A DNA stretch of 64,000 nt from Halobacteriovorax marinus. Its GTDB lineage: Bacteria; Bdellovibrionota; Bacteriovoracia; Bacteriovoracales; Bacteriovoracaceae. This document shows positions 1 through 64,000 of the stretch, in pieces. Where the stretch lies: contig MAAO01000006.1 of NCBI GenBank assembly GCA_002163155.1, positions 1,302,001 to 1,366,000 on the forward strand. The letters run 5' to 3'. The number at the start of each line of letters is the position of its first letter. Position 1 is the first letter of the stretch. The notes below the pieces were generated by a model. The model saw nothing but the letters and a program-made list of their open reading frames with translations, had not been told where the DNA came from and searched no databases. The position numbers and the translations under genes are program-made.

Positions 1-507
1 CAAGATTCTATTGAGAAAGCAAGATTTGCTTCTTTCATCGCTTGTGTGGTTGTTTTTGCTTTCATTCTTTTCTACTACAAAGTAAGTGGAATGGTTGCCA
101 TCTTTACATTAACTTTAAACGTTCTCATTGTTCTTGCTTGTCTAGTAGGTCTTGAAGCCACTCTTACGCTTCCAGGTATTGCTGGTATTGCTCTTACAAT
201 TGGTATGGCGGTTGATGCGAATATTATTATCTACGAGAGAATTCGAGAAGAAGTTCGAAAGGGTGTAGGTTTTTACAAAGCTGTTGAAAGTGGATTTGAA
301 TCTGCCTTTTGGACAATTGTTGATGCCAACATTACAACGGCCCTTGCTGGTTTCTGTCTATTAAACTTTGGTACAGGTCCAATTAGAGGATTTGCGGTAA
401 CACTTATTATCGGAATTTTCGCTACAGTTTACACTTCGTACTTTGTAGGGAAGCTAATTTTTGAATTTTACATGGACAAAGTCGAAGGAAAAGACCTTAG
501 CATTTAA
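1..507 (+). CDS. secD: Protein translocase subunit SecD, C-terminal part
   Basis: This is the 3' end of secD; the reading frame is open from base 1, so the gene begins before the window. The 168 visible residues hold the last membrane-spanning part of an RND-type protein-export subunit, with the SecD signature GIALTIGMAVDANIIIYERI followed by hydrophobic helices. SecD works with SecF in the inner membrane, using the proton motive force to help complete export through SecYEG. It lies 16 bp before secF on the same strand, the usual secD-secF order. The GTG at 46 is an internal codon, not the start. Confidence 0.95.
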   Translation, partial: QDSIEKARFASFIACVVVFAFILFYYKVSGMVAIFTLTLNVLIVLACLVGLEATLTLPGIAGIALTIGMAVDANIIIYERIREEVRKGVGFYKAVESGFESAFWTIVDANITTALAGFCLLNFGTGPIRGFAVTLIIGIFATVYTSYFVGKLIFEFYMDKVEGKDLSI

Positions 508-523
508 GGTCTAGGAGTTAATA

Positions 524-1447
524 ATGTTAGAAATAATTAAAAGTAATACAAGTATAAATTTTGTCAGTAAGTTTTCTAAAACTGCTATTATTTCTTTAAT
601 TCTTGTTGCTGTTTCAGTTTTTGGAATCGTGACGAAATTGAATTATGGAGTAGATTTTAGAGGTGGAGCTGAAATTCAAATTAAGTTTCAAGAAGCTGTG
701 AACTTAAATGATGTGAGAAAAACTTTGAAGGCCGCTGGTTTCAAAGGAATCGCAGCACAAAGTATCGGTGAATTATCTGAGAACGAATTTATTGTAAAAG
801 TTCAAGGTGATGAAACGAATCTTAACGAAATCACTGAGCAAGTTTCTACTTCTCTTAAGAATTCGTTTTCTGCTCAAGGAGTAGAAGTTCGTAAGGTTGA
901 TATCGTTGGTCCAAAGGCCGGTGCACAACTGAGAATTTCTGGTTTCCAAGCAATGCTTTGGGCGCTAATTGCCATTATGATTTATATCGGACTTCGTTTC
1001 GATTTTAAATATTCACCAGGCGCTATCTTTGCACTCTTTCATGATGTGACGATTATTCTTGGTGTCTTTTCATTCTGTAATATTGAATTCACACTGCAGA
1101 CAGTAGCAGCGCTTCTAGCGGTTATTGGTTACTCTGTGAATGATACGGTTATTGTTTACGATAGAGTGAGAGAGCATGAAGAGAAGTATGCTGATCTACC
1201 TCTTTCTACTCACATTAACCAAGCTGTAAACGAGACGCTTTCAAGAACAATCATGACTTCTTTAACAACTTTGTTTGTTTCTGTTGTTATGTACTCATTT
1301 GGTGGACTAGCTATTAGAGATTTCTTCTTAGCTATTACTCTAGGTGTTGTGATCGGGACATACTCTTCAATTTTTGTTGCAGCTCCAATCACACTTCTTT
1401 TTGATAAATTCTCCAAAGGTGATGTTGAAGCTCCGGCCGAGGCATAG
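524..1447 (+). CDS. secF: Protein translocase subunit SecF
   Basis: This 307-residue protein has the normal length and order of SecF: a first membrane helix (about 20-38), the periplasmic start motif YGVDFRGG (41-48), a periplasmic domain, then five clustered membrane helices including VIGYSVNDTVIVYDRVRE (about 200-217). It partners SecD in the accessory Sec complex. The ATG follows an AGGAG-like site (taggagttaataatg). The next gene starts 3 bp after its stop, so the three are probably one transcript. Confidence 0.96.
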   Translation: MLEIIKSNTSINFVSKFSKTAIISLILVAVSVFGIVTKLNYGVDFRGGAEIQIKFQEAVNLNDVRKTLKAAGFKGIAAQSIGELSENEFIVKVQGDETNLNEITEQVSTSLKNSFSAQGVEVRKVDIVGPKAGAQLRISGFQAMLWALIAIMIYIGLRFDFKYSPGAIFALFHDVTIILGVFSFCNIEFTLQTVAALLAVIGYSVNDTVIVYDRVREHEEKYADLPLSTHINQAVNETLSRTIMTSLTTLFVSVVMYSFGGLAIRDFFLAITLGVVIGTYSSIFVAAPITLLFDKFSKGDVEAPAEA

Positions 1448-1450
1448 TCT

Positions 1451-2218
1451 TTGACAACAAATAGAATTTTTAACACTTTTATAATGGGCCTAGGGATTTT
1501 ATCTCTGGGCCTTTTTATTTCTTCTCACGATATTCTTGCTCAAAACAATGCACATCAAGAAACTGAATATGTTGATGATGGGGAAGAGCATGATGTTGAA
1601 GAACTAGAAGGTGTCATCAATCAGTACCGAAATCAGAATAAAGAAGTCACCGAAGCGCTACAGGATTTTACTAAAGACGGTAGTCTTTCAGAAGGTGATA
1701 GGAAGAAAATTTTAGAAATGTACTCCAGTGCCACTGGCAAGACTGGAGCTCCTGGACCAAATGGTATGGGTGCCGGTGGAAAATTGGATATGGAGAAGTT
1801 CCGTCCAGTGATTAAACAACTCAATGGTCAGTACGGTAGAATGACTTATTCGAGCGCTAAGGGCCAAATTCAAAGCAATATCGAGCAAACTCCAGCGAAG
1901 GGATTCTTTAGGGCCTTTCCAAAAATGGTTGATTTCGTGACCCACTTAATTCGCGACAATTCGGCCATGTTAAGTCTACTTGATATGTTTAAAGATAGAA
2001 GAAAACTCCTGTTCTACTTAGGAGCTAATATCGCGACAATTATTCTAGGTTTCATCCTAAAACGTCGTGTCTCAAAAGAGGCGGCTTTTTCAGAGCGGCT
2101 TTCAAAGTGGATCTTTAGAAAAGGTCTTGTGATGGGGATGCGTTTTGGACTCTTACTACTATTCTTTAAATCAGAAATTTATCCAACTTGGCAAATCGTT
2201 AAGAAAGTTTTCTTGTAA
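1451..2218 (+). CDS. Membrane protein of unknown function downstream of secF
   Basis: I do not recognise a family. From a TTG start, 3 bp after secF, it encodes 255 residues; an ATG at 1484 is an alternative start inside the signal region. It has an N-terminal hydrophobic segment ending near ILAQ (likely signal peptide), an acidic stretch around residues 40-55, a glycine/proline-rich middle (about 98-110) and two C-terminal hydrophobic helices separated by basic residues (about 185-205 and 225-243). The position directly behind secDF suggests co-expression and an envelope location, but no function can be inferred. Its stop is 1 bp from the stop of the converging lipoprotein gene. Confidence 0.7.
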   Translation: MTTNRIFNTFIMGLGILSLGLFISSHDILAQNNAHQETEYVDDGEEHDVEELEGVINQYRNQNKEVTEALQDFTKDGSLSEGDRKKILEMYSSATGKTGAPGPNGMGAGGKLDMEKFRPVIKQLNGQYGRMTYSSAKGQIQSNIEQTPAKGFFRAFPKMVDFVTHLIRDNSAMLSLLDMFKDRRKLLFYLGANIATIILGFILKRRVSKEAAFSERLSKWIFRKGLVMGMRFGLLLLFFKSEIYPTWQIVKKVFL

Positions 2219-2219
2219 A

Positions 2220-3857
2220 TTAATCTAGAGCTGGTGCACAACCAAATCTCTTATCAGCAGGTGATACTGAAGTGGATAGTCCCACTTGATCAGATCCTAC
2301 ACTCAATTCTGAAGGTCTTCTAACAGTGTAGATTTTCTGAGAAGACTTCTTAATATACGGATTCACTGGATCAGCAGGCCAATAGAAGTGAATTGTTTTC
2401 TGAGTTGCAGTTATTTCATCTGGAACAAAATGTTGATTATTCTCATAGTAGAACCAAATATTCTTTAAGAGATTCTCTCTAATAATAATAATATCAGTAG
2501 GAGCGAGTACTGGTGTTCCGTCATTGTTCGTTAAAAGTTCCGGCTCTTTTACTGCCATGTATATTCCTTCAGTAGAAACACCCACGACTTCTTTTAAGAT
2601 ATTGAAGAGCTTATCGTTACCATTGTAATGAGTTTGATCTGGACAAAAGGCCCTACCACTTACTGGATCAATCCAAGGAACCATGTAGAAACCAAGATTT
2701 GGCGCCGGACCATCGATATTAGGCCTATTGGGCCAAGTGAGTAGTCCAAAAATATTTATAGTTTTAGTAATGCCATGATCATCAAGTAGAGTTTGTTGAA
2801 TTGTTTCATTAATATCTGCTCTACTATTTGCGTTCTGATCAGCAAATCGAATATCGGATTGATCCCACAGAGCAAAGTGTTGTGGAATAAGTTCTAAGCG
2901 ATCATAGAGTGGAGAATCATTGTCTCCAAAGAGAGTCACATCATGACAAAAGAGAAATGGGTTTCCTGGTGGAAGTGAGGGAGGATTATTATTACTTGAA
3001 AAGTAATAGTGTAATCTCGCTGCATTCTCATAGAGATTTCCCGCAGGAACTACTGTTCCCGCTCTTGTTAAACAAGTGTACTGAGAAGCGGGCATAATTT
3101 TAAGTGGTGTTTCATCAGCAACAGGATCTGTTGAATAGTTTATTCTTCTAATTTGAAAAGACTGACTCTTAGCATTTGAGCCTGAACCTTTTTCTTTTAA
3201 AGTTGCTACGTAAGTTTTATTTATCGCCAGTGAGGAAATATTCACTTTGAAACTATTTGAACCGGCGCTATTTTCAATGGATAAATCAGTTGTTCCTGTT
3301 CCATCAAAAACTTCTAGAAAACATGCTGGACCCGTAAGGCCATCACCGATTTCCACATTACACCAATTGTGTAAGTTACCAAGTTCCGCATTGAGTGAAA
3401 TATTTGGACCCATTGTGGTGTTTACAAAGAGAGTAGGTGTTGTGGAAGGATTCGAAACACAAAAAGCTTCACAGTTATTAATGATATCTGGAACAGCTGC
3501 ATTACAGGCACAGAAATCTTTATTGATATAAACTTCATCCGTTGGTCTTGCGATCTTGGTTGAATTGTCGACACAAATTCCCGCAGACGCTGCGATGATA
3601 GCCTGAGTGGCCGCGTCTTGAGCAGCGATGATATCTGCTAACTCAGTTCCTGTTGGTTGAAAGGTATCTGCCGGACAAGTGGTGACACAAGTATCACCAG
3701 AGGAGAGTAAGAAGAGGTCTAAATCACAGCCGCCTGAAGTACTACCTTGGCTATTAGAAGAAATACTTGGTTTCCCTTTTCGCCCATCACCAGATACACA
3801 AGCACTTAAGTTGAGTACTAATAAAGATATAAATAGATAGTTTCCAAGATTTTTCAA
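2220..3857 (-). CDS. Cysteine-rich secreted lipoprotein, function unknown
   Basis: The protein has 545 residues and starts with TTG, chosen because AAGGAA lies 5 bases upstream and the N-terminus is a classic lipoprotein signal: MKN, a hydrophobic core, and lipobox LSAC (Cys20). After the lipidated cysteine comes a Ser/Gly-rich linker, then a cysteine-rich region up to about residue 190 (for example GGCDLDLF, CVTTCP, FCACN, CEAFC). It is most likely anchored in the outer membrane. No enzyme motif was seen. It converges with the gene downstream of secF. Confidence 0.75.
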   Translation of the reverse strand: MKNLGNYLFISLLVLNLSACVSGDGRKGKPSISSNSQGSTSGGCDLDLFLLSSGDTCVTTCPADTFQPTGTELADIIAAQDAATQAIIAASAGICVDNSTKIARPTDEVYINKDFCACNAAVPDIINNCEAFCVSNPSTTPTLFVNTTMGPNISLNAELGNLHNWCNVEIGDGLTGPACFLEVFDGTGTTDLSIENSAGSNSFKVNISSLAINKTYVATLKEKGSGSNAKSQSFQIRRINYSTDPVADETPLKIMPASQYTCLTRAGTVVPAGNLYENAARLHYYFSSNNNPPSLPPGNPFLFCHDVTLFGDNDSPLYDRLELIPQHFALWDQSDIRFADQNANSRADINETIQQTLLDDHGITKTINIFGLLTWPNRPNIDGPAPNLGFYMVPWIDPVSGRAFCPDQTHYNGNDKLFNILKEVVGVSTEGIYMAVKEPELLTNNDGTPVLAPTDIIIIRENLLKNIWFYYENNQHFVPDEITATQKTIHFYWPADPVNPYIKKSSQKIYTVRRPSELSVGSDQVGLSTSVSPADKRFGCAPALD

Positions 3858-4187
3858 TTTTCTTCCTTAATAACTTACTAATACTAATCGACAACTAAGC
3901 TTTATACTTGAATGTCTTTCTCATCATTTTAGTACTTTAATGGTGGCTACCTTAATTCTTTCTTTATTCTTCGTGTTTTCAATAGTTTATGTGCTAGACT
4001 AGTCATTACTAGATGAAATCAAAGACTCATTTTGTGGGCACTAGACCCCTAAAATGACTTGAAAACCGTGAAATTAGGTTTTTAAAATAAATTGATTTAA
4101 TCTATTTAGATATTTCTCGTAAGTGCCGAGAAGTATATCAACCTAAAAAGAATCGTAAATAATTATGCTTCAGAAAAGGAGAGACGT
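3858..4187. other. 330-bp intergenic region before the HU/IHF gene
   Basis: The region separates the divergent lipoprotein and HU/IHF genes. No open frame with a ribosome site was seen. It holds a short inverted repeat TTCTCG/CGAGAA at about 4112-4130 and, next to the gene, a good ribosome site (AAGGAGA) 5-6 bases before the ATG at 4188. The length and AT richness fit two divergent promoters plus a leader, but I cannot assign a promoter with certainty. Confidence 0.4.
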
Positions 4188-4493
4188 ATGACTAAAGCGG
4201 ATCTTGTAGCTGCTCTAGAAAAGCAGGCAAATTTGACTCACAAGCAGGCCGAATCAATTATTAATATTTGCTTCGATTCAATGATTAAGTCACTTTATAA
4301 TGACGAGAGAATTGAAATCAGGGGATTTGGATCTTTTGCAAATAGAAATTATAAAGCTTACGAGGGGCGTAACCCTAAGACTGGTAAAGTGGTGAAAGTA
4401 CCACCTAAGAAAGTACCTTTCTTTAAAGTTGGTAAAGAACTTAGAGAAATGGTCGACGCTGGTAAAGATAAATACGTTATTCGCGAAGCTTAA
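4188..4493 (+). CDS. HU/IHF-family DNA-binding protein
   Basis: This is a small basic protein of 101 residues with the HU/IHF architecture: an N-terminal helical dimerisation part (MTKADLVAAL...), then RGFGSF, and the DNA-binding beta arm with the signature GRNPKTG (about 60-66) followed by VVKVPPKK. Such proteins bend DNA as dimers and organise the nucleoid. The sequence alone does not clearly separate HU from the IHF alpha type, so no symbol is given. A strong ribosome site (AAAGGAGA) precedes the ATG. It is a single gene followed by the tRNA-Cys. Confidence 0.92.
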   Translation: MTKADLVAALEKQANLTHKQAESIINICFDSMIKSLYNDERIEIRGFGSFANRNYKAYEGRNPKTGKVVKVPPKKVPFFKVGKELREMVDAGKDKYVIREA

Positions 4494-4544
4494 AATACTT
4501 AGTCTAATCAATGTAGAACTGTCTAACTCTTAGAGAGTTCTATA

Positions 4545-4576
4545 TTGACATATACTTCTAAGTCCTTCATTATACA
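4545..4576 (+). promoter_or_regulatory. Likely promoter of tRNA-Cys
   Basis: A perfect -35 box TTGACA (4545-4550) is followed by AT-rich sequence with two possible -10 boxes: CATTAT at 4568-4573 (17-base spacing) or TATACA at 4571-4576. Either would start RNA a few bases before the tRNA at 4593. Confidence 0.55.
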
Positions 4577-4592
4577 ACTTCATTACCGATAT

Positions 4593-4674
4593 GGTCAGGT
4601 GGCAGAGTGGTCGAATGCGGCAGTTTGCAAAACTGTTATCCCACGCGCCGGTTCGAATCCGGCCCTGACCTCCA
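4593..4674 (+). tRNA. tRNA-Cys (anticodon GCA)
   Basis: A full cloverleaf can be drawn: acceptor stem GGTCAGG/CCTGACC (4593-4599, 4664-4670), D arm with GCA/TGC stem, anticodon stem GCAGT/ACTGT with loop TTGCAAA giving anticodon GCA at 4627-4629, T arm GCCGG-TTCGAAT-CCGGC (4647-4663), discriminator T and an encoded CCA (4672-4674). The variable region is 10 bases (4637-4646), longer than the usual 4-5 of tRNA-Cys, giving 82 bases in total. Confidence 0.95.
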
Positions 4675-4675
4675 T

Positions 4676-4710
4676 AAAAAAAACTACCCTTTGCGGTAGT
4701 TTTTTTTTGT
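4676..4710 (+). terminator. Rho-independent terminator after tRNA-Cys
   Basis: The stem AAACTACC (4681-4688) pairs with GGTAGTTT (4695-4702) around a 6-base loop. It is followed by a run of T and preceded by a run of A, so it could act in both directions. Confidence 0.9.
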
Positions 4711-4735
4711 CTTTTTTTTCAATTTAATGACTGAT

Positions 4736-6007
4736 TCAGAAGAGACTAAAGAAAGGAATCCCAGCACTGAGTCCCCACATGGAGGCCTTGGAATCATCTC
4801 GTCCCCAACGAATATAATTAATTTCTAGAAACCATCTCTTACCCATACGTAGCCATAGGTTTTCATAATCTTCGCGACTAGAAGTTGAGAGGAACATGCC
4901 GTAGACCATGGTGTAATTCTCTAAACCAAAGGCGTGCTTATAGACTACTTCAAATCCCTGTGGGTAGATGAAGCGATGATCAAACTTATCATCGCCTTTG
5001 AACTTAAATGAGAGTCCCTGCGCCCCTAGTAAGGGAACAAAGGTTAAGCGGTTATCGAAAACACTGGCGATGGTGTAGGCGAAGTAGAGACCTGAGTTAT
5101 TAAAAATTGTTCCTCTCGCCATGAGAGCATCGAAGAAGCGCAGACTTGAATTTTCATAGAGATCAAATTTTCCATACAGCATTATCGCAGGAGCTATGGT
5201 TTTGTTTTCTGTCTTTCCCCCTTTGGAGGAATCAAAGAAGTAGGGGCCAAAACCAAAGGCGGTTTTTAATCGGTGCATTCTTCTTGGAAGTTTGGCGGTA
5301 ATTTTGACTTTGGTTTTCATTCCACGTCTGTTGACGAGAGGAATGTAGACGGGGGAGTTGTCTTTTAAGAAAACGGTAAAGGGTGAACCACTGCCGTCGG
5401 GAAGAGTGAAGTTTGTAGCTTCCAGTTTTACAATGAGACGAGGTCTCTCTTTTCCAAATTGTCCCGTTCTCTCTAATCTACAACCTATGCTGTAGTACTC
5501 GCCTTCAAGGCCTAGTATATCTAGAGAATAAGGGACACAGGAGTAGTCAATGAGTTTAGATTTTTGAGCATTCTTTCTCTTAGCTTTCTTAGCACTGATA
5601 GTGATGGTTTCAATTAACTTAGGTCCCATGAAAACTTCAATAACTTTTGGGTCAAAGAGATTTACGTAAATTTCAGTATAGACATGTTTCAACTTATCTA
5701 CCGGAATGATGCCACTGCCTTTGTACTTGATGAAAATATCATTTTTCTTTTTCACCTTTATAGCAACTCGTGCTCTTGGGGAGAGTAGGTTGTTTTCATC
5801 TCTTACCCATTGAACTGAGCCTTTTACAAACCTTGCTCTGGCCACTTTGCCATTTCTTCTATGAGTTAATTTAAAGTCTCGTAAGTTGATAGAGTTTCTT
5901 GCTTTGCCTATTTCTACGGGACCAAAGGAAAAGGAGAGTCCCTCTGCAGCGAGTGCGGAGAGAGGGGATAAAATGAATAGGAGAGTTAGAACGGCTGAGA
6001 GTTTCAT
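4736..6007 (-). CDS. Exported protein of unknown function, possibly outer membrane
   Basis: The frame could begin at 6061, but the ATG at 6007 is chosen because it gives a clean signal peptide (MKLSAVLTL... SALAAEG) and about 423 residues. The mature protein is basic and rich in alternating polar and aromatic/hydrophobic residues. It ends in aromatic-rich strands with a C-terminal Phe (IPFFSLF), as seen in outer-membrane beta-barrels. No catalytic motif was recognised. It stands alone between the tRNA terminator and the terminator at 6123-6153. Confidence 0.7.
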   Translation of the reverse strand: MKLSAVLTLLFILSPLSALAAEGLSFSFGPVEIGKARNSINLRDFKLTHRRNGKVARARFVKGSVQWVRDENNLLSPRARVAIKVKKKNDIFIKYKGSGIIPVDKLKHVYTEIYVNLFDPKVIEVFMGPKLIETITISAKKAKRKNAQKSKLIDYSCVPYSLDILGLEGEYYSIGCRLERTGQFGKERPRLIVKLEATNFTLPDGSGSPFTVFLKDNSPVYIPLVNRRGMKTKVKITAKLPRRMHRLKTAFGFGPYFFDSSKGGKTENKTIAPAIMLYGKFDLYENSSLRFFDALMARGTIFNNSGLYFAYTIASVFDNRLTFVPLLGAQGLSFKFKGDDKFDHRFIYPQGFEVVYKHAFGLENYTMVYGMFLSTSSREDYENLWLRMGKRWFLEINYIRWGRDDSKASMWGLSAGIPFFSLF

Positions 6008-6122
6008 TGCTCTTATTATAGCGATATTTTGTAAGTGATTCAGTGTTTGGCAGAAGCTCACTCATTGCTGGGAGAGAGTGAGAGAAGTATTTTAGTTAGA
6101 GATGTCGAGAGCATGAAAACAT

Positions 6123-6153
6123 AAATAGCCGAAGAATATAACTTCGGCTATTT
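6123..6153 (-). terminator. Terminator after the acyltransferase-like gene
   Basis: A perfect 12-bp stem AAATAGCCGAAG/CTTCGGCTATTT surrounds a 7-base loop, 9 bases after the stop at 6162. On the minus strand it is followed by T-rich sequence. Its symmetry means it could also protect the gene at 4736-6007 from read-through. Confidence 0.8.
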
Positions 6154-6161
6154 ACAATATG

Positions 6162-7034
6162 TTATGCTATTTTTGAAACTTTAGTTTTAGAAGTATCTTC
6201 TTTCTTAGATGTTTCGTGTCCAGATCCACTACCTTTCTTTTTCAACTTCAAAAGACTAATTTTTAACATGAATAGTAAACCTCTTTGGTAGAGATTTGTA
6301 AGGAAGCCTATTTTTCCAACTTGGACAATGTCCTCTCCCTTAGAGTGATCAATCCAGGTCATGCAAAATGTTTGGTAAATAAATTTTTCAGCTCGCGCCA
6401 GTTTATAGAAGTTTGTCGAAAACCCCATTCCATTTGAGTTCGATGACATCGTGAAACGTCGAGAGTCAATTTCCACAAGATCATCTGTAACAAAGTATTT
6501 TTTTATATATTCATCTTCTAGCGCCTTGACTACATCTTTGTAATTCTTGGGTATCAACTTTGCATTTTGGCTAGGTGAGGGCCAAGCCTTATGAACTATA
6601 TTATCAAACGATTCTATAATAGAAGGTGTCGAACTTATATTAGTTGAATAAATAGTTCCAAGTGATTCGTATGCAAGAATCATATTTTGGATTGCAGGGT
6701 AGGAGATGCAATTTGCCCCTGGGTTCTTATTAATAATAACAAGCCCAGCGTGAAGAATAGGTCCGTGTGAACAATGAATGATTGGACTTATTAAAAAACC
6801 AAATGCTTCATCTTCAAAATACATTAGCGCGATAACACATGAATCATAGAGTTTTCTGTTTTCTTCTAAGGTGTTTCCAGCAATTAAGAAATTATTCTTT
6901 ACAGGTGACCTTGAACTCTCGTTTATAGTAACGAGCTCTTTTCTCATCTTGGAGAATTCAAGATCATCCAACTCTTTGCCTGGATTCATATAGTGAATAG
7001 ACTTAAACGAATTTATGGTATTTATCTTTTTCAT
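6162..7034 (-). CDS. Unknown protein, possible GNAT-like N-acyltransferase
   Basis: The protein has 290 residues. The middle part (about 60-150: a strand ALMYFEDEAFGFLISP, then HAGLVIINK, then a helix and the strand TIYSTNISSTPS) resembles the strand-helix pattern of GNAT-fold acyltransferases such as N-acyl amino acid synthases; this rests on pattern only. The C-terminus is a Lys/Ser/Gly-rich tail after a hydrophobic helix. It starts 9 bases after the stop of the E1-like gene, and its ribosome site (AAGAGGAAA) overlaps that stop, so the two genes are coupled. This suggests that both act on the same small molecule or peptide. Confidence 0.6.
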   Translation of the reverse strand: MKKINTINSFKSIHYMNPGKELDDLEFSKMRKELVTINESSRSPVKNNFLIAGNTLEENRKLYDSCVIALMYFEDEAFGFLISPIIHCSHGPILHAGLVIINKNPGANCISYPAIQNMILAYESLGTIYSTNISSTPSIIESFDNIVHKAWPSPSQNAKLIPKNYKDVVKALEDEYIKKYFVTDDLVEIDSRRFTMSSNSNGMGFSTNFYKLARAEKFIYQTFCMTWIDHSKGEDIVQVGKIGFLTNLYQRGLLFMLKISLLKLKKKGSGSGHETSKKEDTSKTKVSKIA

Positions 7035-7043
7035 AATTTCCTC

Positions 7044-7862
7044 TTAAGCAGCTTTCTTTAGTTTAGTACTCTTAGTTAATTTCCCTGACTGTAATTGCAT
7101 GTCGTATTGATCAAAGAATATTCCTTGATGATCACAATGATCTCTTCCTGTACAAATTTTAAAAACCTCATTGGCCATGAGAACTCCACTCAGCCATACG
7201 ACTGGGCCAAGAGAAGGTCTTGGACGTTTCTTGTAGACAATATCTTTGACGAATTCTTTATCAATGATTTCATAGGGACTGAAGTGAGAAAAAGTATAGG
7301 CGACTTCAATATCTACTGCTTCATTACAGATCTCTGGGGTGAGTTCTTCTAGAGGAATTCCTTGTGTAGGTAGGTCTAAAAACTCTTCCCAGTGTGGAGA
7401 GTCAGGAGTCATAACAAAAACGCTCGCGTAGGGAGTTAGCCAGGCATCAACGATGGTAAGTCCTCTTTGTCTGGCATTTCTCTCTAAGATCAAAGAGTTA
7501 AACATTTCGTCCATTCCATTTACAATATAATCAACATTTTCTAGTAATGATGAAATATTATCTAAGGTGACTTTCTCGTTATATGCTTTAATTTCCAATT
7601 CAGGGTTTATAAGTAGGTACTCATTCTTTAGAACTTCTACTTTGAATTTACCAAGAGAATTAATATTGGCATGGAGCTGTCGATTGAAATTCGATTTTTC
7701 GTAGATATCATGATCAATTATAGTTAATTTACCTATTCCCATACGGACTAGGACTTCAGCGCAAACGCCTCCCATTCCTCCAACTCCTGCAATGAGAACA
7801 TGTGTTTTCTTTAAAGCGTCTTGATCCATTTGTGAAATTAAACCTAAGTTTCTTGAAAACAT
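7044..7862 (-). CDS. ThiF/MoeB/HesA-family E1-like adenylyltransferase
   Basis: The 272 residues carry the Rossmann-type ATP-binding fold of E1-like enzymes: VLIAGVGGMGGVCAEVLVRMG (about 22-42), IIDHDIYEKSNFNRQ with the conserved Asp and Arg, and later VDYIVNGMDE. Such enzymes activate a C-terminal carboxylate with ATP for sulfur transfer or amide/isopeptide formation. The paired CxxC zinc motifs of MoeB/ThiF are absent; only CTGRDHCDH is seen near the C-terminus. No ubiquitin-like or MoaD/ThiS partner lies nearby. It is the first gene of a two-gene unit with the acyltransferase-like protein, which argues against a housekeeping role in thiamin or molybdopterin synthesis. Confidence 0.85.
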   Translation of the reverse strand: MFSRNLGLISQMDQDALKKTHVLIAGVGGMGGVCAEVLVRMGIGKLTIIDHDIYEKSNFNRQLHANINSLGKFKVEVLKNEYLLINPELEIKAYNEKVTLDNISSLLENVDYIVNGMDEMFNSLILERNARQRGLTIVDAWLTPYASVFVMTPDSPHWEEFLDLPTQGIPLEELTPEICNEAVDIEVAYTFSHFSPYEIIDKEFVKDIVYKKRPRPSLGPVVWLSGVLMANEVFKICTGRDHCDHQGIFFDQYDMQLQSGKLTKSTKLKKAA

Positions 7863-8001
7863 AATTTCTCCTTGAGTAAAAGAAATTCATCATAAACTTA
7901 ATTTGATAAAACTTTAGAAGTTTATTTTAACTTCATTGAGTTATCAGTAATTTAAAATTTAATTATCAATTTATCTTTAGAATTAAAATGGAATGAGTTG
8001 T

Positions 8002-8028
8002 TTTGATAGCCCGAAAAATTTGGCTATT
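8002..8028 (-). terminator. Possible terminator overlapping the end of a histidine kinase gene
   Basis: The inverted repeat GATAGCC (8005-8011) and GGCTAT (8022-8027) overlaps the stop codon at 8024. On the minus strand it is followed by a short A/T-rich tail. The stem is short, so support is modest. Confidence 0.4.
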
Positions 8029-9421
8029 GAATTAGTAGAACTGGAGGTTGAGTACTGAAACTTAATATGAACTCTGTACCATGGTCATGAGGATGTTCTG
8101 TAAGCCTCTTAGAGATAACTTGCACTTTACCTTTCATTTCTTTAATAAAGAATAGCGCCTGAGTTAAACCAACTCCTAGTCCTACTTCTCCTTGGGTTCC
8201 TTGAATACTCTCAGATATTGACTCTGAGAAGAAATTCTCAAGTGAGTCTTCTTGCATTCCTGTCCCAGTATCTTTTATACTGATTGTGATATTTTTCCCA
8301 TCAGTCTCTGTATGAATTCTAATTGCTGAGTCTTCAAAACTAAACTTGATAGCGTTGGAAATAAAATTTGAAAGTATGGAGGTAATGAAAATGGATTTAT
8401 TTCCTAGAATCTTATCATTCTCTGTGAGAGTTGAAGTGATCTCCAATGTTAAATTCTTTTCTTCTAGATGATAATTGAATACTGATTGTACTTCAGTGAA
8501 GGCCTCTTCAAGATCAATAGTTTCATCTTGACGACTTTGTTGTGCAATATGAAATTGTCTAAGGTTTTGAATAACATTATTCATATTATTTGTTGCACGA
8601 TTGAGAATATCAACATCTTTAGTCGAAAATAAATCTTTTGATTTCTTTAGTTTCTCAGTTTTTAATCTCACTAAAGTTAGAGGATTATTTATATCGTGCA
8701 TGATCGCTCTAATAAGCGTGTCATTTAGTTTTTTAGATTCTAAAAGTTTCTGATTTGCACTCTCTAATTGAGAATTTAAAATCTCTTGTTCATATCTCTT
8801 TTCTTCAATCTCATTTAAAAGTTTTGAAGTTGATACAACACCGATTAAATATCTCTTCATGAGCTTGAAAGGGTTCCAGCTCATAGTCGTTTTTGTTAAC
8901 TTTAGATTTATAACTGAGTGCTCCTCAAGGTTTTCAACCGTGGCCACGGCATCGGGATATCCAATACAGGCTGGAAAACCTTCAAAGGCAGTGGCATAGG
9001 CTTTTATAAAATTTTGAGATTTAGAAAAACCTTCATTAATTGTGACTTTTATTTGAACATTTTCTCTGTCTAATTTCTTGTATTCGAACTTCACATTCTT
9101 ATACATATATTTGCAAATAAAATTACAAAAGAACCAGTAGATATTCTCTGGTCGTATAACGGCTGCTGTCATCTTTCTAATGGTTGAAAGTTCTTCGTTT
9201 AAAACACCCGTTTTATTAATACTACCGAGTGCTTTTTCTTCACCGACAGTATCAAATACATAGTCAGTCATTGTTACGAAGTCTTCCCAGTTATGTTTCT
9301 TTTTAGCATTTTTAGCATCATCCCACGAGAGATCGGTACCACTAACTAGTAGACTTGGATCATGTCCAAATTCTTTGAGGGTATCAATGTAGGCCGCCAG
9401 TGTGACGTTAGAAACTTCCAT
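8024..9421 (-). CDS. Soluble sensor histidine kinase
   Basis: The protein has 465 residues. Residues 1-180 form an N-terminal sensor-like domain that resembles, by pattern only, the ligand-sensing domain of AraC-type regulators and related myxobacterial/Bdellovibrio domains (DPSLLVSGTDLS ... IRPENIYWFF). A coiled coil (about 200-232) leads to the H-box with phospho-His242 in IMHDINNPL. The ATPase has NFISNAIKFSF (N box), DTGTGM (G1) and GLGVGL (G2). No membrane helix is seen, so it is probably cytoplasmic and senses an internal signal. It is divergent from the methyltransferase gene at 9572 and shares its unusual H-box with the kinase at 10551. Confidence 0.88.
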   Translation of the reverse strand: MEVSNVTLAAYIDTLKEFGHDPSLLVSGTDLSWDDAKNAKKKHNWEDFVTMTDYVFDTVGEEKALGSINKTGVLNEELSTIRKMTAAVIRPENIYWFFCNFICKYMYKNVKFEYKKLDRENVQIKVTINEGFSKSQNFIKAYATAFEGFPACIGYPDAVATVENLEEHSVINLKLTKTTMSWNPFKLMKRYLIGVVSTSKLLNEIEEKRYEQEILNSQLESANQKLLESKKLNDTLIRAIMHDINNPLTLVRLKTEKLKKSKDLFSTKDVDILNRATNNMNNVIQNLRQFHIAQQSRQDETIDLEEAFTEVQSVFNYHLEEKNLTLEITSTLTENDKILGNKSIFITSILSNFISNAIKFSFEDSAIRIHTETDGKNITISIKDTGTGMQEDSLENFFSESISESIQGTQGEVGLGVGLTQALFFIKEMKGKVQVISKRLTEHPHDHGTEFILSFSTQPPVLLIQ

Positions 9422-9571
9422 GGGTCATATGTACCAAGTTTTAACTAATTATTACAGTAATTTGAAGAATTTATAGTTTTTTAAGATTTTAAATGGCAAA
9501 ATATCGATAATTTTAAATTTTTTATTTTTAAAATGATTATTTGCTATCAATTTGAGATTTAAGGAACACTT

Positions 9572-10360
9572 ATGAGTAGAAAACATCTTTTTGAAATCGA
9601 GGATCAAGAATGGTTTCCTTCATTCTTACGCCAATATATGACTGATTACTTACACTTTGGTTGGAACACTTTTAAGTTAGGTTCTCCATTGGTTCCACTA
9701 GTTAAAAAAGCATTAGATCAGTCAAATGCTTCACATGTTATTGATTTATGCTCAGGTGGAGGTGGTCCAATTCTCTATTTATACAATGAACTCAAAAACG
9801 ACAATTTAAGTTTCACTCTAACTGACTACTATCCCAATCTAGAGGCATTTAAGAAAGTAGAAAGAGAATCAAATGGTAAAATTAAAGGGATCAGTGAACA
9901 GGTTGATGCTAGAAAAGTAGGAAAAGATGTAAAGGGACTTAGGACTCTTTTCTCATCATTCCATCATTTTAATCCTGAAGACGCTAAGAAAATACTAAGT
10001 GAAGCAGCTGAAAATCAAGAATCTATTCTCATTGCAGAATATACTGAAAGAAGTTTACCTTGCATCTTGAAGATAACATTAAGTACTTTATTTATGATCT
10101 TTTTCTTCACTCCTTTTGTTAAACCATTTTCAATTGGAAGAATTATTTTCACTTATCTAATACCTATTATTCCACTTTGCCTATTTTGGGATGGTGTAGT
10201 TTCATGTTTACGATCATATAGTGAAGATGAGCTCCATGGACTTGTTAGTGATATAAAGCCATTGGGGTATAGTTGGGAAATTAGTTCAGAGAAGGTTGGG
10301 GGCAATCAAATATCTTACTTAATGGGAATCCAACTTCCAGATTCAAAAGCCACTATTTAA
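9572..10360 (+). CDS. Membrane-anchored SAM-dependent methyltransferase-like protein
   Basis: The protein has 262 residues. Motif I of class I methyltransferases is clear: VIDLCSGGGGP (56-66), followed by a second strand FTLTDYYPNL, as expected for SAM binding. After the core, two hydrophobic segments (about 165-183 and 188-208) form a membrane anchor, and a final part LRSYSEDELHGLV returns to a typical methyltransferase end. The substrate is unknown; the anchor points to a lipid or a membrane-bound small molecule. It has AAGGAA before the ATG and sits between two sister histidine kinases. Confidence 0.75.
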   Translation: MSRKHLFEIEDQEWFPSFLRQYMTDYLHFGWNTFKLGSPLVPLVKKALDQSNASHVIDLCSGGGGPILYLYNELKNDNLSFTLTDYYPNLEAFKKVERESNGKIKGISEQVDARKVGKDVKGLRTLFSSFHHFNPEDAKKILSEAAENQESILIAEYTERSLPCILKITLSTLFMIFFFTPFVKPFSIGRIIFTYLIPIIPLCLFWDGVVSCLRSYSEDELHGLVSDIKPLGYSWEISSEKVGGNQISYLMGIQLPDSKATI

Positions 10361-10550
10361 ATCAGATTCTTCCTTATATTTCCCTATTTATCAGATTGTA
10401 ATAGGGGATATGTTGGATTGTGTAAGTATTATAAATCCTTAAGGCTGCTACATGTCTTATATGAGTTAAATTTGGTGTTTATCTCATTTTTTAGTCGTAA
10501 ATTATTTACAACCTATAAGACTATTCAATAAAAATACCTTATAAGGATTT

Positions 10551-11957
10551 ATGGAATTAACTATTAAGGTTTTATTTGGAGTATATTTTTCATTATATTT
10601 TTTCAATATGGTATTGAATGGTTTTCTCTATTTAAAAAATAGAAACACACTCTACAAACAGATCTTTGGATTATGGGCCACAAGCTTAGGGGTATTCTTA
10701 CTTGGAGGAGTTTTTCAACAACATCCTCTTGGAGTCACTCTGTCCTTTGGACTGTCTGTTATTCCTGTAGTTTATTTTATATTTATTCACGCAAAGGCGA
10801 TTAGATACAAGTATGAAATCAAACTATTCAGCTTTTGTTTTTTATTCATTTTAACTCCTCTTACTATATTTCTTTTTTTCAAAGGTTACGCTCCCTATAT
10901 TGTAGGGCTTCCTCTTACTTTGGGAAATGTCTATGTCATTGGAAAGTATATATTTCTTATAAAAAGATACCGTTATAATAGTTTAACTTTTGCACAGAAG
11001 CTCTATTTCTATGGTCTTGTTTACGCAATGTTGATTCAAGCGACTTTTCCCATCTCTACTTTATCTCCAGCTCTTTCTCTTATGGGGTGGAGCTTAGCCT
11101 TTACTATCTACGTTTTATTTTCAATAACTCTTCCATCATTTGTTCTTGAGTCTATTCACTTAAGTGAAGAGAAGAGACTAAATGACGTGGTAGATTTAAG
11201 AACTGAAGAGTTAAGAAGTACTTTAAGTGACAAAGAGTCTCTTTTTAGAACAATTATTCATGATATCAATAATCCTTTAAATACCATCATGCTCTCTCTT
11301 GAGATGTATACAGAGTTGGATGGAGTTAAGAAGGATAGGGTGGTTTCAAGGGCCTTCAAGCACGTAAAGCTAGTTCACGGTATTATTGAAGATGTGACGG
11401 CGAAGTATATGGAAATGGTTGAAGATAAAATTTCTATTTGTTCTTTGCAGGAATGCTTTAGTATGTCCCATGATATATTTGCGGAAAAACTTAATGAGAA
11501 GAATATTTCTCTAAGACTTATCTGTTCAGGAAAATCAGATTATATCTTAAATGTTGATAAGATTTCATTTGTGACATCGGTTCTAAATAATCTTATTTCG
11601 AATGCTATTAAGTTTTCTTTTGATAATAGCGAAATTCAAGTCATTGCTAGCGAAGTTGATGGAGAGATTACCATTGAAGTGAAAGACTTTGGTTCTGGAA
11701 TGAATAAGATCAAAGTGAATTCTTTACTAAATGAAACTCTGCAGACATCAACTTCTGGGACTTCTGGAGAAATGGGGCTAGGGCTTGGATTTAACCAAGT
11801 TAAGCACTATGTGGAATCTTTAGCGGGATCAATTGAGCTCTCTTCTAAGGAACAATCTCTTGCAAGTAGTGGGAGCGGAACTTCTGTGAAGATGTTCTTT
11901 GATAGGTATAATCTAAGCGGCACAACTTCAGAAACTGATTCTTCTACAATTCAGTAG
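10551..11957 (+). CDS. Membrane sensor histidine kinase with 7TM-like N-terminus
   Basis: The protein has 468 residues. Residues 1-200 contain six or seven hydrophobic helices with very short loops, so the signal is probably sensed within or at the membrane. A short coiled coil (about 205-230) leads to the H-box IIHDINNPLNTI (His237). The ATPase carries NNLISNAIKFSF, VKDFGSGM and GEMGLGLGF. The H-box and the 'SGTSGE' ATP-lid segment closely match the kinase at 8024-9421, suggesting a common origin. The ribosome site AAGGAT lies before the ATG. No response regulator is adjacent. Confidence 0.9.
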   Translation: MELTIKVLFGVYFSLYFFNMVLNGFLYLKNRNTLYKQIFGLWATSLGVFLLGGVFQQHPLGVTLSFGLSVIPVVYFIFIHAKAIRYKYEIKLFSFCFLFILTPLTIFLFFKGYAPYIVGLPLTLGNVYVIGKYIFLIKRYRYNSLTFAQKLYFYGLVYAMLIQATFPISTLSPALSLMGWSLAFTIYVLFSITLPSFVLESIHLSEEKRLNDVVDLRTEELRSTLSDKESLFRTIIHDINNPLNTIMLSLEMYTELDGVKKDRVVSRAFKHVKLVHGIIEDVTAKYMEMVEDKISICSLQECFSMSHDIFAEKLNEKNISLRLICSGKSDYILNVDKISFVTSVLNNLISNAIKFSFDNSEIQVIASEVDGEITIEVKDFGSGMNKIKVNSLLNETLQTSTSGTSGEMGLGLGFNQVKHYVESLAGSIELSSKEQSLASSGSGTSVKMFFDRYNLSGTTSETDSSTIQ

Positions 11958-12053
11958 AACTTTATTCTCTAAAAAGTGTATTTTAACTCAACTTTAGGAT
12001 AAAAATCTTACATTTTTCGTTACTTTGTCCTAATACTTCGCTAATAATCAGAC

Positions 12054-12485
12054 ATGTATTGGAAAGAAAAAAAAATAAATGAATTTACTAGTGATGAGTG
12101 GGAAGCTCTATGCGACGGTTGTGGTAAATGTTGTTTATTGAAATTAGAAGACCCTGACACTATGGAAGTGGCCTACACCGCTTGTGCCTGTTCACTACTT
12201 GATATTGAAAAGGTGACTTGTAAGCAATACTCTTCTAGATTCTTAGTCGTTCCAGAATGTCTTAAAATCAAACCTGAAAATATCATGGATCTCAATTACC
12301 TTCCTAATACTTGTGCTTATAAACTCATAGCACAGGGAAAAGATCTTCCTGATTGGCATCATCTCAATTGTGGTAATAAAGAATTGGTACATAATCTTGG
12401 AAAGTCTGTTCGTGATTGGTGTGTACCCATTGAGAATGTTCCCGAAGAAGATTGGGTTGACCTCATTATTGAAATAGAAGATTAA
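12054..12485 (+). CDS. YcgN/UPF0260-family cysteine-cluster protein
   Basis: The 143 residues match the UPF0260 (YcgN) family: they begin with a tryptophan-containing start (MYWKEKKINEFTSDEWEALC), followed by the cluster CDGCGKCC (20-27), then CAC (44-46) and further spaced cysteines (VTCKQY, PECLKI, NTCAYKL, LNCGN, DWCVP). The function of the family is not established; the cysteines suggest metal or Fe-S binding. The length matches the family. A terminator follows. Confidence 0.85.
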   Translation: MYWKEKKINEFTSDEWEALCDGCGKCCLLKLEDPDTMEVAYTACACSLLDIEKVTCKQYSSRFLVVPECLKIKPENIMDLNYLPNTCAYKLIAQGKDLPDWHHLNCGNKELVHNLGKSVRDWCVPIENVPEEDWVDLIIEIED

Positions 12486-12515
12486 TATTATTGAATTAAT
12501 AATCTCGTGAGAAAC

Positions 12516-12552
12516 ACTCCAAAGAAAAATCTACTTCTTTGGAGTTACTATT
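12516..12552 (+). terminator. Terminator after the YcgN-like gene
   Basis: An 11-bp stem ACTCCAAAGAA (12516-12526) / TTCTTTGGAGT (12535-12545) with an 8-base loop is followed by T-rich sequence. It lies between two converging genes and probably serves the plus-strand one. Confidence 0.75.
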
Positions 12553-12563
12553 ATTTAATTATT

Positions 12564-14876
12564 TTATTTTAAGCTATATCGACCCGGTGAAATTATTTCA
12601 TTTGGATCAATTATTGATTTTATATCACTACCTAGCTGCCAAAAAGTATCTTCCATATCTACAACGGAGCTCATATGATTTATTCCCATTCTATAAGGGT
12701 AGAAACCAAGTTTTTTACCCTCTTCAAGTAATTCATCATAGCAACTATGAGCTTTAGCGGTTTCATCAACTTCGCTCTTATCTCTTTTAAAGAGGATAGG
12801 AACAGTACTGTCGAAACATTTTTCTGACACACTTGTGAATGTTATCAATGGTTCTATTCCATACTTGCCACACACTTTCTCAACGAAACTAACATATTCA
12901 CTAATCTTCTCTGGAATCATGGGAACGAGAGGTGAGTACCAAATGAGACCACACTCATCTTGGGCTGGATTAATTTCTCCGTTCATATCTGGAGTTTCAG
13001 ATTTTTTTAGATAACAAAGAGGAAGAGCAAGTTTCGAAGGCTTACCATTGAAAATTTCGATGAGTTTTATTAGGTTGTTCAGTAACCCATTAAATTTAGA
13101 CTTAAATTTTTTAAAAAATAAATCAGGAAGAATAGAAACGAATTTTCTTATTAAGCGAGCCTTTCGATCAGTAAAGAAATGTAGTTTTCTGTTTTTCTTC
13201 TTAAGGATTCTCTGTGTAAGTTTACGAGAGGCCTTGTTTATTTCTTTATTTTTATAAAATGATCCAATGACAGTCCATTCGCATACACCTTCTTTCTTTG
13301 CGAGTTCTTGTATTTCTAAATCAGTTAAAATGTTTTTCCCATCTGATTCACTAACATATGCTGTTTGCATTGAAAGAACTCTTCTATTGTTCATCAAATT
13401 AACAGCGCCAACAATCCCTCCGAGTTGAGTGATAAGAGATCTTATGTCTTTTACAATATTTTGTAAGTCATCTTTGTCATGTAACTCTAAAACAAAGACT
13501 TCGACTTCTTCTGGTCTTTTGACAAGAGAGATTGTTGCTTCTGTTACTATTGCATAATTAGACTGAGTAAAAATTCCGTCAAGATATGGACCAATTCCAC
13601 CTCTGAAAATATTGTCTAACATATTTCCCGCAATTTTCCTCAAGGGAGATTTATATATTTTTCCATTTCCTAAGACAGCTTCAATTGAATGAAGAGAAGC
13701 AAAATGATCTTGATGGGGAGTAGGTCCATAACCTCTTTCTAACAAATTTCCCAAGATGCTACAAGTTGGTCCAGCTCCTGTCGTTGGGACTAAGTAGTTA
13801 TGGTTATTGTCTTCTAGGTATTTATATAATTGTCCCTGTGTTAGACCGGGGCCAATACGTATAAATCCTAAATCTTCATTAAATTCTATTATAGAATTAA
13901 GTAAAGAAAGATCTAGAATGACGTTGTCATTTGTTGCTGGAAGAGATGAGCCATAACCCCAATTGTTTCCAGAACTGATAGGTGATAGTTTGATATTGTG
14001 TTCGTTCGCAATCTTAACAATCGAAACGACTTTCTCTTTGCGAGTTGGCCTTAAACAAATTAATATATCTCTTTTTAAATTTATTGTATTTCTTTTGTAT
14101 TTTTCTATGTCACAAATGATTTCGTCTTCAGTTAGTATCTCTGAAAAAAGACGTTGTAATTTTAGTTTCATATCTAAATCCTCTCTTAAAATTGGAAGTC
14201 CAAAATGTTTTTTTTTATTCCATAAATCATTTACTAGATTGTTAAAGCTGGGTAACTCTTTTCCAATGAGATCTTTTTTATAAAACCCCACGAGGTTAAT
14301 CATTTCACCCTCAATATGATAGGGATGATTAAACTTAATAGTAGTTCCGCCACATTCTTCTGCGACTTTTCCCATTCCTTTTTTTACTCTAGGCATTATT
14401 CCAAGTGCAGAGGCCTCAGAATGTTTAAAACGTTTCACCATCATTGTGACCATTAGGTCTTTCCATGAGATACCAAATCTCTGTCTTCTGAAGTTTTCAC
14501 TAATAGCAAAATATGATCCAGAAATTATATCCTCACCATCTCTAGAAAGAGCTTTCATCGCAGAAGCAGGCCAATGGTAGAAGTTTGCATCATCCTGTGT
14601 TGTGATCTGGGAGGCATTAAACCATTTTAGTAAAGTTATTCCTATACATTCATCTTTATAAAACAACGCAAGAATCTCATCTTGTCTCGTAAAGTCTTTT
14701 GAGAAGAGTGGACCTTCGACATTAGACTCATTTCGATCTTTCATCCATACATCCTTCCAAAATAGGTAGGTGAGGTTGTATTTGTTTTCCATTGTTTTGG
14801 GGGGGTGATTTCCTTTAAAGACAAAGTACTGGAGTTGAGATTGGTCGAGAACGTTATCTTTCTCTTTCTTATACAT
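12564..14876 (-). CDS. GNAT acetyltransferase-FAD oxidase fusion protein
   Basis: The protein has 770 residues in two parts. About 1-215 resembles a GNAT acyltransferase (DECIGITLLKWF, YFAISENFRRQRFGISWKDLMV with the R-R-x-x-x-G acyl-CoA loop). About 255-770 is a vanillyl-alcohol-oxidase/PCMH-type flavoprotein: a strand-rich FAD-binding region with SSGNNWGYGS, VPTTGAGPTCSILGNLLERG, HSIEAVLGNG, and the typical end DPNEIISPGRYSLK. Such oxidases act on phenols, alcohols or sugars. I know no common family with this pairing, so it may acylate and oxidise the same molecule. The ATG has AAGGAA 6 bases upstream. A run of seven C on the coding strand lies near codon 25 (14799-14805). Confidence 0.8.
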   Translation of the reverse strand: MYKKEKDNVLDQSQLQYFVFKGNHPPKTMENKYNLTYLFWKDVWMKDRNESNVEGPLFSKDFTRQDEILALFYKDECIGITLLKWFNASQITTQDDANFYHWPASAMKALSRDGEDIISGSYFAISENFRRQRFGISWKDLMVTMMVKRFKHSEASALGIMPRVKKGMGKVAEECGGTTIKFNHPYHIEGEMINLVGFYKKDLIGKELPSFNNLVNDLWNKKKHFGLPILREDLDMKLKLQRLFSEILTEDEIICDIEKYKRNTINLKRDILICLRPTRKEKVVSIVKIANEHNIKLSPISSGNNWGYGSSLPATNDNVILDLSLLNSIIEFNEDLGFIRIGPGLTQGQLYKYLEDNNHNYLVPTTGAGPTCSILGNLLERGYGPTPHQDHFASLHSIEAVLGNGKIYKSPLRKIAGNMLDNIFRGGIGPYLDGIFTQSNYAIVTEATISLVKRPEEVEVFVLELHDKDDLQNIVKDIRSLITQLGGIVGAVNLMNNRRVLSMQTAYVSESDGKNILTDLEIQELAKKEGVCEWTVIGSFYKNKEINKASRKLTQRILKKKNRKLHFFTDRKARLIRKFVSILPDLFFKKFKSKFNGLLNNLIKLIEIFNGKPSKLALPLCYLKKSETPDMNGEINPAQDECGLIWYSPLVPMIPEKISEYVSFVEKVCGKYGIEPLITFTSVSEKCFDSTVPILFKRDKSEVDETAKAHSCYDELLEEGKKLGFYPYRMGINHMSSVVDMEDTFWQLGSDIKSIIDPNEIISPGRYSLK

Positions 14877-15191
14877 GTTAAATTCCTTATATCATTAGCG
14901 CATATTTTGAATGGTCTACCATTAGATTTGTTGAAATGATATCGAAACTTGAGGTTATAGTTCCAGGAATCAACCATAATTTAGGCATGTAGAGGAGCTA
15001 ACTCAAGACTATTAGCTTCTGTTGGAATCTCTGTGTCGCGCCGCGCGTAAAGTGGGAAAGTTAATTTCTTTTTGGATATTCTTAATTATTTATGAGCGAC
15101 TTTGTTTAGAAGACTAGAACACTCCGATGTAATTCCCTTTAAATTCAGTAAATTTTCCTTATAATAGTGGCATATTATCAAGGATGAAAAT
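14877..15191. other. 315-bp divergent promoter region
   Basis: The region separates the divergent fusion gene and mepA. It contains a GC-rich patch near 15036 (gcgccgcgcg), striking in this AT-rich DNA. A perfect -10 box TATAAT (15160-15165) lies about 26 bases before the mepA start, with only a weak -35 (15137-15142). No coding frame with a ribosome site is seen. Confidence 0.4.
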
Positions 15192-15887
15192 ATGTTAAAA
15201 AATATCATAGTCGCTATATTTCTCATAATCGCTTTCACAACTAAATCATACTCTGCAGAGGCCATTGGTTTCTACTCCAAGGGGAAAGTTAAAAACTCCG
15301 TTTCTGTTGACAGTTACGAGGGTCATTTCGAAAAACTCTTTAGAAGTCGAGGACAGATCTATTCAACTGATTATCTCTTAGACTTTATCGCTAAGTCTTC
15401 TCTTGAAATTAAGAAGCTCTACCCAGATGTTGAGGCCTTACAGATTGGAGATATGTCAGCTAGAAAGGGTGGAAAAATTAAACGTCATCAGTCCCATCAA
15501 AATGGACTGGATATTGATATTGTCTATTTGAGAGTGAACAAGTCTGGTCAAGATCTTGCTAACCCAGAATGGGCCGAAGACTTTGTATCTGGACGCAATG
15601 TCTCAAAGAATTTAGATGTCTCTAGAAATTGGAATCTGTTTAAGATGCTGGTTAAGAGTGGCAAGGTTGGAAGAATCTTTGTGGATTGGTCGACTAAGAG
15701 AGAATTTTGTAAACTTCACGGCGACACACAAGATCCCCTAGAGTTTCAAACCCTCAGACTCATGAGTGCAGCGAAGTATCACCGTACCCATTTTCACTTG
15801 AGATTACTTTGTAAGGATAGTTATTCTAGATGTAGAAAACAGAGTCCACCAAGTAATAGCACTCGTTGCAGTGAACTTCTAAAGTAG
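15192..15887 (+). CDS. mepA: Penicillin-insensitive murein endopeptidase (MepA-like, M74)
   Basis: The 231 residues start with a signal peptide (MLKNIIVAI... SYSA), so the enzyme acts in the periplasm, cutting D-Ala-mDAP crosslinks of peptidoglycan. The zinc-site motifs of MepA are present: IGDMSARKGG, then RHQSHQNGLDIDIVY, and the C-terminal HRTHFHLRLLC. It is shorter than E. coli MepA (274). A ribosome site AAGGATG precedes the ATG. Its 3' end overlaps the converging amidase gene by 9 bp, so two wall hydrolases face each other. In a predatory relative such enzymes could also act on prey walls, but that is inference. Confidence 0.88.
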   Translation: MLKNIIVAIFLIIAFTTKSYSAEAIGFYSKGKVKNSVSVDSYEGHFEKLFRSRGQIYSTDYLLDFIAKSSLEIKKLYPDVEALQIGDMSARKGGKIKRHQSHQNGLDIDIVYLRVNKSGQDLANPEWAEDFVSGRNVSKNLDVSRNWNLFKMLVKSGKVGRIFVDWSTKREFCKLHGDTQDPLEFQTLRLMSAAKYHRTHFHLRLLCKDSYSRCRKQSPPSNSTRCSELLK

Positions 15888-16628
15888 CGGTGGTCTCTTA
15901 GTTTTCTTGAAATATTTCTCTATGCCACGGGCCACGGCGTTGGCATAATCTCTTTGAAATTTCTTCGTGGACATTTTTCTTAATTCTTTCGTGTTAGAAA
16001 TAAATCCTACTTCTAGTAGAATTGAAGGACGCTTGCTTAGCGCCATGACATAGAAGATGGCGGGCTTAACACCACGGTCAACCATTTTGTATTTCTTCTT
16101 AATCTTTCTTGAAATGGATTTATGAACAAGTGAAGACATCTTTCTAGAGCTCGGAGCTGTTCTATCAATAACAAGGTCGGCCAGAATTTTATTAATGATG
16201 ACCTGTTCACCTTTAATATTCTTATTTTCTACTTCTTCCACTTTCTTAACAGCTGCATTGTCGTGATTATCTAAGTAGAAGGTTTCAAAGCCGTGGGATC
16301 TCTTAGATGTGGAGGCATTTATATGGATAGAGATAAAGATATCGGCCTTAATCTTGTCAGCTAAAGCGGCCCTTTGTTCTAGGGAGATAGTTCTATCTAA
16401 GCTTCTAGTGAGATAGGTGTGAAATTTCTTTGAAAGACGTTTATGAATAATTTTTGCGATAGAGAGAGCGATGTCTTTTTCGCAAATGATTCGCAGAGTT
16501 TTTCCGCGCCAGATCTTTCCTTTAGCGCCACAATCTTCGCCACCGTGCCCAGGATCAATAAGAATTGATTGAGCGAGTGATACATTTGTTATCATCAGTG
16601 AAAAGAATAGCAGGGAAAGTAATTTCAT
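15879..16628 (-). CDS. N-acetylmuramoyl-L-alanine amidase (AmiC type, Amidase_3)
   Basis: The ATG at 16628 is preferred over the upstream TTG at 16664 because it begins a clean signal peptide (MKLLSLLFFSLM... SLAQS). The 249-residue product has the Amidase_3 zinc and catalytic residues: IDPGHGGEDCG (His28), CEKDIAL (Glu50), ISIHINAS (His102) and the catalytic Glu in LLEVGFISN. It cleaves the amide bond between MurNAc and the stem peptide in the periplasm. No LysM or AMIN targeting domain is present. It overlaps mepA tail to tail by 9 bp. Confidence 0.9.
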   Translation of the reverse strand: MKLLSLLFFSLMITNVSLAQSILIDPGHGGEDCGAKGKIWRGKTLRIICEKDIALSIAKIIHKRLSKKFHTYLTRSLDRTISLEQRAALADKIKADIFISIHINASTSKRSHGFETFYLDNHDNAAVKKVEEVENKNIKGEQVIINKILADLVIDRTAPSSRKMSSLVHKSISRKIKKKYKMVDRGVKPAIFYVMALSKRPSILLEVGFISNTKELRKMSTKKFQRDYANAVARGIEKYFKKTKRPPLL

Positions 16629-16698
16629 CACTTCTATGTTAATTGAATAAAACATTTCTTGCAAATACCAGAGCTTAAAAACATGGTATAATTTTTCA

Positions 16699-17958
16699 AT
16701 GAGTTACATAATCGTTAGTTCAGATGAACGTTTTTCAAAAGCATTTTCCCTTAGACTCCAGGCAAAGATTGGAGTCTCTTCTATTTTACAACCAAGTTTA
16801 GAACAGGCCCGTGGCTTTTTAGATATTTTAGCCGATGTGGAGGGTATTATTCTCCTAAAACCAGTTCCTGAAACTGAGTTTCAATATTTTATAGATAGAG
16901 CAAGTTTAGATGATTTAGAAGTTCTCATTCCCGATGAGCAAATAGCGAGTACTGAATCTAGCTCTATTAAGAGGTGGAAGTTACATGATGACATCATAGA
17001 GCTTCTTGGCACCACGGAAAACCCTCTGGAGTTAGATTATTTCTCCTTTTCTCTCTCTCATCTCTCCATTTTTAATATAGCACCTGTGGATTATTACATG
17101 ATGCTCGGAGATGATAGAAAATATTTAAAGATTATCAATAAGGGTGAAACCGATTTAAAAAAACATATAGCACAACTGCATAAGAAAGAGATCGGTCAGA
17201 TCTATATTGAAAAAAGTGATGTTCCCGCTCTTTTAGAGAGAATAGAAGATCTCATGAAGGATGAATTTTCAAAGAGTCCTATTGATCCTATTAAATTACA
17301 GGAACAGACCTATCAAGTTTTAAAACAATTGGGTCTCTCTGATTTTGGGTTACAATTGGCGCGAACTTCAGTGGATTCTCTCATTGAGTCAATTGACAGT
17401 AAGGATGACACCAAGGGCTTTTTAAATAGTCTCTACACCAATTCCAATGATCGCAGTTATCAACTCACATATATGACTTCTCTTATGTCTATCAATGTTC
17501 TGGCAAAATTCGATTGGGCCACTGATTCCATGAAGAAGGATCTGGCCTTTGCTTCATTATTTAATGATCTTGGTTTAAGTGGAGAATTAGTTTTCGTTCG
17601 CGGAAAGAATTCTCTTGGAATGTTATCAAGTGATGTGGCCAAGAAAGTTAAGACTCATGCTTACGATACCTATGAGGGCCTACTTAAGCAGAAGCAACTT
17701 GAGCTGGGAGAAGCGGCCACTATTATTTTACAACATCACGGATCGGTGAATGGTCAGGGTTTTGGCAGTGAACTAGATCTTATTAGGCCTTTGTCGGCAC
17801 TTTTTCTTGTTTGTGAAGAGTTCTGCGTGGGAGTGATTAACTCCAAGGGCGGCAAGGTGAATATAGTAGGTATTCTGAGCAGCATTAAGAAAACCTACCG
17901 AGGTAAGTCGGTAGATAAGTACTGCTCAGTTATTCTGGATCTTTTTAAAGCGTCTTAG
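16699..17958 (+). CDS. Degenerate HD-GYP-like protein
   Basis: The protein has 419 residues. The N-terminus (about 1-60) resembles a receiver fold without the phospho-acceptor Asp. The C-terminal half follows the HD-GYP pattern: LAFASLFNDLGLSGE (280-295) where HD is replaced by N289-D290, THAYDTYEGL around His320, and QHHGSVNGQGF (345-355) in place of HHE-x2-DG-x-GYP. Loss of the first metal ligand suggests that it does not cleave cyclic di-GMP and instead binds or signals. It converges with the SH3-domain gene with a 14-bp overlap. Confidence 0.75.
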   Translation: MSYIIVSSDERFSKAFSLRLQAKIGVSSILQPSLEQARGFLDILADVEGIILLKPVPETEFQYFIDRASLDDLEVLIPDEQIASTESSSIKRWKLHDDIIELLGTTENPLELDYFSFSLSHLSIFNIAPVDYYMMLGDDRKYLKIINKGETDLKKHIAQLHKKEIGQIYIEKSDVPALLERIEDLMKDEFSKSPIDPIKLQEQTYQVLKQLGLSDFGLQLARTSVDSLIESIDSKDDTKGFLNSLYTNSNDRSYQLTYMTSLMSINVLAKFDWATDSMKKDLAFASLFNDLGLSGELVFVRGKNSLGMLSSDVAKKVKTHAYDTYEGLLKQKQLELGEAATIILQHHGSVNGQGFGSELDLIRPLSALFLVCEEFCVGVINSKGGKVNIVGILSSIKKTYRGKSVDKYCSVILDLFKAS

Positions 17959-18721
17959 CTTTGTTTTTCTTATTTAACTCTTTTAAATTTTCGTACCAGG
18001 CCCAACCTGTGACAGTCTTTTCGTTGATAAGGTCACGAAACTCAACTTTTATCCAACCACCTTTCTTCTCAATTTGAGTGATGATTTGATTAGGGGAGAG
18101 AGTTTTCACGATACTCGACTTGGGAGAGTTAGTGGTTCTTAAATTTACAAATTTTGTTGTGACAAATTGATCAAGCACTTTAATCTTCTTCACTATAATA
18201 GCTTTTGGAAGAGGTTTAAGAGCGATGACTTCTTTTTCGGGTTCCATGAAGAAGACTTTCCCCACGATCAATCCAAATACTATGCACATGGCCATGACCA
18301 CGTAGAGAAAAGATCTCTTTTCTTTGAGTGAAGAGAAGTTATTCTTTGAAATTTCGCTGCTGATCTCTTGATCAAGCTGCTTCATTTCTTCAAAATGACT
18401 TATGTCGTCTATTTTCTTTTGCAGCTGCTCCATTTGTTCTGGAAGAGTGAGTAATGTATTTATAGACTCAGTCAGATGCTCGTTCTTCTCTCTTTCGATA
18501 CGAAGAAACTCATTATGTATTGTTGTATCTGTAGGGTAGAAGTCAGTTGTGACTTGTTTTGTTTGATTGAGGGGTTTACCTATTTCTTTTGAAAGTAAAC
18601 TAGCAAGACCTTTTGCTGGTTCATCAAATGAATTATCTTTTAAAATTCCGGCGAGTGATTTTCCACCAAGTGGTGTCTCTTCGATTGTCTCTCGAACCAT
18701 GTCATTGATATTGTCTTTCAT
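17945..18721 (-). CDS. Membrane protein with bacterial SH3 domain
   Basis: The protein has 258 residues: a long hydrophilic N-terminal part with predicted helices/coiled coil (about 60-135), a single membrane helix (about 140-160, FLYVVMAMCIVFGLIVGKVFF), then an SH3b-like domain (about 180-245; VNLRTTNSPKSSIVKTL, then GWIKVEF and GWAWYENL). SH3b domains bind peptidoglycan or peptides, so the C-terminus is probably periplasmic and the N-terminus cytoplasmic. It could connect a cytoplasmic partner to the wall. Its 3' end overlaps the HD-GYP-like gene. Confidence 0.75.
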   Translation of the reverse strand: MKDNINDMVRETIEETPLGGKSLAGILKDNSFDEPAKGLASLLSKEIGKPLNQTKQVTTDFYPTDTTIHNEFLRIEREKNEHLTESINTLLTLPEQMEQLQKKIDDISHFEEMKQLDQEISSEISKNNFSSLKEKRSFLYVVMAMCIVFGLIVGKVFFMEPEKEVIALKPLPKAIIVKKIKVLDQFVTTKFVNLRTTNSPKSSIVKTLSPNQIITQIEKKGGWIKVEFRDLINEKTVTGWAWYENLKELNKKNKAKTL

Positions 18722-18782
18722 AACGTCCCTGTTACTAAAGTTAAAGTTGTGTGTGTGACATCATTCTAACCATTGAATTTTA

Positions 18783-19769
18783 CTATGGCAAACGTTTTGG
18801 TCCTATGATAACTGCGGCACGTTCACCAATTTTTACTTTGGTGTTGGGAAAGAGAACTCTTTGATCGCTGGTCTGTGCGAGTATAAGCTCCTCTCCATCA
18901 GTGGCAATGAGTTGGTCTTTTTCAAATTGCGTAAAGTTGGGGACAGATTCAGAGAAAGAAAAAGTGAAGTCTTCTTTGGTACGTAGAATTTCAAAATCAA
19001 TTTTAAAAGTCTTGAGTCCTTCAATTGATTTTTTGGGAGCGTAGTCGCCTGCAAGAATTTTGCGCAGAGAGTTCTCAATTTTAGTAAAACGCGTGCGATC
19101 GTTCTCTCCAAAACCTTTTACTCGTCCAAGCTCTAGCGTAAAGGACTTGGCCTTAAAGAGTGATTTGCTGTGATAGGAGAAAGTCGTGGCGGGAGAGTGT
19201 CCGAAGATCACCGCTTGAATACCAGAGTCCGCCAGAAAGTAGAGCTGGTCCATATGGATCTCTTCATCTGGAGCGAAGGGATACATGGCAAATTTCTCAA
19301 GCTGTGAGCTTCTAATCGCCGTATGTAGATCGTAGTGAGTTTTCTTAGAGTCATCACTATAGAAAGTTTCTAGGTGTTTAATGATGACTTTCGCTCTTCT
19401 TACGTCGTAATTGTCTGGTTTGTCTTCAAGAGAGCGTGCAAAGAGACGGTTTAAGTTCTCATCTACAAATCTCTTACCTAGATTCATCGCCTTAGGATTT
19501 CCAAAGATGAAGAGACTGTGGTGCACAGAAGGCTGCTTACCTGTGTGGATATCGCTAATAATATCATTTAAAATTTCAAGCGGAGCTGTTTCATTGCCAT
19601 GAATTCCCGCTGAATAGACAATTTGCTCATCAGTTGCCACTTTAGGAATGACTTCTAAAATCCCCGTATCGTGTACGAACATTTTAAGAGTCTCTGTTTC
19701 ACTCCAAAGAAAAGACTCTTTAATAGAGTACTCATTTTCTCTCGTCCAAGTCAGAAAGTCTGTGATCAC
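18783..19769 (-). CDS. astE: AstE/AspA-family zinc carboxypeptidase-like protein
   Basis: The 328 residues have the succinylglutamate desuccinylase pattern: AGIHGNETAPLE with zinc ligands His57 and Glu60, FIFGNPKAMNLGKRFVDENLNRLF, YDLHTA with His148, and FTLELGRVKGFG with the catalytic Glu. AstE releases succinate from N2-succinylglutamate in arginine breakdown. No other ast genes are seen here, so the natural substrate may differ. The GTG start at 19769 lies 4 bases after the stop of the TldE-like gene, indicating co-translation. The symbol marks family membership. Confidence 0.8.
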   Translation of the reverse strand: MITDFLTWTRENEYSIKESFLWSETETLKMFVHDTGILEVIPKVATDEQIVYSAGIHGNETAPLEILNDIISDIHTGKQPSVHHSLFIFGNPKAMNLGKRFVDENLNRLFARSLEDKPDNYDVRRAKVIIKHLETFYSDDSKKTHYDLHTAIRSSQLEKFAMYPFAPDEEIHMDQLYFLADSGIQAVIFGHSPATTFSYHSKSLFKAKSFTLELGRVKGFGENDRTRFTKIENSLRKILAGDYAPKKSIEGLKTFKIDFEILRTKEDFTFSFSESVPNFTQFEKDQLIATDGEELILAQTSDQRVLFPNTKVKIGERAAVIIGPKRLP

Positions 19770-19773
19770 TGGC

Positions 19774-21165
19774 CTACCCTCTTCCTGGAGCTGAAGTTCC
19801 AGTGATTTTAACTTTATTGATTTTTACAAATTTTGGACAAGTGATACTGGATGCCATGCGCATGCCATAGGTATCAGATGTGTTGATATGGGCCGATTGA
19901 CTAGAGAGCCATTCAATATTGTTAAAGAGGTCCATGTAGCTGTCGTTAAGTCTCACGTTATAGAGGTGGGATTGAATCTTTCCCTCGTTCACAAGAAAAG
20001 TACCAAAGCGGCTAGTTCCCGTGAATTCTCCCTTAGCAGGATTTGTGAAGTTCATATAGTGAATGTAGGGAATGAATATAGTGGGTTTAGTACATGACTT
20101 AATCATCTCATCAAATGAACTTGGTCCAATACCTGTTTCTACTTTTATAGATGAGACATTGGCGTCATTGTTAACTTCTAAACTAAAGCGGTCACAAGTG
20201 TCTTTGTCCGAGTAGAACATATTGCTAAGCACGCCGTTTTTAATGAGAGGGAAAATCGATCTAGAAATTCCATTGATTCCTACAGGTCTTCCAAAGAGAA
20301 TGTCTGAATCACTAGGATCATCCACGATTGTAATATTCTCGCCAAAGATTTTACTACCAACTTTCTGCGTTTCTTTGTTAAGCATACTCATTTGATATTG
20401 ATAGGCCTCTCCGTGGAAAGTTAGGTAACCCATGTAATTGGTGAGTTCTGCAAATGCGTGAGCGGAGAAGACAACGTCGTATTCACCAGGCTCAACATCT
20501 TCTCTTGTTGTCGTTGTTTTAATATCAAAGAGTGTGCGTAGCTCTTTTACGATTTCAGCTTGATTGAATTGTGATAAATTCTCACCCACACTGGCACTTC
20601 TTAATTCTTTCTTGTCGTGTTTTAAAAGTTGTAGCACAACTTCTATATTGAAATCAGTTCCCTGATAAGAGAGACATTTATCTACTAGGGAATTAATCAC
20701 ACAGTAGCTATATTCTCCCGCACTGAAAGCACCAGAGATTTCCACATCGTCATTTGTAAATTCATGGTCAATCGCTTTGAAGAGATCAATCATGATATTA
20801 GAATCAATATTTGAAATTTTCTTATCGGCCACATGTTTATCTGTGTCACCCTCATGAATAGGCTTTAGCGGAGTGAGATGTTCCACTTCTGGCATGAATT
20901 CAATCTTTTCATAGAGAGCAGTGATTTGTTCTTTTATTTCAGCGATCTTTTCAAGAGAGAAAGTTGAACTAGAAGATATTTTCTTCTTACCTTTTTGTAA
21001 TTCAATGAAGATCTTCTCGCCTTCCTCTGAAACATTGAGGGAAATTTGACTACGCCCACAACGAACAAGGTGAGAGATTTCTGATCTATAAGTGAGTGTT
21101 CCCGTGATGCTATTCTCTTTTAAAAAATCATTGAGAGCTTCTAGGGATTGATTAACTGTTTTCAT
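19774..21165 (-). CDS. PmbA/TldE-family protein
   Basis: The protein has 463 residues and belongs to the TldD/PmbA family but lacks the HExxxH metal site, which fits the non-catalytic TldE/PmbA subunit. Typical parts are EPGEYDVVFSAHAFAEL and the late FTGTSRFGTFLVNEGKIQ. TldD and TldE form a heteromeric protease that degrades unfolded peptides and matures microcins. Eleven bases separate it from the tldD stop, with ribosome site AAGGAAG. The third gene of the unit is AstE-like. Confidence 0.85.
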   Translation of the reverse strand: MKTVNQSLEALNDFLKENSITGTLTYRSEISHLVRCGRSQISLNVSEEGEKIFIELQKGKKKISSSSTFSLEKIAEIKEQITALYEKIEFMPEVEHLTPLKPIHEGDTDKHVADKKISNIDSNIMIDLFKAIDHEFTNDDVEISGAFSAGEYSYCVINSLVDKCLSYQGTDFNIEVVLQLLKHDKKELRSASVGENLSQFNQAEIVKELRTLFDIKTTTTREDVEPGEYDVVFSAHAFAELTNYMGYLTFHGEAYQYQMSMLNKETQKVGSKIFGENITIVDDPSDSDILFGRPVGINGISRSIFPLIKNGVLSNMFYSDKDTCDRFSLEVNNDANVSSIKVETGIGPSSFDEMIKSCTKPTIFIPYIHYMNFTNPAKGEFTGTSRFGTFLVNEGKIQSHLYNVRLNDSYMDLFNNIEWLSSQSAHINTSDTYGMRMASSITCPKFVKINKVKITGTSAPGRG

Positions 21166-21176
21166 ATATTACTTCC

Positions 21177-22640
21177 TTAATTTCCAATTTGAATGTCTTT
21201 AAAGAGACATACGGGAACGCCATGACCAAGTCTCATCACTTGGTTAGGTTGTCCTTTTCCACAGTTAAAAACCTGTTGTACTTGCCAAGTGGATTCGTCT
21301 CCAACTCTCTCAAGGGAGTTCCAGAACTTTAAGGAGTCTCCTCTATAAGTAGGGTTTCTCACTACGTGGGAGATTTTTCCATCAATCACTTTCCAACCAA
21401 TTTCAGTAGCGAAGTGAAAGTTCTCTCTATTGGATCCAATGGACCAAGACTTTGGACTCTCTAGAATGATTCCGTTCTTACAAGATTTTATAAGCTCTTC
21501 AATCGATCCATCATTTCCAAAATCAACATTGATATTATTCATACGCTCAATGGGGAAGTTGCTATAACTCTGAGCGCGACAAGCAGCTCCTGAGGCCTTG
21601 AAGATTTCTTTATTTGCTTTCTTGTTGGCCTCAACAATCATCTGTCTTGAAGTTATGGCATTTCTTAGTTTTCCATTTTCAATCAGTTGAACACTTACCG
21701 CTTTCACACCGTCGTCATCAAATCCATAAGATCCTGGAGAACACTTAAGTGTTCCGTCCGCCCAGGCATTGAGTTTACTCGTTCCAAATTGTAATTCGTT
21801 AAAGTGTTCTAGATCTACGTGACTTCCGCCGGCGTAGGAGAGTTCATAACCTAGTATTCTATCCAGCTCTAGGGCGTGGCCGATGGTCTCGTGGGTTTGT
21901 AGTGCCATCATTTCTGGAAGTAGAATGACATCACAAATTTCTTCTTTACACTCTGGGGCATCTAACACTGCTAGCAGTTCATTTTTGATTCTTTCAGTTT
22001 GTAAGAATTGTTTCTCACTTAAGAGATTATCCCAACCCACTGTTCCTTCTTTCTCTTGAAAGAGAATAAAGTTACGGGATTGTTTTTGTTGGTCGACATC
22101 TTGAGCGCTAGCAAAGAAAGAGGCATCAATTTCTAAGAGATTTTTTGTAATTTCTGAACCTTCACTATCCATGTAGAAAATTTCTCTCTTATAGAAAGTG
22201 ACATTCACTCCCCAGTAGTCAAATCTCTCGTGGGAAAGTTTCTTGTCCAGTTCAATAAGAAAATCAATTTTCTCTTTCGTTGGAATGGTGAACGGGTCCG
22301 TATTAATAGGAGTGTTGTAAGTTTCAATATACTTTTCTTTCGGGGCGAGTTGTATTTTCTCTTTCATAAATGTTGAAGAGGACTTCGCTTTTTCAAGTGC
22401 TTTTTCGGCACAGTTCTTTACGGACTCTGCGCTATGGTTCTCTGTGGAGTGAAATCCCCAGGCTCCATTATAGAGTACTCTAATGCCTAGACCTGAACGA
22501 TCGTGAAAGGCGTATTCATTAATATCTGTATTTAATGTTGAAATGGATTCTGTAAGGTCTGACTTGTGAAATCTTATGTCAGCGTACTCGGCACCGTTTT
22601 CTTTTAACAACTCTAAAGTAGAATTAAATAGTGTTTTCAT
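21177..22640 (-). CDS. tldD: TldD-family metalloprotease
   Basis: The 487 residues carry the TldD metal site HETIGHALELD (His250, Glu251, His255) and the C-terminal cysteine-containing end (NCGKGQPNQVMRLGHGVPVC) that supplies a further ligand in this family. It forms the catalytic half of the TldD/TldE protease with the next gene. The ATG has TTGGAG upstream and begins the unit tldD-tldE-astE. Confidence 0.9.
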   Translation of the reverse strand: MKTLFNSTLELLKENGAEYADIRFHKSDLTESISTLNTDINEYAFHDRSGLGIRVLYNGAWGFHSTENHSAESVKNCAEKALEKAKSSSTFMKEKIQLAPKEKYIETYNTPINTDPFTIPTKEKIDFLIELDKKLSHERFDYWGVNVTFYKREIFYMDSEGSEITKNLLEIDASFFASAQDVDQQKQSRNFILFQEKEGTVGWDNLLSEKQFLQTERIKNELLAVLDAPECKEEICDVILLPEMMALQTHETIGHALELDRILGYELSYAGGSHVDLEHFNELQFGTSKLNAWADGTLKCSPGSYGFDDDGVKAVSVQLIENGKLRNAITSRQMIVEANKKANKEIFKASGAACRAQSYSNFPIERMNNINVDFGNDGSIEELIKSCKNGIILESPKSWSIGSNRENFHFATEIGWKVIDGKISHVVRNPTYRGDSLKFWNSLERVGDESTWQVQQVFNCGKGQPNQVMRLGHGVPVCLFKDIQIGN

Positions 22641-22696
22641 AGTTTCTCCAATTTATGGAGAAAGTATAACAATACGGTAGTTAGACGTCTATTTTC

Positions 22697-23200
22697 TTAA
22701 GCGGCCGGTAACCATTGAAACCATTCTTGTGGATCATTTTCTTTGATCCTTAGGCACATGGTGGCAGACCAGCGCGGTTTTTCTGGAACTTTTTTGAGCC
22801 TAAGGCCACACTCCTTAAGAGTTTGTGCCCCTTTTTTAGAATTACACTTCTTACAACAGGTGACGATATTCTTCCATGAGGTCTGACCTCCCTTGCTGAC
22901 GGGGTTTACGTGATCAAAAGTGAGCTCTCCGAAGCGGAATTCTATTTCACAATATTGGCAAGTGTAGTCATCTCTTAGGTATACATTTAGGCGGGTGAAT
23001 TTAACAAGGCGTTGGTTATGGTGTCGATTATAGAGGCGTAGGATTTTTGGAAGCATAAAGCTTTTGGTGGTAGACCGAATGAGTTTATCGTCGTATTCGG
23101 TTACGACTTCGGCCCGCCCGGTTAGAAGAAGTATCATGGCCTTTTGCCAACTGATAATTCTCACCGGGAAGAAGGTGCTATCTAAGAGCAAGGTACGCAT
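22697..23200 (-). CDS. HNH endonuclease-fold protein
   Basis: The 167 residues contain a full HNH finger: CQYC (81-84), DHVNPVSKGG with D96-H97, NIVTCCKKCN with Asn111, Cys116, Cys119 and Asn120. The long N-terminal part (LDSTFFPVRIISWQKAMILLLTG) is shared by a widespread stand-alone HNH family found in many free-living bacteria, whose role is unknown and often not linked to restriction. The ribosome site AAAGGAG is good. It is not clearly part of the neighbouring operon. Confidence 0.85.
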   Translation of the reverse strand: MRTLLLDSTFFPVRIISWQKAMILLLTGRAEVVTEYDDKLIRSTTKSFMLPKILRLYNRHHNQRLVKFTRLNVYLRDDYTCQYCEIEFRFGELTFDHVNPVSKGGQTSWKNIVTCCKKCNSKKGAQTLKECGLRLKKVPEKPRWSATMCLRIKENDPQEWFQWLPAA

Positions 23201-23310
23201 ATTGATACTCCTTTACTTCCACGTTCCTATAAATTTTATCATAGATTTTGTTTAAAAATCAATTCCTCGAAAAGTCTGCGGAAATTTAGGGTAAAATTGA
23301 GCTAAACCCT

Positions 23311-24120
23311 TTATTTAAGGGCTTTTTCAAGGGTCTTAGTCAGGTACTGCCAACTTTTAACACCGTTTGAGTCACGGTCAACGTTCAGATGATAGATCGT
23401 TTTCTGTCTCTCTTTAGGCTTAATTATGAGGCGATGGAAGTGGCAATTCGTGATGATATTGCACAAACTCTTGGTTGTGGTGAAGTCAACCATCTCATCT
23501 CTTAGGTCTATGAAGAAATTTTTCTTAATTGTATCTTCAAATTTTAAAGATTCATTAATCTCCCACATGGCCTTATAAGCGAGTAGTGAAGTGTCGCTCT
23601 TGGCACGGTACTCAACGAAGTTTGAGCTGGGAATACTAGTAGTTAAACCCATTTTAAAAAGTAGAGTGATAAAGCCTGTGTACCATCTAGTCTTAAAGGC
23701 AGGTGAGAGATAGAAGACTTCTTTAAAAGGAACTTTATATTTTTCTAGGGCATCTTGAATGATGACGGCCCCTAGTGAATGACCAACAGCGTAGAGGGGA
23801 ATATTCTTTTGGAGCGCATTCACTTGTGCTTGGCAGAGAGGTTTGTAGAAATCAACGCGCCAACGCTTTTTAGTGACTTGTGACCAATTGGTATTTTCGT
23901 TATGGCCTGTTAATGAAATATAAATGGGAGCGACTTGGTTTTTTTTAAACACCTCTCCAAGCTCTTGCATTTTCTTTGGAGCAAGATTGAGCCCATGCAC
24001 TAAGAGAACTATTCCCTTCGAGTCTTCTGGTACCACTAGCTCTTGCTTTATGTTGCTGCAATTTAGCGCGTAAATATTTTGAATTGTAAGGAGAATTATT
24101 AAACAGAGTCTTTTAGTCAT
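23311..24120 (-). CDS. Exported alpha/beta hydrolase (lipase-like)
   Basis: The 269 residues start with a signal peptide (MTKRLCLIILLTIQNIYALNC). The alpha/beta hydrolase pattern is clear: LLVHGLNLAPKKM (oxyanion region), the nucleophile elbow GHSLGAV (Ser near 114) and a late acid/His region (DLRDEMVDF, CHFHRLI). The substrate is probably an ester or lipid; it may be a lysophospholipase-like enzyme. It is secreted to the periplasm or outside. Confidence 0.82.
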   Translation of the reverse strand: MTKRLCLIILLTIQNIYALNCSNIKQELVVPEDSKGIVLLVHGLNLAPKKMQELGEVFKKNQVAPIYISLTGHNENTNWSQVTKKRWRVDFYKPLCQAQVNALQKNIPLYAVGHSLGAVIIQDALEKYKVPFKEVFYLSPAFKTRWYTGFITLLFKMGLTTSIPSSNFVEYRAKSDTSLLAYKAMWEINESLKFEDTIKKNFFIDLRDEMVDFTTTKSLCNIITNCHFHRLIIKPKERQKTIYHLNVDRDSNGVKSWQYLTKTLEKALK

Positions 24121-24201
24121 GCAATCTAACCATTTCTTTCATTTGTTGTAGTAAAGTCAAATGGATCCTATCATACTATCAAAGTAATTTAAGGAGAATT
24201 T

Positions 24202-24759
24202 ATGAAAACGCTTTTAAGTTTAATCACTCTTATTGGATTAAGTTCCAACGTATACGCTGCTACTGGTCTTGCTGGTGGAGATGTTTATTTAAATCACAGA
24301 ATCGAAGGGAATATCACTATCACTTGTTCAAATGGTAGTGAGCGCGACACGGCTTATGTAACTTGTAGAAGTAGTTACCTCTCTCCAAGTTCAAGATCTA
24401 AATTTGTTTATGATTCAGGTGTTGACGCTGACAAAGTAGAAATTAGTTATACTAATTCTCGTGGAAAGATAAAAACTAAGTCTTCTAAGTTGAGAAGTAC
24501 AACTAGTAAGAAGAGTTTTAATCTTTGGATTAGATCACTTACGCAAAGACCTCTTCTAAAGGCCGGAAACAATGCTCTAGCTTATAAATTAACGAAGAAA
24601 GGTAATGTTGTTGAGAGAGGACTCTTTGATGTAAGAGTTGATAGACAACCTGTGAGATACTGTTCTTACAGATCTTTCTATTCAAGCTCTATGAGCGACT
24701 GTAGAAGTGCTTCATTAGTTTGTGATAGATACTTTAGACAACAGAACGACTGCCAATAA
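24202..24759 (+). CDS. Small exported protein of unknown function
   Basis: The protein has 185 residues with a signal peptide (MKTLLSLITLIGLSSNVYAATG) and a strong ribosome site (AAGGAG). The mature part is basic, rich in Ser/Arg/Lys, with two N-terminal cysteines (TITC, YVTC) and four C-terminal ones (RYC, DCR, LVC, NDC), suggesting disulfides outside the cytoplasm. I do not recognise a family. Confidence 0.75.
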   Translation: MKTLLSLITLIGLSSNVYAATGLAGGDVYLNHRIEGNITITCSNGSERDTAYVTCRSSYLSPSSRSKFVYDSGVDADKVEISYTNSRGKIKTKSSKLRSTTSKKSFNLWIRSLTQRPLLKAGNNALAYKLTKKGNVVERGLFDVRVDRQPVRYCSYRSFYSSSMSDCRSASLVCDRYFRQQNDCQ

Positions 24760-24768
24760 AATATATTT

Positions 24769-24793
24769 CTGAAGCGCTATCATGGCGCTTCAG
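24769..24793 (+). terminator. Hairpin after a small exported protein gene
   Basis: A perfect 9-bp stem CTGAAGCGC/GCGCTTCAG with a 7-base loop lies 10 bases after the stop. There is no strong T run, so it may be a terminator or an RNA-stabilising hairpin. Confidence 0.6.
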
Positions 24794-24923
24794 TCTTACA
24801 TCTCAGTAATAAACTCCCTAAACTTACATTCCCCATACTTTCTACACACGCGCTTTGCGTCTAGTTTGACCAACTGTTTCATTTAATTGAACAATAGTTT
24901 ATATAATTTTTTTAGGAGAGTTC

Positions 24924-25433
24924 ATGAAATATTTTTTATTCTTATTTGTCCTTTTATTTCAACTAAATTCATTTTCAGCTGAAAAACTCATTCACAAAAT
25001 TTCTAAAGGAAAACATCATAAGGGTGGAAAGATCGAACTCTTTGTTAAAGAGAGAACAGAAGATTCATTTGTAGCAACTATCGCTTACCAAATTAAAAAG
25101 AAATTCTATGTTCCTATTAGTGACAGTAAATTGATGGGAAATGTTGATCAACCACTACCTTTAGTTTTTTCAACCAAAGAAGGTTACATTCAACTTGAAA
25201 CTGAAAAGAGTATGAAAGTAAATAAGGCCACTTTAAAGTTTATCGCTCGTGAGTCTGTTGGTCGCTACTACGATACGTATAAGATTGAAATTCTTCCAGA
25301 TAATAAGAAATGGAAGGCGATGCTTTGGTATCACCCAAGTATTTCAAGTGTAGGTTGGTTAAAGACTGAATTAACGCTTTTAAATATTCCTGTACTTGGT
25401 GCTTATAGAGTTAAGTCCAACTTAGTTAAGTAA
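24924..25433 (+). CDS. Small exported protein of unknown function
   Basis: The protein has 169 residues, with a signal peptide (MKYFLFLFVLLFQLNSFSAEK) and AGGAG before the ATG. The mature protein is basic, strand-rich and has no cysteines. No family was recognised. Its stop directly abuts the stop of the converging FecR-domain gene. Confidence 0.7.
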   Translation: MKYFLFLFVLLFQLNSFSAEKLIHKISKGKHHKGGKIELFVKERTEDSFVATIAYQIKKKFYVPISDSKLMGNVDQPLPLVFSTKEGYIQLETEKSMKVNKATLKFIARESVGRYYDTYKIEILPDNKKWKAMLWYHPSISSVGWLKTELTLLNIPVLGAYRVKSNLVK

Positions 25434-26024
25434 TTACTCCAGTAGAGATTTAACGTGGTTAATTTGTTTTTGGGTCATAGGGACAATGTCTCCCACAGTG
25501 GCCCCAAAACGACCACCGAGACCACCCCAATCATTACGCTTCACAACTCCATTGTCTTCTCTAGATTTTCTATTTTGAAAGAGTACCTTACCTGAAAAGC
25601 AGTAGACCTCTGTTTCTCCTAGAAGAGAACTCACAGTCACAAGAAAATCAGTTCCTCTTACTGCAAGACTTGCAGTCTTTGTGCGCACGAAACCTTTGAC
25701 TTTAGATTTTCCTCTCGTCACCCAACGAAGAAAACCTTCCTTTAAAAGATAGGGAGAGTTTTTAATATTCTTTTTAAATTTTATTTTAAGTACAGAGTTA
25801 GGGCCAAGCGTGAAAGTACTATTATACTCTTTCACTTTCATTTGCAGGTAACCATTTTGTTTCACTTCAATCAAACCATTTTGCACAAAGAGAGTATCTC
25901 TTGTAATTTGTTTTCCGTTGTAGAGAACGTCGCCTTTATATTTTACAACCGTGGCCGTGATATTGGCGTGAATTGTAAGAGAGAATAGGCTTAAGAAAAG
26001 TAGGGTGATGAGCTTGTTAGGCAT
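25434..26024 (-). CDS. Exported FecR-domain protein
   Basis: The 196 residues start with a signal peptide and contain the FecR-type beta-helical domain: a start with KGDVLYNGKQI, then VQNGLIEVKQNGYLQMKV, FTLGPNSVLKIK, TKTASLAVRGTDFLV and ETEVYCFSGKVLF. FecR domains without an anti-sigma part are common in exported proteins of this group. The role is unknown. Confidence 0.8.
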   Translation of the reverse strand: MPNKLITLLFLSLFSLTIHANITATVVKYKGDVLYNGKQITRDTLFVQNGLIEVKQNGYLQMKVKEYNSTFTLGPNSVLKIKFKKNIKNSPYLLKEGFLRWVTRGKSKVKGFVRTKTASLAVRGTDFLVTVSSLLGETEVYCFSGKVLFQNRKSREDNGVVKRNDWGGLGGRFGATVGDIVPMTQKQINHVKSLLE

Positions 26025-26301
26025 GTGATTTCCTAGATTGAATTAAAAGTGATTAAATAAATTATATATTAAAGTTATTTAATTACTAGTTCTTATGAGT
26101 ACAAAGTTAAGCTCTTGGGCGCTCTCTAGGGAAAATTTGTTTTGTTGCCACGAGTCCTAGATAGTATAAGTAAGTGGTTAATTTCATTTAAAATGTATTA
26201 GCTTGAACTAATATATAATATTAAAATAACTTAAAATATTTCTTGCCACTTCAAAAGCCCTTTGTCACACTTGCTCCATACTAAAGCTTTGGAGAATAAA
26301 T
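26025..26301 (+). promoter_or_regulatory. AT-rich leader and promoter region of the purine operon
   Basis: A perfect -10 box TATAAT (26214-26219) is seen, and TTGAAC (26203-26208) and TTGCCA (26243-26248) could be -35 boxes for other starts. The ribosome site TTTGGAG precedes the purF ATG. I see no convincing purine-riboswitch core and no clear PurR palindrome. Confidence 0.45.
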
Positions 26302-27786
26302 ATGTGTGGTGTTGTTGGCGTTTTACACAGTTATCTTTCCAATGATGTACTTGTTGATGCTGCTTATGATGTTTACCGCTCCCTGCTCACGCTCCAACAT
26401 CGAGGACAAGATGCCGCTGGTATAGTTGGTTACGATTTTACAACTAGAAAATTTCATTCTCATAAAGATCTGGGCCTTGTGGGGCAAGTCTTTAATGAGA
26501 AAGTTCTAAGTAAGCTAAGCGGTGATATGGCCATCGGTCACACTCGTTACGCAACTACTGGAAGTGATTCCAAACTAGATTTACAACCTCTTGTGACAGG
26601 TTTTCCTGTGGGCCTAGGAATTGCTCACAATGGAAATATTCTCAATTATCATGAAGTCTCAAGATTCTTTTCTCAGGATAGAGGAAATCAACTCTTAACT
26701 AATAATGACATAGAACTCTTTCAAAATTTCTGGTGTCAGTCTTTCTCACAGTATAAAGATAACTTTCTAGGGGCGCTCATTCATGGGGCCACTGAAATTG
26801 TAGATAAGTTACGTGGTGCTTACGCTCTCGTTGGTATGGTGAGTGATGAGGGGCTCTTTGCTCTTAGAGATCCAAATGGAATTAGACCCTTAGTTCTTGG
26901 TCAAAAGAGAGAGGGGAATCGTCTTAGTTGGATGGTGGCCTCTGAAACTGTCTCTATGAATTTCTTAGGTTTTGAATATGTAAGAGATGTTCTCCCAGGA
27001 GAGTTGATCTTCATTGATAAGAAAGGCGAGTTATTCTCAAAAATACTTACTAAGGGACATGTGGCAAAACCTTGTATGTTTGAATGGGTTTATTTTTCTG
27101 GAGCTGAGAGTTCCATTGAAAATCAAAGTGTCTACGGAGTGAGATTAAATTTAGGAATAGGCCTTGCAAAGCAAGTTAAACCTTTTATAGAAAGCGGAGA
27201 AATCTCTCCTGATATTGTTTGTCCTGTGCCAGACACAAGTCGTACTTCAGCTATATCTCTTGCTGAAGAGTTGGGTCTTCCTTACCGTGAAGGACTTATT
27301 AAAAATCGTTATACACAGAGAAGTTTTATCTTAAAAGATCAAGAGGCCAGAGAAAGGGCGATTGAATTAAAGTTGAGTCCTGTGGTGAGTGAAATCCAGG
27401 GAAAGAATATCTTACTCGTGGATGACAGCATTGTCAGAGGGTCAACGAGTATTAAAATAATTAAACTCTTAAAGAAGTATGGAGCTAAGGAAATTACCTT
27501 GGCCATCTCTTGTCCTCCTCTTAAACATGCTTGTTTCTACGGAGTTGATTTTCCAGACCCAAATCAATTAGTGGCAAGAAATAAAACCAATGATGAATTG
27601 GCCGAATATATAGGGGCCAAGCGAGTTATCTACTTAACGGAGGAGAACTTAAAAAAAGGCATTGGTCTAGAAGACGTTTGCATGGGCTGCCTAGATGGTG
27701 AGTACCCAACGCCGACGGATGGTAGTGAAGAATTTAAAAGACGAAGAGAAGAACATAAGAAAAGCCTGGCATTGGAGTGTTTATGA
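26302..27786 (+). CDS. purF: Amidophosphoribosyltransferase PurF
   Basis: This enzyme makes 5-phosphoribosylamine from PRPP and glutamine, the first step of purine synthesis. It has 494 residues, the N-terminal nucleophile Cys2 (MCGVVGV) exposed after Met removal, and the PRPP loop ILLVDDSIVRGST (370-382). Cys258, Cys411, Cys460 and Cys463 match the positions of the four Fe-S ligands of the Bacillus-type enzyme, so it probably carries a 4Fe-4S cluster. Unlike that enzyme, it shows no propeptide. It begins the nine-gene operon, and its stop overlaps the purE start (ATGA). Confidence 0.96.
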   Translation: MCGVVGVLHSYLSNDVLVDAAYDVYRSLLTLQHRGQDAAGIVGYDFTTRKFHSHKDLGLVGQVFNEKVLSKLSGDMAIGHTRYATTGSDSKLDLQPLVTGFPVGLGIAHNGNILNYHEVSRFFSQDRGNQLLTNNDIELFQNFWCQSFSQYKDNFLGALIHGATEIVDKLRGAYALVGMVSDEGLFALRDPNGIRPLVLGQKREGNRLSWMVASETVSMNFLGFEYVRDVLPGELIFIDKKGELFSKILTKGHVAKPCMFEWVYFSGAESSIENQSVYGVRLNLGIGLAKQVKPFIESGEISPDIVCPVPDTSRTSAISLAEELGLPYREGLIKNRYTQRSFILKDQEARERAIELKLSPVVSEIQGKNILLVDDSIVRGSTSIKIIKLLKKYGAKEITLAISCPPLKHACFYGVDFPDPNQLVARNKTNDELAEYIGAKRVIYLTEENLKKGIGLEDVCMGCLDGEYPTPTDGSEEFKRRREEHKKSLALECL

Positions 27787-28508
27787 AGAAAGCATTAGTT
27801 CTATTTGGTAGTGAGAGTGATAAGTATATTTATTCTGAACTTATAGAAAACCTGAAAGAGAGTTTTGAAGTTGATTTTGAAATCATCTCTGCTCATCGAA
27901 AACCAGCACGTTTGTCTGAGAGATTAAAGCAAGATGACTTTGACTTTCTCGTGGCCGGTGCAGGTCTTGCAGCACACTTACCAGGTGTTTGTGCTTCATT
28001 AACTAAGAAGCCCGTATTTGGAATTCCGGTTGAAGCTTGCTTTGGAGGATTAGATGCACTTCTTTCAATCATGCAAATGCCAAAGGATATTCCAGTAGGA
28101 ACAATTCACGCTAGCGATTCTAAAAGGATGGCAGGACTTATTAGTACCTTGAGTGATCAAACCTCTAAAGTGGTTCACTTAGTTGTGGATTCAGATATTC
28201 AAAATTATGAATATTGCACAAAAGAAGTTAATCGTTTTAAAGACATGGCGCTAGAGCTTGGAGTTGAAATTGCTGTTTCAAACTCTATCGTTGCAGAGAC
28301 TTTAAATATTGTTCTCTTTCATAAAGAAGAGGCCTTTGAAATTGTAGACAATGCTCTCTATATCCCACTCTTTGAAAAAAGTGACTCTCAGTCTCCCATG
28401 AGTGCTCTTAAAGTACTTGATTGGTTTAGCAATGGGGGAGTTTGGTTTGGAGTGAATAACTCACGAAATGCTTTAATCTTTCTTAAGAAATTCATAGGAG
28501 AAAAATAG
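27783..28508 (+). CDS. purE: PurE-family 5-aminoimidazole ribonucleotide mutase, extended
   Basis: It carries out the carboxylation step to CAIR. The ATG at 27783 (overlapping the purF stop as ATGA, with GGAG upstream) is chosen over a GTG 6 bases earlier. PurE motifs are GSESD (9-13), SAHR with His38, and GAGLAAHLPG, the class I (bacterial) form. At 241 residues it is about 75 longer than usual, with an extra C-terminal part of unknown role. Class I PurE normally needs PurK, which is not in this operon. The stop overlaps the purC start by one base. Confidence 0.9.
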   Translation: MKKALVLFGSESDKYIYSELIENLKESFEVDFEIISAHRKPARLSERLKQDDFDFLVAGAGLAAHLPGVCASLTKKPVFGIPVEACFGGLDALLSIMQMPKDIPVGTIHASDSKRMAGLISTLSDQTSKVVHLVVDSDIQNYEYCTKEVNRFKDMALELGVEIAVSNSIVAETLNIVLFHKEEAFEIVDNALYIPLFEKSDSQSPMSALKVLDWFSNGGVWFGVNNSRNALIFLKKFIGEK

Positions 28509-29599
28509 TGGAACTCATAAAAAAAGGTTCAGTTAAAGATATTTACACTTCAAATGGAAATCTCTATTTCAATTTCTCCAATCGCTATAGTATTTTTGAT
28601 TGGGGCGAGATGCCCGATGAAATTCCTAATAAAGGGAATAGCTTGCTTAATTTTACCAAGAATATTTTTGAATTTCTTGAAAGTTCTAAGTGCTGGAAAG
28701 ATTGGACTCCTAAGTCTTCTCTACTTGAAGGAAATTACTATCTCTCAAAAGAGTTTAATCGCCTAAAGAGTGATGGATTAAAGACACACTTCTCTAACGT
28801 ACACTCAGAAAATGGAAAGGACTACTTAGGGGTGAGACGTGTTGCTGTTCCTGAGCTTGAACTTAAAAATAATGCTTGGGATTATTCTCCTTTTAAAGAA
28901 AAAGTCACAAATACATTGGTCCCACTTGAAATAATTTTTCGTTTTGGAGTTCCAAAGGGAAGTTCACTCTTAAAGAGAACAAGTGATAAGAATTATCTTG
29001 ATCTCATTGGTCTTAAGAAAGCTCCTGTCGTGGGAGATAAGTTCGAAATGCCAGTGATTGAATTTTCCACAAAATTAGAAGAGCGTGACCGTTATATTTC
29101 ATTTGAAGAAGCGAAAGAAATTTCAGGTATGAGTTGCGTTGAATTTGAAGTTTTAAGAGCGACAACAACTCTCTTGGCCTTAAGATTAAAAGAGTACTTT
29201 GCTGAATGTGATATTGAGCTTTGGGATGGTAAATTTGAATTTGCCTTCGATGATTTCTCTCCCATTGGACATAGAGAATTTATGTTAGTGGACTCAGTAG
29301 GTCCTGATGAGCTTCGTTTAACAAAAGATGGAGTGCAACTCTCTAAAGAAGTTCTAAGACAATTCTACTTAGAATCGCCTTGGTACAAGAATGTTGTGAA
29401 AGCAAAGAAGATAGCAAAAGAATCTAATAGAAAAGATTGGAAAGTTATTTGTACTGATGAATTAGCATCAAGTCCAAGCAATCTAGCAGATGATCAATTA
29501 AAATTAGTAGAAGACATGTACTTAGGACTAGAGAAAGTTCTGCTTGATTCTAATTACAAAATGGATACAGTTCTAGACTCACTTAAAAGGCTTATGTAA
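28508..29599 (+). CDS. purC: SAICAR synthetase PurC, long form
   Basis: PurC condenses CAIR with aspartate using ATP. The GTG start overlaps the purE stop by one base. The N-terminal start KGSVKDIYTS and later VPLEIIFRFGVPKGSSLLKR and DDFSPIGHREFMLVDSVGPDELRL match the family (conserved Arg, Lys, and the DE-containing active-site region). With 363 residues it is longer than the common 240-300. It joins purD by a TAATG overlap. Confidence 0.92.
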   Translation: MELIKKGSVKDIYTSNGNLYFNFSNRYSIFDWGEMPDEIPNKGNSLLNFTKNIFEFLESSKCWKDWTPKSSLLEGNYYLSKEFNRLKSDGLKTHFSNVHSENGKDYLGVRRVAVPELELKNNAWDYSPFKEKVTNTLVPLEIIFRFGVPKGSSLLKRTSDKNYLDLIGLKKAPVVGDKFEMPVIEFSTKLEERDRYISFEEAKEISGMSCVEFEVLRATTTLLALRLKEYFAECDIELWDGKFEFAFDDFSPIGHREFMLVDSVGPDELRLTKDGVQLSKEVLRQFYLESPWYKNVVKAKKIAKESNRKDWKVICTDELASSPSNLADDQLKLVEDMYLGLEKVLLDSNYKMDTVLDSLKRLM

Positions 29600-30876
29600 T
29601 GAAAATTGCGGTAATCGGCTCTGGTGGGCGTGAACATGCTCTTGCTTGGCGACTCTTAGAGGACTCTGGCACAAGAGAAGTATTTGTTCTTCCGGGAAAT
29701 CCTGGAATGAGTTTAGATCAAGGAATCACTTGTGTGCCTTGGGCCGGAGATTATAGCGACCTCTATACTTTTATAAATGCTCAAGGAATTGATCTCGTTA
29801 TTGTAGGTCCCGAGAAATTCTTAGCGGAAGGCCTTGCTGATTACTTAACTGAAGTTCATATTCCTTGTTTTGGTCCCAGTGAATTCTGTGCACAATTTGA
29901 ATCTTCAAAAGACTTTAGTAAAGAATTTATGAATGAATTTTCTATTCCTACTGCCAAGTCCATAACTGTTACTGAATACCTGCAAGGTATTAAAGAAATT
30001 GAAAGTTGGGGCTTCTCGCTTCCTCCTGTAGTTAAGGCCGATGGATTAGCGGCCGGAAAAGGAGTCTTTGTTTGTGAAGATAAGGATGAAGCTAAGCTTG
30101 CTCTTCATAACTTAATGAATAATCCAGATTTTCCTGTAACGAGTTCAAAAATTCTCCTAGAAGAATGTCTTGAAGGAGTAGAGGTATCTTCCTTTGCTCT
30201 CTTTGACGGGGAAAATTATCAAGTGCTAGGTCACAGCAGTGATCATAAAAGGCTTAATGATTTTGACAAAGGTCCAAATACTGGTGGAATGGGAACATAT
30301 TGTGATCCAAATTGGCCGAGTACTTCTCTTAAAGAAAAAATTGAAGACCAAGTCTTTAAAAGGTTTCAAAAGGGTCTTAAAGCTAAAGGTCTTAAGTACG
30401 TCGGTTTCTTATTTGCAGGAATCATGATTTCTAAAAATGATGAAATCAACGTGATTGAATTCAATGTGAGACTAGGGGATCCTGAAGGTCAGAGTTTACT
30501 CTTTACTCTTGATGGTGATCTCTCACAGAGCCTGTACTTTGCAGCTACAGGAAAATTAAATGAAGCAAGTGATCTAAAAATGAATTCAAGTGCCGTGCAT
30601 GTGGTTCTTGCCTCTAAAGGCTATCCTGGACTTGATGGGCAAGAGCTACTTTTGCATCAAGGTATTCCAAAAATAGAAAATGGTGATTCTTTTAAAGTTT
30701 TCTTTGCTGGAGTAAAACTTAAAGATGAGACCTTAGTAAATTCTGGCGGAAGAGTTTTAGGGATTAGTGTAAAATCTGATTCCATAAAGTCGGCCAGAGA
30801 GACAATTTATCAAATAATACCAACACTCGCCTTCAATGGTGCTCACTGGAGAACTGATATTGGACTCAAAAATTAA
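29599..30876 (+). CDS. purD: Phosphoribosylamine-glycine ligase PurD
   Basis: The 425 residues are of normal length. It is an ATP-grasp enzyme making GAR from phosphoribosylamine and glycine: GSGGREHALAW (8-18), VVKADGLAAGKGVFV (ATP-grasp lid), HSSDHKRLNDFDKGPNTGGM and EFNVRLGDPEGQ all fit PurD. Its start overlaps the purC stop (TAATG). Confidence 0.96.
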   Translation: MKIAVIGSGGREHALAWRLLEDSGTREVFVLPGNPGMSLDQGITCVPWAGDYSDLYTFINAQGIDLVIVGPEKFLAEGLADYLTEVHIPCFGPSEFCAQFESSKDFSKEFMNEFSIPTAKSITVTEYLQGIKEIESWGFSLPPVVKADGLAAGKGVFVCEDKDEAKLALHNLMNNPDFPVTSSKILLEECLEGVEVSSFALFDGENYQVLGHSSDHKRLNDFDKGPNTGGMGTYCDPNWPSTSLKEKIEDQVFKRFQKGLKAKGLKYVGFLFAGIMISKNDEINVIEFNVRLGDPEGQSLLFTLDGDLSQSLYFAATGKLNEASDLKMNSSAVHVVLASKGYPGLDGQELLLHQGIPKIENGDSFKVFFAGVKLKDETLVNSGGRVLGISVKSDSIKSARETIYQIIPTLAFNGAHWRTDIGLKN

Positions 30877-31534
30877 GATAGCACTCTTCGCTTCTGGACG
30901 CGGATCTAATGCTATTAATATTGCGAAATACATACGAGCTAATTGTGCAAACTTAGAGATTAAATGTCTGGTTTGTAATGTGCAAGACGCTGGTGTTATT
31001 GATTACATCAAGGAATTTGATATTCCTGTTGTCGTTATTCCCTCTAAAGGGATGGATCGCTTGGCACATGAAGAGTTAGTTTTAGAGAGTATCAAATCAT
31101 ACGAAGTTGACTGGATTCTATTGGCCGGTTACATGAGAGTGCTGAGTGAATCTTTTCTTTCAAAGTTTTCAAATACAATAATATCTAAAATAGTTAATAT
31201 TCATCCTTCACTACTTCCATTGTACCCTGGAACAAGCGCCTATGAGCAGGCCTATGAAAACCAAGATCTCTATAGTGGAATAACAATTCACTTGGTAGAC
31301 GCTGGAGTTGATACGGGTCCAATCATTTTACAACGAAAATTTCCTCGCATGGATTCTGATAGCTTCGATCAGTTTAAGAGACGTGGTCTTAGTACAGAAC
31401 ATGAACTTTATAGAGAATTTTTAAATTATTTAAATAAAGGTGAACAAAGAATCACACAACTTGTTGATCTAACTTTAAAGGAAAAATCAAATGAAGAACT
31501 TAAGAGTAGAAGTTTATCCACAGAACTTAGATAA
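30860..31534 (+). CDS. purN: Phosphoribosylglycinamide formyltransferase PurN
   Basis: It transfers a formyl group from 10-formyl-THF to GAR. Motifs: ALFASGRGSN, VNIHPSLLPLYPG with the catalytic Asn/His, and DAGVDTGPII with the catalytic Asp. The TTG at 30860 is preferred because GGAG lies 8 bases upstream and the product then begins at the family's usual place; an ATG at 30836 without a ribosome site is the alternative. It overlaps purD and extends 44 bases into purL. Confidence 0.92.
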   Translation: MDSKIKIALFASGRGSNAINIAKYIRANCANLEIKCLVCNVQDAGVIDYIKEFDIPVVVIPSKGMDRLAHEELVLESIKSYEVDWILLAGYMRVLSESFLSKFSNTIISKIVNIHPSLLPLYPGTSAYEQAYENQDLYSGITIHLVDAGVDTGPIILQRKFPRMDSDSFDQFKRRGLSTEHELYREFLNYLNKGEQRITQLVDLTLKEKSNEELKSRSLSTELR

Positions 31535-34460
31535 TTTTATTCACACAAGCGTTGAGTTCGGACAACTTGGAGCGGACTTATACTTACTAGGTAGTGAGAA
31601 AACGATTAGTTCTTCTGTTTTAGAAGAAGTCTTTGTAGATACCATTTCACAAAAAATGATTACTCATGAAGGTGATACTCAAGGTGAATTCAACTGGGTA
31701 GTAGAGGTTCTCTATCGTCCAGGAGTAACTGATAATTGTGCTAAAACTTCTAAGATTGCTCTATCCATGTTTGATATAACTAGTGAAGTGACTACGGGGA
31801 AAATATTTTTCTTTAACTTAAAATCTAATCAAATTGAACTTAGTAATATGGCCAAGAATGTTCTTGGAAATCCTCTTATTCAATACGTTAATATCTATTC
31901 TAAAGAAGAGTTTATCGAGCGAGAGAGATTTGAAAATATAACTCTCTCTACTCCTGATATTTCAACCACTGCTAGTATCGAGGTCATCTCTCTAGACTTA
32001 AGTGATGTTGAACTAGTAAATCTATCAAGTGAGCGCTGTTTAGCGCTTAATCTTGAAGAGATGCAGGGAATTGCTAATTACTATAGAGCAAATACAGAAG
32101 CTAGACTAAAAAAAGGACTTCCTGCTTGGCCCACAGATGTGGAATTAGAATGTCTCGCCCAAACTTGGAGTGAGCACTGTAAACATAAAATCTTCAATGC
32201 AGATATTGAATTTAAAAACTCTCTTACCGGTGAGACAACTACTATTAATTCTCTCTTTAAAACCTTTATAAGAGATACCACGCTAGATATTGAAAAGAAG
32301 AATGAAATTGATTGGCTCATCTCTATCTTTCATGACAATGCTGGAGTGGTGAGATTTGATGACAATGTAGATATTTGTTTTAAAGTCGAAACTCACAATA
32401 GTCCTTCAGCTCTTGATCCTTATGGGGGAGCTCTTACGGGAATCCTTGGAGTGAATAGAGATATTCTTGGATGTGGTCTCGGTGCAAAACCTGTGGCCAA
32501 TACAAATGTCTTCTGCTTTGGTCCTTGGGGATACTTTGAGAGCTTAGAGCGTAAATTTGTTCCAAAGAATCTACTTCGCCCAGAGCATGTTTTTGAAGGT
32601 GTGCACAAGGGAGTTGAAGATGGAGGGAATAAGTCTGGAATCCCAACCATTAACGGAGCGATGAATTTTCATCCAAGCTTTAGTGGAAAACCACTTGTTT
32701 ATGTAGGCTCTCTTGGAGTCATGCCACAAGTGACTAAGGCGAAGCGTCTTGGTAGCGAAAAAGAAATTAAACACGGTGACTTTATTTATATGGCCGGCGG
32801 TCGCGTAGGTGCTGACGGAATTCACGGGGCGACTTTTAGTTCTATGGACTTAAATGAAAGCTCTCCTGTTAATGCGGTTCAAATTGGAGATCCAATAACA
32901 CAAAAGCGCTTAAGTGATTTCCTCCTAGAGGCGAGAGATTTAAACCTCTTTCAATGTGTCACTGATAATGGTGCTGGAGGATTAAGCTCTTCAGTGGGAG
33001 AGATGGCAGAGCTTTGTAACGGGGCGACTGTCTATCTGGATAGAGTTCCCCTAAAGTATCCGGGACTCACGCCTTGGGAAATATTTGTTTCTGAATCACA
33101 GGAGCGAATGACTTTTGCAGTTAATCCTAAAGACAGTGAAAAGTTCGAAGCATTGGCCAAGAAGAGAAATGTTGAAGTTTCAAATATTGGAGACTTCAAT
33201 GGTTCTGGAAGTCTTGAATTATTCTATCAAGAGGAGAGAGCGGCTTCTTTAAGTCTCGACTTTCTTCACGAAGGAATACCTACTTTAAAATTACAGGCAG
33301 AGTGGAGTGGAGCTCGCGAGCATCAACTACCTTTTCCAAAACTGGTTAAAAAAGAGGCGAGTGATCTTCCTATAAGAGAAGTACTCGCAACTATTATGGC
33401 CCACGGTAATATTGCTTCTAAAGAAGAGTGGATTCGCCAATACGACCATGAGGTGGGTGGAAATACTACCCTTAGACCTCTAGAGGATAATGTTCAAAGT
33501 GCTGTGAATAATGCTGGTGCGATTTCTCTTGAAAAGTTTGGTGGTAAAAAAGGAAACTCTGTTGCCTTAGGTCTTGGTTTTGCTCCAAGTCTCTCTCCCT
33601 ACGATCCAGAACTCATGGCGAAAATATCTGTTGATGAAGCCGTAAGGAATATTATTTGCCATGGGGCCAATCCTAAGAAGATTGCAGTCCTAGATAATTT
33701 CTGTTGGCCTGATCCAGTAAAGACTAAGGACAATCCTGAAGGGGATTATAAATTAGCGCAACTTGTACTATCTTGTCAGGGATTAAGAGAAGCTTGTATG
33801 GCCTATGGAACTCCACTTATTAGCGGTAAAGACAGCATGAAGAATGATTACCGTGGTAAGAATAATAACGGTGATGATATAAAAGTTTCTATTCTTCCTA
33901 CTCTACTAGTTTCTTCAGTAGGGCAGCTTAATACAGACTCAATTGTTAAACCTCACTTTGATACAGAGGGATCAGCTGTTTTCTTACTAGGAGATAATTC
34001 TGGAGGACTTCTAGGTTCAATCTTTTCAACTTTCTATCAAGACGATAAGAGACTTCCTCTATGTCATCTTTCTGAGAATAAGGAAATTTACGATACTATT
34101 TATTCTCTTATTGAGAGTGAACTCGTTTCTTCTTGTCACGATGTTTCTGAAGGTGGCCTGCTCACAACTCTTAGTGAAGCTTGTTTTGCAAATCGAGTAG
34201 GATTTGAATTCTTAGAAGAGTTTAGCTTAACGGAGCTCTTCAATGAATCTGGTGGGCAAATTCTAATTTCTGTTAAATTAGAAAATGTAGAAAAAGTCTT
34301 AAGTAAAATTAAACATGTAAAATTTAAAAATATTGGAAATGTTCAAAGTGATTTTACGATGACCCTTTCTAAGAGCGAGAAAATTGACTTAACTGAGATT
34401 TTTGAGTCTTGGATAAGTGGTGTTAGAAACTTTTCAAAAGGATTAGTTCATGAGTGTTAA
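31491..34460 (+). CDS. purL: FGAM synthase PurL, synthetase subunit
   Basis: The protein has 989 residues: intermediate between small PurL (about 740) and the fused enzyme (about 1300). Residues 1-170 look like a PurS-like N-terminal domain fused to the synthetase. The rest holds AIR-synthase-fold repeats (KVETHNSPSALDPYGGA, CVTDNGAGGLSS, DEAVRNIICHGANP, ISGKDSMKNDY). The glutaminase is the separate next gene. The start follows AAAGGA and lies inside purN; the end overlaps purQ by 11 bp. Confidence 0.94.
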   Translation: MKNLRVEVYPQNLDNFIHTSVEFGQLGADLYLLGSEKTISSSVLEEVFVDTISQKMITHEGDTQGEFNWVVEVLYRPGVTDNCAKTSKIALSMFDITSEVTTGKIFFFNLKSNQIELSNMAKNVLGNPLIQYVNIYSKEEFIERERFENITLSTPDISTTASIEVISLDLSDVELVNLSSERCLALNLEEMQGIANYYRANTEARLKKGLPAWPTDVELECLAQTWSEHCKHKIFNADIEFKNSLTGETTTINSLFKTFIRDTTLDIEKKNEIDWLISIFHDNAGVVRFDDNVDICFKVETHNSPSALDPYGGALTGILGVNRDILGCGLGAKPVANTNVFCFGPWGYFESLERKFVPKNLLRPEHVFEGVHKGVEDGGNKSGIPTINGAMNFHPSFSGKPLVYVGSLGVMPQVTKAKRLGSEKEIKHGDFIYMAGGRVGADGIHGATFSSMDLNESSPVNAVQIGDPITQKRLSDFLLEARDLNLFQCVTDNGAGGLSSSVGEMAELCNGATVYLDRVPLKYPGLTPWEIFVSESQERMTFAVNPKDSEKFEALAKKRNVEVSNIGDFNGSGSLELFYQEERAASLSLDFLHEGIPTLKLQAEWSGAREHQLPFPKLVKKEASDLPIREVLATIMAHGNIASKEEWIRQYDHEVGGNTTLRPLEDNVQSAVNNAGAISLEKFGGKKGNSVALGLGFAPSLSPYDPELMAKISVDEAVRNIICHGANPKKIAVLDNFCWPDPVKTKDNPEGDYKLAQLVLSCQGLREACMAYGTPLISGKDSMKNDYRGKNNNGDDIKVSILPTLLVSSVGQLNTDSIVKPHFDTEGSAVFLLGDNSGGLLGSIFSTFYQDDKRLPLCHLSENKEIYDTIYSLIESELVSSCHDVSEGGLLTTLSEACFANRVGFEFLEEFSLTELFNESGGQILISVKLENVEKVLSKIKHVKFKNIGNVQSDFTMTLSKSEKIDLTEIFESWISGVRNFSKGLVHEC

Positions 34461-35208
34461 GGTCTTAGTTCTAAGAGGTGATGGTCTCAACTGTGAGAAT
34501 GAAACTGCATTTGCTTTTTCAAAGCATGGCGCCACTTGCAGTATCGTTCATGTTAACGATCTACTAGAAAATAAAAAGTTACTACTTGAGCACGATATCT
34601 TTGTTGTTCCGGGAGGATTCTCTTTTGGAGATGATCTAGGTTCTGGTCGTGTTCTCTCTTTAAAATTGAAAATGGGTTTAAAAGAAGAGCTCACTCAGTT
34701 TGCCAAAGAGGAGAGACCCATTCTAGGAATTTGTAACGGTGTGCAAGTACTTATGAAGATGGGTCTTTTGCCAGACAAGAAGTTTGTTCAATCCGCCACA
34801 TTAGATAAGAATATTGATGGAAAATTTATTAATAAATGGTCAGATCTTGTTGTGAATAGTGAACTATGTAAATGGGTTCCAAGTGAACTTAAAAGTGTCA
34901 CTATGCCCATTAGGCATGGTGAGGGACGTTTTATATTTAGTGATAGCAGTGTCGCAAATGAAATTGTCACTAATAACCAAGCAGTATTTACTTATAAGTC
35001 TAATCCAAACGGATCAACTCATGACATTGCTGGAATTTGCGATCCTTCGGGAACAATTCTAGGACTAATGCCTCACCCTGAAGCGGCTATTGATACCAAT
35101 TCAACTCCTTTAGGGATTGATTCATCAAACGACACAAATATTATTTTTCACACAATCTTAAAATATGTAACTGAGAGGAAATCTAATGAGTTCAAATCTA
35201 TTAATTAA
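34450..35208 (+). CDS. purQ: FGAM synthase PurQ, glutaminase subunit
   Basis: This is the 252-residue class I glutamine amidotransferase that supplies ammonia to PurL: VVPGGFSFGDDLGSGR, nucleophile Cys95 in GICNGVQ, and the His-Glu pair in MPHPEAAID. It overlaps purL by 11 bp and purH by 23 bp, fitting a complex assembled co-translationally. Confidence 0.95.
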   Translation: MSVKVLVLRGDGLNCENETAFAFSKHGATCSIVHVNDLLENKKLLLEHDIFVVPGGFSFGDDLGSGRVLSLKLKMGLKEELTQFAKEERPILGICNGVQVLMKMGLLPDKKFVQSATLDKNIDGKFINKWSDLVVNSELCKWVPSELKSVTMPIRHGEGRFIFSDSSVANEIVTNNQAVFTYKSNPNGSTHDIAGICDPSGTILGLMPHPEAAIDTNSTPLGIDSSNDTNIIFHTILKYVTERKSNEFKSIN

Positions 35209-36742
35209 AAGAGCACTTCTAAGTGTTAGTGATAAGACAGGTATTGTTGATCTCGCTAGGACATTAGTTAAGTATGATTGCGAAATCATTAGCTCTGGTG
35301 GAACAAAGAAATTCCTAGAAGAAAATGGTATTCACTGCACTCGTATAGAAGATGTGACAGGTAATCCTGAGGCATTTTCTGGTAGAATGAAAACTCTTAG
35401 TTTTCAAGTCTCAAGTGCTCTGCTTTATCGCAGAGATTCTAAAGATGATATCAATCAGGCGAAAGAATTAAATATTGAACCAATTGATTTAGTTGTTTGT
35501 AATCTCTATCCCTTTGAAGAAGTTTCAAAGACATCAAGTGATTTAGATGAACTCATTGAAAATATCGATATTGGTGGACCTACCATGCTTAGGGCCTCTG
35601 CTAAGAATTATCACCATGTGGCAAGTCTCTGTGATACGAGAGATTATGAAAGTGTCATTAATGAATTAAATGAAACAAAAGGGGAGATTTCTTTTACAAC
35701 GAGAAAAAATCTCTGCGCTAAGACATTTGCTCACACGGCACACTATGACGCTACAATTATTGAAAAATTAAATCCTCTCTTAACTGATCGTCCAGCGGCG
35801 CAGGTGTTTAAATCAGGTGATTTAAAAGAGCTTAGATATGGTGAGAATCCTCATCAAAAAGCTTTCTTTCTAGGAGACAGCTCAAAGTGGCAAACTCTGC
35901 AAGGAAAAGATTTAAGTTACAATAATCTGCTAGACGCTGACGCTAGTTTTAGATGTTGCTTTGATCTTCATACAAAATTTCCCACAAAGAAAGTTGCTGT
36001 CATCGTGAAGCATTCAAACCCTTGTGGATCAGCTGTTACAAATGGCAATTTAGAATCTTTAGAGACTGCTTGGAGTAGTGATCCTATCAGTAGTTTTGGA
36101 GGAATCCTCTGTTTTAACTTTGAAGTTGATGAGGCAATGGCGACTTGGCTTGGTGACAAATTCGTAGAAGTTGTTATGGCCCCAAGCTTTTCTACTGAAG
36201 CCCAAGAGGTTTTTGCTAAGAAGAAGAACTTAAGACTCGTAGAGAGATCATTTGACGACTCTTTTCTATCTGAAGATATGGTGAAGTCAGTAGTTGGTGG
36301 ATTCGTTGTTCAAAAAGAAGATACTGAATTTTGCACTAAACTTAATTGTGTCACTAAGAATAATAGAAATGTTGATACGGACCTCTTAGAATTTGGAGTA
36401 GTTCTTACTAAGCATTTTAGAAGTAATGCCATCTCTCTTGTCACTAAGAAAGATGATCAACTTATTTTGGTTGGTGCTGGTATGGGGAATCCAAACCGTC
36501 TGGTAAGTACAACTCAGGCGATTGAAAAAGCTAAAGAAAATGGTTACACAGACCTAAGTGAATGTGTGCTGATCTCTGATGCTTTCTTCCCATTTAGAGA
36601 TAATGTTGAAGTGGCGAATTCCTTTGGAATTAAATCCATTGTTCAACCAGGCGGTAGTATCAAAGACAAAGATGTTGTGGCCGCAAGTGATGAATTTGAT
36701 ATGACTATGTATTTTACTGGTACGAGACACTTTAGACACTAG
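35186..36742 (+). CDS. purH: Bifunctional AICAR transformylase/IMP cyclohydrolase PurH
   Basis: The 518 residues include the MGS-like cyclohydrolase domain (ALLSVSDKTGIVDLA, ISSGGTKKFL, TGNPEAFSGRMKTL) and the transformylase domain (LRYGENPHQKAFF, VKHSNPCGSAV, SDAFFPFRDNVE, PGGSIKD). It makes the last two steps to IMP. AGAGGAA precedes the ATG, which lies inside purQ. Confidence 0.96.
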   Translation: MSSNLLIKRALLSVSDKTGIVDLARTLVKYDCEIISSGGTKKFLEENGIHCTRIEDVTGNPEAFSGRMKTLSFQVSSALLYRRDSKDDINQAKELNIEPIDLVVCNLYPFEEVSKTSSDLDELIENIDIGGPTMLRASAKNYHHVASLCDTRDYESVINELNETKGEISFTTRKNLCAKTFAHTAHYDATIIEKLNPLLTDRPAAQVFKSGDLKELRYGENPHQKAFFLGDSSKWQTLQGKDLSYNNLLDADASFRCCFDLHTKFPTKKVAVIVKHSNPCGSAVTNGNLESLETAWSSDPISSFGGILCFNFEVDEAMATWLGDKFVEVVMAPSFSTEAQEVFAKKKNLRLVERSFDDSFLSEDMVKSVVGGFVVQKEDTEFCTKLNCVTKNNRNVDTDLLEFGVVLTKHFRSNAISLVTKKDDQLILVGAGMGNPNRLVSTTQAIEKAKENGYTDLSECVLISDAFFPFRDNVEVANSFGIKSIVQPGGSIKDKDVVAASDEFDMTMYFTGTRHFRH

Positions 36743-36750
36743 GATTTGTT

Positions 36751-37734
36751 ATGAGTAAGACTTATAAAGACGTTGGCGTTGATATTACTAAAGGTGATGC
36801 CTTCGTAGAAAAAATTAAAAAGAAAGTGAAGTCTACTTACGGAGAAAATGTGATCTCCGGAGTTGGTGGTTTTGCTTGTCTCTATAAAATGGATGATGAG
36901 AGACTGCTCAGTGCTGGAACTGATGGGGTGGGAACAAAACTCCTTCTCGCTCAGAAGTTCAATAAACACGACACGATTGGAATTGATCTGGTCGCCATGT
37001 GTGTAAATGATATTCTCTGTACTGGTGCCAAACCACTCTTCTTCATGGATTATCTCGCTTGCTCATCTCTTGATGTAGAAGTCTCTTCTTCTATTGTGGA
37101 TGGCGTGGTTGAGGGATGTTTACAATCATCCTGTGCGCTCATTGGCGGAGAAACCGCAGAGATGCCAGGACTCTATAAAAGTGGTGAATACGATCTTGCT
37201 GGATTTGCCGTTGGTGAAGTTTATAGAGATAAGCTTGTTGATGGAAGTAAAATAAAAAGTGGTCAAACCATTCTTGGTCTTCCTTCAAGTGGCGCCCATA
37301 GTAATGGATATAGTCTACTTAGAGAGATCTATAAAAATGACGATGAAATGTTGCAACGTCTCTTAACTCCCACTAAGATTTACACTAAGGAAGTGACTCC
37401 TCTTATTAATGATGGACTTGTTTCTGGAATTGCTCATATCACTGGTGGTGGAATTCATAATATCTCTAGACTAAATAAGTCCCTAGATTATGAACTCAAT
37501 TCATGGCCTGATATTCATAGTGCTAGTTTTATGGACGCTCATACTGATCTCTTTTCTAGAATTTCAAAAGATTCCAAGTTAAGTGATGAAGAGTTATATA
37601 AGACTTTCAATATGGGGATTGGTATGGCGATTATGACTGATCACCCAGAAGAAATCCTCTCTCTCATCCCAGGCTCTATGGTCTTAGGGGTAGTGAAAGA
37701 GGGAAGTGGAAACACTTACATGAGAACTTTATAA
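36751..37734 (+). CDS. purM: AIR synthetase PurM
   Basis: The 327 residues (slightly short of the usual 345) carry the PurM signatures VGGFACLY, GTDGVGTKLLLAQ, GGETAEMPG and ITGGGIHNISR. It closes the imidazole ring of AIR. It is the last gene of the operon, with TAGGA just after the purH stop, and converges with the TSUP gene with a 19-bp overlap. Confidence 0.96.
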   Translation: MSKTYKDVGVDITKGDAFVEKIKKKVKSTYGENVISGVGGFACLYKMDDERLLSAGTDGVGTKLLLAQKFNKHDTIGIDLVAMCVNDILCTGAKPLFFMDYLACSSLDVEVSSSIVDGVVEGCLQSSCALIGGETAEMPGLYKSGEYDLAGFAVGEVYRDKLVDGSKIKSGQTILGLPSSGAHSNGYSLLREIYKNDDEMLQRLLTPTKIYTKEVTPLINDGLVSGIAHITGGGIHNISRLNKSLDYELNSWPDIHSASFMDAHTDLFSRISKDSKLSDEELYKTFNMGIGMAIMTDHPEEILSLIPGSMVLGVVKEGSGNTYMRTL

Positions 37735-38444
37735 AGAATTCTAAGCCCTGCAAAGAGTAGGGCCCCTTTGAAAATATATCGGAAAGACTTCTCCTGGATC
37801 TTTCCGAGTATTTTTACTCCCAGATGTGTTCCAAGTAGAGCTCCCACTGTTAATACCGCTATTAAATTTACATGTTCTAGGTAATTAAATCCTAGGTAGA
37901 AAAATGTTGGTAGTTTCACTAAATGACCAACTACTTGCACAGAACTCTTAGTGGCAACTATTTGCTCTTTAGTGAAATCAGACCTGATGAAAAAGGGAGC
38001 TATGAATGGTCCGGTGGCACCAATGAGTGGCCCTAAGATTCCTACACATACTCCCACAAAGGAGAAACACCAATACGGGAGTTTGATCTCTGGTAGGCGT
38101 TTGGGTTTAAAAACGCTATAGAAAATAAGCACAGCGATGAAGATAAGAAAGATATCTTTATTTTGAATAGTTTTAATAATTTTAATGGAAATCAATGTTC
38201 CTATGGGAACACCTGCACAGAACCATAGAAAAATCTTTCTAATGACATTGTCTCTTAAAAGCCAAGTTCTAGTGGAGTTACTAATGAGCTGAACTACTCC
38301 ATGGATGGGAACAATGACACTGATATCTAGAAAGAGAGTTAGAATGGAGAGGAGAACAATTCCTCCTCCCATACCACTCACTGCTGAGATAATTGCCGTT
38401 AAGGATCCACAAATAAAGAGAAAAGTTAAAACCAATGGGCTCAT
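37716..38444 (-). CDS. TSUP (TauE/SafE) family transporter
   Basis: The 242 residues contain about eight hydrophobic helices in two similar halves, with the small-residue motifs of TSUP permeases (ISAVSGMGGGIVLLSIL near the start and GPLIGATGPFIAPFFI in the middle). Family members move sulfite, sulfoacetate or other organic anions. The substrate here is not determined. The start overlaps the end of the RlmK-like gene by 4 bp, and the 3' end overlaps purM. Confidence 0.85.
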   Translation of the reverse strand: MSPLVLTFLFICGSLTAIISAVSGMGGGIVLLSILTLFLDISVIVPIHGVVQLISNSTRTWLLRDNVIRKIFLWFCAGVPIGTLISIKIIKTIQNKDIFLIFIAVLIFYSVFKPKRLPEIKLPYWCFSFVGVCVGILGPLIGATGPFIAPFFIRSDFTKEQIVATKSSVQVVGHLVKLPTFFYLGFNYLEHVNLIAVLTVGALLGTHLGVKILGKIQEKSFRYIFKGALLFAGLRILYKVLM

Positions 38445-39361
38445 TTCTTTTTTATTTCAAAACAAACGTGGATTTTCTTATCTTTAAAATCTTCAGGGAT
38501 AGTATTGAACGATATATCTTTTACATCAAATAGTTCAGAAACTTTAGGATCTAATCTAAATCCTCTCTTATTATTTGAGAAATAGAGAATTCCATCTTCA
38601 TTTAAAAGCTTCATACACCTTTCAATGAGAAAACCGTGATCTCTTAATATATCAAGCGTGTTACTCATTCTCTTGGAGTTACTAAAAGTAGGGGGATCTA
38701 AGAAAATAATATCAAATTTCTTCTCTTTATATTCATTCATAAATTTAAAGACATCAGCATTTATAAACTCATGATCTTTAAGTGGGATATCGTTGGCCTC
38801 AAAATTATCCTGACTCCATTGTATATAAGTCTTAGACATGTCTACATTAGTGGTGATTGCACCACCAAGAGCTGCTTGCACAGAAACTACACTGGTATAA
38901 CAAAAGAGATTTAAAAGACTCTTGTCTTTGGAAGTGGCGTTTAATTTAAGGCGCATAGGTCTGTGATCTAGAAAAAGTCCAGTGTCGATATAATCAATGA
39001 GATTAACAAGAACTACGGCGTCTTTCTCTTTGACTTCAAAGCGATTATTAGTGGAATCAAACTTCTCGTACTTATCTTCTTTAGTTTGAATAATTCTCTT
39101 TTTAATGATGATGTCATCACTCTTCATTTCAAAAATTTCACAAATGGCGGTGATCATTTCATCGTAGAGTTCAGGTTTTGCTTCATCAATCTTGTCGATT
39201 CTTCGATCAAAGATGATGACTTTGTCTTTGTAAATATCAATTAAGTAGGGATATTGTGGAATTTCCTTGTCGTATAAGCGGTATGCCTCAAATTGATTCT
39301 TCTTGGCCCATTTTCTACGATGTTTTAAATTCTTGAGTAATTTGTTTTTTATTTCGCTCAT
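38441..39361 (-). CDS. rlmK: RlmK-type 23S rRNA methyltransferase (stand-alone)
   Basis: The 306 residues match the C-terminal (RlmK) half of the fused RlmKL enzyme, which makes 7-methylguanine at position 2069 of 23S rRNA: NLKHRRKWAKKNQFEAYRLYD at the start, NLIDYIDTGLFLDHRPMR, LLNLFCYTS, TTNVDMSKTYIQWSQ, and FLDPPTFSNSKRM and FSNNKRGFRLD. The RlmL half is absent here. This is a rarer split form. The four-base overlap with the TSUP gene implies co-transcription. Confidence 0.82.
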   Translation of the reverse strand: MSEIKNKLLKNLKHRRKWAKKNQFEAYRLYDKEIPQYPYLIDIYKDKVIIFDRRIDKIDEAKPELYDEMITAICEIFEMKSDDIIIKKRIIQTKEDKYEKFDSTNNRFEVKEKDAVVLVNLIDYIDTGLFLDHRPMRLKLNATSKDKSLLNLFCYTSVVSVQAALGGAITTNVDMSKTYIQWSQDNFEANDIPLKDHEFINADVFKFMNEYKEKKFDIIFLDPPTFSNSKRMSNTLDILRDHGFLIERCMKLLNEDGILYFSNNKRGFRLDPKVSELFDVKDISFNTIPEDFKDKKIHVCFEIKKK

Positions 39362-39408
39362 AGTTCACTTTTTATTTAGTTATTTATCTATTATCCGATA
39401 ATTAGGAG

Positions 39409-42120
39409 ATGTTATTTAAGAGAATTTCTCTATTCATTCTACTCTTTGTTTCCCTGTTTGCAAAGGCCCATGGGGTTAGCGATATTCCGCCTTTTATGGC
39501 GGATGAAATTGCTGCTAATACTTGTCCTCTTCCTAGTTCTCTAAGCCTAGTGCTAGGTGATGGAGCGGCCAATGAAGAACTCTTTGAATTAGGTGAAACT
39601 ATGGAGAGTTATGAATGTATGAATAGGGAGAAGTTGTATAGTAAGTGCGATTGTCTTGATAAGGCCAATTTCAAACCCTATCCTGAAGATGTATTGGATT
39701 TTGGGGAGCGTTTTCAGACTGAATTAGCTACAAGAGACTTAGCGACAAAAGTATTTGAGCTCAATAGAAAATGGTTTATCTATAAACAAATGATTCAAAT
39801 GAATGGGCAAGTCCTACCAAAGTGTGAAATAGATAATTTCTCCGACTACGCAAGGGAGTCTTTAGAGGATATTTATAGCTTAGAAGAATTTGATCATGTA
39901 AGAAAATTTTTCTTTGATAAACATGGTTATACTTTTAATTTTGACTCCCAGCAGACGACAAGAAAAGTCCAAAGCCATGTCTTAATAGATATGTTCTCAG
40001 GAAATAGTGCTGATCAAGATTACTACTCATTTCCTTTAAAGAAAGAAGTAGTGCTTTCCTTTGTTACGAGGATTATTAACTCATCAACTTACTATAGTAA
40101 AATATCTGAAAGACACGTCTTTGATTATAAATCAGTCAGTGAGAACTATGAGTTATATTTCGATGAACTTTTAAAAGATCATGGTTTTCTCAGTGAACGC
40201 GATATTAAAGCAGTAAGAAATAAAATGAAAGATCTCACTTATCTGGTAATTAAGACTGCTTCAGGTATTGATAAAGTCACTAAAGAGGATATGAAGGACT
40301 TTAACAAGGTTAAAGCAGTAGTTGAGTCTACTTTGAATGCCTATTTTGTAGAGATGAGTAAAGACTATCAAAAGGACTGTAAAGAAATTGGAAAAATCTT
40401 TTCAATCTACAATGATGATTATGAGTATTTAAAGTCTTACACAAATGAAATACCTTTTAAAAAACTACTAAGTGCTCTTGAATCTTCACAGGGAACAATG
40501 GTTGGATTACACCTTATGTGTCAGGCCATGAAAAAAGAAATTCCTGCTAAATTTGGAAATTATCAAGCAGCACTTAAGAGTCTAAGAACACAAAACGTAT
40601 CTATTGTTGCTCAAAAAAATGAAGAAAAATTTAATTTGATTCTTTCATTTCCAAAAATTGGATCACCTCTACCTCCACTAAATCTTGTGGCGATTGATGG
40701 ACTTGATAAGTTAAAGCTTAAAGAGAAAATGAAGTCAGCTAGAGAAAGAGTTAAAGCAAAGAGAGAACAAGATAAGTCCAGTAAACGGGTACGAAATCAC
40801 GTTAAAGAAAGGCTAGCGAGATTAGAGAAAATATCGTTTAGAAGTTTTAAACCTTCTAGTTTAAGTACAGATCCTTCAATAGATGAAGCACTCGCTAAAA
40901 TTCCTCTTCAAGTAGGGTATATGAATGGTCCAGTTATGACTGTTCCAGATATGGTTATGCCTCTCTTTGCACCAGAAATGGTAGAACCTATTCATTTTGA
41001 TATGTCCTCGAATGCAACGGTTAGACCAATAGCAGTATCTAGTATAAATGAAACTATTTTAAATCGAGTTCAAGATATTGTGAGTAATAGAAACCTCTTA
41101 GATACTGATTTAGAAACTGCAAAAAAGACAAAAAAGTTGCCTGAAAACAATAATAAAGTAACGAAAACAACTAAGAAAAGTGATTTAGGAAATTCTTCTA
41201 AATCAAATAAAGAGAAAGATGAAAAAGAAATTCGTTTAGTTAAAGAAAAATCCAAGAAGAGCTTTTTTAGCTACTTCTCAAGTCCCGTAAGTTATGTGGG
41301 ACAAACTGGGGCTGTCTCGTTCCCTAGCTTTGGAGAAGACTTTAAAAAGAGAGATAAGATTGTCTACCAGCAAGCTTCAGTTGCTAAGAGGTCTAAGAAA
41401 TTTAAAAGAAAGAGTGTTGTCGATCCACAAGTTAAAAAGTACGCAGACAGCACTAATAAGCGCATAAGAAAGAAGGTTAATGCTGAATATAACTATGATC
41501 AATACTTGCAAAAGAAGCGACTCTTCGCGGTGAATAAACCCAAGATTGATCTTCAAAAAATCAAACGCATGAACAATCTTGCAAAGAAAGTATTCGAGCC
41601 TAGTGGCAAAATTGATTCTAGCTCAGTTAGTAAGAGAACTTTGAAAAATCAAATGGCCTCCATAAAGAAAGAGGATGTGGCTAAACAGGCCAAAAAGGCT
41701 GCTAGATATGATGGTACATCAAAAGCTAATACGATCGCTTCAACAGTTACTAGTACAAGTTCTAACTCAACTCCTACTAATTTAAGTACTGGTTATGGAA
41801 CTGCTAGTTATGAAAAAGAACATGTGAAAAAGAAAATCAAACCTAAGAAATTCTTATTTGAAAATGATTTTAAACAAATGGACAAGGATGACATCTTAGA
41901 TTTTGCTGATTCTTCACACTTTGTTTATGTTATTGTGAAAAAAGAGTTTCAACATATTCAAGTCGATTTTCTAGAAACTTATGAATACCAGATTATAAAC
42001 GGAGAAGTTTTTAAAACTCTTATCTCTTCAGAAAATATTCTAAGAGTAAAACCAACAGGTAAGAAATTAGAAGTTATGAATGAATTCTTTTTTCTAAAAA
42101 GAAAAGGTGTTGTTCAATAA
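39409..42120 (+). CDS. Large exported protein of unknown function
   Basis: The protein has 903 residues with an N-terminal signal peptide (MLFKRISLFILLFVSLFAKAHG). A cysteine-containing first part (NTCPLPS, ESYECMNREKLYSKCDC) is followed by long helical stretches and a very basic, Ser/Lys-rich low-complexity region (about 590-800), then a compact C-terminal domain. No family was recognised. The ribosome-site-like TAGGAG touches the ATG with no spacer, and an in-frame TAG lies just upstream, so the start is unusual. Its 3' end overlaps the converging kinase gene by 47 bp. Confidence 0.7.
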   Translation: MLFKRISLFILLFVSLFAKAHGVSDIPPFMADEIAANTCPLPSSLSLVLGDGAANEELFELGETMESYECMNREKLYSKCDCLDKANFKPYPEDVLDFGERFQTELATRDLATKVFELNRKWFIYKQMIQMNGQVLPKCEIDNFSDYARESLEDIYSLEEFDHVRKFFFDKHGYTFNFDSQQTTRKVQSHVLIDMFSGNSADQDYYSFPLKKEVVLSFVTRIINSSTYYSKISERHVFDYKSVSENYELYFDELLKDHGFLSERDIKAVRNKMKDLTYLVIKTASGIDKVTKEDMKDFNKVKAVVESTLNAYFVEMSKDYQKDCKEIGKIFSIYNDDYEYLKSYTNEIPFKKLLSALESSQGTMVGLHLMCQAMKKEIPAKFGNYQAALKSLRTQNVSIVAQKNEEKFNLILSFPKIGSPLPPLNLVAIDGLDKLKLKEKMKSARERVKAKREQDKSSKRVRNHVKERLARLEKISFRSFKPSSLSTDPSIDEALAKIPLQVGYMNGPVMTVPDMVMPLFAPEMVEPIHFDMSSNATVRPIAVSSINETILNRVQDIVSNRNLLDTDLETAKKTKKLPENNNKVTKTTKKSDLGNSSKSNKEKDEKEIRLVKEKSKKSFFSYFSSPVSYVGQTGAVSFPSFGEDFKKRDKIVYQQASVAKRSKKFKRKSVVDPQVKKYADSTNKRIRKKVNAEYNYDQYLQKKRLFAVNKPKIDLQKIKRMNNLAKKVFEPSGKIDSSSVSKRTLKNQMASIKKEDVAKQAKKAARYDGTSKANTIASTVTSTSSNSTPTNLSTGYGTASYEKEHVKKKIKPKKFLFENDFKQMDKDDILDFADSSHFVYVIVKKEFQHIQVDFLETYEYQIINGEVFKTLISSENILRVKPTGKKLEVMNEFFFLKRKGVVQ

Positions 42121-44479
42121 CCTTCTTACAATGCTCTACTTTAAAGGGTGGCGTTAAGAGTCTATAATCAATTTCACTTTCAAATTGCCAATTAGACAAA
42201 AGGTAACAATCTGACTGTTGTGACTTTGATAGTATTTCATCAATAACTTGAATCCCATTTTTCTTCCCTCCTGATTTATCCATGACGTAGTCACAAATAA
42301 TTAATGAAGGATGGGAATTTGCTAGAGAATTGAGTAAGTCTTCCCCTTTATCAAAGAGGTGTAACTCTAAGGTAAGGTTTGGAAAGTATTGTTTAATAGT
42401 CTTTGTAAATGTAGCCTCGAGGTTCATATTACTTAAGAGATCATCATTACAAGCGTAGATAGTAAGTTTCGTTTGACCATCTCCATAACAAGTAATTTCT
42501 TCGTGTGTTGTTTTCCCTTCTTCGTTGGACCCTTGCCATATAAGCGCTTCATGATCAGACCCTTCTGCTGACTCTAGCGTAAAGGTTATTTGTACTTCAG
42601 AAGACTTATTTAAATTCTTGGCCCAAATATCTTGTCCGTGTAGATTTATGATCTTTCTACAACTTGCGAGCCCTAGTCCAGTGCCACTAGCTTTTCCTTT
42701 AGAGTAGAAGGCCTCAAAGAGTTGCGCCACATCTTCCTTAGGAATAAGCGGTCCACTATTTATTATGGAAATGGAAGTTATGCCATTTCTTTGTTTTGAA
42801 GTGAAGCGTATATGTTTATTTGGAGTCTCAGACATGAGTGTTTGCGCTTCTATGGCATTTGAGATGAGATTTGATACCACTCGTACAATTCTTTCTTTAT
42901 TGGCGAGAACTAGACCTTGATGATCTAGCTCAAAGACGATTTGCACACCGTGCCTAAGAAGTTCTCGACTATTTAACTTGAGAGATTCTTTAATAATGTT
43001 CTTTAGAGAATGTTCTTTTAACTCTAGTGAGCTCTCTCTTGAGAAATCTAGTAGAGTGGCGAGTAAGTTTTCACTATGCTCGATACTATAATTTAATTCC
43101 TCTGTGATTTTTGCTAGCTTTCCAGGCGTCATTCTATGTTCGTCAAAATTTTCTAGCACCGAGGATAATTGACTAAGAGGTTTTCTAAGGTCGTGGGCCA
43201 TCATCTTGGCCGTATCGCCAATGGCGGCATCTTGCGCCTGATTTATAATGAGAGAGTTTTGTTTCTCAATAGTCATCTCGTTAGATCTAAACTCAAGGGC
43301 ACTATTTAGCGTTAAGATAATAAGCACTGAGATATCAAAGTAAGGCAATAGGGCATAGTTCTTTGAGATGGCTATATAGAGACATATGGAAGAAATGAGA
43401 CCTAGGAGCATACACACTATCTTTAAAAAATTGCCTTTCTTTTTATTTTTTCTAAAAGATGAGATCTGTTTTAGACAAATAATTAAACTAAGTATGGGTC
43501 CTAAGGCAAAAACAAAGGAGATAATATTTACACCTAAGTTTGATGAAATATATCCTGTAGGTATGAGAAAACTAATTAGCGAAGCAATCAAAAGAGTTGT
43601 GGCAAACCCTAGAAGCTGTACTTTCTTGTCTATTTCAAGCTTAGCTATCCTAGCAAAAATGATAAAGAGAAAGTAAGACCAAAGGGTTCGTGAGAGAAAG
43701 AGTAGTAAGAGCCTTGTTTCTCCCTTAGCGAAAAGCAGTGAGAGATGACCTGAGGCCACGACACTAACTAATGAACAACAACTTAATAACAGCACATACC
43801 AATAGAGTGTTTCTTTTCTAACCAGAAATTGAAAGAGAAAGAAGACAAAGATAAAGGAGACGAAAACCATGGCTATCAGTAAGGGTTTCGTGAACTTGAC
43901 CCTTTCTGCATGGAAGTAAATATTGGTGAGTTTATTAGTTCTTCCTAGAAAGAAGAAAGTATCAGAAAAACCTCCACGGGCCTTTGAACTCTTAGTTTTA
44001 AATACAAAGGTTATTGAGTCATTTTCTAATAGATCATTTGAGATGGGAATCTTAATATAGTCTAGCGCAGTTAAGCCTGTTGAAAAAGACCCTACATACT
44101 TCCCATTCAACCAAATTTTTACTTCCTCAAAATCTAATTGAGAAATGAGAATAGCTTTAGGGTAGTTTAAATTATTGGTACTTGTTGGGTTTTTTATTTC
44201 AACTTTATATAATCCACTTTCTCCAAGACCGATCTCTTTACCTTTAATTGTTTTGATAATTTCAAAGGTATGATTATGGATATTTTTAAAACAATCCATT
44301 ACGCATTTGATTTTCTCTTTGGTGCTCTTAGAGATCCGTATGGAATTCTTAGGGATCGAGAAGACTTCATTATTAATCGTGAGATTAAAAGAAGATTCTA
44401 GTAGAGAGAAAGTATAGAAAAGTCCCACTATAATAGTGAGACCAATAGCAATGGTAGATAATTGTCTAAAAAGTTTCAT
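42074..44479 (-). CDS. Hybrid histidine kinase with 7TM (DISM-like) sensor and receiver
   Basis: The protein has 801 residues. After a signal/anchor helix (about 8-28) comes a periplasmic strand-rich domain to about 195, then seven hydrophobic helices (about 198-395), the layout of 7TMR-DISM sensors. The H-box is MAHDLRKPLSQL with His429; the ATPase has NLISNAIEAQT and GTGLGLA. The last 120 residues are a receiver-like domain with LIICDYVMD holding the acceptor Asp, although the N-terminal acidic pair is weak (YACNDD). It is probably a membrane sensor with an attached phosphate acceptor; the target is unknown. Confidence 0.86.
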   Translation of the reverse strand: MKLFRQLSTIAIGLTIIVGLFYTFSLLESSFNLTINNEVFSIPKNSIRISKSTKEKIKCVMDCFKNIHNHTFEIIKTIKGKEIGLGESGLYKVEIKNPTSTNNLNYPKAILISQLDFEEVKIWLNGKYVGSFSTGLTALDYIKIPISNDLLENDSITFVFKTKSSKARGGFSDTFFFLGRTNKLTNIYFHAERVKFTKPLLIAMVFVSFIFVFFLFQFLVRKETLYWYVLLLSCCSLVSVVASGHLSLLFAKGETRLLLLFLSRTLWSYFLFIIFARIAKLEIDKKVQLLGFATTLLIASLISFLIPTGYISSNLGVNIISFVFALGPILSLIICLKQISSFRKNKKKGNFLKIVCMLLGLISSICLYIAISKNYALLPYFDISVLIILTLNSALEFRSNEMTIEKQNSLIINQAQDAAIGDTAKMMAHDLRKPLSQLSSVLENFDEHRMTPGKLAKITEELNYSIEHSENLLATLLDFSRESSLELKEHSLKNIIKESLKLNSRELLRHGVQIVFELDHQGLVLANKERIVRVVSNLISNAIEAQTLMSETPNKHIRFTSKQRNGITSISIINSGPLIPKEDVAQLFEAFYSKGKASGTGLGLASCRKIINLHGQDIWAKNLNKSSEVQITFTLESAEGSDHEALIWQGSNEEGKTTHEEITCYGDGQTKLTIYACNDDLLSNMNLEATFTKTIKQYFPNLTLELHLFDKGEDLLNSLANSHPSLIICDYVMDKSGGKKNGIQVIDEILSKSQQSDCYLLSNWQFESEIDYRLLTPPFKVEHCKKVIEQHLFFLEKRIHS

Positions 44480-44517
44480 TGATTAATATTATAGGGTATT
44501 TATGAGAAATTAAAAGG

Positions 44518-44539
44518 GTAGGGAGAGTGTTCTCCCTAC
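44518..44539 (-). terminator. Terminator after the first papain-like peptidase gene
   Basis: A 9-bp stem GTAGGGAGA/TCTCCCTAC with a 4-base loop starts 5 bases after the stop at 44544. On the minus strand it is followed by CCTTTTAATTT. Confidence 0.75.
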
Positions 44540-44543
44540 AATT

Positions 44544-45668
44544 TTATAAAGGATATATCTGGTAGGCGTGATTTAGAAGTTGCTCGGCCCATTCGTATTC
44601 TCTAAGAATAACAGGAGCGTTTAAATGCTCTTCTTCACCATCTGTAGCTGGATCATAGTCATAAAGTGGCATTGATTCATTTGGATAAATTGAATCTCTT
44701 ACGTAGAATACGCCTTTACCGCTACATCCACCATCAGTTGCTAGAGAAGTGGCAACTTGAGTTCCTCTTTTTCTAAACTTTAAGGCCTTTCTAAGCAATT
44801 TCTTTTTCTTCTTAGGATCTTCCTCTTCAGAGGCCTCAACATTTATTTCATCTGCTCTCTTATTCATGAGCTTGTCGTACTTTGAAACAAATGGACAATT
44901 CTTAGAATCTGTATTGTCGTTAAAACCTACAATCATAGTAGCGTGCCAGTATCCTACGTGATTGTAGATAGCGATCACTGGGGCATTTCTCTTTTTGATC
45001 ATATTCTTAATTTTAGTCACGATATCCTTAGGAGCCGTCGTCACATTCCATCTATTTTCAGAAGGATCTTTAAAAATAATTTCTCTTTCAAATTCTGGAA
45101 GTTTTACTAGGGGAGCTGTAAGATCTTGATACATACTCATCCAGCTATAAGAGATACCGTACTTAGCACCTTCTTCGTCTTCACGGGCAGGAATACGTTT
45201 GCCACCAGCTTTCTTATACCAACCCTTAGCATACGGGTAGTCAGAGTTGAGATAGATTTCTCCACGCTTATTAAGGGCGTAAATCATATCTGTAGGCCAA
45301 TAATTTAAATCGTCATCAAGGCCTTCTTTAGAGAGATTCATAAAGTATCTCTCAGATAAATTCTTCTTCTCTGTGTTTCTAATACGTTTATTTAATTTTG
45401 AGTACCACCATTCCACAGTTCCCGTGTGACTCATAAAGAGACAGCTTCCCGCATCTTCTTGGTCTGGGGCAGGCATGATGTGCTTAAGTAGTTTGTTATA
45501 TCCACCTTTAAAAGAATTTTCATCTGGAGTCATGGCCTTAGTCATAACGGGACGAGATCCTTCTGAAATTGAATTTGGATATTTAGCACCAATCACAAAG
45601 CTTGGATCATTCATGATCGTTGCAAACGATGAGCTCATAAGTACATACAATAAGACGTATTTAATCAA
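44544..45668 (-). CDS. Exported papain-like (C1-type) cysteine peptidase
   Basis: The TTG at 45668 is chosen because AAAGGAG lies 6 bases upstream and a signal peptide (IKYVLLYVLMSSSFA) follows; the longer frame to 45716 has neither. The active-site region QEDAGSCLFMS has Gln70 and Cys76 with papain spacing, and YWHATMIVGF supplies His242. At the place of the third residue the sequence has YVRDSIYP, an Asp325 instead of Asn. A long charged insert (about 265-305) separates them. It may be active with an altered triad or be a binding protein. It is divergent from the amidoligase-type gene pair. Confidence 0.75.
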   Translation of the reverse strand: MIKYVLLYVLMSSSFATIMNDPSFVIGAKYPNSISEGSRPVMTKAMTPDENSFKGGYNKLLKHIMPAPDQEDAGSCLFMSHTGTVEWWYSKLNKRIRNTEKKNLSERYFMNLSKEGLDDDLNYWPTDMIYALNKRGEIYLNSDYPYAKGWYKKAGGKRIPAREDEEGAKYGISYSWMSMYQDLTAPLVKLPEFEREIIFKDPSENRWNVTTAPKDIVTKIKNMIKKRNAPVIAIYNHVGYWHATMIVGFNDNTDSKNCPFVSKYDKLMNKRADEINVEASEEEDPKKKKKLLRKALKFRKRGTQVATSLATDGGCSGKGVFYVRDSIYPNESMPLYDYDPATDGEEEHLNAPVILREYEWAEQLLNHAYQIYPL

Positions 45669-45887
45669 TTTATACTCCTTTAAATTAATAGAGCGAAATA
45701 GTACGGCTTGAGTCATTGATATACACGTTGCAGTGAGTAGAAGAATAGAATTATCAACTACTTAAGCTTATTTTTTTTAAAAAGTACTCAAGCCACAGCC
45801 TCAAGTAACCGAGTAGTCATAGGAATAAATACATAAACACGTAAGTGTCCAATGAATTGGTAGTGAAAACCACAAAAAGGGGTATAA

Positions 45888-46859
45888 ATGAAAATTTGGA
45901 AGAATAGACTTCCTAGAGTCGTACTAGCTGTGTCTTTAGGTTTCTTAATTCAAGGTCAGGCGATGGCATCTGCCATTAAACTCGTTGATATTTTAGTTAA
46001 TGAAACGGGTCTAAGTGAATCTCTTTCTAAGCATGGTATTAGAGGTACTAGTGCGACTAAGGTAAAAAGTTACGTTAGAAATTCTGTGAGTTCTCTCTAT
46101 CTTTATGGAAATAAGAAACCAACGGCTTCTCAATTAAAGAGATTTGTTAGGGGAATCAAGGCGACTGGAAAAGACGCTCGTTATAAGAGTGATCTCTTAA
46201 AATTATTAAATAAATCTGAAAAAAAGATGTCACAAAAAGATCTGGTCACTGCGATCAACTCTCTTATCTATTTAGCTAATAGACATGGAAAGAGTAGTTC
46301 GGCCATTCTTGCTTGTGCTGCCTGTGTGAGTGATTCACTTTCTAAGAAAGGTTTTAAGTTTACGCTTGAAACTATGAACAATAAGCAATCTAAGAAAGTT
46401 CTCTCAAAGATGCTTCCAAGCAACCCAAGATCATTAACAAACTATATCAATGCTAAACTTGGTAAATTCCAAATTGGAAGCTTATCTGGATCTGGCAAAC
46501 TAGTTGCAGCTGAAGAAGAGAAGGCGCTTGGTTTATTTCTAGGTTTAAAAGATGTTGGTTCAAAGCAACAAAAATCTCTTATTGGTGCTATTGAAAATCT
46601 TTCAAAAGATAGCAGTGGGAAAGTCAATATTATCAACCCACAAAATCCTCATAAGCTTTGGAAACTTTTTAGTGAAGATATTTCTGAAAGTGAAATGTCT
46701 GGTTGGACAAGTCTTTTAGACGAAGTTGCCAAGAAGTCTAAAGGTAAGACGAATAAGAAAGAAGTTTTCTTTGAAATCTTAGAAGGACGTGCAGCAGGTA
46801 AGACGGATCTACAAGATCGTGTTCAATCTCTGAAAAATAAAAACTGTTTCTTTAAATAA
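45888..46859 (+). CDS. Exported protein of unknown function, partner of amidoligase gene
   Basis: The protein has 323 residues, with a signal peptide (LPRVVLAVSLGFLIQGQAMAS) and a strong ribosome site (AAAAGGGG). The mature part is helical, basic (many Lys/Ser) and has one pair of close cysteines (ACAACV). I do not recognise a family. Only 21 bases separate it from the double-amidoligase gene, so they are probably one operon. Confidence 0.7.
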   Translation: MKIWKNRLPRVVLAVSLGFLIQGQAMASAIKLVDILVNETGLSESLSKHGIRGTSATKVKSYVRNSVSSLYLYGNKKPTASQLKRFVRGIKATGKDARYKSDLLKLLNKSEKKMSQKDLVTAINSLIYLANRHGKSSSAILACAACVSDSLSKKGFKFTLETMNNKQSKKVLSKMLPSNPRSLTNYINAKLGKFQIGSLSGSGKLVAAEEEKALGLFLGLKDVGSKQQKSLIGAIENLSKDSSGKVNIINPQNPHKLWKLFSEDISESEMSGWTSLLDEVAKKSKGKTNKKEVFFEILEGRAAGKTDLQDRVQSLKNKNCFFK

Positions 46860-46880
46860 ATAATTAATAAGGATTTTAAA

Positions 46881-49800
46881 ATGACTAATAACAAAAAGAA
46901 AAACATCAATTGGAAGCTGCTTCCGGCCAATCTGGCGATGATGTCTTTACTCTACAATTGTTCAAGTGTCTCAACAGGACCTCGCTACGTTGCTGATGAC
47001 AGTGCCGGAGCGAGATCAGCTTATGATACTTGGGGTTACTTACAACAAGGGGCCACTTCTTATAACGCCAATGCCGTACAGGTGGAAGGATCAAATATTG
47101 ATGGTTTCCTCTCTGGTGTTACTTGGGGTGCTGAAAAAGAAGCTTCATCTGGTTTAGTGACAAGAATTATGGGACCCGGTGGCGATGACTTTAAAAGGTA
47201 TGTTGCAGGTCTTAATGATCAGGATAGAAAGAAATTTATCTCTGACTTTCTTGGCAACTACGTAAAAGATGTTAACGGTTATAGAACTTATAAGACAGAA
47301 CAAGGTGTGAAAGTTGACCTTGCCTCTGATGTAAAAGATATCGATGGAAACGCCAAAGTTATTGATCTCGATCAACTACGCGGTGTTGACTACGCAACGG
47401 CAGATCTCTCTGTTTTAGATGAGAAGTTTGCAAAGTTTGTCGACATGACTGATGACAGACCAATGTCATTTATCAAACCAACTGTTAAGTTAAAATTATT
47501 TAAAGCTAAAATGCCTGGTCTCGAAGGAACAAGCTTTCCTAAGAACTATAGAAGTTATCTACCAAACTTTGGTTTAGCTCAGAAATACATCGAAGATGCC
47601 CATGGTCACTACGGTGGAGTTGGTGGAGGATGGGAGCTAGGTTTTGTTCCTCAAAATTCATACGCTGAATTTGAAGAGATGGTGACTTGGTTTAGAAGTG
47701 AACTTAAAAATGCCGGGAGACTTTTCCAAGCTCCAGGGCATCAGAGAATGGTTTTCAAGGCCCATACTCAGCTGCCAGAAGCAAAACTAGCTGAACTTTA
47801 CCGTGGTATTCAGGCGCTGATTATTATTGATGGGATTAAAGGAAAAACTGGTATTGAAAAAGCCAACTATAAAGGTGTGCAAACAGATAGTGGACTGGCC
47901 AGTCTTAGAACTCAACGTGGAGTTATTAGACTAGAAGGACCTAGATGGAAAGCTGGAACTCACGGTGTTGAGTTTAGAGCGGGAACAAAAGATTTAAAGT
48001 TAGCGCGTTTCTATCAAACGGTACTAGCTTCAAGAGTTTCTTCAAATGACTATAGTGGACTTTCTGATATTGGCAGTTGGAAACTATGGGATGGAAATAT
48101 TCCAACTAAATCAACTCTTGCACAGAGACATGGTATTACTGAATCAGTTGCCGAAAAAGCTTTAGCTAAAATTAGAGAAGGTAATCTTAAACATGAATTT
48201 ACAATTCCTCTTTGGAATTGGGGTGATGAAAATAACCCAATCCTAAAAGGTAATAAGAGAGCGATGGTAAATTCTCTTTCAAAGGACTTCTTTGAGCAAG
48301 TGGCAGCACTTGAATCAACAGGTAAGACTTTAGAGGGCGATGTAAGAAGCCTACTAAGAGCATGGACGAAGATGACTCGTCTTTCTGAAGAAGTTAAGAG
48401 ATATATCCAACCACGTCGTGGTCTAGATATGGCAGAGGACCTTCTACAATTTAATCTTCCAGAAGGAAGGCACTTTGTAAGAAATGTTGTTGACGTAAAT
48501 ACTATCGATCTTGGTATTGAGTACTCTGGTAAAATGCCAATGATGCTAAATGCAGAAATGACTCCAGATAAAATGGCCGACAATAAGAAGGCGTGGATCC
48601 AAACTTTTGGTGATTTAACAGAAGATGAAAGGGAAGCCACAGTTAGAAACGTAGCTCAAGACCTTTCTAAGTCTCTTGGTGGTGACGGTGTTGCGACTAA
48701 GGTTGTTGACGGTGGTGGACACGGTCACGGACTTGAACTTTCATACACAATTCGTGATCCTCAAAACAGAAAGTGGATTGTTGAATGGGATGGGATTGGA
48801 AGAACTTACACGCCAAATGGTGATGTGATTGATGGTTCTGCTAGAGCTGGTTCAATTGAGCTAGTAACACCAAAATTCATTCCTGATGTCTTAGAGATTG
48901 ATGCTGTTTATGATGCATTTGAAAAGAATAATATTCTTCCAAATCTTCTCTCTGGTGGTGGGCACGTAAATATTGACCTTGCGGCCTTTGAAGGAAAGCC
49001 AAAAGAGCTTGCTAGATTTATGACAATTTTCCATGAGAACAGATCTGTAATGTCACTTATGTTCCAACACGTAAATCGTGTGAAAACATCTGAGCCTATT
49101 GCGATTTCTGATACCCTCTCTAATAAACTTAAGAACTTTAATGGTTCAGAAGATGAACTAAAGAAGCTTCTTTATAATGAGCAGTATTACAACACTCGTT
49201 ATGGAAGAAAGTCTAGATATCTTCAATTAGATATGTCTGCTTATTTCCAGGATGTGATTCCAGAGCAATTTGTCACAGATGATTTTGATATTGCTAATCC
49301 TACTGTTCCTTGGAGAAGACAATTTAGAGTTGATCCAAGAATAAGAAAAGCAGAGTTTAGAATGTTCAATGCTCCAAGAGATACAGCTGAATCAGCTCTA
49401 CAAATTAGACTGGTTAAGGCAATGCTCTCTAAAGCATTAAACGAAGAAGACACTTTATCAGGAGCAGTACAAAATACTGGTCACACTGATTACTTAGCAG
49501 ATACTGATAAGGCCTACGCAGATTTAGAGAAAATGTGTAATCAATTAGGACTAAATGTTGATGATTATAAGCCGTCAGTTGCTGAAGGTTTATCTGAAAC
49601 TGATTTAGCTACTAGATCAATTTTCTTTGAAAGTTATGAGCAAAAAATGGTTGTTCATCCAAAGCAAAGAGGTTGGGGAGAAGCTGTTAATTCTAGAGAA
49701 ACTCCACTTAATTCTACAGGTAGAGTTTGGGAGCCAGGTGCTGCTGATGAGTTAAACACTATGACTCACCAAAATAGAATTGAAGCAGCTGAAGAAGGTG

Positions 49801-49895
49801 CTAGAAGAAGAGCGGCGATTACACCAAATCGTACAGTTCCAGTACAATTCAGAAGAACTGATAGTTGTATTGATTCTATCGGACCACTTCTTTAA
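46881..49895 (+). CDS. Exported protein with two amidoligase-like (glutamine synthetase fold) cores
   Basis: The protein has 1004 residues. A charged start and hydrophobic stretch ending LLYNC suggest export, maybe as a lipoprotein with an atypical lipobox. Residues 540-840 follow the Amidoligase_2 pattern: DLGIEYSG (543-550), DGSARAGSIELVTPKF (651-666), GGGHVNIDL (692-700) and RKAEFRMFN (822-830). A weaker first core (about 225-385) repeats it with GGGWELGF (248-255), GHQRMVF (286-292) and HGVEFRAGT (361-369). The family joins carboxylates to amines with ATP, which is puzzling for an exported protein. AAGGA precedes the ATG. Confidence 0.7.
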   Translation: MTNNKKKNINWKLLPANLAMMSLLYNCSSVSTGPRYVADDSAGARSAYDTWGYLQQGATSYNANAVQVEGSNIDGFLSGVTWGAEKEASSGLVTRIMGPGGDDFKRYVAGLNDQDRKKFISDFLGNYVKDVNGYRTYKTEQGVKVDLASDVKDIDGNAKVIDLDQLRGVDYATADLSVLDEKFAKFVDMTDDRPMSFIKPTVKLKLFKAKMPGLEGTSFPKNYRSYLPNFGLAQKYIEDAHGHYGGVGGGWELGFVPQNSYAEFEEMVTWFRSELKNAGRLFQAPGHQRMVFKAHTQLPEAKLAELYRGIQALIIIDGIKGKTGIEKANYKGVQTDSGLASLRTQRGVIRLEGPRWKAGTHGVEFRAGTKDLKLARFYQTVLASRVSSNDYSGLSDIGSWKLWDGNIPTKSTLAQRHGITESVAEKALAKIREGNLKHEFTIPLWNWGDENNPILKGNKRAMVNSLSKDFFEQVAALESTGKTLEGDVRSLLRAWTKMTRLSEEVKRYIQPRRGLDMAEDLLQFNLPEGRHFVRNVVDVNTIDLGIEYSGKMPMMLNAEMTPDKMADNKKAWIQTFGDLTEDEREATVRNVAQDLSKSLGGDGVATKVVDGGGHGHGLELSYTIRDPQNRKWIVEWDGIGRTYTPNGDVIDGSARAGSIELVTPKFIPDVLEIDAVYDAFEKNNILPNLLSGGGHVNIDLAAFEGKPKELARFMTIFHENRSVMSLMFQHVNRVKTSEPIAISDTLSNKLKNFNGSEDELKKLLYNEQYYNTRYGRKSRYLQLDMSAYFQDVIPEQFVTDDFDIANPTVPWRRQFRVDPRIRKAEFRMFNAPRDTAESALQIRLVKAMLSKALNEEDTLSGAVQNTGHTDYLADTDKAYADLEKMCNQLGLNVDDYKPSVAEGLSETDLATRSIFFESYEQKMVVHPKQRGWGEAVNSRETPLNSTGRVWEPGAADELNTMTHQNRIEAAEEGARRRAAITPNRTVPVQFRRTDSCIDSIGPLL

Positions 49896-49919
49896 GTTTT
49901 AAATATTTTGATTTTAATG

Positions 49920-49947
49920 AGGCCTCCTTTTTGGGGGCCTTTTTTTA
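49920..49947 (+). terminator. Rho-independent terminator
   Basis: The stem AGGCCTCC/GGGGGCCT with a 5-base T loop is followed by seven T. It lies between converging genes, 25 bases after the amidoligase-type gene. Confidence 0.9.
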
Positions 49948-49948
49948 T

Positions 49949-50317
49949 TTATATTCCAAATTCAACGAATATTTCTTTTAAAGATTGCTTACTAATGGGT
50001 TTACTTAGAAAGTGATTTACACCTCTCTGTAACATATCATTTTTAATTTTGTCATCCGTACTTGAAGATACCGCCACAACTGGCAGTGCATCCAGACTTT
50101 GATTGCCTTTGATAAACTTCAAAACTTCATCTCCAAGGATATCAGGTAAGTAGTAGTCAAGAATGACAAGATCGTAGTGATTTTCTTTTAAAAGATTAAG
50201 AGCATGGATACCCGTGGCCGAGACATCAGTTTCAATATCTTTAACCTTAAACAATCTCGACATGAGTTTGCTAAAAATGGGATCGTCATCAATCACTAAA
50301 ATGGTCTTGTCTGTCAT
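49949..50317 (-). CDS. Single-domain response regulator (CheY-like)
   Basis: The 122 residues are a complete receiver domain without output: IDDDP (acidic pair), LVILDYYLPD with the phospho-acceptor Asp, the conserved Ser in AVSSST, and Lys in LSKPIS. It would pass phosphate to or from a kinase. No kinase is adjacent; the nearest are at 42 kb and 8-12 kb. AAGGAAAAG precedes the ATG. Confidence 0.92.
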   Translation of the reverse strand: MTDKTILVIDDDPIFSKLMSRLFKVKDIETDVSATGIHALNLLKENHYDLVILDYYLPDILGDEVLKFIKGNQSLDALPVVAVSSSTDDKIKNDMLQRGVNHFLSKPISKQSLKEIFVEFGI

Positions 50318-50487
50318 GCCTTTTCCTTAGCTAAAGTAGCCCCCAGTATACATCTCTTTCACTTATCAAAAGTTAAGACATACTAAAATTAAGGTGAAAT
50401 TGAGCTTTGAAAATTGAGGAAGAGTTGAATTTGAGAGGATTTATTTGCATTAGAATAAATTAAACATTTTTAACTTTCGGAAAATCT

Positions 50488-51288
50488 ATGGTCACTGAAA
50501 AGCAGAATATTGAAAAAGAAAATAAAAGAGAAGCTCTAGAGTATATTGAGCAAACGGAACTGTGTATTCACTATATTTTAAGTAAGGAGAGTCAACTCTC
50601 TCGTGAGTACGGAACTATTCTTACTAGTATACAATCTTTGAAAAACTCTCTTATCAAATTTGGCCTTTCCAGTGAATCAGACTTGGTTCAAATGATTGAA
50701 GATATAGTTAAAATTTATGAGAATAAAAAAGAATTTAGTGAATCTGATTTAAATGCCATTCTTAGTTCCTTGGCCATTGTGGCCTATCGCTTGGAGGGAA
50801 ACGACCACAGCATTTCCCCCAGACTCTTTGAGGATATAAAACATCTCTTAGGTGATCATTCCTGTGATTTAAGTCAGTCGTTAAAGAGACTTGATACTAA
50901 ACACGTGATGGATGATCATTTCTTAAAAGTCTTAGTTATCGATGATGATCCTGACTACCAAGTGTTACTTAAAGCAAAATTATCCAATTTCTGTAATATA
51001 GATTTTTGTTCATCAGCTGATGAGGGAATAGGTCTCATTAAAGAAAACCCAAAAAATTATCAAGTGATCTTCTGCGATTATAAAATGCCAGATGAGAATG
51101 GACTCTATCTGGTTGATGTTCTACGTACTTTGGACTTTGATATTCCCATCGTTGTGTTCTCTGCAAATGCTACTACAACGGATTTAAAGGAAATACTGGA
51201 AAGGGAAGTCTACTCGTATATAGATAAACTCGATGGAATTAATCCCTTTAAATTGGTAATCAATAAAATTCAACGAAAGGCGGCCTAG
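50488..51288 (+). CDS. Response regulator with unknown N-terminal helical domain
   Basis: The protein has 266 residues. About 1-140 is helical (possibly HPt-like or a dimerisation part, with no clear phospho-His motif). About 148-266 is a receiver with LVIDDDPDY, VIFCDYKMPDENG (acceptor Asp), VFSAN and a final YIDKLDG that supplies the conserved Lys. It is divergent from the CheY-like gene 170 bp away, so both may serve one pathway. Confidence 0.85.
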   Translation: MVTEKQNIEKENKREALEYIEQTELCIHYILSKESQLSREYGTILTSIQSLKNSLIKFGLSSESDLVQMIEDIVKIYENKKEFSESDLNAILSSLAIVAYRLEGNDHSISPRLFEDIKHLLGDHSCDLSQSLKRLDTKHVMDDHFLKVLVIDDDPDYQVLLKAKLSNFCNIDFCSSADEGIGLIKENPKNYQVIFCDYKMPDENGLYLVDVLRTLDFDIPIVVFSANATTTDLKEILEREVYSYIDKLDGINPFKLVINKIQRKAA

Positions 51289-51382
51289 CTATTCTTTTGT
51301 GCGTCGCGCTTCTATGTTACATTTGTTTCTTGCAAGACTGAGTAAATTTGTAGACAATTGTCCAAATTAATTTGGAGAATAA

Positions 51383-52459
51383 ATGAATTTACTTGCGATA
51401 TATTTAATATCTTTCTTTTCTATTGCTCACGCTGAGATAGACTTTGATTCTCCTTTTCTAGGCTCAAGGCCTGCGATCAATGATCTAGCTGAAAAGACTG
51501 ATCTACCGCTTAAGACTGATATTCATGCACTCATAGGATTGCAATCTTCTGTGAAGTCACAAAAGTCGCGCGGTACTTGTACAATGTTCTCCTCCATGGG
51601 ATTTATCGAACACCTCCTTATTAAGAATGGTCTAAGTTCTAGCGAAGTTGATCTCTCTGAAGAGTGGATGGAATATATTATAATGACGAAGAAGACCACT
51701 GAAGGATCTTCAATCTCTAAGAACTTTAGATCGATCTACAAAAATGGTTTTGTGATGGAATCTACTTGGCCGTATGTTGGAAAGAAGTGGACGAGCTTAG
51801 AGGACTTTCCTCTTACTCGTGAGCGTTGTGGGCACCTTTCTGGAATAGAGCTACAGAGCTGTTTTCTAGGACACAGAGATCCAAGACTTCTTACAATGAA
51901 TGATCAATCAATTTTAAGTCACGATGCTGAATTTCTTCCTATAAAGAATGAAGGACTTAAGAACTTAGAAACTGTTAAAACTCTTATCAAGAAAAAGAAG
52001 TCATACCGTTTAAGAACGCTTTCAAAAGTTAAAACGCTTCTAGCAAATGGAACAGCAGTTATCATGGGTGCTAAACTCTATTACGGTTCATGGAATCATA
52101 GTAAGACGGATAAGTTTGAAATCCAACCAAGAGTGAAGTCTAGATGGTATGAGGGAATAGTATCTTATCCAGCACTAGGATCTAAAGACAGAAGAATCTC
52201 TGGTGAGCGCGGTGGTGGTCACTCGTTAATAATCGTGGGTTACGATGATGAAAAAATTGTTAAATCAAAAATGATGATGGAAGACGGAACTTGGAAAGAG
52301 TTTGAATACAAAGGTGTTTACTACTTTAAAAATTCTTGGGGTGTAAGAGGTTCAGGTAAGAGATTTAAACTTGATGGAAAGTCTTATCCAGGGTTTGGAA
52401 TGATCACTCAAAAGTACGCCCATGAATTTGGAACGTTCTTTTATATTGAGACGTTATAG
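51383..52459 (+). CDS. Exported papain-family (C1A) cysteine peptidase
   Basis: The 358 residues begin with a signal peptide (MNLLAIYLISFFSIAHAE). The catalytic set is complete: Gln60 and Cys66 in SQKSRGTCTMFS, His280 in GGGHSLIIVGYDD, and Asn317 in YYFKNSWG. There is a short pro-region (about 20-50), less than in plant enzymes. It should hydrolyse peptides in the periplasm or outside. It is the second papain-like gene in 8 kb and the one with the intact triad. The 3' end overlaps the next gene by 6 bp. Confidence 0.9.
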   Translation: MNLLAIYLISFFSIAHAEIDFDSPFLGSRPAINDLAEKTDLPLKTDIHALIGLQSSVKSQKSRGTCTMFSSMGFIEHLLIKNGLSSSEVDLSEEWMEYIIMTKKTTEGSSISKNFRSIYKNGFVMESTWPYVGKKWTSLEDFPLTRERCGHLSGIELQSCFLGHRDPRLLTMNDQSILSHDAEFLPIKNEGLKNLETVKTLIKKKKSYRLRTLSKVKTLLANGTAVIMGAKLYYGSWNHSKTDKFEIQPRVKSRWYEGIVSYPALGSKDRRISGERGGGHSLIIVGYDDEKIVKSKMMMEDGTWKEFEYKGVYYFKNSWGVRGSGKRFKLDGKSYPGFGMITQKYAHEFGTFFYIETL

Positions 52460-52771
52460 CTCGTACATATAAACTACAATTCCTTCGTCATTAATGTGGA
52501 AGAAAACTTCAATCGTTTTTTCCTCTTCATCTAATTGAGCTCTAAAGAGAATTTTACTAAATTCTAGACCATCTTCACTCACACTATTACTAAGTAAGTG
52601 ATACTCTTTTGTCTCTTCACAGAGATCTAATTGATCCAATGGGTGATCGTACCAATCTGCAAGTTCCATACAAAGATCAGAATTGATAATAGGTCCTTCT
52701 TCTTGCTCATAAGTATCAGCAAAACTAGAAAAACTACTTATAACGAATAAACTTATAATGAACAATTTCAT
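52454..52771 (-). CDS. Small exported acidic protein
   Basis: The protein has 105 residues, with a signal peptide (MKLFIISLFVISSFSSFAD). The mature part is acidic with two cysteines (DLCMEL, DLCEET) and a strand-rich end. Given the converging papain-like gene it could be an inhibitor or chaperone of that peptidase; that is speculation from position only. Confidence 0.65.
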   Translation of the reverse strand: MKLFIISLFVISSFSSFADTYEQEEGPIINSDLCMELADWYDHPLDQLDLCEETKEYHLLSNSVSEDGLEFSKILFRAQLDEEEKTIEVFFHINDEGIVVYMYEL

Positions 52772-52872
52772 CTTAGGGCCCCCTTGAAGATGAAATATCT
52801 ACCATGATTAATTGTAATTGAGTAAGTTAAATCAATTGTGAGGAAAAGCTAATAGTAAGGATTTTCTTACTG

Positions 52873-53268
52873 TTAAAACTTCTCTTGGCGAAGTTTCTTA
52901 TTAAGACCGTTGAGTTTCTTTGATTTGAGACGTTTCTCTTTAGATCCTCGGGTCGGCTTGGTGGCCTTTCTGGCCTTCTGGGCGAATTCAACCTTACTTA
53001 AATAATTCATAAGCTTGTCTAGGCAATCGCCCTTATTAAGCGTCTGAGTGCGGTGTTTCTGGCTTGTTATGACCACTTGGCCTGCGTCGCTAATCATATT
53101 AGAAAATTTTTCTTTAAAACGAAGTTTAATGGAATAATTGATGGACTTTGAATGAAAGAGATTCCAAGTGAGGGTGGCCTTTGTGTTAAGTTTGTTCACA
53201 TTTTGACCTCCTTTTCCGGAGGCCCTCGAAAATGAATAACTCAGCTCACTTGGGTCAAGTTGAATCAT
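52873..53268 (-). CDS. arfB: Alternative ribosome-rescue factor ArfB (YaeJ family)
   Basis: The 131 residues hold the release-factor-type GGQ motif (ASGKGGQNVNKLNTK; 20-22) and a basic, Lys/Arg-rich C-terminal tail (residues 96-131) that enters the mRNA channel of stalled ribosomes. ArfB hydrolyses peptidyl-tRNA on ribosomes lacking a stop codon. The ATG lies 2 bases after the prfC stop, so translation is coupled. Confidence 0.93.
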   Translation of the reverse strand: MIQLDPSELSYSFSRASGKGGQNVNKLNTKATLTWNLFHSKSINYSIKLRFKEKFSNMISDAGQVVITSQKHRTQTLNKGDCLDKLMNYLSKVEFAQKARKATKPTRGSKEKRLKSKKLNGLNKKLRQEKF

Positions 53269-53270
53269 GA

Positions 53271-54878
53271 CTAGTGAGCTTTCTTAAAATCAGAAGTAGT
53301 GAAAAATTCCACGTCTTCATTCTTTTCCATAACAAGCTTTAAGTCCCACTCAGAACGAACGGCAAAACATGTTCTGGCCTTATTATCGTAGACTATGTTG
53401 TTACCATTTTTTTGAATGAACTTATCTTTTACAATGTCATTTGGAAATTTAAGCCAACGCACTCCTGTAAAAGCGTAGTGTTCATATTCCCCGCGCACAT
53501 TGTATTCACTTTCCAGACGATGTTTCACAACATCAAACTGAAGTGCACCAACGGCACCTAAGATTTTCTCAGGAGTAGTGTGTCTTCTAAAGAGCTGCAC
53601 AGTTCCTTCTTCGGAGAGTTGTTGTAGACCCTTATCAAGTTGCTTTGCTTTCATAGGGTCTCTTAAAAGAACCTTTTTGAAAATCTCTGGAGCGAAGTTT
53701 GGAATTCCTGTGAATTCAATTTTTTCGCCATCGGAGAAAGTGTCTCCTATTTGAAATTTACCAGTGTCGTGAAGACCGATAATATCACCTGGTAAGGCGT
53801 ATTCAGTGATCTCTCTATCCTGTGCTTGAAAGATAAGGGGAGAGGCGATCTTAATATCTTTACCCGTTCGCACGTGGTGAATTTTTGTATTTCTTTGAAA
53901 TCTTCCTGAACACACGCGCATAAATGCGACACGGTCACGGTGTTTCTTATCCATGTTGGCCTGAATCTTAAAGATGAAACCTGTGAATTTCTCTTCTGAA
54001 GGAAGCACTTCACGAACTGGCGCGTCTTCATCAAAAGGAGCAAGCTTCACTTCTCTGGGCCCTGGTCCTGGACCATTACTAGAGATCATATCAAGAGTTT
54101 CTTTTACGCCAAAGTTATGGAGAGCTGTTCCAAAGAAAACAGGAGTCATAATTCCTGCAAGAAATTCTTCCTTATCAAAAGCTGGCATCATCTCACTAAC
54201 CATTTCTAGGTCTTCTTCAAGCTGATCAATTAATTCTTCACCCACGTAATCAAGTACTGCTTGTGATCTTAAATCACTGGCATCGAGAACGATGGGTTTG
54301 TCTGGATCAATGTTTTCACCAAAACTTCTAATAGTCTTAGATTTAATATCGTAGACACCTTTAAAATCAACACCACTTCCCACGGGCCAAGTCATGGGCA
54401 CGCATTGAATAGAACAAATCTTTTCAACGTCGTCGATAAGTTCAAATGGATCAATGGCATCACGGTCAAACTTATTCATGAAAGTAATAATGGGAGTGTC
54501 ACGCAAGCGACATACTTCCATTAGCTTCTTAGTCTGAGTCTCCACACCCTTTGCAGAGTCGATCATCATAAGAACTGATTCAACTGCTGTGAGTGTTCTA
54601 TATGTATCTTCAGAGAAGTCCTTGTGACCAGGAGTATCGAGTAAGTGCATGGCACGATCGTTATAAGGAAAGGACATTACGGAAGACGTGATCGAAATCC
54701 CTCTTTCTTTTTCCATCTCCATCCAATCGGACTTTGCGTAATTACCCTGTTTTGATTTTACCATTCCGATGTCTCTAACAACGCGTCCAAACCATAGTAG
54801 TTTTTCAGTCATTGTTGTTTTCCCGGCATCTGGATGTGAGATGATGGCAAAAGTGCATCGTGGGTTTTCTTCTTTCAT
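53271..54878 (-). CDS. prfC: Peptide chain release factor 3 (RF3)
   Basis: The 535 residues form a translation GTPase: SHPDAGKTT (14-22), DTPGHKDFSEDTYR (81-94) and NKFDRD (135-140), with the RF3-type C-terminus. RF3 removes RF1/RF2 from ribosomes after termination. It forms a unit with arfB. The ATG has only a weak ribosome site. Its first 14-17 codons and upstream region are duplicated near 63.5 kb (see repeat entries). Confidence 0.95.
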   Translation of the reverse strand: MKEENPRCTFAIISHPDAGKTTMTEKLLWFGRVVRDIGMVKSKQGNYAKSDWMEMEKERGISITSSVMSFPYNDRAMHLLDTPGHKDFSEDTYRTLTAVESVLMMIDSAKGVETQTKKLMEVCRLRDTPIITFMNKFDRDAIDPFELIDDVEKICSIQCVPMTWPVGSGVDFKGVYDIKSKTIRSFGENIDPDKPIVLDASDLRSQAVLDYVGEELIDQLEEDLEMVSEMMPAFDKEEFLAGIMTPVFFGTALHNFGVKETLDMISSNGPGPGPREVKLAPFDEDAPVREVLPSEEKFTGFIFKIQANMDKKHRDRVAFMRVCSGRFQRNTKIHHVRTGKDIKIASPLIFQAQDREITEYALPGDIIGLHDTGKFQIGDTFSDGEKIEFTGIPNFAPEIFKKVLLRDPMKAKQLDKGLQQLSEEGTVQLFRRHTTPEKILGAVGALQFDVVKHRLESEYNVRGEYEHYAFTGVRWLKFPNDIVKDKFIQKNGNNIVYDNKARTCFAVRSEWDLKLVMEKNEDVEFFTTSDFKKAH

Positions 54879-55200
54879 ATATAATTATCCGTTAAATTTG
54901 TTTTATTTTAAGTAGTTATAGCGCATTTTTTGGAGGGCGTAAATGGGGGATTGAGAAGGGTCTAGTGAGATGTTTATGTGATTATAGTGAGTTGTGGGCC
55001 CTGGTTTTGCGTGGTTTTTTTCTCTGCTTAGTTTTCAGCTACTTTGGGGCGATTTAATTTTATTGAAGAGCGGGGTTTTTTCGTGGTTAAAATGACACAT
55101 TTAAACTGATTCTTTTTTGATTTTAAGGGGTTATTTCAGGGGGCGATATATAGTCTCCAATGTGCACCGCTGAAGATGAATAGTGAGTCATTCGACAAAT
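54831..55200. repeat. Direct repeat, copy A (prfC 5' end and upstream region)
   Basis: The copy starts inside prfC (codons 1 to about 16) and runs about 320 bp upstream of it. Bases 54895-54952 (58 bp) are identical to 63582-63639. The rest is similar with gaps: for example ccaatgtgcaccgctgaag near 55161 recurs with one change near 63853, and tatgtgattatag (near 54976) recurs at about 63662. The prfC ATG (54878) corresponds to 63565, an offset of 8687 bp. Confidence 0.85.
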
Positions 55201-55380
55201 TTTCAATTACTTATTGGTACTGTTGAATGTTTTGTACTCTCTGTAGGATTAAAAGAAAACAGTATCTCTTAAGAGTAGGTCAGCCATGTGACACCCTATG
55301 TAATTAGTAAAGGGTTTCGTACTTCTTGGGTTCAATAATTTATACTTAGATGGTCTGTTAGTAATTTTGGAGCACACTTT
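54879..55380. other. 502-bp intergenic region upstream of prfC
   Basis: The left 320 bp are repeat copy A and presumably include the prfC promoter on the minus strand. The remaining 180 bp lead into the mini-gene at 55381. No gene is seen. Confidence 0.5.
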
Positions 55381-55503
55381 ATGAATTTAAAATCATTTCT
55401 TATTACTGTTCTAATTACGAAAGAAAATTATCGTTATAGAGAGTCTTTTAAAGGACTTTCTGAGACGTATGATCTAGCAGTTGATGCTGATGATTGGCTT
55501 TAG
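55381..55503 (+). pseudogene. 40-codon mini-gene, internally deleted paralogue of the 57384 gene
   Basis: The open frame ATG-TAG has a ribosome site (TTTTGGAG, 8 bases upstream). Its start (MNLKSFLI) matches the signal start of the 331-residue protein at 57384 (MNMKSILI), and its end (ESFKGLSETYDLAVDADDWL) matches that protein's C-terminus (DSLKGLSKAYEIVVELDDWF). The leaders also agree (ggagcacacttt versus ggagcaaccttt). About 290 residues are missing in frame. It may be a relic or a functional micro-protein, and it is 2 bases before the next ATG. Confidence 0.7.
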
Positions 55504-55505
55504 TT

Positions 55506-56963
55506 ATGAAATTAAAGTTTATAACTTTTATATTACTATCTTTATTTCCAACTCTTAATCATGGAGTTGAGTTTAAGAAAACGGGAATTTATAGACCTTG
55601 TCAATATTACTCGCTATCAAAAAGTGATGGGTTTTCTATAACTTATTCACTTGAACTTGGTCTTAATCTCCTGATGGGTGAGCCTGTTGTTCAGAGTAAG
55701 CTTTCTTGGGGCTATGCAGATATTGATAACATCTGCTTCAAACCCTTTGGAAATGATGAAGCCGTAATGGTTGATAATACTCGTGGAGAAAACCTTCCTT
55801 TTGATTTAGATCTCTTGGTAGAGGTGTCAGCTTCATCGCACTCATCAAATAAGTCGATTTACTTAAAAATCAACCCCGGAGTCTTATCAGGAAAAACAGA
55901 TGCTTTAAGTTACAATACTCCAGGAAGCCCAAATTGGAATAAACTTTTTTTCACTCTATCAAATGGAGACCCTAGAGATGAGTCTAATTTTAATTACCTA
56001 AGTGTTAATGAAGCAAAAGAATTCTTTTCTAGAGATATATATATAGTTGATACTCAAGTCGTAAAGTCTCGCTATAATATGAATCACGCGAGATCTGCAT
56101 ATCATCGCAAAAATAGAGTAAAGAGAAAAGAAATGCTAACGGTAATTGTTAGTAAGTCAGTTAATTGGATAGAGTCTAATATTAATAAAATTCCCGCAAG
56201 GCTTCTGAAAAAAATTGAATATGCTAAAGCTCTTCCTCTAGATGATAGTATTGCTGAGCTCGTTAGAATTATAGACTCTTTCGCTAATAAACCACTCCCA
56301 GGTTTTCTATCTATAAAGCCTGAGGATCAAGAGAAATATAAAACTTTACAGAGAAAAGTTAAACAGCATCTCTTAAAAATTGAAAGAAAAATAAATGATT
56401 ATAATATAACTTTAAGTAGCGCATCTTCAAAAAGTGTCTCTGAATTGAAACTTATTAATAAGGCCATACGAGACAAGAGGGCAGCTTTAGATTCTAGGGA
56501 GACAAGTCTCGAACCTGATGTGAATTGGATCAATAAAACTCTACAACGTTATTTAGTTAAAAAGAATAGTTCTACAGTTAGAATTGAATATAAGCGTATT
56601 CATTTCTCTCTGACAGGGAGAAGTGTTGTTGATTATGTATTACACTCATCTTCATATGATGGTCTTGCTAATGAGATGGATAACTCTAGTTACGGACATC
56701 GGTATGAATTTCATTTAGAGGACATACTTTATAGTAGTAGATCTACTTATAACTGCTCTATAGAGGTCGACGAATGTCTAAAACTTAGGTTTAGTCAAAA
56801 AATAATTAATGGTTATGGTGGAAATCAAGGTTATTGGATAACTAGTAATATGCCTGATCGTACTGACATTATTCAACTTTCTCTTAAGAATGATACACCC
56901 GAGCATACTAAGGAAAAGCTCCTGCAACAATTTGAATTAATAAAAATGTACTTTTCAAATTAA
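55506..56963 (+). CDS. Exported protein of unknown function
   Basis: The ATG at 55506 is chosen because it gives a signal peptide (MKLKFITFILLSLFPTLNHG) and sits 2 bases after the stop of the 40-codon frame; 12 bases upstream the frame is still open. No own ribosome site is visible, so translation is probably coupled. The 485-residue product has a helical, Lys-rich middle (about 185-345, probable coiled coil) between two strand-rich parts. No family was recognised. Confidence 0.7.
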   Translation: MKLKFITFILLSLFPTLNHGVEFKKTGIYRPCQYYSLSKSDGFSITYSLELGLNLLMGEPVVQSKLSWGYADIDNICFKPFGNDEAVMVDNTRGENLPFDLDLLVEVSASSHSSNKSIYLKINPGVLSGKTDALSYNTPGSPNWNKLFFTLSNGDPRDESNFNYLSVNEAKEFFSRDIYIVDTQVVKSRYNMNHARSAYHRKNRVKRKEMLTVIVSKSVNWIESNINKIPARLLKKIEYAKALPLDDSIAELVRIIDSFANKPLPGFLSIKPEDQEKYKTLQRKVKQHLLKIERKINDYNITLSSASSKSVSELKLINKAIRDKRAALDSRETSLEPDVNWINKTLQRYLVKKNSSTVRIEYKRIHFSLTGRSVVDYVLHSSSYDGLANEMDNSSYGHRYEFHLEDILYSSRSTYNCSIEVDECLKLRFSQKIINGYGGNQGYWITSNMPDRTDIIQLSLKNDTPEHTKEKLLQQFELIKMYFSN

Positions 56964-57383
56964 TATAACTAACTCCTCAGCTAAGGCTGTTGATGGATAT
57001 ATTACTTTGTAATAGTGAATTAATTCCTTTGACGCTAAAATTACAGATGGGGAGAGGATTCTTAATATCATTCGTTCGATATCATAATGATCGAGCCATA
57101 TAAGTTTATTAGAGTAATTATCCAGAAAGAATTAGTCTCAGTTTTGTCATTAATCTAAGAAATCACTATATTATGTAAATTTTTTCAAAGAATTCCGTTA
57201 ATAATTTGGATGTTTAGGTAGTGCCTTTGAATAGTTTATATTGTTTGTGCAAACAGTGGACACTATTTACTTTAATATTATGTGTATGGTGTGTCGCTTC
57301 TATGTAAATAATATCTTGTTACGTATTTTCTCCTGAGAATATTTTATAATAACTAGGTATTTAATATCTATGGAGCAACCTTT
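56964..57383. other. 420-bp intergenic region
   Basis: No gene is seen. There is a small palindrome around GATATC/ATTCGTTC/GATATC near 57078, and a -10-like TATAAT at 57345-57350 before the next gene. The ribosome site TATGGAG lies just before 57384. Confidence 0.35.
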
Positions 57384-58379
57384 ATGAATATGAAATCTAT
57401 TCTCATTCTTATAATATTTATGTTAACAGGTTTATCTCATGCTGAGTCTGGCGTAACAGCAGCAACTCGAAGTATGATTAAAATTGCTTGTGAGAAAGAT
57501 TTAACAGTCCTTTTAAAAGTTACTTTGAAAAATGACACAAAAGAAAATGTAAAAAAAATAGTTATTGAGTCTACAAATTGTTTAAATAAGGCAATTAACA
57601 ATCTTGAATTTTTCAACTTACTTAAGACAATATTCTCAGATGAAGAAATGTCTAATTTAAATAATTATAATGATCCAAGGTTTGCTTTTTACGATGCTTG
57701 TACTATGAAGTCATATAATGAAGCTATATATAATACTGTTTGTTTTTCAAATCTAAAAAAAGGTAAGGAACCTTGGTTTGACGTAGCTCCAGCTAGAGAT
57801 GATTATTACTTTTGGAGAATCTTTGATGATTCGGTTGCTTCAAGAAAAACTATTAAGATCCTTAAAGAGTTAGGAAATTTTCCTCTATTCATACCTAATG
57901 ACTGGAACGGTGAGGGTGAGATTCTTTTACCTTCTGTTATGGCAGCTTATCAATATGGTTTAATACACTCTTCAACTCCTAGAACTCCTACTTATATTAA
58001 TCTTATAAATACAACTGAAAATATTGATGCTTTTGTATTGTTTAAAGGTTATGGCGACACAACACCAAAAATAAGAACTTTGATTTCTATGGCCACAAGA
58101 AATAATGATTACACAACAATTGAAGAAGTAAAACTTATATACAGAGAACGTGGACTAAGTGAAGTTGAAACTTCTCCAATATTAGAAGCCTTAAAAAAAC
58201 TAGACGTAAAAACTGCAATTAATCTTATTAACGAAGGTCATGATATTAATGTGTTTGATAAAGATGGATTAACAATTCAGGGTTTTATTTTACTTGAAAA
58301 CAGTAGGAAGTTTAGAGATTCATTAAAGGGCCTATCTAAGGCATATGAAATAGTAGTTGAACTTGACGACTGGTTTTAG
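57384..58379 (+). CDS. Exported protein with one ankyrin-like repeat
   Basis: The protein has 331 residues and a signal peptide (MNMKSILILIIFMLTGLSHAES). A helical body with a few cysteines is followed near 270-305 by an ankyrin-type unit (SPILEALKKLDVKTAINLI, NEGHDINVFDKDGLT). The end, DSLKGLSKAYEIVVELDDWF, is shared with the mini-gene at 55381. The function is unknown. The ribosome site TATGGAG is good. Confidence 0.72.
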   Translation: MNMKSILILIIFMLTGLSHAESGVTAATRSMIKIACEKDLTVLLKVTLKNDTKENVKKIVIESTNCLNKAINNLEFFNLLKTIFSDEEMSNLNNYNDPRFAFYDACTMKSYNEAIYNTVCFSNLKKGKEPWFDVAPARDDYYFWRIFDDSVASRKTIKILKELGNFPLFIPNDWNGEGEILLPSVMAAYQYGLIHSSTPRTPTYINLINTTENIDAFVLFKGYGDTTPKIRTLISMATRNNDYTTIEEVKLIYRERGLSEVETSPILEALKKLDVKTAINLINEGHDINVFDKDGLTIQGFILLENSRKFRDSLKGLSKAYEIVVELDDWF

Positions 58380-58699
58380 TCAAAATATGGAACTGTTAAT
58401 CAATATTGATTAATTTTGTTTGTGAGATAAAACTATATGCTAGTTAAGGTATTCTCACTTTATTTGATGAGTGATTTTTTGGTATTTGACTACTAGAATG
58501 ACATTGACTAAAAAGTTGTACTACGTATTCAACTCGTTTTAAAGTGAACATAATTAAGACTCTACCTAAGTATTGTAGGAGAGTTCTTCTCTGTTTTTAT
58601 TATTTTAATATGATTTTGATTTATTGCTTTTTGAAAATCTTTGTTTTATCTATGGAGACGGAACCATAAAATATTATGGCCCCGTTCACAAGGTATGCC
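58380..58699. other. 320-bp region with dispersed repeat copy 1
   Basis: The region lies between converging genes. It has AT-rich DNA with no gene and contains copy 1 of the dispersed repeat (58573-58665). Confidence 0.4.
58573..58665. repeat. Dispersed degenerate repeat, copy 1 (left part)
   Basis: It contains taggagagttcttct then tattttaatatgattttgat, closely matching copy 2 (60598-60642). The right-hand part (gggttaattcgtcctatcc) is not clear here. Confidence 0.65.
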
Positions 58700-59155
58700 T
58701 TAATTAAAAAAAGCGCACTCTTCACTAATTGTAACCATGTCTTCAACCAATTTTTTAGCATCATTTGAATCATCAAAACTTATAAATGATATCGTTCTAC
58801 TTCCAACTTTGACTCGTGCAAATGGAGCATCTGAAAAGTATATATTATTCATTCCTCTAGAATAAATAGCTTCGTAATCTACATTTTTATTGAAATCGAA
58901 ACTTAGAGTGAATTTTACTCTATTACCAGTTTTTAAAGAGGTTGCTTCACCTTCTAGTTCAACACCACAACCATCTCCAGCTATTGATGTGTATTGAAAA
59001 TCTAAGGTTGTAAGTCTTTTATGGTAACTTGAAGACCAAAAATATGAAGAATTGTAACGAATGTTTTCTTTTATTCTCGTGGCAATGTCATAAGAAGAGG
59101 CCATTGATTGGCTTGATAAAACAGTTGTAAATAGTACAAACAATAGTGTTTTCAT
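58700..59155 (-). CDS. Small exported protein of unknown function
   Basis: The protein has 151 residues, with a signal peptide (MKTLLFVLFTTVLSSQSMAS), and AAGGAAA precedes the ATG. The mature part is strand-rich, with cysteines in DGCGVEL and near the end (EECAFF) that could pair. No family was recognised. Confidence 0.72.
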   Translation of the reverse strand: MKTLLFVLFTTVLSSQSMASSYDIATRIKENIRYNSSYFWSSSYHKRLTTLDFQYTSIAGDGCGVELEGEATSLKTGNRVKFTLSFDFNKNVDYEAIYSRGMNNIYFSDAPFARVKVGSRTISFISFDDSNDAKKLVEDMVTISEECAFFN

Positions 59156-59179
59156 AAGTTTCCTTTTTGATTTAGCATT

Positions 59180-59216
59180 TTTTGAACAATTGGGTTAATT
59201 TGTCCTATCCTTCGTA
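59180..59216. repeat. Dispersed degenerate repeat, right part only
   Basis: The motif tttttgaacaattgggttaa and the following tttgtcctatccttcg match the right end of copy 2 (about 60690-60725) and copy 3 (62560-62586). Confidence 0.65.
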
Positions 59217-59362
59217 CAATCTTAACCATGAGGCTAACATTGAGTTCATCTTCCACTTTTTTTAGATAGAAAGAGAGATAGAAACTTGTTGCACATTTCT
59301 TACATTAGATAAAAGTGCGCTAAACTTAAAAAGATCTAACGCACTTTGAATAATTAAAAATA

Positions 59363-59794
59363 CTAAATGTTAAAAAAGTCAGGACAAGGCACGTCACACT
59401 GAGATGACAGTACATCACACATGTCGCCAATAAATTCACGCTGAGACTCAAGATTTTTTTCATTAAGTCTTCTATTTCTTTTTGCAGACTCTTCATTTTC
59501 ATCATAACAAGACATATATGCTTTTCTAAATGACTGGACAGCTTTTATAAACTGTTTTCCACCAAGCCATGCTGCCATTCTAGCTTCTTGCAGTGATTCA
59601 CAAACAACTTCGTTATCAGGATTACTAGAAGAACTTTCTTCCTTAGCACTCTCAAATCTTCTTGAAGCAGTTTGAACGAAACGATTGCCTTTTGCATTTT
59701 GGTAAACACCTTTGTTGAAATTATCTTCACATTCATCAGCTATCACTGAAAAAGAAAATAAAGTTATAGCTAAAATTAAAATTGATTTTTTCAT
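59363..59794 (-). CDS. Small exported cysteine-containing helical protein
   Basis: The protein has 143 residues, with a signal peptide (MKKSILILAITLFSFSVIAD). The mature protein looks helical, with cysteines at DECEDN, EVVCES, MSCYDE, DMCDV, SQCDVPCP; the pattern suggests disulfide-linked helices outside the cytoplasm. No family was recognised. TAGGAAA precedes the ATG. Confidence 0.72.
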   Translation of the reverse strand: MKKSILILAITLFSFSVIADECEDNFNKGVYQNAKGNRFVQTASRRFESAKEESSSSNPDNEVVCESLQEARMAAWLGGKQFIKAVQSFRKAYMSCYDENEESAKRNRRLNEKNLESQREFIGDMCDVLSSQCDVPCPDFFNI

Positions 59795-59889
59795 ATTGTT
59801 TCCTAAAGCACTTTAAAATTTTATAAAGTGTTAATTAAATTATTTAGTTAATATTTTTTAAATACACAGTTCTTATAAGGATTTTATTT

Positions 59890-60201
59890 TTAATTACAGT
59901 ACGCGTGAGTATTTACCCATTGCCCGTAAGAATTGTAACCATTACATTCAACATACTGAGCTTGTTGAACAAAGAAAGTACATCCTTGACCGTAAGTCTG
60001 ACACTGAATTCTTCTTCCGCCCCAGCACTGAGTGTATGCGTAACAGTTGTTTCTCTTGTTGTCTTTCATCACTTTTACTTCCTCTAAAGAGATTGATTCA
60101 ACACTGTGATCAATTTCTTGAGAGAAAGAAAAGTCTCTTTCTGTAGCTGTAGTAGCGAAAGTTAATAATAATGTAGTAGCAATTAAAAGCATTTTCTTCA
60201 T
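59890..60201 (-). CDS. Small exported cysteine-rich protein
   Basis: The protein has 103 residues, with a signal peptide (MKKMLLIATTLLLTFATTAT). The short pro-like middle is followed by a cysteine- and aromatic-rich tail (NNCYAYTQCWGGRRIQCQTY, GQGCTFF, VECNGY, AYCN), typical of small disulfide-stabilised secreted proteins. The function is unknown. The ribosome site TGGAG is good. Confidence 0.75.
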   Translation of the reverse strand: MKKMLLIATTLLLTFATTATERDFSFSQEIDHSVESISLEEVKVMKDNKRNNCYAYTQCWGGRRIQCQTYGQGCTFFVQQAQYVECNGYNSYGQWVNTHAYCN

Positions 60202-60395
60202 GTGTAATCTCCAGTAGTAATTTTTTGGAGAATTTATAGATCCTTTCTATATACGTCAAAGGAAATTGTTTATTCTAAAGATATCTTGAGGTACTAGTTT
60301 TCATTTTTCGAAATATGTAAATATTTCAATTCTTGCGATCAAAGTATTGAGAGTGTATGCCCTGTAGGCTGATTCAATAAGCGATCCACAAAATC

Positions 60396-60527
60396 CTATA
60401 CAAATAAACAACTTTCAATATCAGATTCTAAATCTTCGTCAAGATTATTAATTCGAGCACTTGCTTTAATGATAAACGGTAAGTGGAATGACGAATTTTC
60501 GTCAAAGTCATCCTTGTTGAGAAGTTT
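60396..60527 (-). pseudogene. Remnant of a C-terminal coding segment
   Basis: A 43-codon open stretch ends in TAG and is bounded upstream by an in-frame TGA. It has no start or ribosome site but reads like real protein (FDENSSFHLPFIIKASARIN, then a Glu/Asp-rich end DEDLESDIESC). It is probably what is left of a lost gene. The identity is not recognised. Confidence 0.35.
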
Positions 60528-60595
60528 TCAGAAATTGCTTTATAGGAAGGTGATGATCTCTACACATTAATAAATAGTTATATCTTTCTAGGGAA

Positions 60596-60735
60596 AGTAG
60601 GAGAGTTCTTCTATGCTTTGAATATATTGATATGATTTTGATTCTTTTCTCTTTGGAAGATAGAAGCAGGGAGATTGGTACTTTGAGACTTTTTGAAGAT
60701 TGGGGTTAATTCGTCCTATCTTTGCTTCTTAGACA
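60596..60735. repeat. Dispersed degenerate repeat, copy 2 (fullest copy)
   Basis: It begins with taggagagttcttct, continues through atgattttgattcttttctc and ends gggttaattcgtcctatctt. Other copies in this island match one or both ends. Confidence 0.7.
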
Positions 60736-60858
60736 GTCAAATAGCAAAGAGCTTATGTTTTTTACAGGTTAAATAAAATTTAAGTAGACTTGATGTTAGT
60801 ACTTAGCCTATCTATTAAAGTTAAGTTTAAGTCTTTTATCTTTTATTATGGAGCTATT

Positions 60859-62382
60859 TTGAAATCGTTATTGATCTTTTTTATTCTAACACTAACATCT
60901 ATAGAATTATCTTCCTCAGCTAATATAAATAGTTTTTCTAATAAAGCAACGGTTGAAGATGCCATAGAAAATTTTTTAGAAAATTGTAGAGAGGGAAAAA
61001 ATATCTCTGAAATTAAACTTGCTCTATCTTCTCCTCTTCTTGACGTAAATCAAGAAGATGAATTTAAAGATACTGCTTTAATCTATGCTTCAGAGCGTGA
61101 ACATTATGAAATAGTCCAACTTCTTCTTAAACACAAAAACATAGATATAAATAAACAAAACTCTGTTGGTGTATCTGCTTTAACGGATGCAGTTGTTTAC
61201 AATCATATAAATATTGTAAAATTACTATTGCTTGAAGAAAAGATTAATGTAAATAACCTTGATGATTTTGGTGGTGCACCACTCTGCTATGCTTTAGAGA
61301 ATGTTGAAATATTTAAAATTCTTCTTGCTCATCCCGAAATAAATATTAATTTATGCGATCCCCTGACTATGCTCTCTTCTTCTCCTACAGATGGATCAGG
61401 TCAAAGAGAAGTTAACATTACTTTGGTTAGGTTACTTGTAGCAAGGCCAGAAATAGAGATAAATAAACTTAATTATTACGGAAGTAGTCCTTTGCACATA
61501 GCCTCTGAGAGAGGAGATTTCAAGTTCGCTCAAATATTACTTTCTCTGCCAGGGATATTAGTGAATCTACAAAATACAGATGGTAAAACAGCATTAAAGA
61601 TTGCATTTGAAAGTAATCACAATGATATTGTTCATTTGTTGATAGACAATAGAGCAACAAATTTTGATATAGATCCAGACCCAATTAAAAACTTTATAAA
61701 GAACTGCTATGAAGGAATTAATGTATTAGCAATTAAAAATGCGCTTTCATCAAGCGAGCTTAATGTGAATGGTGTAGATGAATTAGGGAATTCTGCTTTA
61801 ATTTGGGCAATAGATAGAGGTCATAATTTAATAGCAAAGCTACTTTTAAATAGGTCTGACATTAATGTTAACATCTTTAACAAAGAAGGAAGCAATGCTC
61901 TTGTAGTTGCTGTGTATTACAAAAATATTGAAATTGTTGAAAAACTACTATCTTTTAAGAATTTAGATGTTAACAAACGTTATCAAGATGGACATAATGC
62001 TTTAACTTTTGCCTCTCGGCATAACTATAAGAAGATACTTTCACTCATTATAAATCATCCTAATTTGGATATTAATATTTATGGTAAGCACGGGTGGACA
62101 GCCTTAATGCATGCCTCATATATGGGCCACGTTGATATTATTAGAGAACTTCTTAGTCATGTTGAGCTGGACATAAATAAGCCAGGGATGAACCCTAAGA
62201 AAACACCTCTTATGTTGGCATCGGGTAGAGGTCAATTAGAGGTTGTAGAACTTTTTCTTTCTAACTCGAAAATTAAAATTAATAAAAAAGATAGTGAAGG
62301 CAATAGAGCGCTGTATCATGCTAGGTATCACTATCGACACGAAATAGAAAAAATATTATTAGAAGCTGGAGCGAAAGAATAA
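60859..62382 (+). CDS. Exported ankyrin-repeat protein
   Basis: The TTG at 60859 is preferred: ATGGAG lies 5 bases upstream and a signal peptide follows (KSLLIFFILTLTSIELSSSA). The 507-residue product consists of about 12 ankyrin units of 33-36 residues, for example TALIYASEREHYEIVQLLL and SPLHIASERGDFKFAQILL, with DINK/DVN turns. The protein is an internal duplication: the first half starting VEDAIENFLENCREGKN is repeated from IKNFIKNCYEGIN (about 61690). Ankyrin repeats bind proteins; an exported one may act on an envelope or host/prey partner. Confidence 0.85.
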   Translation: MKSLLIFFILTLTSIELSSSANINSFSNKATVEDAIENFLENCREGKNISEIKLALSSPLLDVNQEDEFKDTALIYASEREHYEIVQLLLKHKNIDINKQNSVGVSALTDAVVYNHINIVKLLLLEEKINVNNLDDFGGAPLCYALENVEIFKILLAHPEININLCDPLTMLSSSPTDGSGQREVNITLVRLLVARPEIEINKLNYYGSSPLHIASERGDFKFAQILLSLPGILVNLQNTDGKTALKIAFESNHNDIVHLLIDNRATNFDIDPDPIKNFIKNCYEGINVLAIKNALSSSELNVNGVDELGNSALIWAIDRGHNLIAKLLLNRSDINVNIFNKEGSNALVVAVYYKNIEIVEKLLSFKNLDVNKRYQDGHNALTFASRHNYKKILSLIINHPNLDINIYGKHGWTALMHASYMGHVDIIRELLSHVELDINKPGMNPKKTPLMLASGRGQLEVVELFLSNSKIKINKKDSEGNRALYHARYHYRHEIEKILLEAGAKE

Positions 62383-62483
62383 AGCATTATGTTTTATTCT
62401 TATTGTGTTATATCTATTATTTCCAACTCTGAGCTTCTCTTTTATTTTCCCATCATCGAAGTTGAAGGTGGTTATAATGAATA

Positions 62484-62590
62484 GTTATTCTTCGTTTTGA
62501 ATATTCTAAAATGATTTTTAATTAATTTTTATAGAATTTGGTACATAGAGGTTTCTAGATATTGGTGGTTAATTCGTTCTATCCTTCAAG
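62484..62590. repeat. Dispersed degenerate repeat, copy 3
   Basis: It contains ttcgttttgaatattctaaa then atgatttttaatt, and ends with attggtggttaattcgttct followed by atccttc. It matches copy 2 along its length with several gaps. Its right end runs into the 3' end of the gene at 62586. Confidence 0.6.
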
Positions 62591-63236
62591 CCTCTCTTAT
62601 TTCACTAAACTCTTCCAACTCTTTCCAGATTTTATACGTTGAGGCTTTCGAGCTTTTAAGCTTTTTCATCGCACCATATGATTTGTCTACAAGCTTTAAA
62701 TCTCTAAGTGTTGCTATATCTGCTCTAAGTCCAACGCCGAACACAAGTCTATTTCTGTACCAAGTGTTACTTTTGAGTAGTTTTGCTCTACTGATAAGTT
62801 TTACTTTGTGTTGTTTTTGAAAAGGAATAGTATAAATTCCAAATTTAGATAGAATAGTATCTTTACCTTGGAGCTCTACTCTTTTTTCTGAGCTTAGAAA
62901 ATAAGAGCTACCTTTTGATTGTTGTTTCAGCTTTTTTAAGAGCTTCTTATACGAAGCTCCATTGGCCTCAGGAAGCTGTTGAATAATTGCTGCTAAGAAT
63001 CCTGAGCTTAATTGATCTAGCTTGTCAGAGTAGTGAAATATCACCTCTAAGCGTAAGAAATTAGAATACTCATTCGTTGCGAGACATAAAAGAGAATAGT
63101 ATCTTCTAGAAGTTTGAAATTCTTTTAATTGAACAATGGATACAAGAGCCTCTTCAGGGGAGATTATTGTTTGCTTCGTCTTTACAGTAAAGGCAATTCC
63201 AAGAACTGATAGATATTCTTCAGTAGCATTTAACAT
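62586..63236 (-). CDS. Protein of unknown function
   Basis: The protein has 216 residues, with GGAG 8 bases before the ATG. There is no signal peptide, so it is cytoplasmic, unlike its neighbours. It is helical and basic in the second half (KKLLKKLKQQ, KLISRAKLLKS, AMKKLKSSKAS). I do not recognise a family. It could be a DNA- or RNA-binding protein or part of a defence module, but no motif supports this. Confidence 0.65.
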   Translation of the reverse strand: MLNATEEYLSVLGIAFTVKTKQTIISPEEALVSIVQLKEFQTSRRYYSLLCLATNEYSNFLRLEVIFHYSDKLDQLSSGFLAAIIQQLPEANGASYKKLLKKLKQQSKGSSYFLSSEKRVELQGKDTILSKFGIYTIPFQKQHKVKLISRAKLLKSNTWYRNRLVFGVGLRADIATLRDLKLVDKSYGAMKKLKSSKASTYKIWKELEEFSEIREA

Positions 63237-63283
63237 AGACTATTCTCCGAAACCTAGTTTTAGTCTAAGTTCATCTAGAATTG

Positions 63284-63391
63284 CTACTTTGCAATTAACT
63301 TGAAAAGCTTGTCAGGGAGTAGACGGCTGAGTTCTTTAAGTCCTGTATTAATAACTTTAAATCCAAGCTCATAACGACTCCTTTTGTTGAA
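63284..63391 (-). pseudogene. Remnant of a C-terminal coding segment
   Basis: A 35-codon open stretch (ending GLKELSRLLPDKLFKLIAK) lies just upstream of the gene at 62586. It is bounded by a TGA and has no start. The amphipathic helix looks like a true protein end. An overlapping 25-codon frame starting near 63375 has AAAGGAG before its ATG but is too short to support. Confidence 0.3.
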
Positions 63392-63437
63392 TCATACACT
63401 ATGGCTCTTTAAAAAGGCATACCGTTTTTTAGGTAGT

Positions 63438-63517
63438 TTTATCTGCGAACGGGGCTTTTTCGTTGTTTAAAGGTTTCAAATGTTAATTTTCTTTTTAATT
63501 TTAGAGACTTACTTGAG
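63438..63517. repeat. Direct repeat, partial copy C (prfC-upstream type)
   Basis: The segment gaacggggctttttcgttgt and the following T-rich 60 bp resemble 55065-55150 of copy A. It lies directly before copy B, so the repeat is in tandem here. Confidence 0.5.
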
Positions 63518-63890
63518 GATGGGAAAGTTGATGGCAAATGTACACCGTGGGTTTTCTTCTTTCATATGTGATTTTCCATTTAATTTGTTTTATTTTAAGT
63601 AGTTATAGCGCATTTTTTGGAGGGCGTAAATGGGGGATTTAGTCGTTTGGAGTTGAGGTTCTATGTGATTATAGAGGGTTGGGAGCGTGGTTTTTACGTG
63701 GTTTTTTATCTGTGTAGGTTTGGTGTTATTTGGTTTTATCTTTTTTTAATGGGCAACGGGACTTTTTCGGGACTATTTTATACTTTCATATGCCTTTCTT
63801 TTGCCATCTTAGGGTCTTAGATTGTTTTCATAAGAGATGAGTTCCAATGTGCATCGCTGAAGATAAATAGCGAAGTTTATTAAATATTTG
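63518..63890. repeat. Direct repeat, copy B (prfC 5' end and upstream region)
   Basis: It is a second copy of the prfC start and upstream DNA. On the minus strand 63565 downward reads MKEENPRCTFAI, the same first 12 residues as prfC, then diverges to a stop within a few codons. Bases 63582-63639 are identical to copy A. The matching part ends with the ccaatgtgcatcgctgaag block near 63853. Confidence 0.85.
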
Positions 63891-63977
63891 TTCTCATCGT
63901 TCTCATCTTTGTTTTGAAGAGCATTGTTGGTGAGTGTGTTGAGTGGAGTTGTGCTCTAATTTCTGAATTATCTAAGA

Positions 63978-64000
63978 GAGTGGGAGAGTTCTTCCCCGTT
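63978..64000. repeat. Dispersed degenerate repeat, left end cut by window edge
   Basis: The motif gagtgggagagttcttc matches the left start of copies 1 and 2; the rest lies beyond the window. Confidence 0.5.

Follow-up and report, generated by a model that had tools for sequence, protein, structure and literature searches.

A possible acyl-oxazolone-type signalling operon and a related second cassette in Halobacteriovorax marinus

Acyl-oxazolones are made by an N-acyltransferase (NAS), a ThiF cyclase and a flavin desaturase, as in TyzABC and TrzAS of Mycobacterium and OxzAB of Pseudoalteromonas (available parts of PMC10404671, PMC12856293). Mutation of TrzS D217 abolishes cyclisation, and the role of the products is named as a major question still to be resolved, cell-cell signalling being merely suggested from structure (available part of PMC12856293). 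Oxazolones do not survive acid or methanol (PMC12856293). The stieleriacine, thalassotalic acid and kyonggic acid clusters encode an NAS, a ThiF protein and an oxidoreductase, sometimes with a methyltransferase (available part of PMC12479983).

Here we describe a locus in a 64,000-nt stretch, the window, from Halobacteriovorax marinus (Bacteriovoracaceae), a relative of Bdellovibrio (GCA_002163155.1, MAAO01000006.1). All six open reading frames that a first-pass annotation described between 6162 and 14876 are present where it placed them; its view that no known pathway has this set was too strong, because acyl-oxazolone and stieleriacine pathways use the same enzyme kinds (PMC10404671, PMC12856293, PMC12479983, as far as their available parts go). 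The genes are:

6162..7034, minus strand: acyltransferase-like protein with a GNAT fold (290 aa), encoded at the end of the core operon and named from an AF2 model and its neighbourhood; C-terminus ...SKIA
7044..7862, minus strand: E1/ThiF-like adenylating enzyme, 272 aa (PF00899); C-terminus ...KKAA
8024..9421, minus strand: soluble histidine kinase that opens the core operon; its sensor covers aa 1-180 (about 8880-9421)
9572..10360, plus strand: putative membrane-associated methyltransferase (weak Methyltransf_25), judged outside the system
10551..11957, plus strand: membrane histidine kinase (HisKA/HATPase_c), with the sensor type of cassettes that pair a haem-oxygenase-like diiron oxidase (HDO) with a FeeM-like protein
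12054..12485, plus strand: YcgN-family gene (NF003507, E 3.6e-52), a syntenic neighbour outside the system
12564..14876, minus strand: 770-aa fusion of a FeeM-like domain and a VAO/PCMH-type para-phenol oxidase, without the -AA tail

The reading we propose, with somewhat less than even confidence, is a three-gene acyl-oxazolone-type signalling operon together with a second cassette built on the same principle; the output of the locus would most likely be a signal of the acyl-amino-acid/oxazolone type, with kinases dedicated to it. What the computation shows is the identity of the genes, the conservation of the kinase-ThiF-GNAT unit, the lack of a neighbouring nitroreductase, the kinship of the two kinases and the two halves of the fusion, FeeM-like and phenol oxidase. 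What we infer is the substrates, the product and its ligand role, the direction of signalling, and a joint pathway of the two cassettes.

The histidine kinase, ThiF and GNAT core

The locus had been presented as one set; the kinase-ThiF-GNAT triplet is conserved beyond chance, whereas the whole set is not conserved. Homologs of the 6162 protein adjoin ThiF in all 8 family genomes that have a close ThiF. In the window's ThiF clade a histidine kinase is adjacent in 11 of 13 testable loci, which span two families of the phylum, Dadabacteria and Flammeovirga, against a background kinase share of about 1% of ORFs (5/371, two being the window's own); this count omits G105, whose contig stops 127 bases past ThiF, and L083, L085 and L087 duplicate G004, G104 and G105, respectively. 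The kinase lies upstream of ThiF in Bacteriovoracaceae and downstream in family f8 and Dadabacteria. Both Flammeovirga loci have ThiF without the kinase and with a different partner. For a 181-aa protein of Flammeovirga, family assignment was attempted and gave none. One further genome (G360) has ThiF and a kinase without an adjacent GNAT-like gene, its kinase gene being interrupted by N and named by homology to L131/L132 alone (E 1.8e-31 to 1.8e-36). These distributions support a conserved operon of an acyltransferase-E1 pair plus the soluble kinase. Scattering in relatives, which had been named as telling against the locus, is true of the methyltransferase and the fusion protein and false for this core.

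The E1-like activating enzyme is indeed a ThiF protein (PF00899, E 1.4e-40), with NCBIfam matches led by PRK08223 (6.4e-42) and including PRK14851 (2e-34), none of which reaches its own cut-off. Its nucleotide site is intact, GxGGxG, D52, R61, K74 and D118 being invariant in 8/8 aligned proteins, and by our own mapping D118 is most likely the counterpart of TrzS D217. The protein is a candidate N-acyl-amino-acid cyclase.

For its partner the acyltransferase-like label also stood: the structure-based search that had been asked for retrieved the GNAT fold from the AF2 model (pLDDT 82; Z 11.4, 157 residues, 3.3 Å), and of 19 relatives in the alignment 7 have an Acetyltransf_1 match (best E 1.3e-5), while direct searches of PDB, Pfam and NCBIfam with the protein gave no family and a first scan of the genome contigs gave no match. 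The acyl-CoA loop is degenerate, and profile comparison with FeeM found no relation (E 0.12); comparing the profiles of the locus's two acyltransferase types was equally fruitless. The Foldseek list is topped by NatD and other N-alpha-acetyltransferases; LasI comes only at rank 49, and that LuxI and FeeM folds do not lead excludes nothing.

That list, with the statement that ThiF/MoeB E1 enzymes adenylate protein C-termini (available part of PMC10404671), suggests a protein or peptide modifier, in which the GNAT-fold protein would acylate and the E1 adenylate protein or peptide ends, in place of a free amino acid, under regulation by the kinase. A further point for it is a C-terminal -[AV]A tail common to four unrelated enzyme families of both cassettes, found on 31 of 40 cassette enzymes against 13 of 833 background proteins, although the rows are related and therefore not independent observations (the counts omit the truncated L060 row and VAO-containing members of F1, the FeeM-like family). 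However, tails also occur on HDO/FeeM-like pairs of genomes without a close ThiF, and the ThiF proteins of L084, L086, L088 and L063-L067 are tailless, so that we think the tails unlikely as E1 substrates. We noticed neither a ubiquitin-like nor a carrier gene in the operon, and sister-kind and fused forms keep company with nitroreductases and with GNAT or FeeM-like genes, the pattern of characterised small-molecule pathways. We regard the modifier reading as distinctly unlikely.

The tail itself is possibly a degradation signal, a candidate ClpXP C-terminal degron judging by its sequence. A ClpX gene is present in the window's genome, whose own tmRNA tag ends -PMAA; SspB was not found, in a search whose control gave a signal in only 2 of 14 genomes, and a literature search on Bdellovibrio, ClpX and degrons found nothing relevant.

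In the sister kind, the GNAT-like gene, ThiF and a nitroreductase occur together in 9 of 10 loci (L064-L067, L116, L133-L136, the last four assigned through gene content and ThiF similarity, not the tree), the exception, L063, lying on a contig that ends 1.2 kb later; in L117 FeeM, ThiF and nitroreductase form a confirmed single polypeptide. Among the clustered window-clade loci the nitroreductase family (F21) has no member. The window's genome has three ordinary nitroreductase genes (213-272 aa), all away from the locus, which could act in trans.

The sensor of the soluble kinase (model pLDDT 73, built from 3 sequences) resembles H-NOX domains (Z 12.7, 168 residues, 3.4 Å) and also the VirS N-domain (12.3) and Bet3, and its only Pfam match is to YdjC (E 0.0013, one of 7 rows). 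The conserved proximal His for heme was looked for and no His is invariant among 7 aligned sensors; because of this we do not class the domain as H-NOX, and heme sensing was rejected. The sensor is predicted to have an H-NOX/Bet3 fold, without an invariant His, and such folds accommodate any hydrophobic ligand (available part of PMC2253512). In the signalling operon that we favour, the GNAT-fold protein would N-acylate an amino acid, the E1-like enzyme would adenylate its free carboxylate with ATP and close it to an acyl-oxazolone-type product, and this product or the N-acyl amino acid would fill the sensor, the kinase reporting its level.

The same breadth of ligand suits a rather unlikely alternative, that the enzyme pair makes an envelope N-acyl amino-acid lipid and that what the kinases monitor is the state of the envelope or of lipids, with no dedicated signal. 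N-acyl amino acids can form part of membranes (available part of PMC10404671), and distant GNAT relatives in L021 and L022 lie, by eye, near PlsC-like acyltransferases. Against this, the kinase type beside ThiF switches between soluble H-NOX-like, multi-TM and PAS forms while adjacency is kept, which a product-specific partner fits at least equally well.

The second cassette and the genes around ycgN

The two histidine kinases had been called paralogous, and both have HisKA/HATPase_c domains with cores 33% identical. In relatives, the sensor type of the membrane kinase accompanies the HDO and FeeM-like cassettes, and the data support its membership of a second recurring, related cassette, whose kinase it would be. 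In the window's genome HDO was not found, by a search run without a positive control.

The proposed GNAT-flavin oxidase fusion at 12564-14876 fared unevenly. Its flavin identity is certain: the oxidase half (aa 247-770; 12564-14138) shares with the vanillyl alcohol oxidase/4-cresol dehydrogenase family both sequence (4-cresol dehydrogenase, E 1.6e-55) and the phenolate-site Tyr, Tyr and Arg, Y728-R729 being invariant in 8/8 homologs and Y308 in 7/8, while region 632-656, around the covalent FAD ligand (His or Tyr), is not confidently alignable. It differs from that family in its fusion to a FeeM-like domain (aa 1-242; about 14151-14876). That domain has no Pfam GNAT or other direct Pfam match, and direct database searches with it were unproductive; its relation is instead by profile to FeeM-type N-acyl amino acid synthases (PF21926; hhalign E 1.4e-4, probability 53%, over 61 columns only), the lowest of 100 column shuffles reaching 0.054. 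The fusion was found in the window's genome only. None of the other seven family genomes that carry a close ThiF has it, and two of these (G017, G015) have a stand-alone FeeM-like gene only. In congener G002 a phenol oxidase has a gene of its own, which forms a two-gene unit with the gene of a 263-aa protein, for which family assignment was attempted and gave none; the unit is divergent from a kinase gene whose membrane sensor is of the same type as in 10551. The fusion would attach an acyl group to tyrosine and introduce a double bond into its side chain by way of a quinone methide, the para-phenol oxidase substituting for the missing nitroreductase.

The neighbourhood may instead be fortuitous, only the core being a unit and the methyltransferase, membrane kinase and fusion being unrelated inserts around ycgN. 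The YcgN-family gene is syntenic in three relatives (G001, G003, G004) that lack all three genes there, and the distribution differs gene by gene; ycgN is a conserved marker of two insertion points and not a system member. However, the membrane kinase and FeeM-like domain form one recurring cassette that also lies beside the ThiF operon in distant G015, so that the cassettes are adjacent in two of the three genomes having both, and the kinases of both cassettes group in one part of the tree (19/20 rows, with a support of 94/92, which misses the starred threshold). For the gene set as a whole we judge chance neighbourhood unlikely.

The methyltransferase label is borne out weakly, with a Methyltransf_25 match at E 0.011, below cut-off, and for the membrane anchor there is a hydrophobic stretch judged by eye only. 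As a tailoring enzyme it would complete the five-part pathway first suggested, and methyltransferases do accompany ThiF and NAS genes in stieleriacine clusters (available part of PMC12479983) and in L069, which has ThiF, a methyltransferase and a FeeM gene. Yet its family is present in only 10 of 129 family genomes, overlaps the close ThiF clade in the window's genome alone, and in L078 and L080 sits beside P450, SDR and other lipid-type genes (labels by eye). With the methyltransferase apart from ThiF genes in relatives, we rejected this full pathway, now highly improbable; on present evidence the methyltransferase is unrelated to the system.

Meaning and comparison with described systems

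A wider and rather doubtful reading is that Bacteriovoracaceae hold exchangeable acyl-signal cassettes, each a GNAT or FeeM-like acyltransferase, one of three tailoring enzymes, and a receptor kinase of one subfamily, with a common degradation tail on the synthetic enzymes. The tailoring enzymes in it are the E1 cyclase, the haem-oxygenase-like diiron oxidase and the para-phenol oxidase. If true, the locus would hold the first dedicated receptors for acyl-oxazolone-type compounds, as well as the first desaturase of VAO type in a pathway of this kind, and the tail would let signal output stop at once, for example at a life-cycle phase change.

A kinase kept by the cyclase gene across two families and Dadabacteria, with varied sensors, makes the role of acyl-oxazolones testable; the joining of FeeM-like and phenol oxidase halves predicts a new route for N-acyl tyrosine desaturation, and the common tail predicts that one protease clears a whole small-molecule pathway. 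In the open-licence literature searched, no paper joins oxazolone, ThiF and histidine kinase, and a search on N-acyl amino acids in Bacteriovorax found nothing relevant.

What is unusual relative to known acyl-oxazolone chemistry is the built-in sensor kinases and the new oxidase partner. The stieleriacine, thalassotalic acid and kyonggic acid clusters resemble the window in their NAS (putative in the window), ThiF, oxidoreductase and at times methyltransferase genes but use nitroreductases, and the available part of PMC12479983 mentions no kinase. As in Tyz, Trz and Oxz, an acyltransferase (putative in the window) and a ThiF-type adenylating enzyme are encoded together, with a flavin oxidase in the set; unlike in those systems, the window locus has no nitroreductase-type desaturase, its oxidase is of the VAO/PCMH phenol oxidase type and shares a polypeptide with a FeeM-like domain, the operon's putative acyltransferase is not FeeM-like by profile, and a histidine kinase is a constant neighbour. 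In LuxI-type systems the gene of the autoinducer synthase, an acyl-transfer enzyme, lies beside that of its receptor. The window departs from these in its E1-like second enzyme and putative histidine kinase receptor, no LuxR-type partner having been noticed beside the operon, and resembles them in logic only: an acyl-transfer enzyme encoded beside its putative receptor.

Conservation of the core operon

All six genes of the first-pass annotation were found as described in the window (contig C1, 1302001-1366000, of the 4.55-Mb genome G000). The acyltransferase-E1-kinase operon among them is real and conserved.

Features of the window and of related loci
6162-7034, GNAT-like protein
7044-7862, ThiF/E1-like protein
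8024-9421, histidine kinase (soluble)
9572-10360, putative methyltransferase
10551-11957, histidine kinase (membrane)
within 12564-14876, flavin oxidase, 4-cresol dehydrogenase / vanillyl alcohol oxidase family
L049-L059 and L019 (12 loci of the family), sets of haem-oxygenase-like diiron protein, FeeM-like F1 and histidine kinase

Three congeners (G001, G003, G004) carry a locus syntenic with the window, in which only the kinase, ThiF and GNAT-like genes, in that order, lie between an HU-like gene and ycgN, with none of the methyltransferase, membrane kinase or fusion genes. In the window these three flank ycgN on both sides, and hence are additions to the locus. The kinase-ThiF-GNAT order recurs in G017, G015 and G104 (in G105 the contig stops 127 bases beyond ThiF), and a ThiF 60-100% identical to the window's own occurs in 8 of 129 family genomes. 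Co-occurrence in relatives thus holds for the three-gene core and fails for the methyltransferase and fusion genes. The methyltransferase (METHYLTRANSFERASE) belongs to a family found in 10 of the 129 genomes, and of the eight genomes with close ThiF the window's is the sole one to carry a member. This rare overlap, together with the P450, SDR and other lipid-type genes (labels by eye) around family members in L078 and L080, led us to exclude it from the model.

A family search with the 6162-7034 protein's own sequence gave no match, while 7 of 19 aligned members of its family match the GNAT family. Its AlphaFold model (pLDDT 82, built from four sequences) has a GNAT fold (best Z 11.4, 157 residues, 3.3 A). 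Distant GNAT relatives of this protein (L021:10653-11441, L022:19398-19879) have genes for PlsC-like acyltransferases nearby (by eye), a hint of a lipid that is acylated in two steps.

Histidine kinases beside ThiF

A tree of 21 ThiF sequences places the window's in a clade of 11 rows (support 97/98), separate from a second clade of 6 rows (100/99) with a Shinella plasmid among its members. Loci of the second kind are ordered GNAT-like gene, ThiF, membrane protein, second GNAT, nitroreductase-type oxidase and, usually, cytochrome c. The nitroreductase is present in 9/10 (L064-L067, L116 and L133-L136, the last four assigned by gene content and similarity); the tenth, L063, is on a contig ending 1.2 kb past ThiF. 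No member of this nitroreductase family occurs among clustered loci of the window's kind. There, a histidine kinase adjoins ThiF in 11 of 13 testable loci, which share kinship and so are not 11 independent events: upstream in all seven testable Bacteriovoracaceae loci, downstream in 3/3 from family f8 of the same phylum (that of G360, interrupted by N, was identified through homology) and in the single Dadabacteria locus, and in neither of two from Flammeovirga. In the window and a 400-kb sample taken together, kinases of this type make up 5/371 ORFs, and the window itself supplies two of the five. Inheritance of a single accident is unlikely, since the gene order takes two forms and the sensors are of three types (soluble, multi-membrane, PAS). 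The dedicated kinase is the surprising element of the locus. The Flammeovirga (Bacteroidota) ThiF proteins (L084:9449-10783, L086:9449-10783; 62-64% identity to the window's) lie behind a 181-aa protein matching no known family, with the kinase missing; this looks like transfer between phyla.

Modelling of residues 1-224 of the soluble kinase from three sequences gave a structure of moderate confidence (pLDDT 73), which best matches H-NOX domains (Z 12.7, 168 residues, 3.4 A), followed by the VirS N-terminal domain (12.3) and Bet3 (11.0). Heme is disfavored as its ligand because no histidine is invariant across seven sensors. Hydrophobic molecules are the presumed ligands of V4R/Bet3-type domains (PMC2253512), and the ligand here may be lipid-like.

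A related second cassette and a shared C-terminal tail

The second cassette is related to the acyltransferase-E1-kinase operon. Its fusion protein begins (residues 1-240) with family F1, which stands alone in 12 fetched loci, adjoining in every one a histidine kinase (short in L058) and a haem-oxygenase-like protein (PF14518 in 12/12). In the latter E63, H66, E117, H145, D149 and H152, which from their motif we take to be the diiron ligands, are all invariant. The sensor of the window's membrane kinase matches 9 of 13 F1-cassette kinases (E below 0.01), the kinase cores of both cassettes are mutual nearest relatives within the set searched, and 19/20 cassette kinases with 4 others form one part of a 34-row tree (94/92, below the starred threshold). 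The two cassettes are adjacent in two of three genomes (G000, G015) and on separate contigs in G017.

F1 matches none of the Pfam GNAT models; at the profile level it is similar to FeeM-type synthases (E 1.4e-4, probability 53%, 61 columns), with control values of 0.054 (best of 100 column shuffles), 0.5 (reversal) and 0.12-0.35 (four other alignments). The flavin oxidase half of the supposed GNAT-flavin oxidase fusion is confirmed, and its N-terminal half is FeeM-like. In the oxidase half the phenolate-binding Tyr-Arg, placed using the P-cluster of PMC12909556, is kept in 8/8 homologs and a second Tyr in 7/8. The congener G002 encodes a phenol oxidase separately, in a two-gene unit (L075:6676-10526) whose other product, 8 bases away, is a 263-aa protein that matches no known family and ends in ...KKTA. 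A kinase gene lies divergent to this unit, with a sensor similar to that of the window's membrane kinase (E 1.4e-5); the unit is possibly a split form of the fusion.

An [AV]A ending occurs in 10/12 stand-alone F1 proteins, 9/12 haem-oxygenase-like proteins, 7/8 of the 6162 family and 5/8 ThiF of the window's clade (the last three becoming 12/12, 8/8 and 6/8 if I, S or T is allowed before the last A), compared with a background of 13/833 (7/511 in loci, 6/322 in 400 kb of G000); the fusion protein has none. Within-family identity is 42-62% over the last three residues versus 10-15% over the preceding 20. The G000 tmRNA tag is AKSNDFAMPMAA, and ClpX is present in the genome. Caulobacter ClpXP is described as recognizing non-polar C-terminal residues (PMC8973945), and degradation of Streptococcus mutans SpxA2 by ClpXP as requiring C-terminal alanines (PMC10782952). 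The simplest reading of the shared tail is a protease signal. Some tail-bearing background proteins resemble, by eye, CheA, CheW and response regulators, and -AA or -VA also terminates proteins at G000:C1:6870-9386, 374654-376819 and 376819-377325 (L096, L114) that look two-component or chemotaxis-like (by eye), as if several signaling proteins had one common tail. A 266-aa protein at window:50488-51288 has a similar end (...IQRKAA).

Comparison with acyl-oxazolone and stieleriacine pathways

Acyl-oxazolone synthesis is reported to require an amino-acid N-acyltransferase, a ThiF-type ATP-dependent cyclase and a nitroreductase-superfamily desaturase (PMC10404671, PMC12856293), and stieleriacine-type clusters are described as NAS, ThiF, nitroreductase and methyltransferase (PMC12479983). 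FeeM, ThiF and nitroreductase were confirmed in a single polypeptide in L117. At L069:6505-9489 (G100) ThiF, methyltransferase and a FeeM-domain protein are consecutive, a compact stieleriacine-like set.

VAO enzymes are described as forming a p-quinone methide able to tautomerise to an alkene (PMC9684555). Alkene formation is the change required for dehydrotyrosine. The oxidase of the second cassette is new for pathways like this. Because a dedicated kinase accompanies the core operon, the question of oxazolone function becomes testable.

The Rv1355c (TrzS) model matches the window's ThiF weakly (E 4.2e-11, far below cut-off), and the ThiF nucleotide-site residues are invariant in 8/8 sequences, including D118, taken to correspond to TrzS D217. 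The core would thus resemble the acyl-oxazolone pathway in how it acylates and cyclises; it differs in having no adjacent nitroreductase, and we therefore do not file it as a member. The earlier statement that no known pathway has this set goes too far, as the predicted chemistry of the core is close to acyl-oxazolone synthesis.

Follow-up and report, generated by a model that had tools for sequence, protein, structure and literature searches.

A predicted exported protein with a glutamine synthetase fold in Bdellovibrionota, and other exported ligase-like proteins of the phylum

What might a protein with a glutamine synthetase (GS)/amidoligase fold do when it appears to be exported? ATP is scarce outside the cytoplasm, which counts against an extracytoplasmic ligase. 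The question is raised by AmlC, a protein of 1004 aa encoded at 46881-49895 (+) of the window, by which we mean the whole 64,000-nucleotide stretch of Halobacteriovorax marinus that was analysed. The host genome has 4.5 Mb, and its relatives belong to Bacteriovoracaceae, Halobacteriovorax and other Bdellovibrionota.

The amlC gene lies 21 bp behind that of UnkB (45888-46859, +; 323 aa), an exported helical protein. On the opposite strand, PepA (44544-45716, -; 390 aa ORF), a candidate exported papain-like cysteine peptidase, is separated from UnkB by a 171 bp intergenic region (45717-45887). From the gene coordinates the promoters of both divergent units are expected there; no convincing sigma-70 match was found in this region. 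Because terminator-like hairpins end both AmlC (49919-49941, +, with a T run) and PepA (44539-44518), UnkB and AmlC are predicted to form one transcription unit, with PepA divergent. A preliminary description made from the sequence had placed AmlC in an operon with an exported unknown and beside one divergent peptidase, and both placements are borne out; the four ORFs that it described are real. The same description left out two response-regulator genes (49949-50317 and 50488-51288), behind which a second exported peptidase, PepD (51383-52459, +; 358 aa), stands as a separate unit. The two-component genes at 42074-44479 and 49949-51288 were considered as members of the system and rejected, since their conservation in relatives is inconsistent. 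In relatives, a TauE/SafE permease and a SAM methyltransferase (37716-39361 in the window) directly follow pepA; here a histidine kinase gene and the gene of a 903-aa exported protein (39409-44479) separate them from it.

AmlC was found in 61 of 368 Bdellovibrionota genomes, covering 31 of 181 genera, and conservation on this scale excludes chance. A scan of about 85,000 species returned only records named as Bdellovibrionota or consistent with it, where records titled Deltaproteobacteria, Proteobacteria or bacterium were counted as consistent; in these searches AmlC is restricted to the phylum. The order UnkB-AmlC is kept in 15 loci, the window included, and a divergent PepA lies directly upstream of UnkB in 14 of them. 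PepA itself gave a strong match in 11 of 114 sampled genomes, 10 of which have an operon-type AmlC; in one of these 10 (G015) the two are on different contigs, and the eleventh (G086) has PepA with no reported AmlC. PepD, an optional neighbour, was found in 8 loci, roughly one in two of the loci whose flanks could be used. The expected co-occurrence of all four genes in Bdellovibrionota therefore stands for UnkB, AmlC and PepA, while PepD does not appear to belong to the core. Other lineages carry AmlC without these neighbours, often extended at the C-terminus by about 1000 residues of helical repeats (HEAT_2), and behind the gene of a shorter, diverged form there is frequently one for a subtilisin-like protease (identified by eye). 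At one locus (L069:4436-7567) a 1044-aa exported low-complexity protein with Lys/Ser, Thr-Ser-Thr and Ser/Asp repeats is encoded directly upstream of an AmlC gene.

The AlphaFold model of AmlC, with an alignment of 44 sequences as input, has a pLDDT of 86.3 and a pTM of 0.85. Its top Foldseek and VIA matches are glutamine synthetases and YbdK, and the likeness falls on the second half of the protein (residues 540-860; 48498-49460, +), with a Foldseek probability of about 1. The glutamine synthetase 8ooz_J matches this half with a VIA Z of 14.6 (3.9 A over 257 residues), and YbdK (1r8g) matches residues 540-917 of the model with a Z of 13.0. Judged on the model, the second half is a GS fold, and so for this half the structure overlay came out as the preliminary description had anticipated; neither of the two outcomes it named as refuting, a fold other than GS or a lack of co-occurrence in relatives, was observed. 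With glutamine synthetase and YbdK (GCS2) the fold is alike, but the identity is about 11-12% and both length and location differ. Among viral models (BFVD), phage amidoligases are the top named matches (Foldseek E 1.8e-5). At the sequence level, the window's AmlC scores 19.1 bits as an ORF against Pfam Amidoligase_2 (PF12224, cut-off 22) and 22.1 bits on the whole frame, a borderline assignment, and the same family matches 36 of the 44 homologues, with a best E of 1.4e-8. A citation in PMC4431377 (Iyer et al. 2009) places Amidoligase_2 in the COOH-NH2 ligase branch of the GS fold. AmlC is like Amidoligase_2 in fold, in the Pfam match of its homologues and in its Glu/His/Glu-x-Arg residues, but unlike it in being apparently exported, in its length of about 1000 aa, in its putative further GS-like half and terminal Cys, and in adjoining UnkB and PepA. 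A PDB sequence-profile search with the whole of AmlC or either half gave nothing useful, no match was obtained in PHROGs, and no AmlC homologue was found in the viral contigs searched.

The first half (residues 80-388; 47118-48044, +) shows, in the AlphaFold model, a succession of strands and helices like that of the second. The motifs GAEKE, GWE, GHQ and VEFR stand in place of GIEYS, IELVTP, GGHVN and AEFR of the second half, and in either half the spacing from this Glu to the His is 35 for most sequences. Profile searches meant to link the first half to GS or to the second half gave no match, and no credible match was obtained when the two halves were compared by profile (probability 4.5% and 0.7%). 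Therefore, of the two GS-fold cores claimed at the outset, the second is confirmed by structure matches, and for the first it is the residue pattern and the order of secondary structure elements that suggest a second GS-like core.

This residue pattern is strongly conserved. In the first half it comprises E85, E87, E252, H287, E364 and R366, all identical in 44 of 44 sequences except E252, which is kept in 40. In the second half, E547, E635, D637, E660 and H695, together with H614 and H616, are identical in 44 of 44, and E825 and R827 are kept in all 43 sequences that cover them; the position of the second Glu in the first strand of GS is taken by a Ser/Thr (S549), a departure that counts against the ligase reading preferred below. 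The residues were mapped to GS metal and substrate ligands by motif and order, not by coordinates, and their ligand roles are those known for GS. The invariance holds down to homologues only 23-25% identical. The Glu/His/Arg residues thus proved conserved when checked, and this conservation argues for a working enzyme. It also bears on the suggestion, made in the preliminary description, that the fold now serves another purpose, such as binding peptidoglycan peptides. A protein that binds these, or nucleotides, and catalyses nothing would have no need for ATP, and the HEAT-like repeats of some large homologues are a binding architecture; nevertheless, this reading fits poorly with GS-type Glu, His and Arg residues that stay invariant in divergent homologues, and we consider it rather improbable.

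We then have to ask on which side of the membrane AmlC would work. Export signals were judged by eye. In the window, the signal sequence (46881-46958, +) contains a lipobox-like LLYNC, and in most operon-type homologues a Lys-rich start leads into a hydrophobic stretch, with a lipobox-like Cys at residues 21-28. More distant homologues have signal peptides, many with an A-x-A type site at the end. AmlC is accordingly predicted from its sequence to be Sec-exported and mostly lipid-anchored, in agreement with the export first proposed for it; as a lipoprotein it would stay on its own cell unless surface-exposed or released. If AmlC were instead cytoplasmic, its hydrophobic N-terminus being only an anchor or the result of a misread start, it would have ATP at hand and would be located as other GS-fold ligases are. 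Against this, homologues at 36% identity and even below still have the Lys-rich start followed by a lipobox or signal, very few Cys occur outside the signal apart from one at the end of the protein, and UnkB and PepA have signal sequences too. A cytoplasmic AmlC is for these reasons very improbable.

The UnkB model (pLDDT 86.5) is helical, and a fold search against PDB gave no credible match, the best Foldseek E being 0.88 and the VIA Z at most 4.7. C143, C146 (as C143-x-x-C146), C320 and F322 are invariant in the alignment. In nearly all cases the proteins end at Cys-Phe-Phe or 1-2 residues beyond; in the window the end is CFFK (46845-46856, +), of which the Cys and the second Phe are the invariant residues. 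The family is wider than AmlC and was found in 52 of 356 genomes, all in one family (f1). The host genome has a paralogue as well (C1:166080-167015), beside very large exported proteins. At this locus (L121, C1:157000-176000) the paralogue lies between exported unannotated proteins of 1568 and 1336 aa, and the two accompany it in several relatives.

AmlC is not the only candidate of its kind in the phylum. When PF12224 was searched in 114 Bdellovibrionota genomes, most of the non-AmlC members inspected carried signal peptides. For example, in the lipoprotein L157:4924-8451 Amidoligase_2 is joined by an R2K ATP-grasp domain, L156 combines an amidoligase with a weaker ATP-grasp match, and L158:6123-8534 is exported and has two amidoligase motif sets, Pfam matching the first. 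L159 and L162-L166 are further exported amidoligases; L102, L160 and L108 appear cytoplasmic. Another exported family, LigN, was found in 83 of 356 genomes (e.g. L125:9597-10958, L174:7485-8828 and L065:6630-12983). Its sequence weakly resembles NIS siderophore synthetases (IucA/IucC): FhuF (PF06276) matches 4 of 12 members, with a best E of 0.0035, and an HxQN motif was seen by eye. No PDB match to LigN was found by sequence profile. LigN adjoins UnkB paralogues (L125, L135) and in one case precedes AmlC within a single fused protein (L065/L179, 47% identity); one genome has LigN and no listed AmlC.

A feature common to these proteins is a Cys within the last 24 residues, found in AmlC (C996; 49866-49868, +, in a tail at 49866-49892), LigN, most exported amidoligases and UnkB. 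Several of these proteins have no other Cys in their mature form, including some of 1800-2100 residues. A tail Cys was counted in 56 of 68 ligase-type proteins from the collected loci, compared with 68 of 238 among the remaining exported proteins (Fisher p 1.4e-15, a value overstated by the relatedness of the sequences). Most exported members without a tail Cys have one near the mature start in a C-x-x-hydrophobic context (L091-L093, L097, L162, L163, L165 and L166, and L096 loosely); among the others are L161, with a membrane helix at its C-terminus, and L094, a fragment. That a lone tail Cys is a general mark of exported proteins was considered and rejected: only 13 of 302 exported proteins have one in a sample made up of ligase neighbourhoods, and of these 13, 10 are ligases and 3 are encoded near AmlC. 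The terminal Cys may serve as a disulfide with a partner, as an anchor or as a sorting mark. For sorting, the comparison is with the MYXO-CTERM tag, in which an invariant Cys lies near the C-terminus of exported proteins (PMC11980579). AmlC and UnkB are similar in being exported with a C-terminal Cys, but their tails do not fit the MYXO-CTERM pattern of Cys, transmembrane helix and Arg-rich end: they end 0-17 residues past the Cys with no membrane helix. A further difference is that in a few members of the ligase set it is the mature N-terminus that bears the Cys. In the literature searched, mostly openly accessible papers, we found no description of this exported ligase repertoire or of its terminal-Cys mark. 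What is new is that Bdellovibrionota export amidoligases, amidoligase/ATP-grasp proteins and LigN, nearly all Cys-marked at one end.

Turning to the peptidases, PepD matches Peptidase_C1 above the Pfam cut-off (E 1e-6), and C66, H280 and N317, a Cys/His/Asn triad, are invariant in 8 sequences. For PepA the C1 match is weak (E 0.15, below the cut-off), while Q86, C92 and H258 are invariant in 13 sequences and BLAST groups it with PepD. Of the two flanking papain-like peptidases claimed earlier, PepD is borne out and PepA is a candidate. In the main rival to the ligase reading, AmlC would be a hydrolase with a GS fold, acting as an amidase, isopeptidase or deamidase, and would cleave amides of peptides or proteins outside the cell in concert with the peptidases. 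The pupylation enzymes PafA and Dop have a GS fold and make or cleave protein isopeptide bonds, and Dop needs its bound nucleotide only as a cofactor. An AmlC of the Dop type would solve the ATP problem and would account for the linkage to PepA and PepD, for the subtilisin-like protease beside the diverged form and for the conserved catalytic residues. On the other hand, GS-fold hydrolases are rare, and the fusion of other exported amidoligases of the phylum to ATP-grasp domains suggests ligation. We regard hydrolysis as the less probable direction, though as one to be taken seriously. PafA and Dop also differ from the present system in being cytoplasmic, with a single GS domain, a Pup tag and a proteasome; no Pup tag or proteasome was seen here.

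Neither the GS fold nor the secretion of a GS-family ligase is without precedent. The actin-crosslinking domain is a secreted and translocated GS-family isopeptide ligase that uses the ATP of the target cell in its cytosol (PMC2908040). Compared without sequences, it resembles what is proposed for AmlC, a GS-family protein working outside its producer; it differs in being a toxin domain for eukaryotic cells, whereas AmlC is encoded in a lipoprotein operon with a peptidase.

Our preferred reading, the likeliest of those weighed here and one on which our confidence is evenly poised, is that AmlC would be a working GS-type enzyme whose reaction, outside the cytoplasm, yields amide or isopeptide bonds, as its residues, its model and analogy suggest. 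Two observations favour bond formation: the retention of the catalytic residues and the export of amidoligase/ATP-grasp fusions in the phylum. In this scheme AmlC, exported and mostly lipid-anchored, would form the bonds; UnkB, from the same predicted transcript, would be its helical exported partner; and the divergent PepA would plausibly mature, trim or remove the modification. If the host is a predator, the prey cell or bdelloplast would be the likeliest ATP-containing site, since the hosts belong to Bdellovibrionota, a phylum with many members that live in prey. A work in the reference list of PMC4834554 (Ruby and McCabe 1986) concerns an ATP transport system in intraperiplasmic Bdellovibrio, and therefore ATP may be present around the predator in its prey. 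Catalysis, ATP use, the direction of the reaction, its location and substrate, and the roles of UnkB and PepA are all what we infer. A bolder version, which we hold to be a long shot, is an extracytoplasmic and possibly prey-directed system of protein conjugation. AmlC would attach the UnkB-type C-terminus (...Cys-Phe-Phe), or some other tag, to wall peptides or target proteins, PepA would process or remove them, and the terminal Cys would be a handle for docking, disulfide formation or anchoring; the exported amidoligase/ATP-grasp and NIS-like proteins of relatives would act as AmlC does.

ATP-dependent ligases are unexpected outside the cytoplasm. The shared terminal Cys is a second unexplained feature, directly testable by mass spectrometry. 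If the preferred reading is true, a conserved exported set with intact active-site residues, found here only in Bdellovibrionota, would suggest that components of the prey or the envelope are covalently modified in a way not yet described, and it could be tested whether predators use prey ATP to form bonds outside their own cells.

Follow-up and report, generated by a model that had tools for sequence, protein, structure and literature searches.

What does it mean that the 5' end of prfC, the gene for release factor RF3, recurs beside the intact gene in Halobacteriovorax marinus, which is related to predatory bacteria, and how did the sequence between the copies come to lie there? We examined this question in a window of 64,000 nucleotides (G000:C1:1302001-1366000) from the H. 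marinus genome G000 (4.55 Mb in 16 contigs), together with four genomes of the same genus, G001 to G004; positions above 64000 are window-equivalent coordinates taken from the genome. The gene itself (53271..54878, minus strand) is an intact open reading frame with the Pfam domains GTP_EFTU and RF3_C. Its product is 87-88% identical to that of congeners, and the closest named relatives come from Bacteriovoracaceae or Halobacteriovoraceae genomes, at about 70-79% identity. Because prfC lies on the minus strand, its upstream sequence is to the right. Directly downstream, at 52873-53268, is a gene with an RF-1 domain, which has a homologue in the same place in G002. Comparison of these sequences makes it highly probable, in our judgement, that a family of integrative and probably conjugative elements uses the prfC 5' end as its attachment site, and that repeated integration has stacked their remnants in G000.

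The 5' end of prfC, comprising 12 codons, the promoter and ~300 bp upstream, is present in four copies, all oriented alike, at 54839, 63526, 65747 and 82257, and a whole-genome search of G000 found no further copy. A first-pass annotation had described two of these, in the same orientation and with the second broken after about 12 codons; both are confirmed by sequence comparison, and the match of copy 2 to prfC indeed ends after 12 codons (MKEENPRCTFAI), but the total is four, since the whole-genome search places two more past the window. Aligned base by base, as that annotation had proposed, copies 1 and 2 are similar well beyond the identical block of 58 bp that it had noted: they share 117 bp at 91% (54839-54955 / 63526-63642), 46 bp at 80% and 31 bp at 90%, with all three blocks at one 8687-bp offset and three synonymous changes in the stretch of first codons. 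In the whole-genome search, copy 3 (genome 1367748-1367858) matches at 95% over 111 bp and copy 4 (genome 1384257-1384596) at 96% over 340 bp. The peptides encoded by copies 1 to 4 are MKEENPRCTFAI, MKEENPRCTFAI, MKKENPRCTFAI and MKEESPRCTFAI, respectively. All four copies start at one point within prfC codon 12, and this common left breakpoint, which aligns with an exact 21-bp repeat in G004, defines a putative attachment core covering prfC codons about 5-12 (core 1, GATGGCAAAAGTGCATCGTGGG, at 54843..54864 and core 2 at 63530..63551, both plus strand), with the cores of copies 3 and 4 at 65749 and 82261.

The nature of this breakpoint becomes apparent in G004, where prfC and the conserved genes that adjoin it in G003 and G001 are about 55 kb apart. 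A 21-bp stretch of G004 prfC (codons 8-14) recurs exactly, as a direct repeat, 49.4 kb away; to the right of this far repeat stands a second prfC start, MEDNAKRCTFAIIS, followed by the promoter box typical of the genus, GAGTAGTTATAACGCAT, while the prfC now in use starts MNEDSPRCTFAIIS. Both starts keep the reading frame as they enter the core, which is what one would expect of an element that arrives with a prfC start and pushes the resident one aside. The interval enclosed by the repeats encodes a tyrosine integrase of 401 aa, two more tyrosine recombinases, a TraC/VirB4-like ATPase and a TraD-like coupling protein, so that integrase, VirB4-type ATPase and coupling protein all lie within the attachment repeats, as in an ICE. 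A scan of part of the genes for a relaxase gave a weak Replic_Relax match below cut-off, and because a relaxase was not identified among the genes scanned, we call the element conjugative-type. The integrase matches generic Xer-type models only, below cut-off, and no close relative was found in the plasmid collection (about 26% identity at best coverage). We dropped a reading of the G004 genes as a three-recombinase (RIT-like) set, since the third of them is Mom-like. A gene for a CBASS-type oligonucleotide cyclase lies close to the element's far end (L154:1559-2878).

The first-pass annotation had set against its own reading the case that all relatives carry both copies, and this is not what the genomes show: G001 and G003 have a single prfC 5' end followed by the conserved genes, with no island, and a second copy was not found in eleven other family members (5-80 kb examined). 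Named Bacteriovoracaceae and gammaproteobacterial prfC loci likewise show no 5' duplication, within flanks whose short length would let large elements escape notice. In G000, the conserved neighbours of prfC sit on another contig, C2; contig C1 ends 94 kb beyond prfC, so that the island is at least this long and its far end is out of view.

These observations bear on the alternative offered by the first-pass annotation, a plain tandem duplication of the prfC region with later loss. Such a duplication would leave direct repeats in one orientation, as we see; however, four copies end at the same codon with unrelated sequence past it, this point is the attachment core of the G004 element, and motifs described below flank the cores at fixed distances. 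We therefore regard tandem duplication as extremely improbable. The old, decayed, prfC-targeting insertion that the same annotation had put forward beside it is, in contrast, supported in its mechanism by the G004 element and the shared breakpoint.

Under the mechanism that we favor, the prfC 5' end (codons about 8-14) would serve as the chromosomal attachment site in this Bacteriovoracaceae genus, with a tyrosine recombinase, presumably of the G004 kind, joining the attP of the element to prfC. The element end adjoining prfC would bring substitute first codons and a promoter, with the original start moved to the far end, and RF3 would stay intact because the element end carries these replacements. 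Copy 1 (54839..55186, minus strand; 96% identical to copy 4 over 340 bp) would be this attL-type end, giving prfC its first codons, promoter and one arm motif, and copy 2 (63526..63873, minus strand), which in sequence comparison has arm-like motifs on both sides, would be a displaced prfC 5' end. With repeated integration at one core, elements may then have piled up in G000, each junction retaining a prfC 5' end, and later loss of integrase and transfer genes would have produced the remnants E1, E2 and probably E3, which resemble CIMEs. The host-type promoter box is present in every G000 copy but missing from the element-supplied start in G004; the elements of G000 may have captured the prfC start of a host, or recombination may have exchanged it.

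Further support for element ends comes from a short motif near the cores. With at most one mismatch, GGGRCTTTTTCG has six matches across a 149-kb stretch of G000, against 0 to 4 (mean 1.4) in twelve Markov-shuffled sequences, and all six occurrences lie at a fixed distance from a core, either -79 (copies 2, 3 and 4) or +228 to +230 (copies 1, 2 and 4), positions that are not independent because the copies are homologous. In the window these are GGGGTTTTTTCG at +229 of core 1 (55072..55083), GGGGCTTTTTCG at -79 of core 2, at the right end of E1 (63451..63462), and GGGACTTTTTCG at +228 of core 2 (63758..63769), all on the plus strand; TTTTTTCGTGGTT is likewise a candidate arm motif. In G004 the far core has the equivalent of the -79 motif at -76, and the near end contains a related form twice. 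Copy 1 has the motif on its element side only and copy 3 only at -79, while copies 2 and 4 have it on both sides, as a junction between two elements should. Copy 3, whose left side is mostly unlike the others, and G004 are stronger support for the motif than these homologous positions. The location near element ends suggests that these motifs are putative arm sites, to which the integrase would bind.

The cores divide the near part of the island into successive elements. E1 (54843..63529), the 8.7-kb stretch from core 1 to core 2, is without integrase or transfer genes; the first-pass annotation was thus correct in seeing no integrase between the two window copies. The G004 element explains the shared breakpoint, and E1 would therefore be a decayed, integrase-less, CIME-like element; on the sequence comparisons, the stack at prfC comprises at least two or three elements, of which E1 is the first. 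E2 (63530-65748; 2.2 kb) also has no integrase or transfer genes. E3 (65749-82260; 16.5 kb), a probable element, contains a broken tyrosine-recombinase C-terminus some 3.5 kb beyond the window, placed at 67529-67717 and, in a frame with a stop, at 67538-67735; one of the recombinases in the G004 element matches it at 57% identity. Beyond 64 kb, where the first-pass annotation had advised a search for a third copy or an integrase, there are two more copies and, in E3, a broken recombinase end only.

Copy 3 is the least clear of the four. Its left side has little in common with the other copies (a 27-bp match), and its role is uncertain because the +229 motif is absent and an IS91/ISCR-like open reading frame follows. 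This frame is a gene for a Y2 transposase (L006:15941-17359), the only one of its kind found in G000; no IS91 transposase match was found in the G004 element. One could picture an IS91/ISCR-like rolling-circle element that picked up the prfC 5' end as its terminus and spread it, a view favored by the position of copy 3 immediately before the transposase and by a likeness between the sequence past the transposase gene and the right side of both copy 2 and copy 4. However, copies 1, 2 and 4 have no transposase, and the breakpoint matches the core at which an unrelated element of the tyrosine-recombinase type is attached in G004, and we consider this origin very unlikely.

A further question is whether every copy records a separate integration. 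Near the right end of E1 is a gene for a 216-aa protein (62586..63236, minus strand) without a Pfam, NCBIfam or PADLOC match, whose homologue near copy 4 is 76% identical, with codon differences that are mostly synonymous (88 vs 52). Next to it lies a 17-residue remnant of a DUF6036 nucleotidyltransferase (63317..63367, minus strand; 65% identity, E 4e-4), of which an intact gene, recognized by Pfam, stands beside copy 4. Copies 2 and 4 thus sit in homologous modules, bounded by 140-bp repeats and 71-74% identical over 1.5 kb, and because the homology spans the whole module, copy 4 may be a later duplication instead of a separate integration. Only one or two integrations would then be needed, with copy 4 and others arising by recombination between the repeats that duplicated a module of 216-aa gene, junction and repeat; both modules hold a nucleotidyltransferase or its remnant, and the array contains an exact 982-bp tandem duplication bounded by repeats. 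On its element side, however, copy 4 agrees better with copy 1, at 96%, than with copy 2, at 82%, which simple copying of the copy 2 module does not predict, and we think this scenario possible, though on balance somewhat unlikely.

The 140-bp repeats form the second distinctive feature of the island. There are 37 matches, 29 of them strong, from 58563 to 140159, with all the strong ones on the plus strand; the modules that they separate hold one or a few genes each, in either orientation. The repeats have sharp edges and are best conserved at their ends: between pairs, the outermost 10 bp on each side are 0.82-0.87 identical, and identity drops to background immediately outside. Those in the window lie at 58563..58663 (first 96 positions, with positions 100-138 at 59173-59211), 60592..60722, 62481..62585 and 63969..64000 (the start of a copy that continues to 64108, beyond the window end), all on the plus strand. 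The first of these (58563-59211) is split between positions 96 and 100 by ~500 bp with a gene for a 151-aa exported protein. Farther out, the 982-bp unit, a repeat plus the gene for a 168-aa exported protein, is duplicated at 69630-71734 (L007:630-2734), and five copies at 67-74 kb are identical across about 140 bp. By BLAST against the whole of G000, every match except one weak one lies within the island. G002 has three repeats next to its own prfC, and elsewhere, among 95 family genomes with at most nine candidates scored in each, there was one short weak match only. The repeat has no Rfam match in the 40 kb scanned and no match in viral contigs or plasmids.

An array of this kind invites comparison with a chromosomal integron whose cassettes acquired prfC sequence. 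About 30 repeats on one strand divide small gene modules that include toxin-antitoxin-like pairs, yet the repeats fold no better than shuffled sequences (z-scores of +0.7 and 0.0 for the L006 sequences, -0.4 and -1.0), nothing exceeds the integron-integrase cut-off (TIGR02249), and genes occur in both orientations, which makes an integron scarcely credible here. The toxin-antitoxin-like pairs are found at L006:14955-15585 (a HipB-type regulator and a small partner) and L007:11894-13101. One may also imagine an unknown cassette system that lacks IntI and folding attC sites, recombines at the repeats and has gathered small modules, each with one or a few genes, into a one-strand array beside prfC, in which the prfC-targeting elements were caught up; we find this doubtful.

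Integration at prfC is a known mechanism; its occurrence in this bacterial group and the repeat array are new to us. We found no paper that combines prfC, integrative elements and Bdellovibrio, and established no tie between prfC and the region B hot spot of H. marinus (PMC5760749). A large variable island in one genome would thus be explained by simple accretion, exact attachment sites are now defined and open to excision tests, and the repeat-partitioned gene array merits a study of its own.

The closest parallel is provided by the SXT/R391 ICEs (PMC4344509, PMC2786100), which share the target gene and the target end, integration through a tyrosine recombinase, and an RF3 that stays intact, and for which tandem arrays of co-resident elements are documented (PMC2786100). 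The SXT elements are from Vibrio, whereas those described here are in a distant bacterial group and are stacked. The first-pass annotation had suggested an insertion of SXT/R391 type; insertion into the prfC 5' end holds, but the best NCBIfam model for the G004 coupling protein, SXT_TraD (TIGR03743), scores 117.8 bits, far under its cut-off of 366, and we do not assign the elements to that family. The genomic islands at the dusA 5' end (PMC4482086) likewise use the 5' end of a conserved protein gene and a dedicated integrase family, with a target gene other than prfC. CIMEs have no integration and transfer genes, keep attachment sites on both sides and may be stacked one behind another at a target gene's end (PMC5704250); the remnants at prfC appear to fit this description, with attachment sites flanking each and integration and transfer genes lost, but differ from known cases of accretion in that the elements are mixed with an array of 140-bp repeats.
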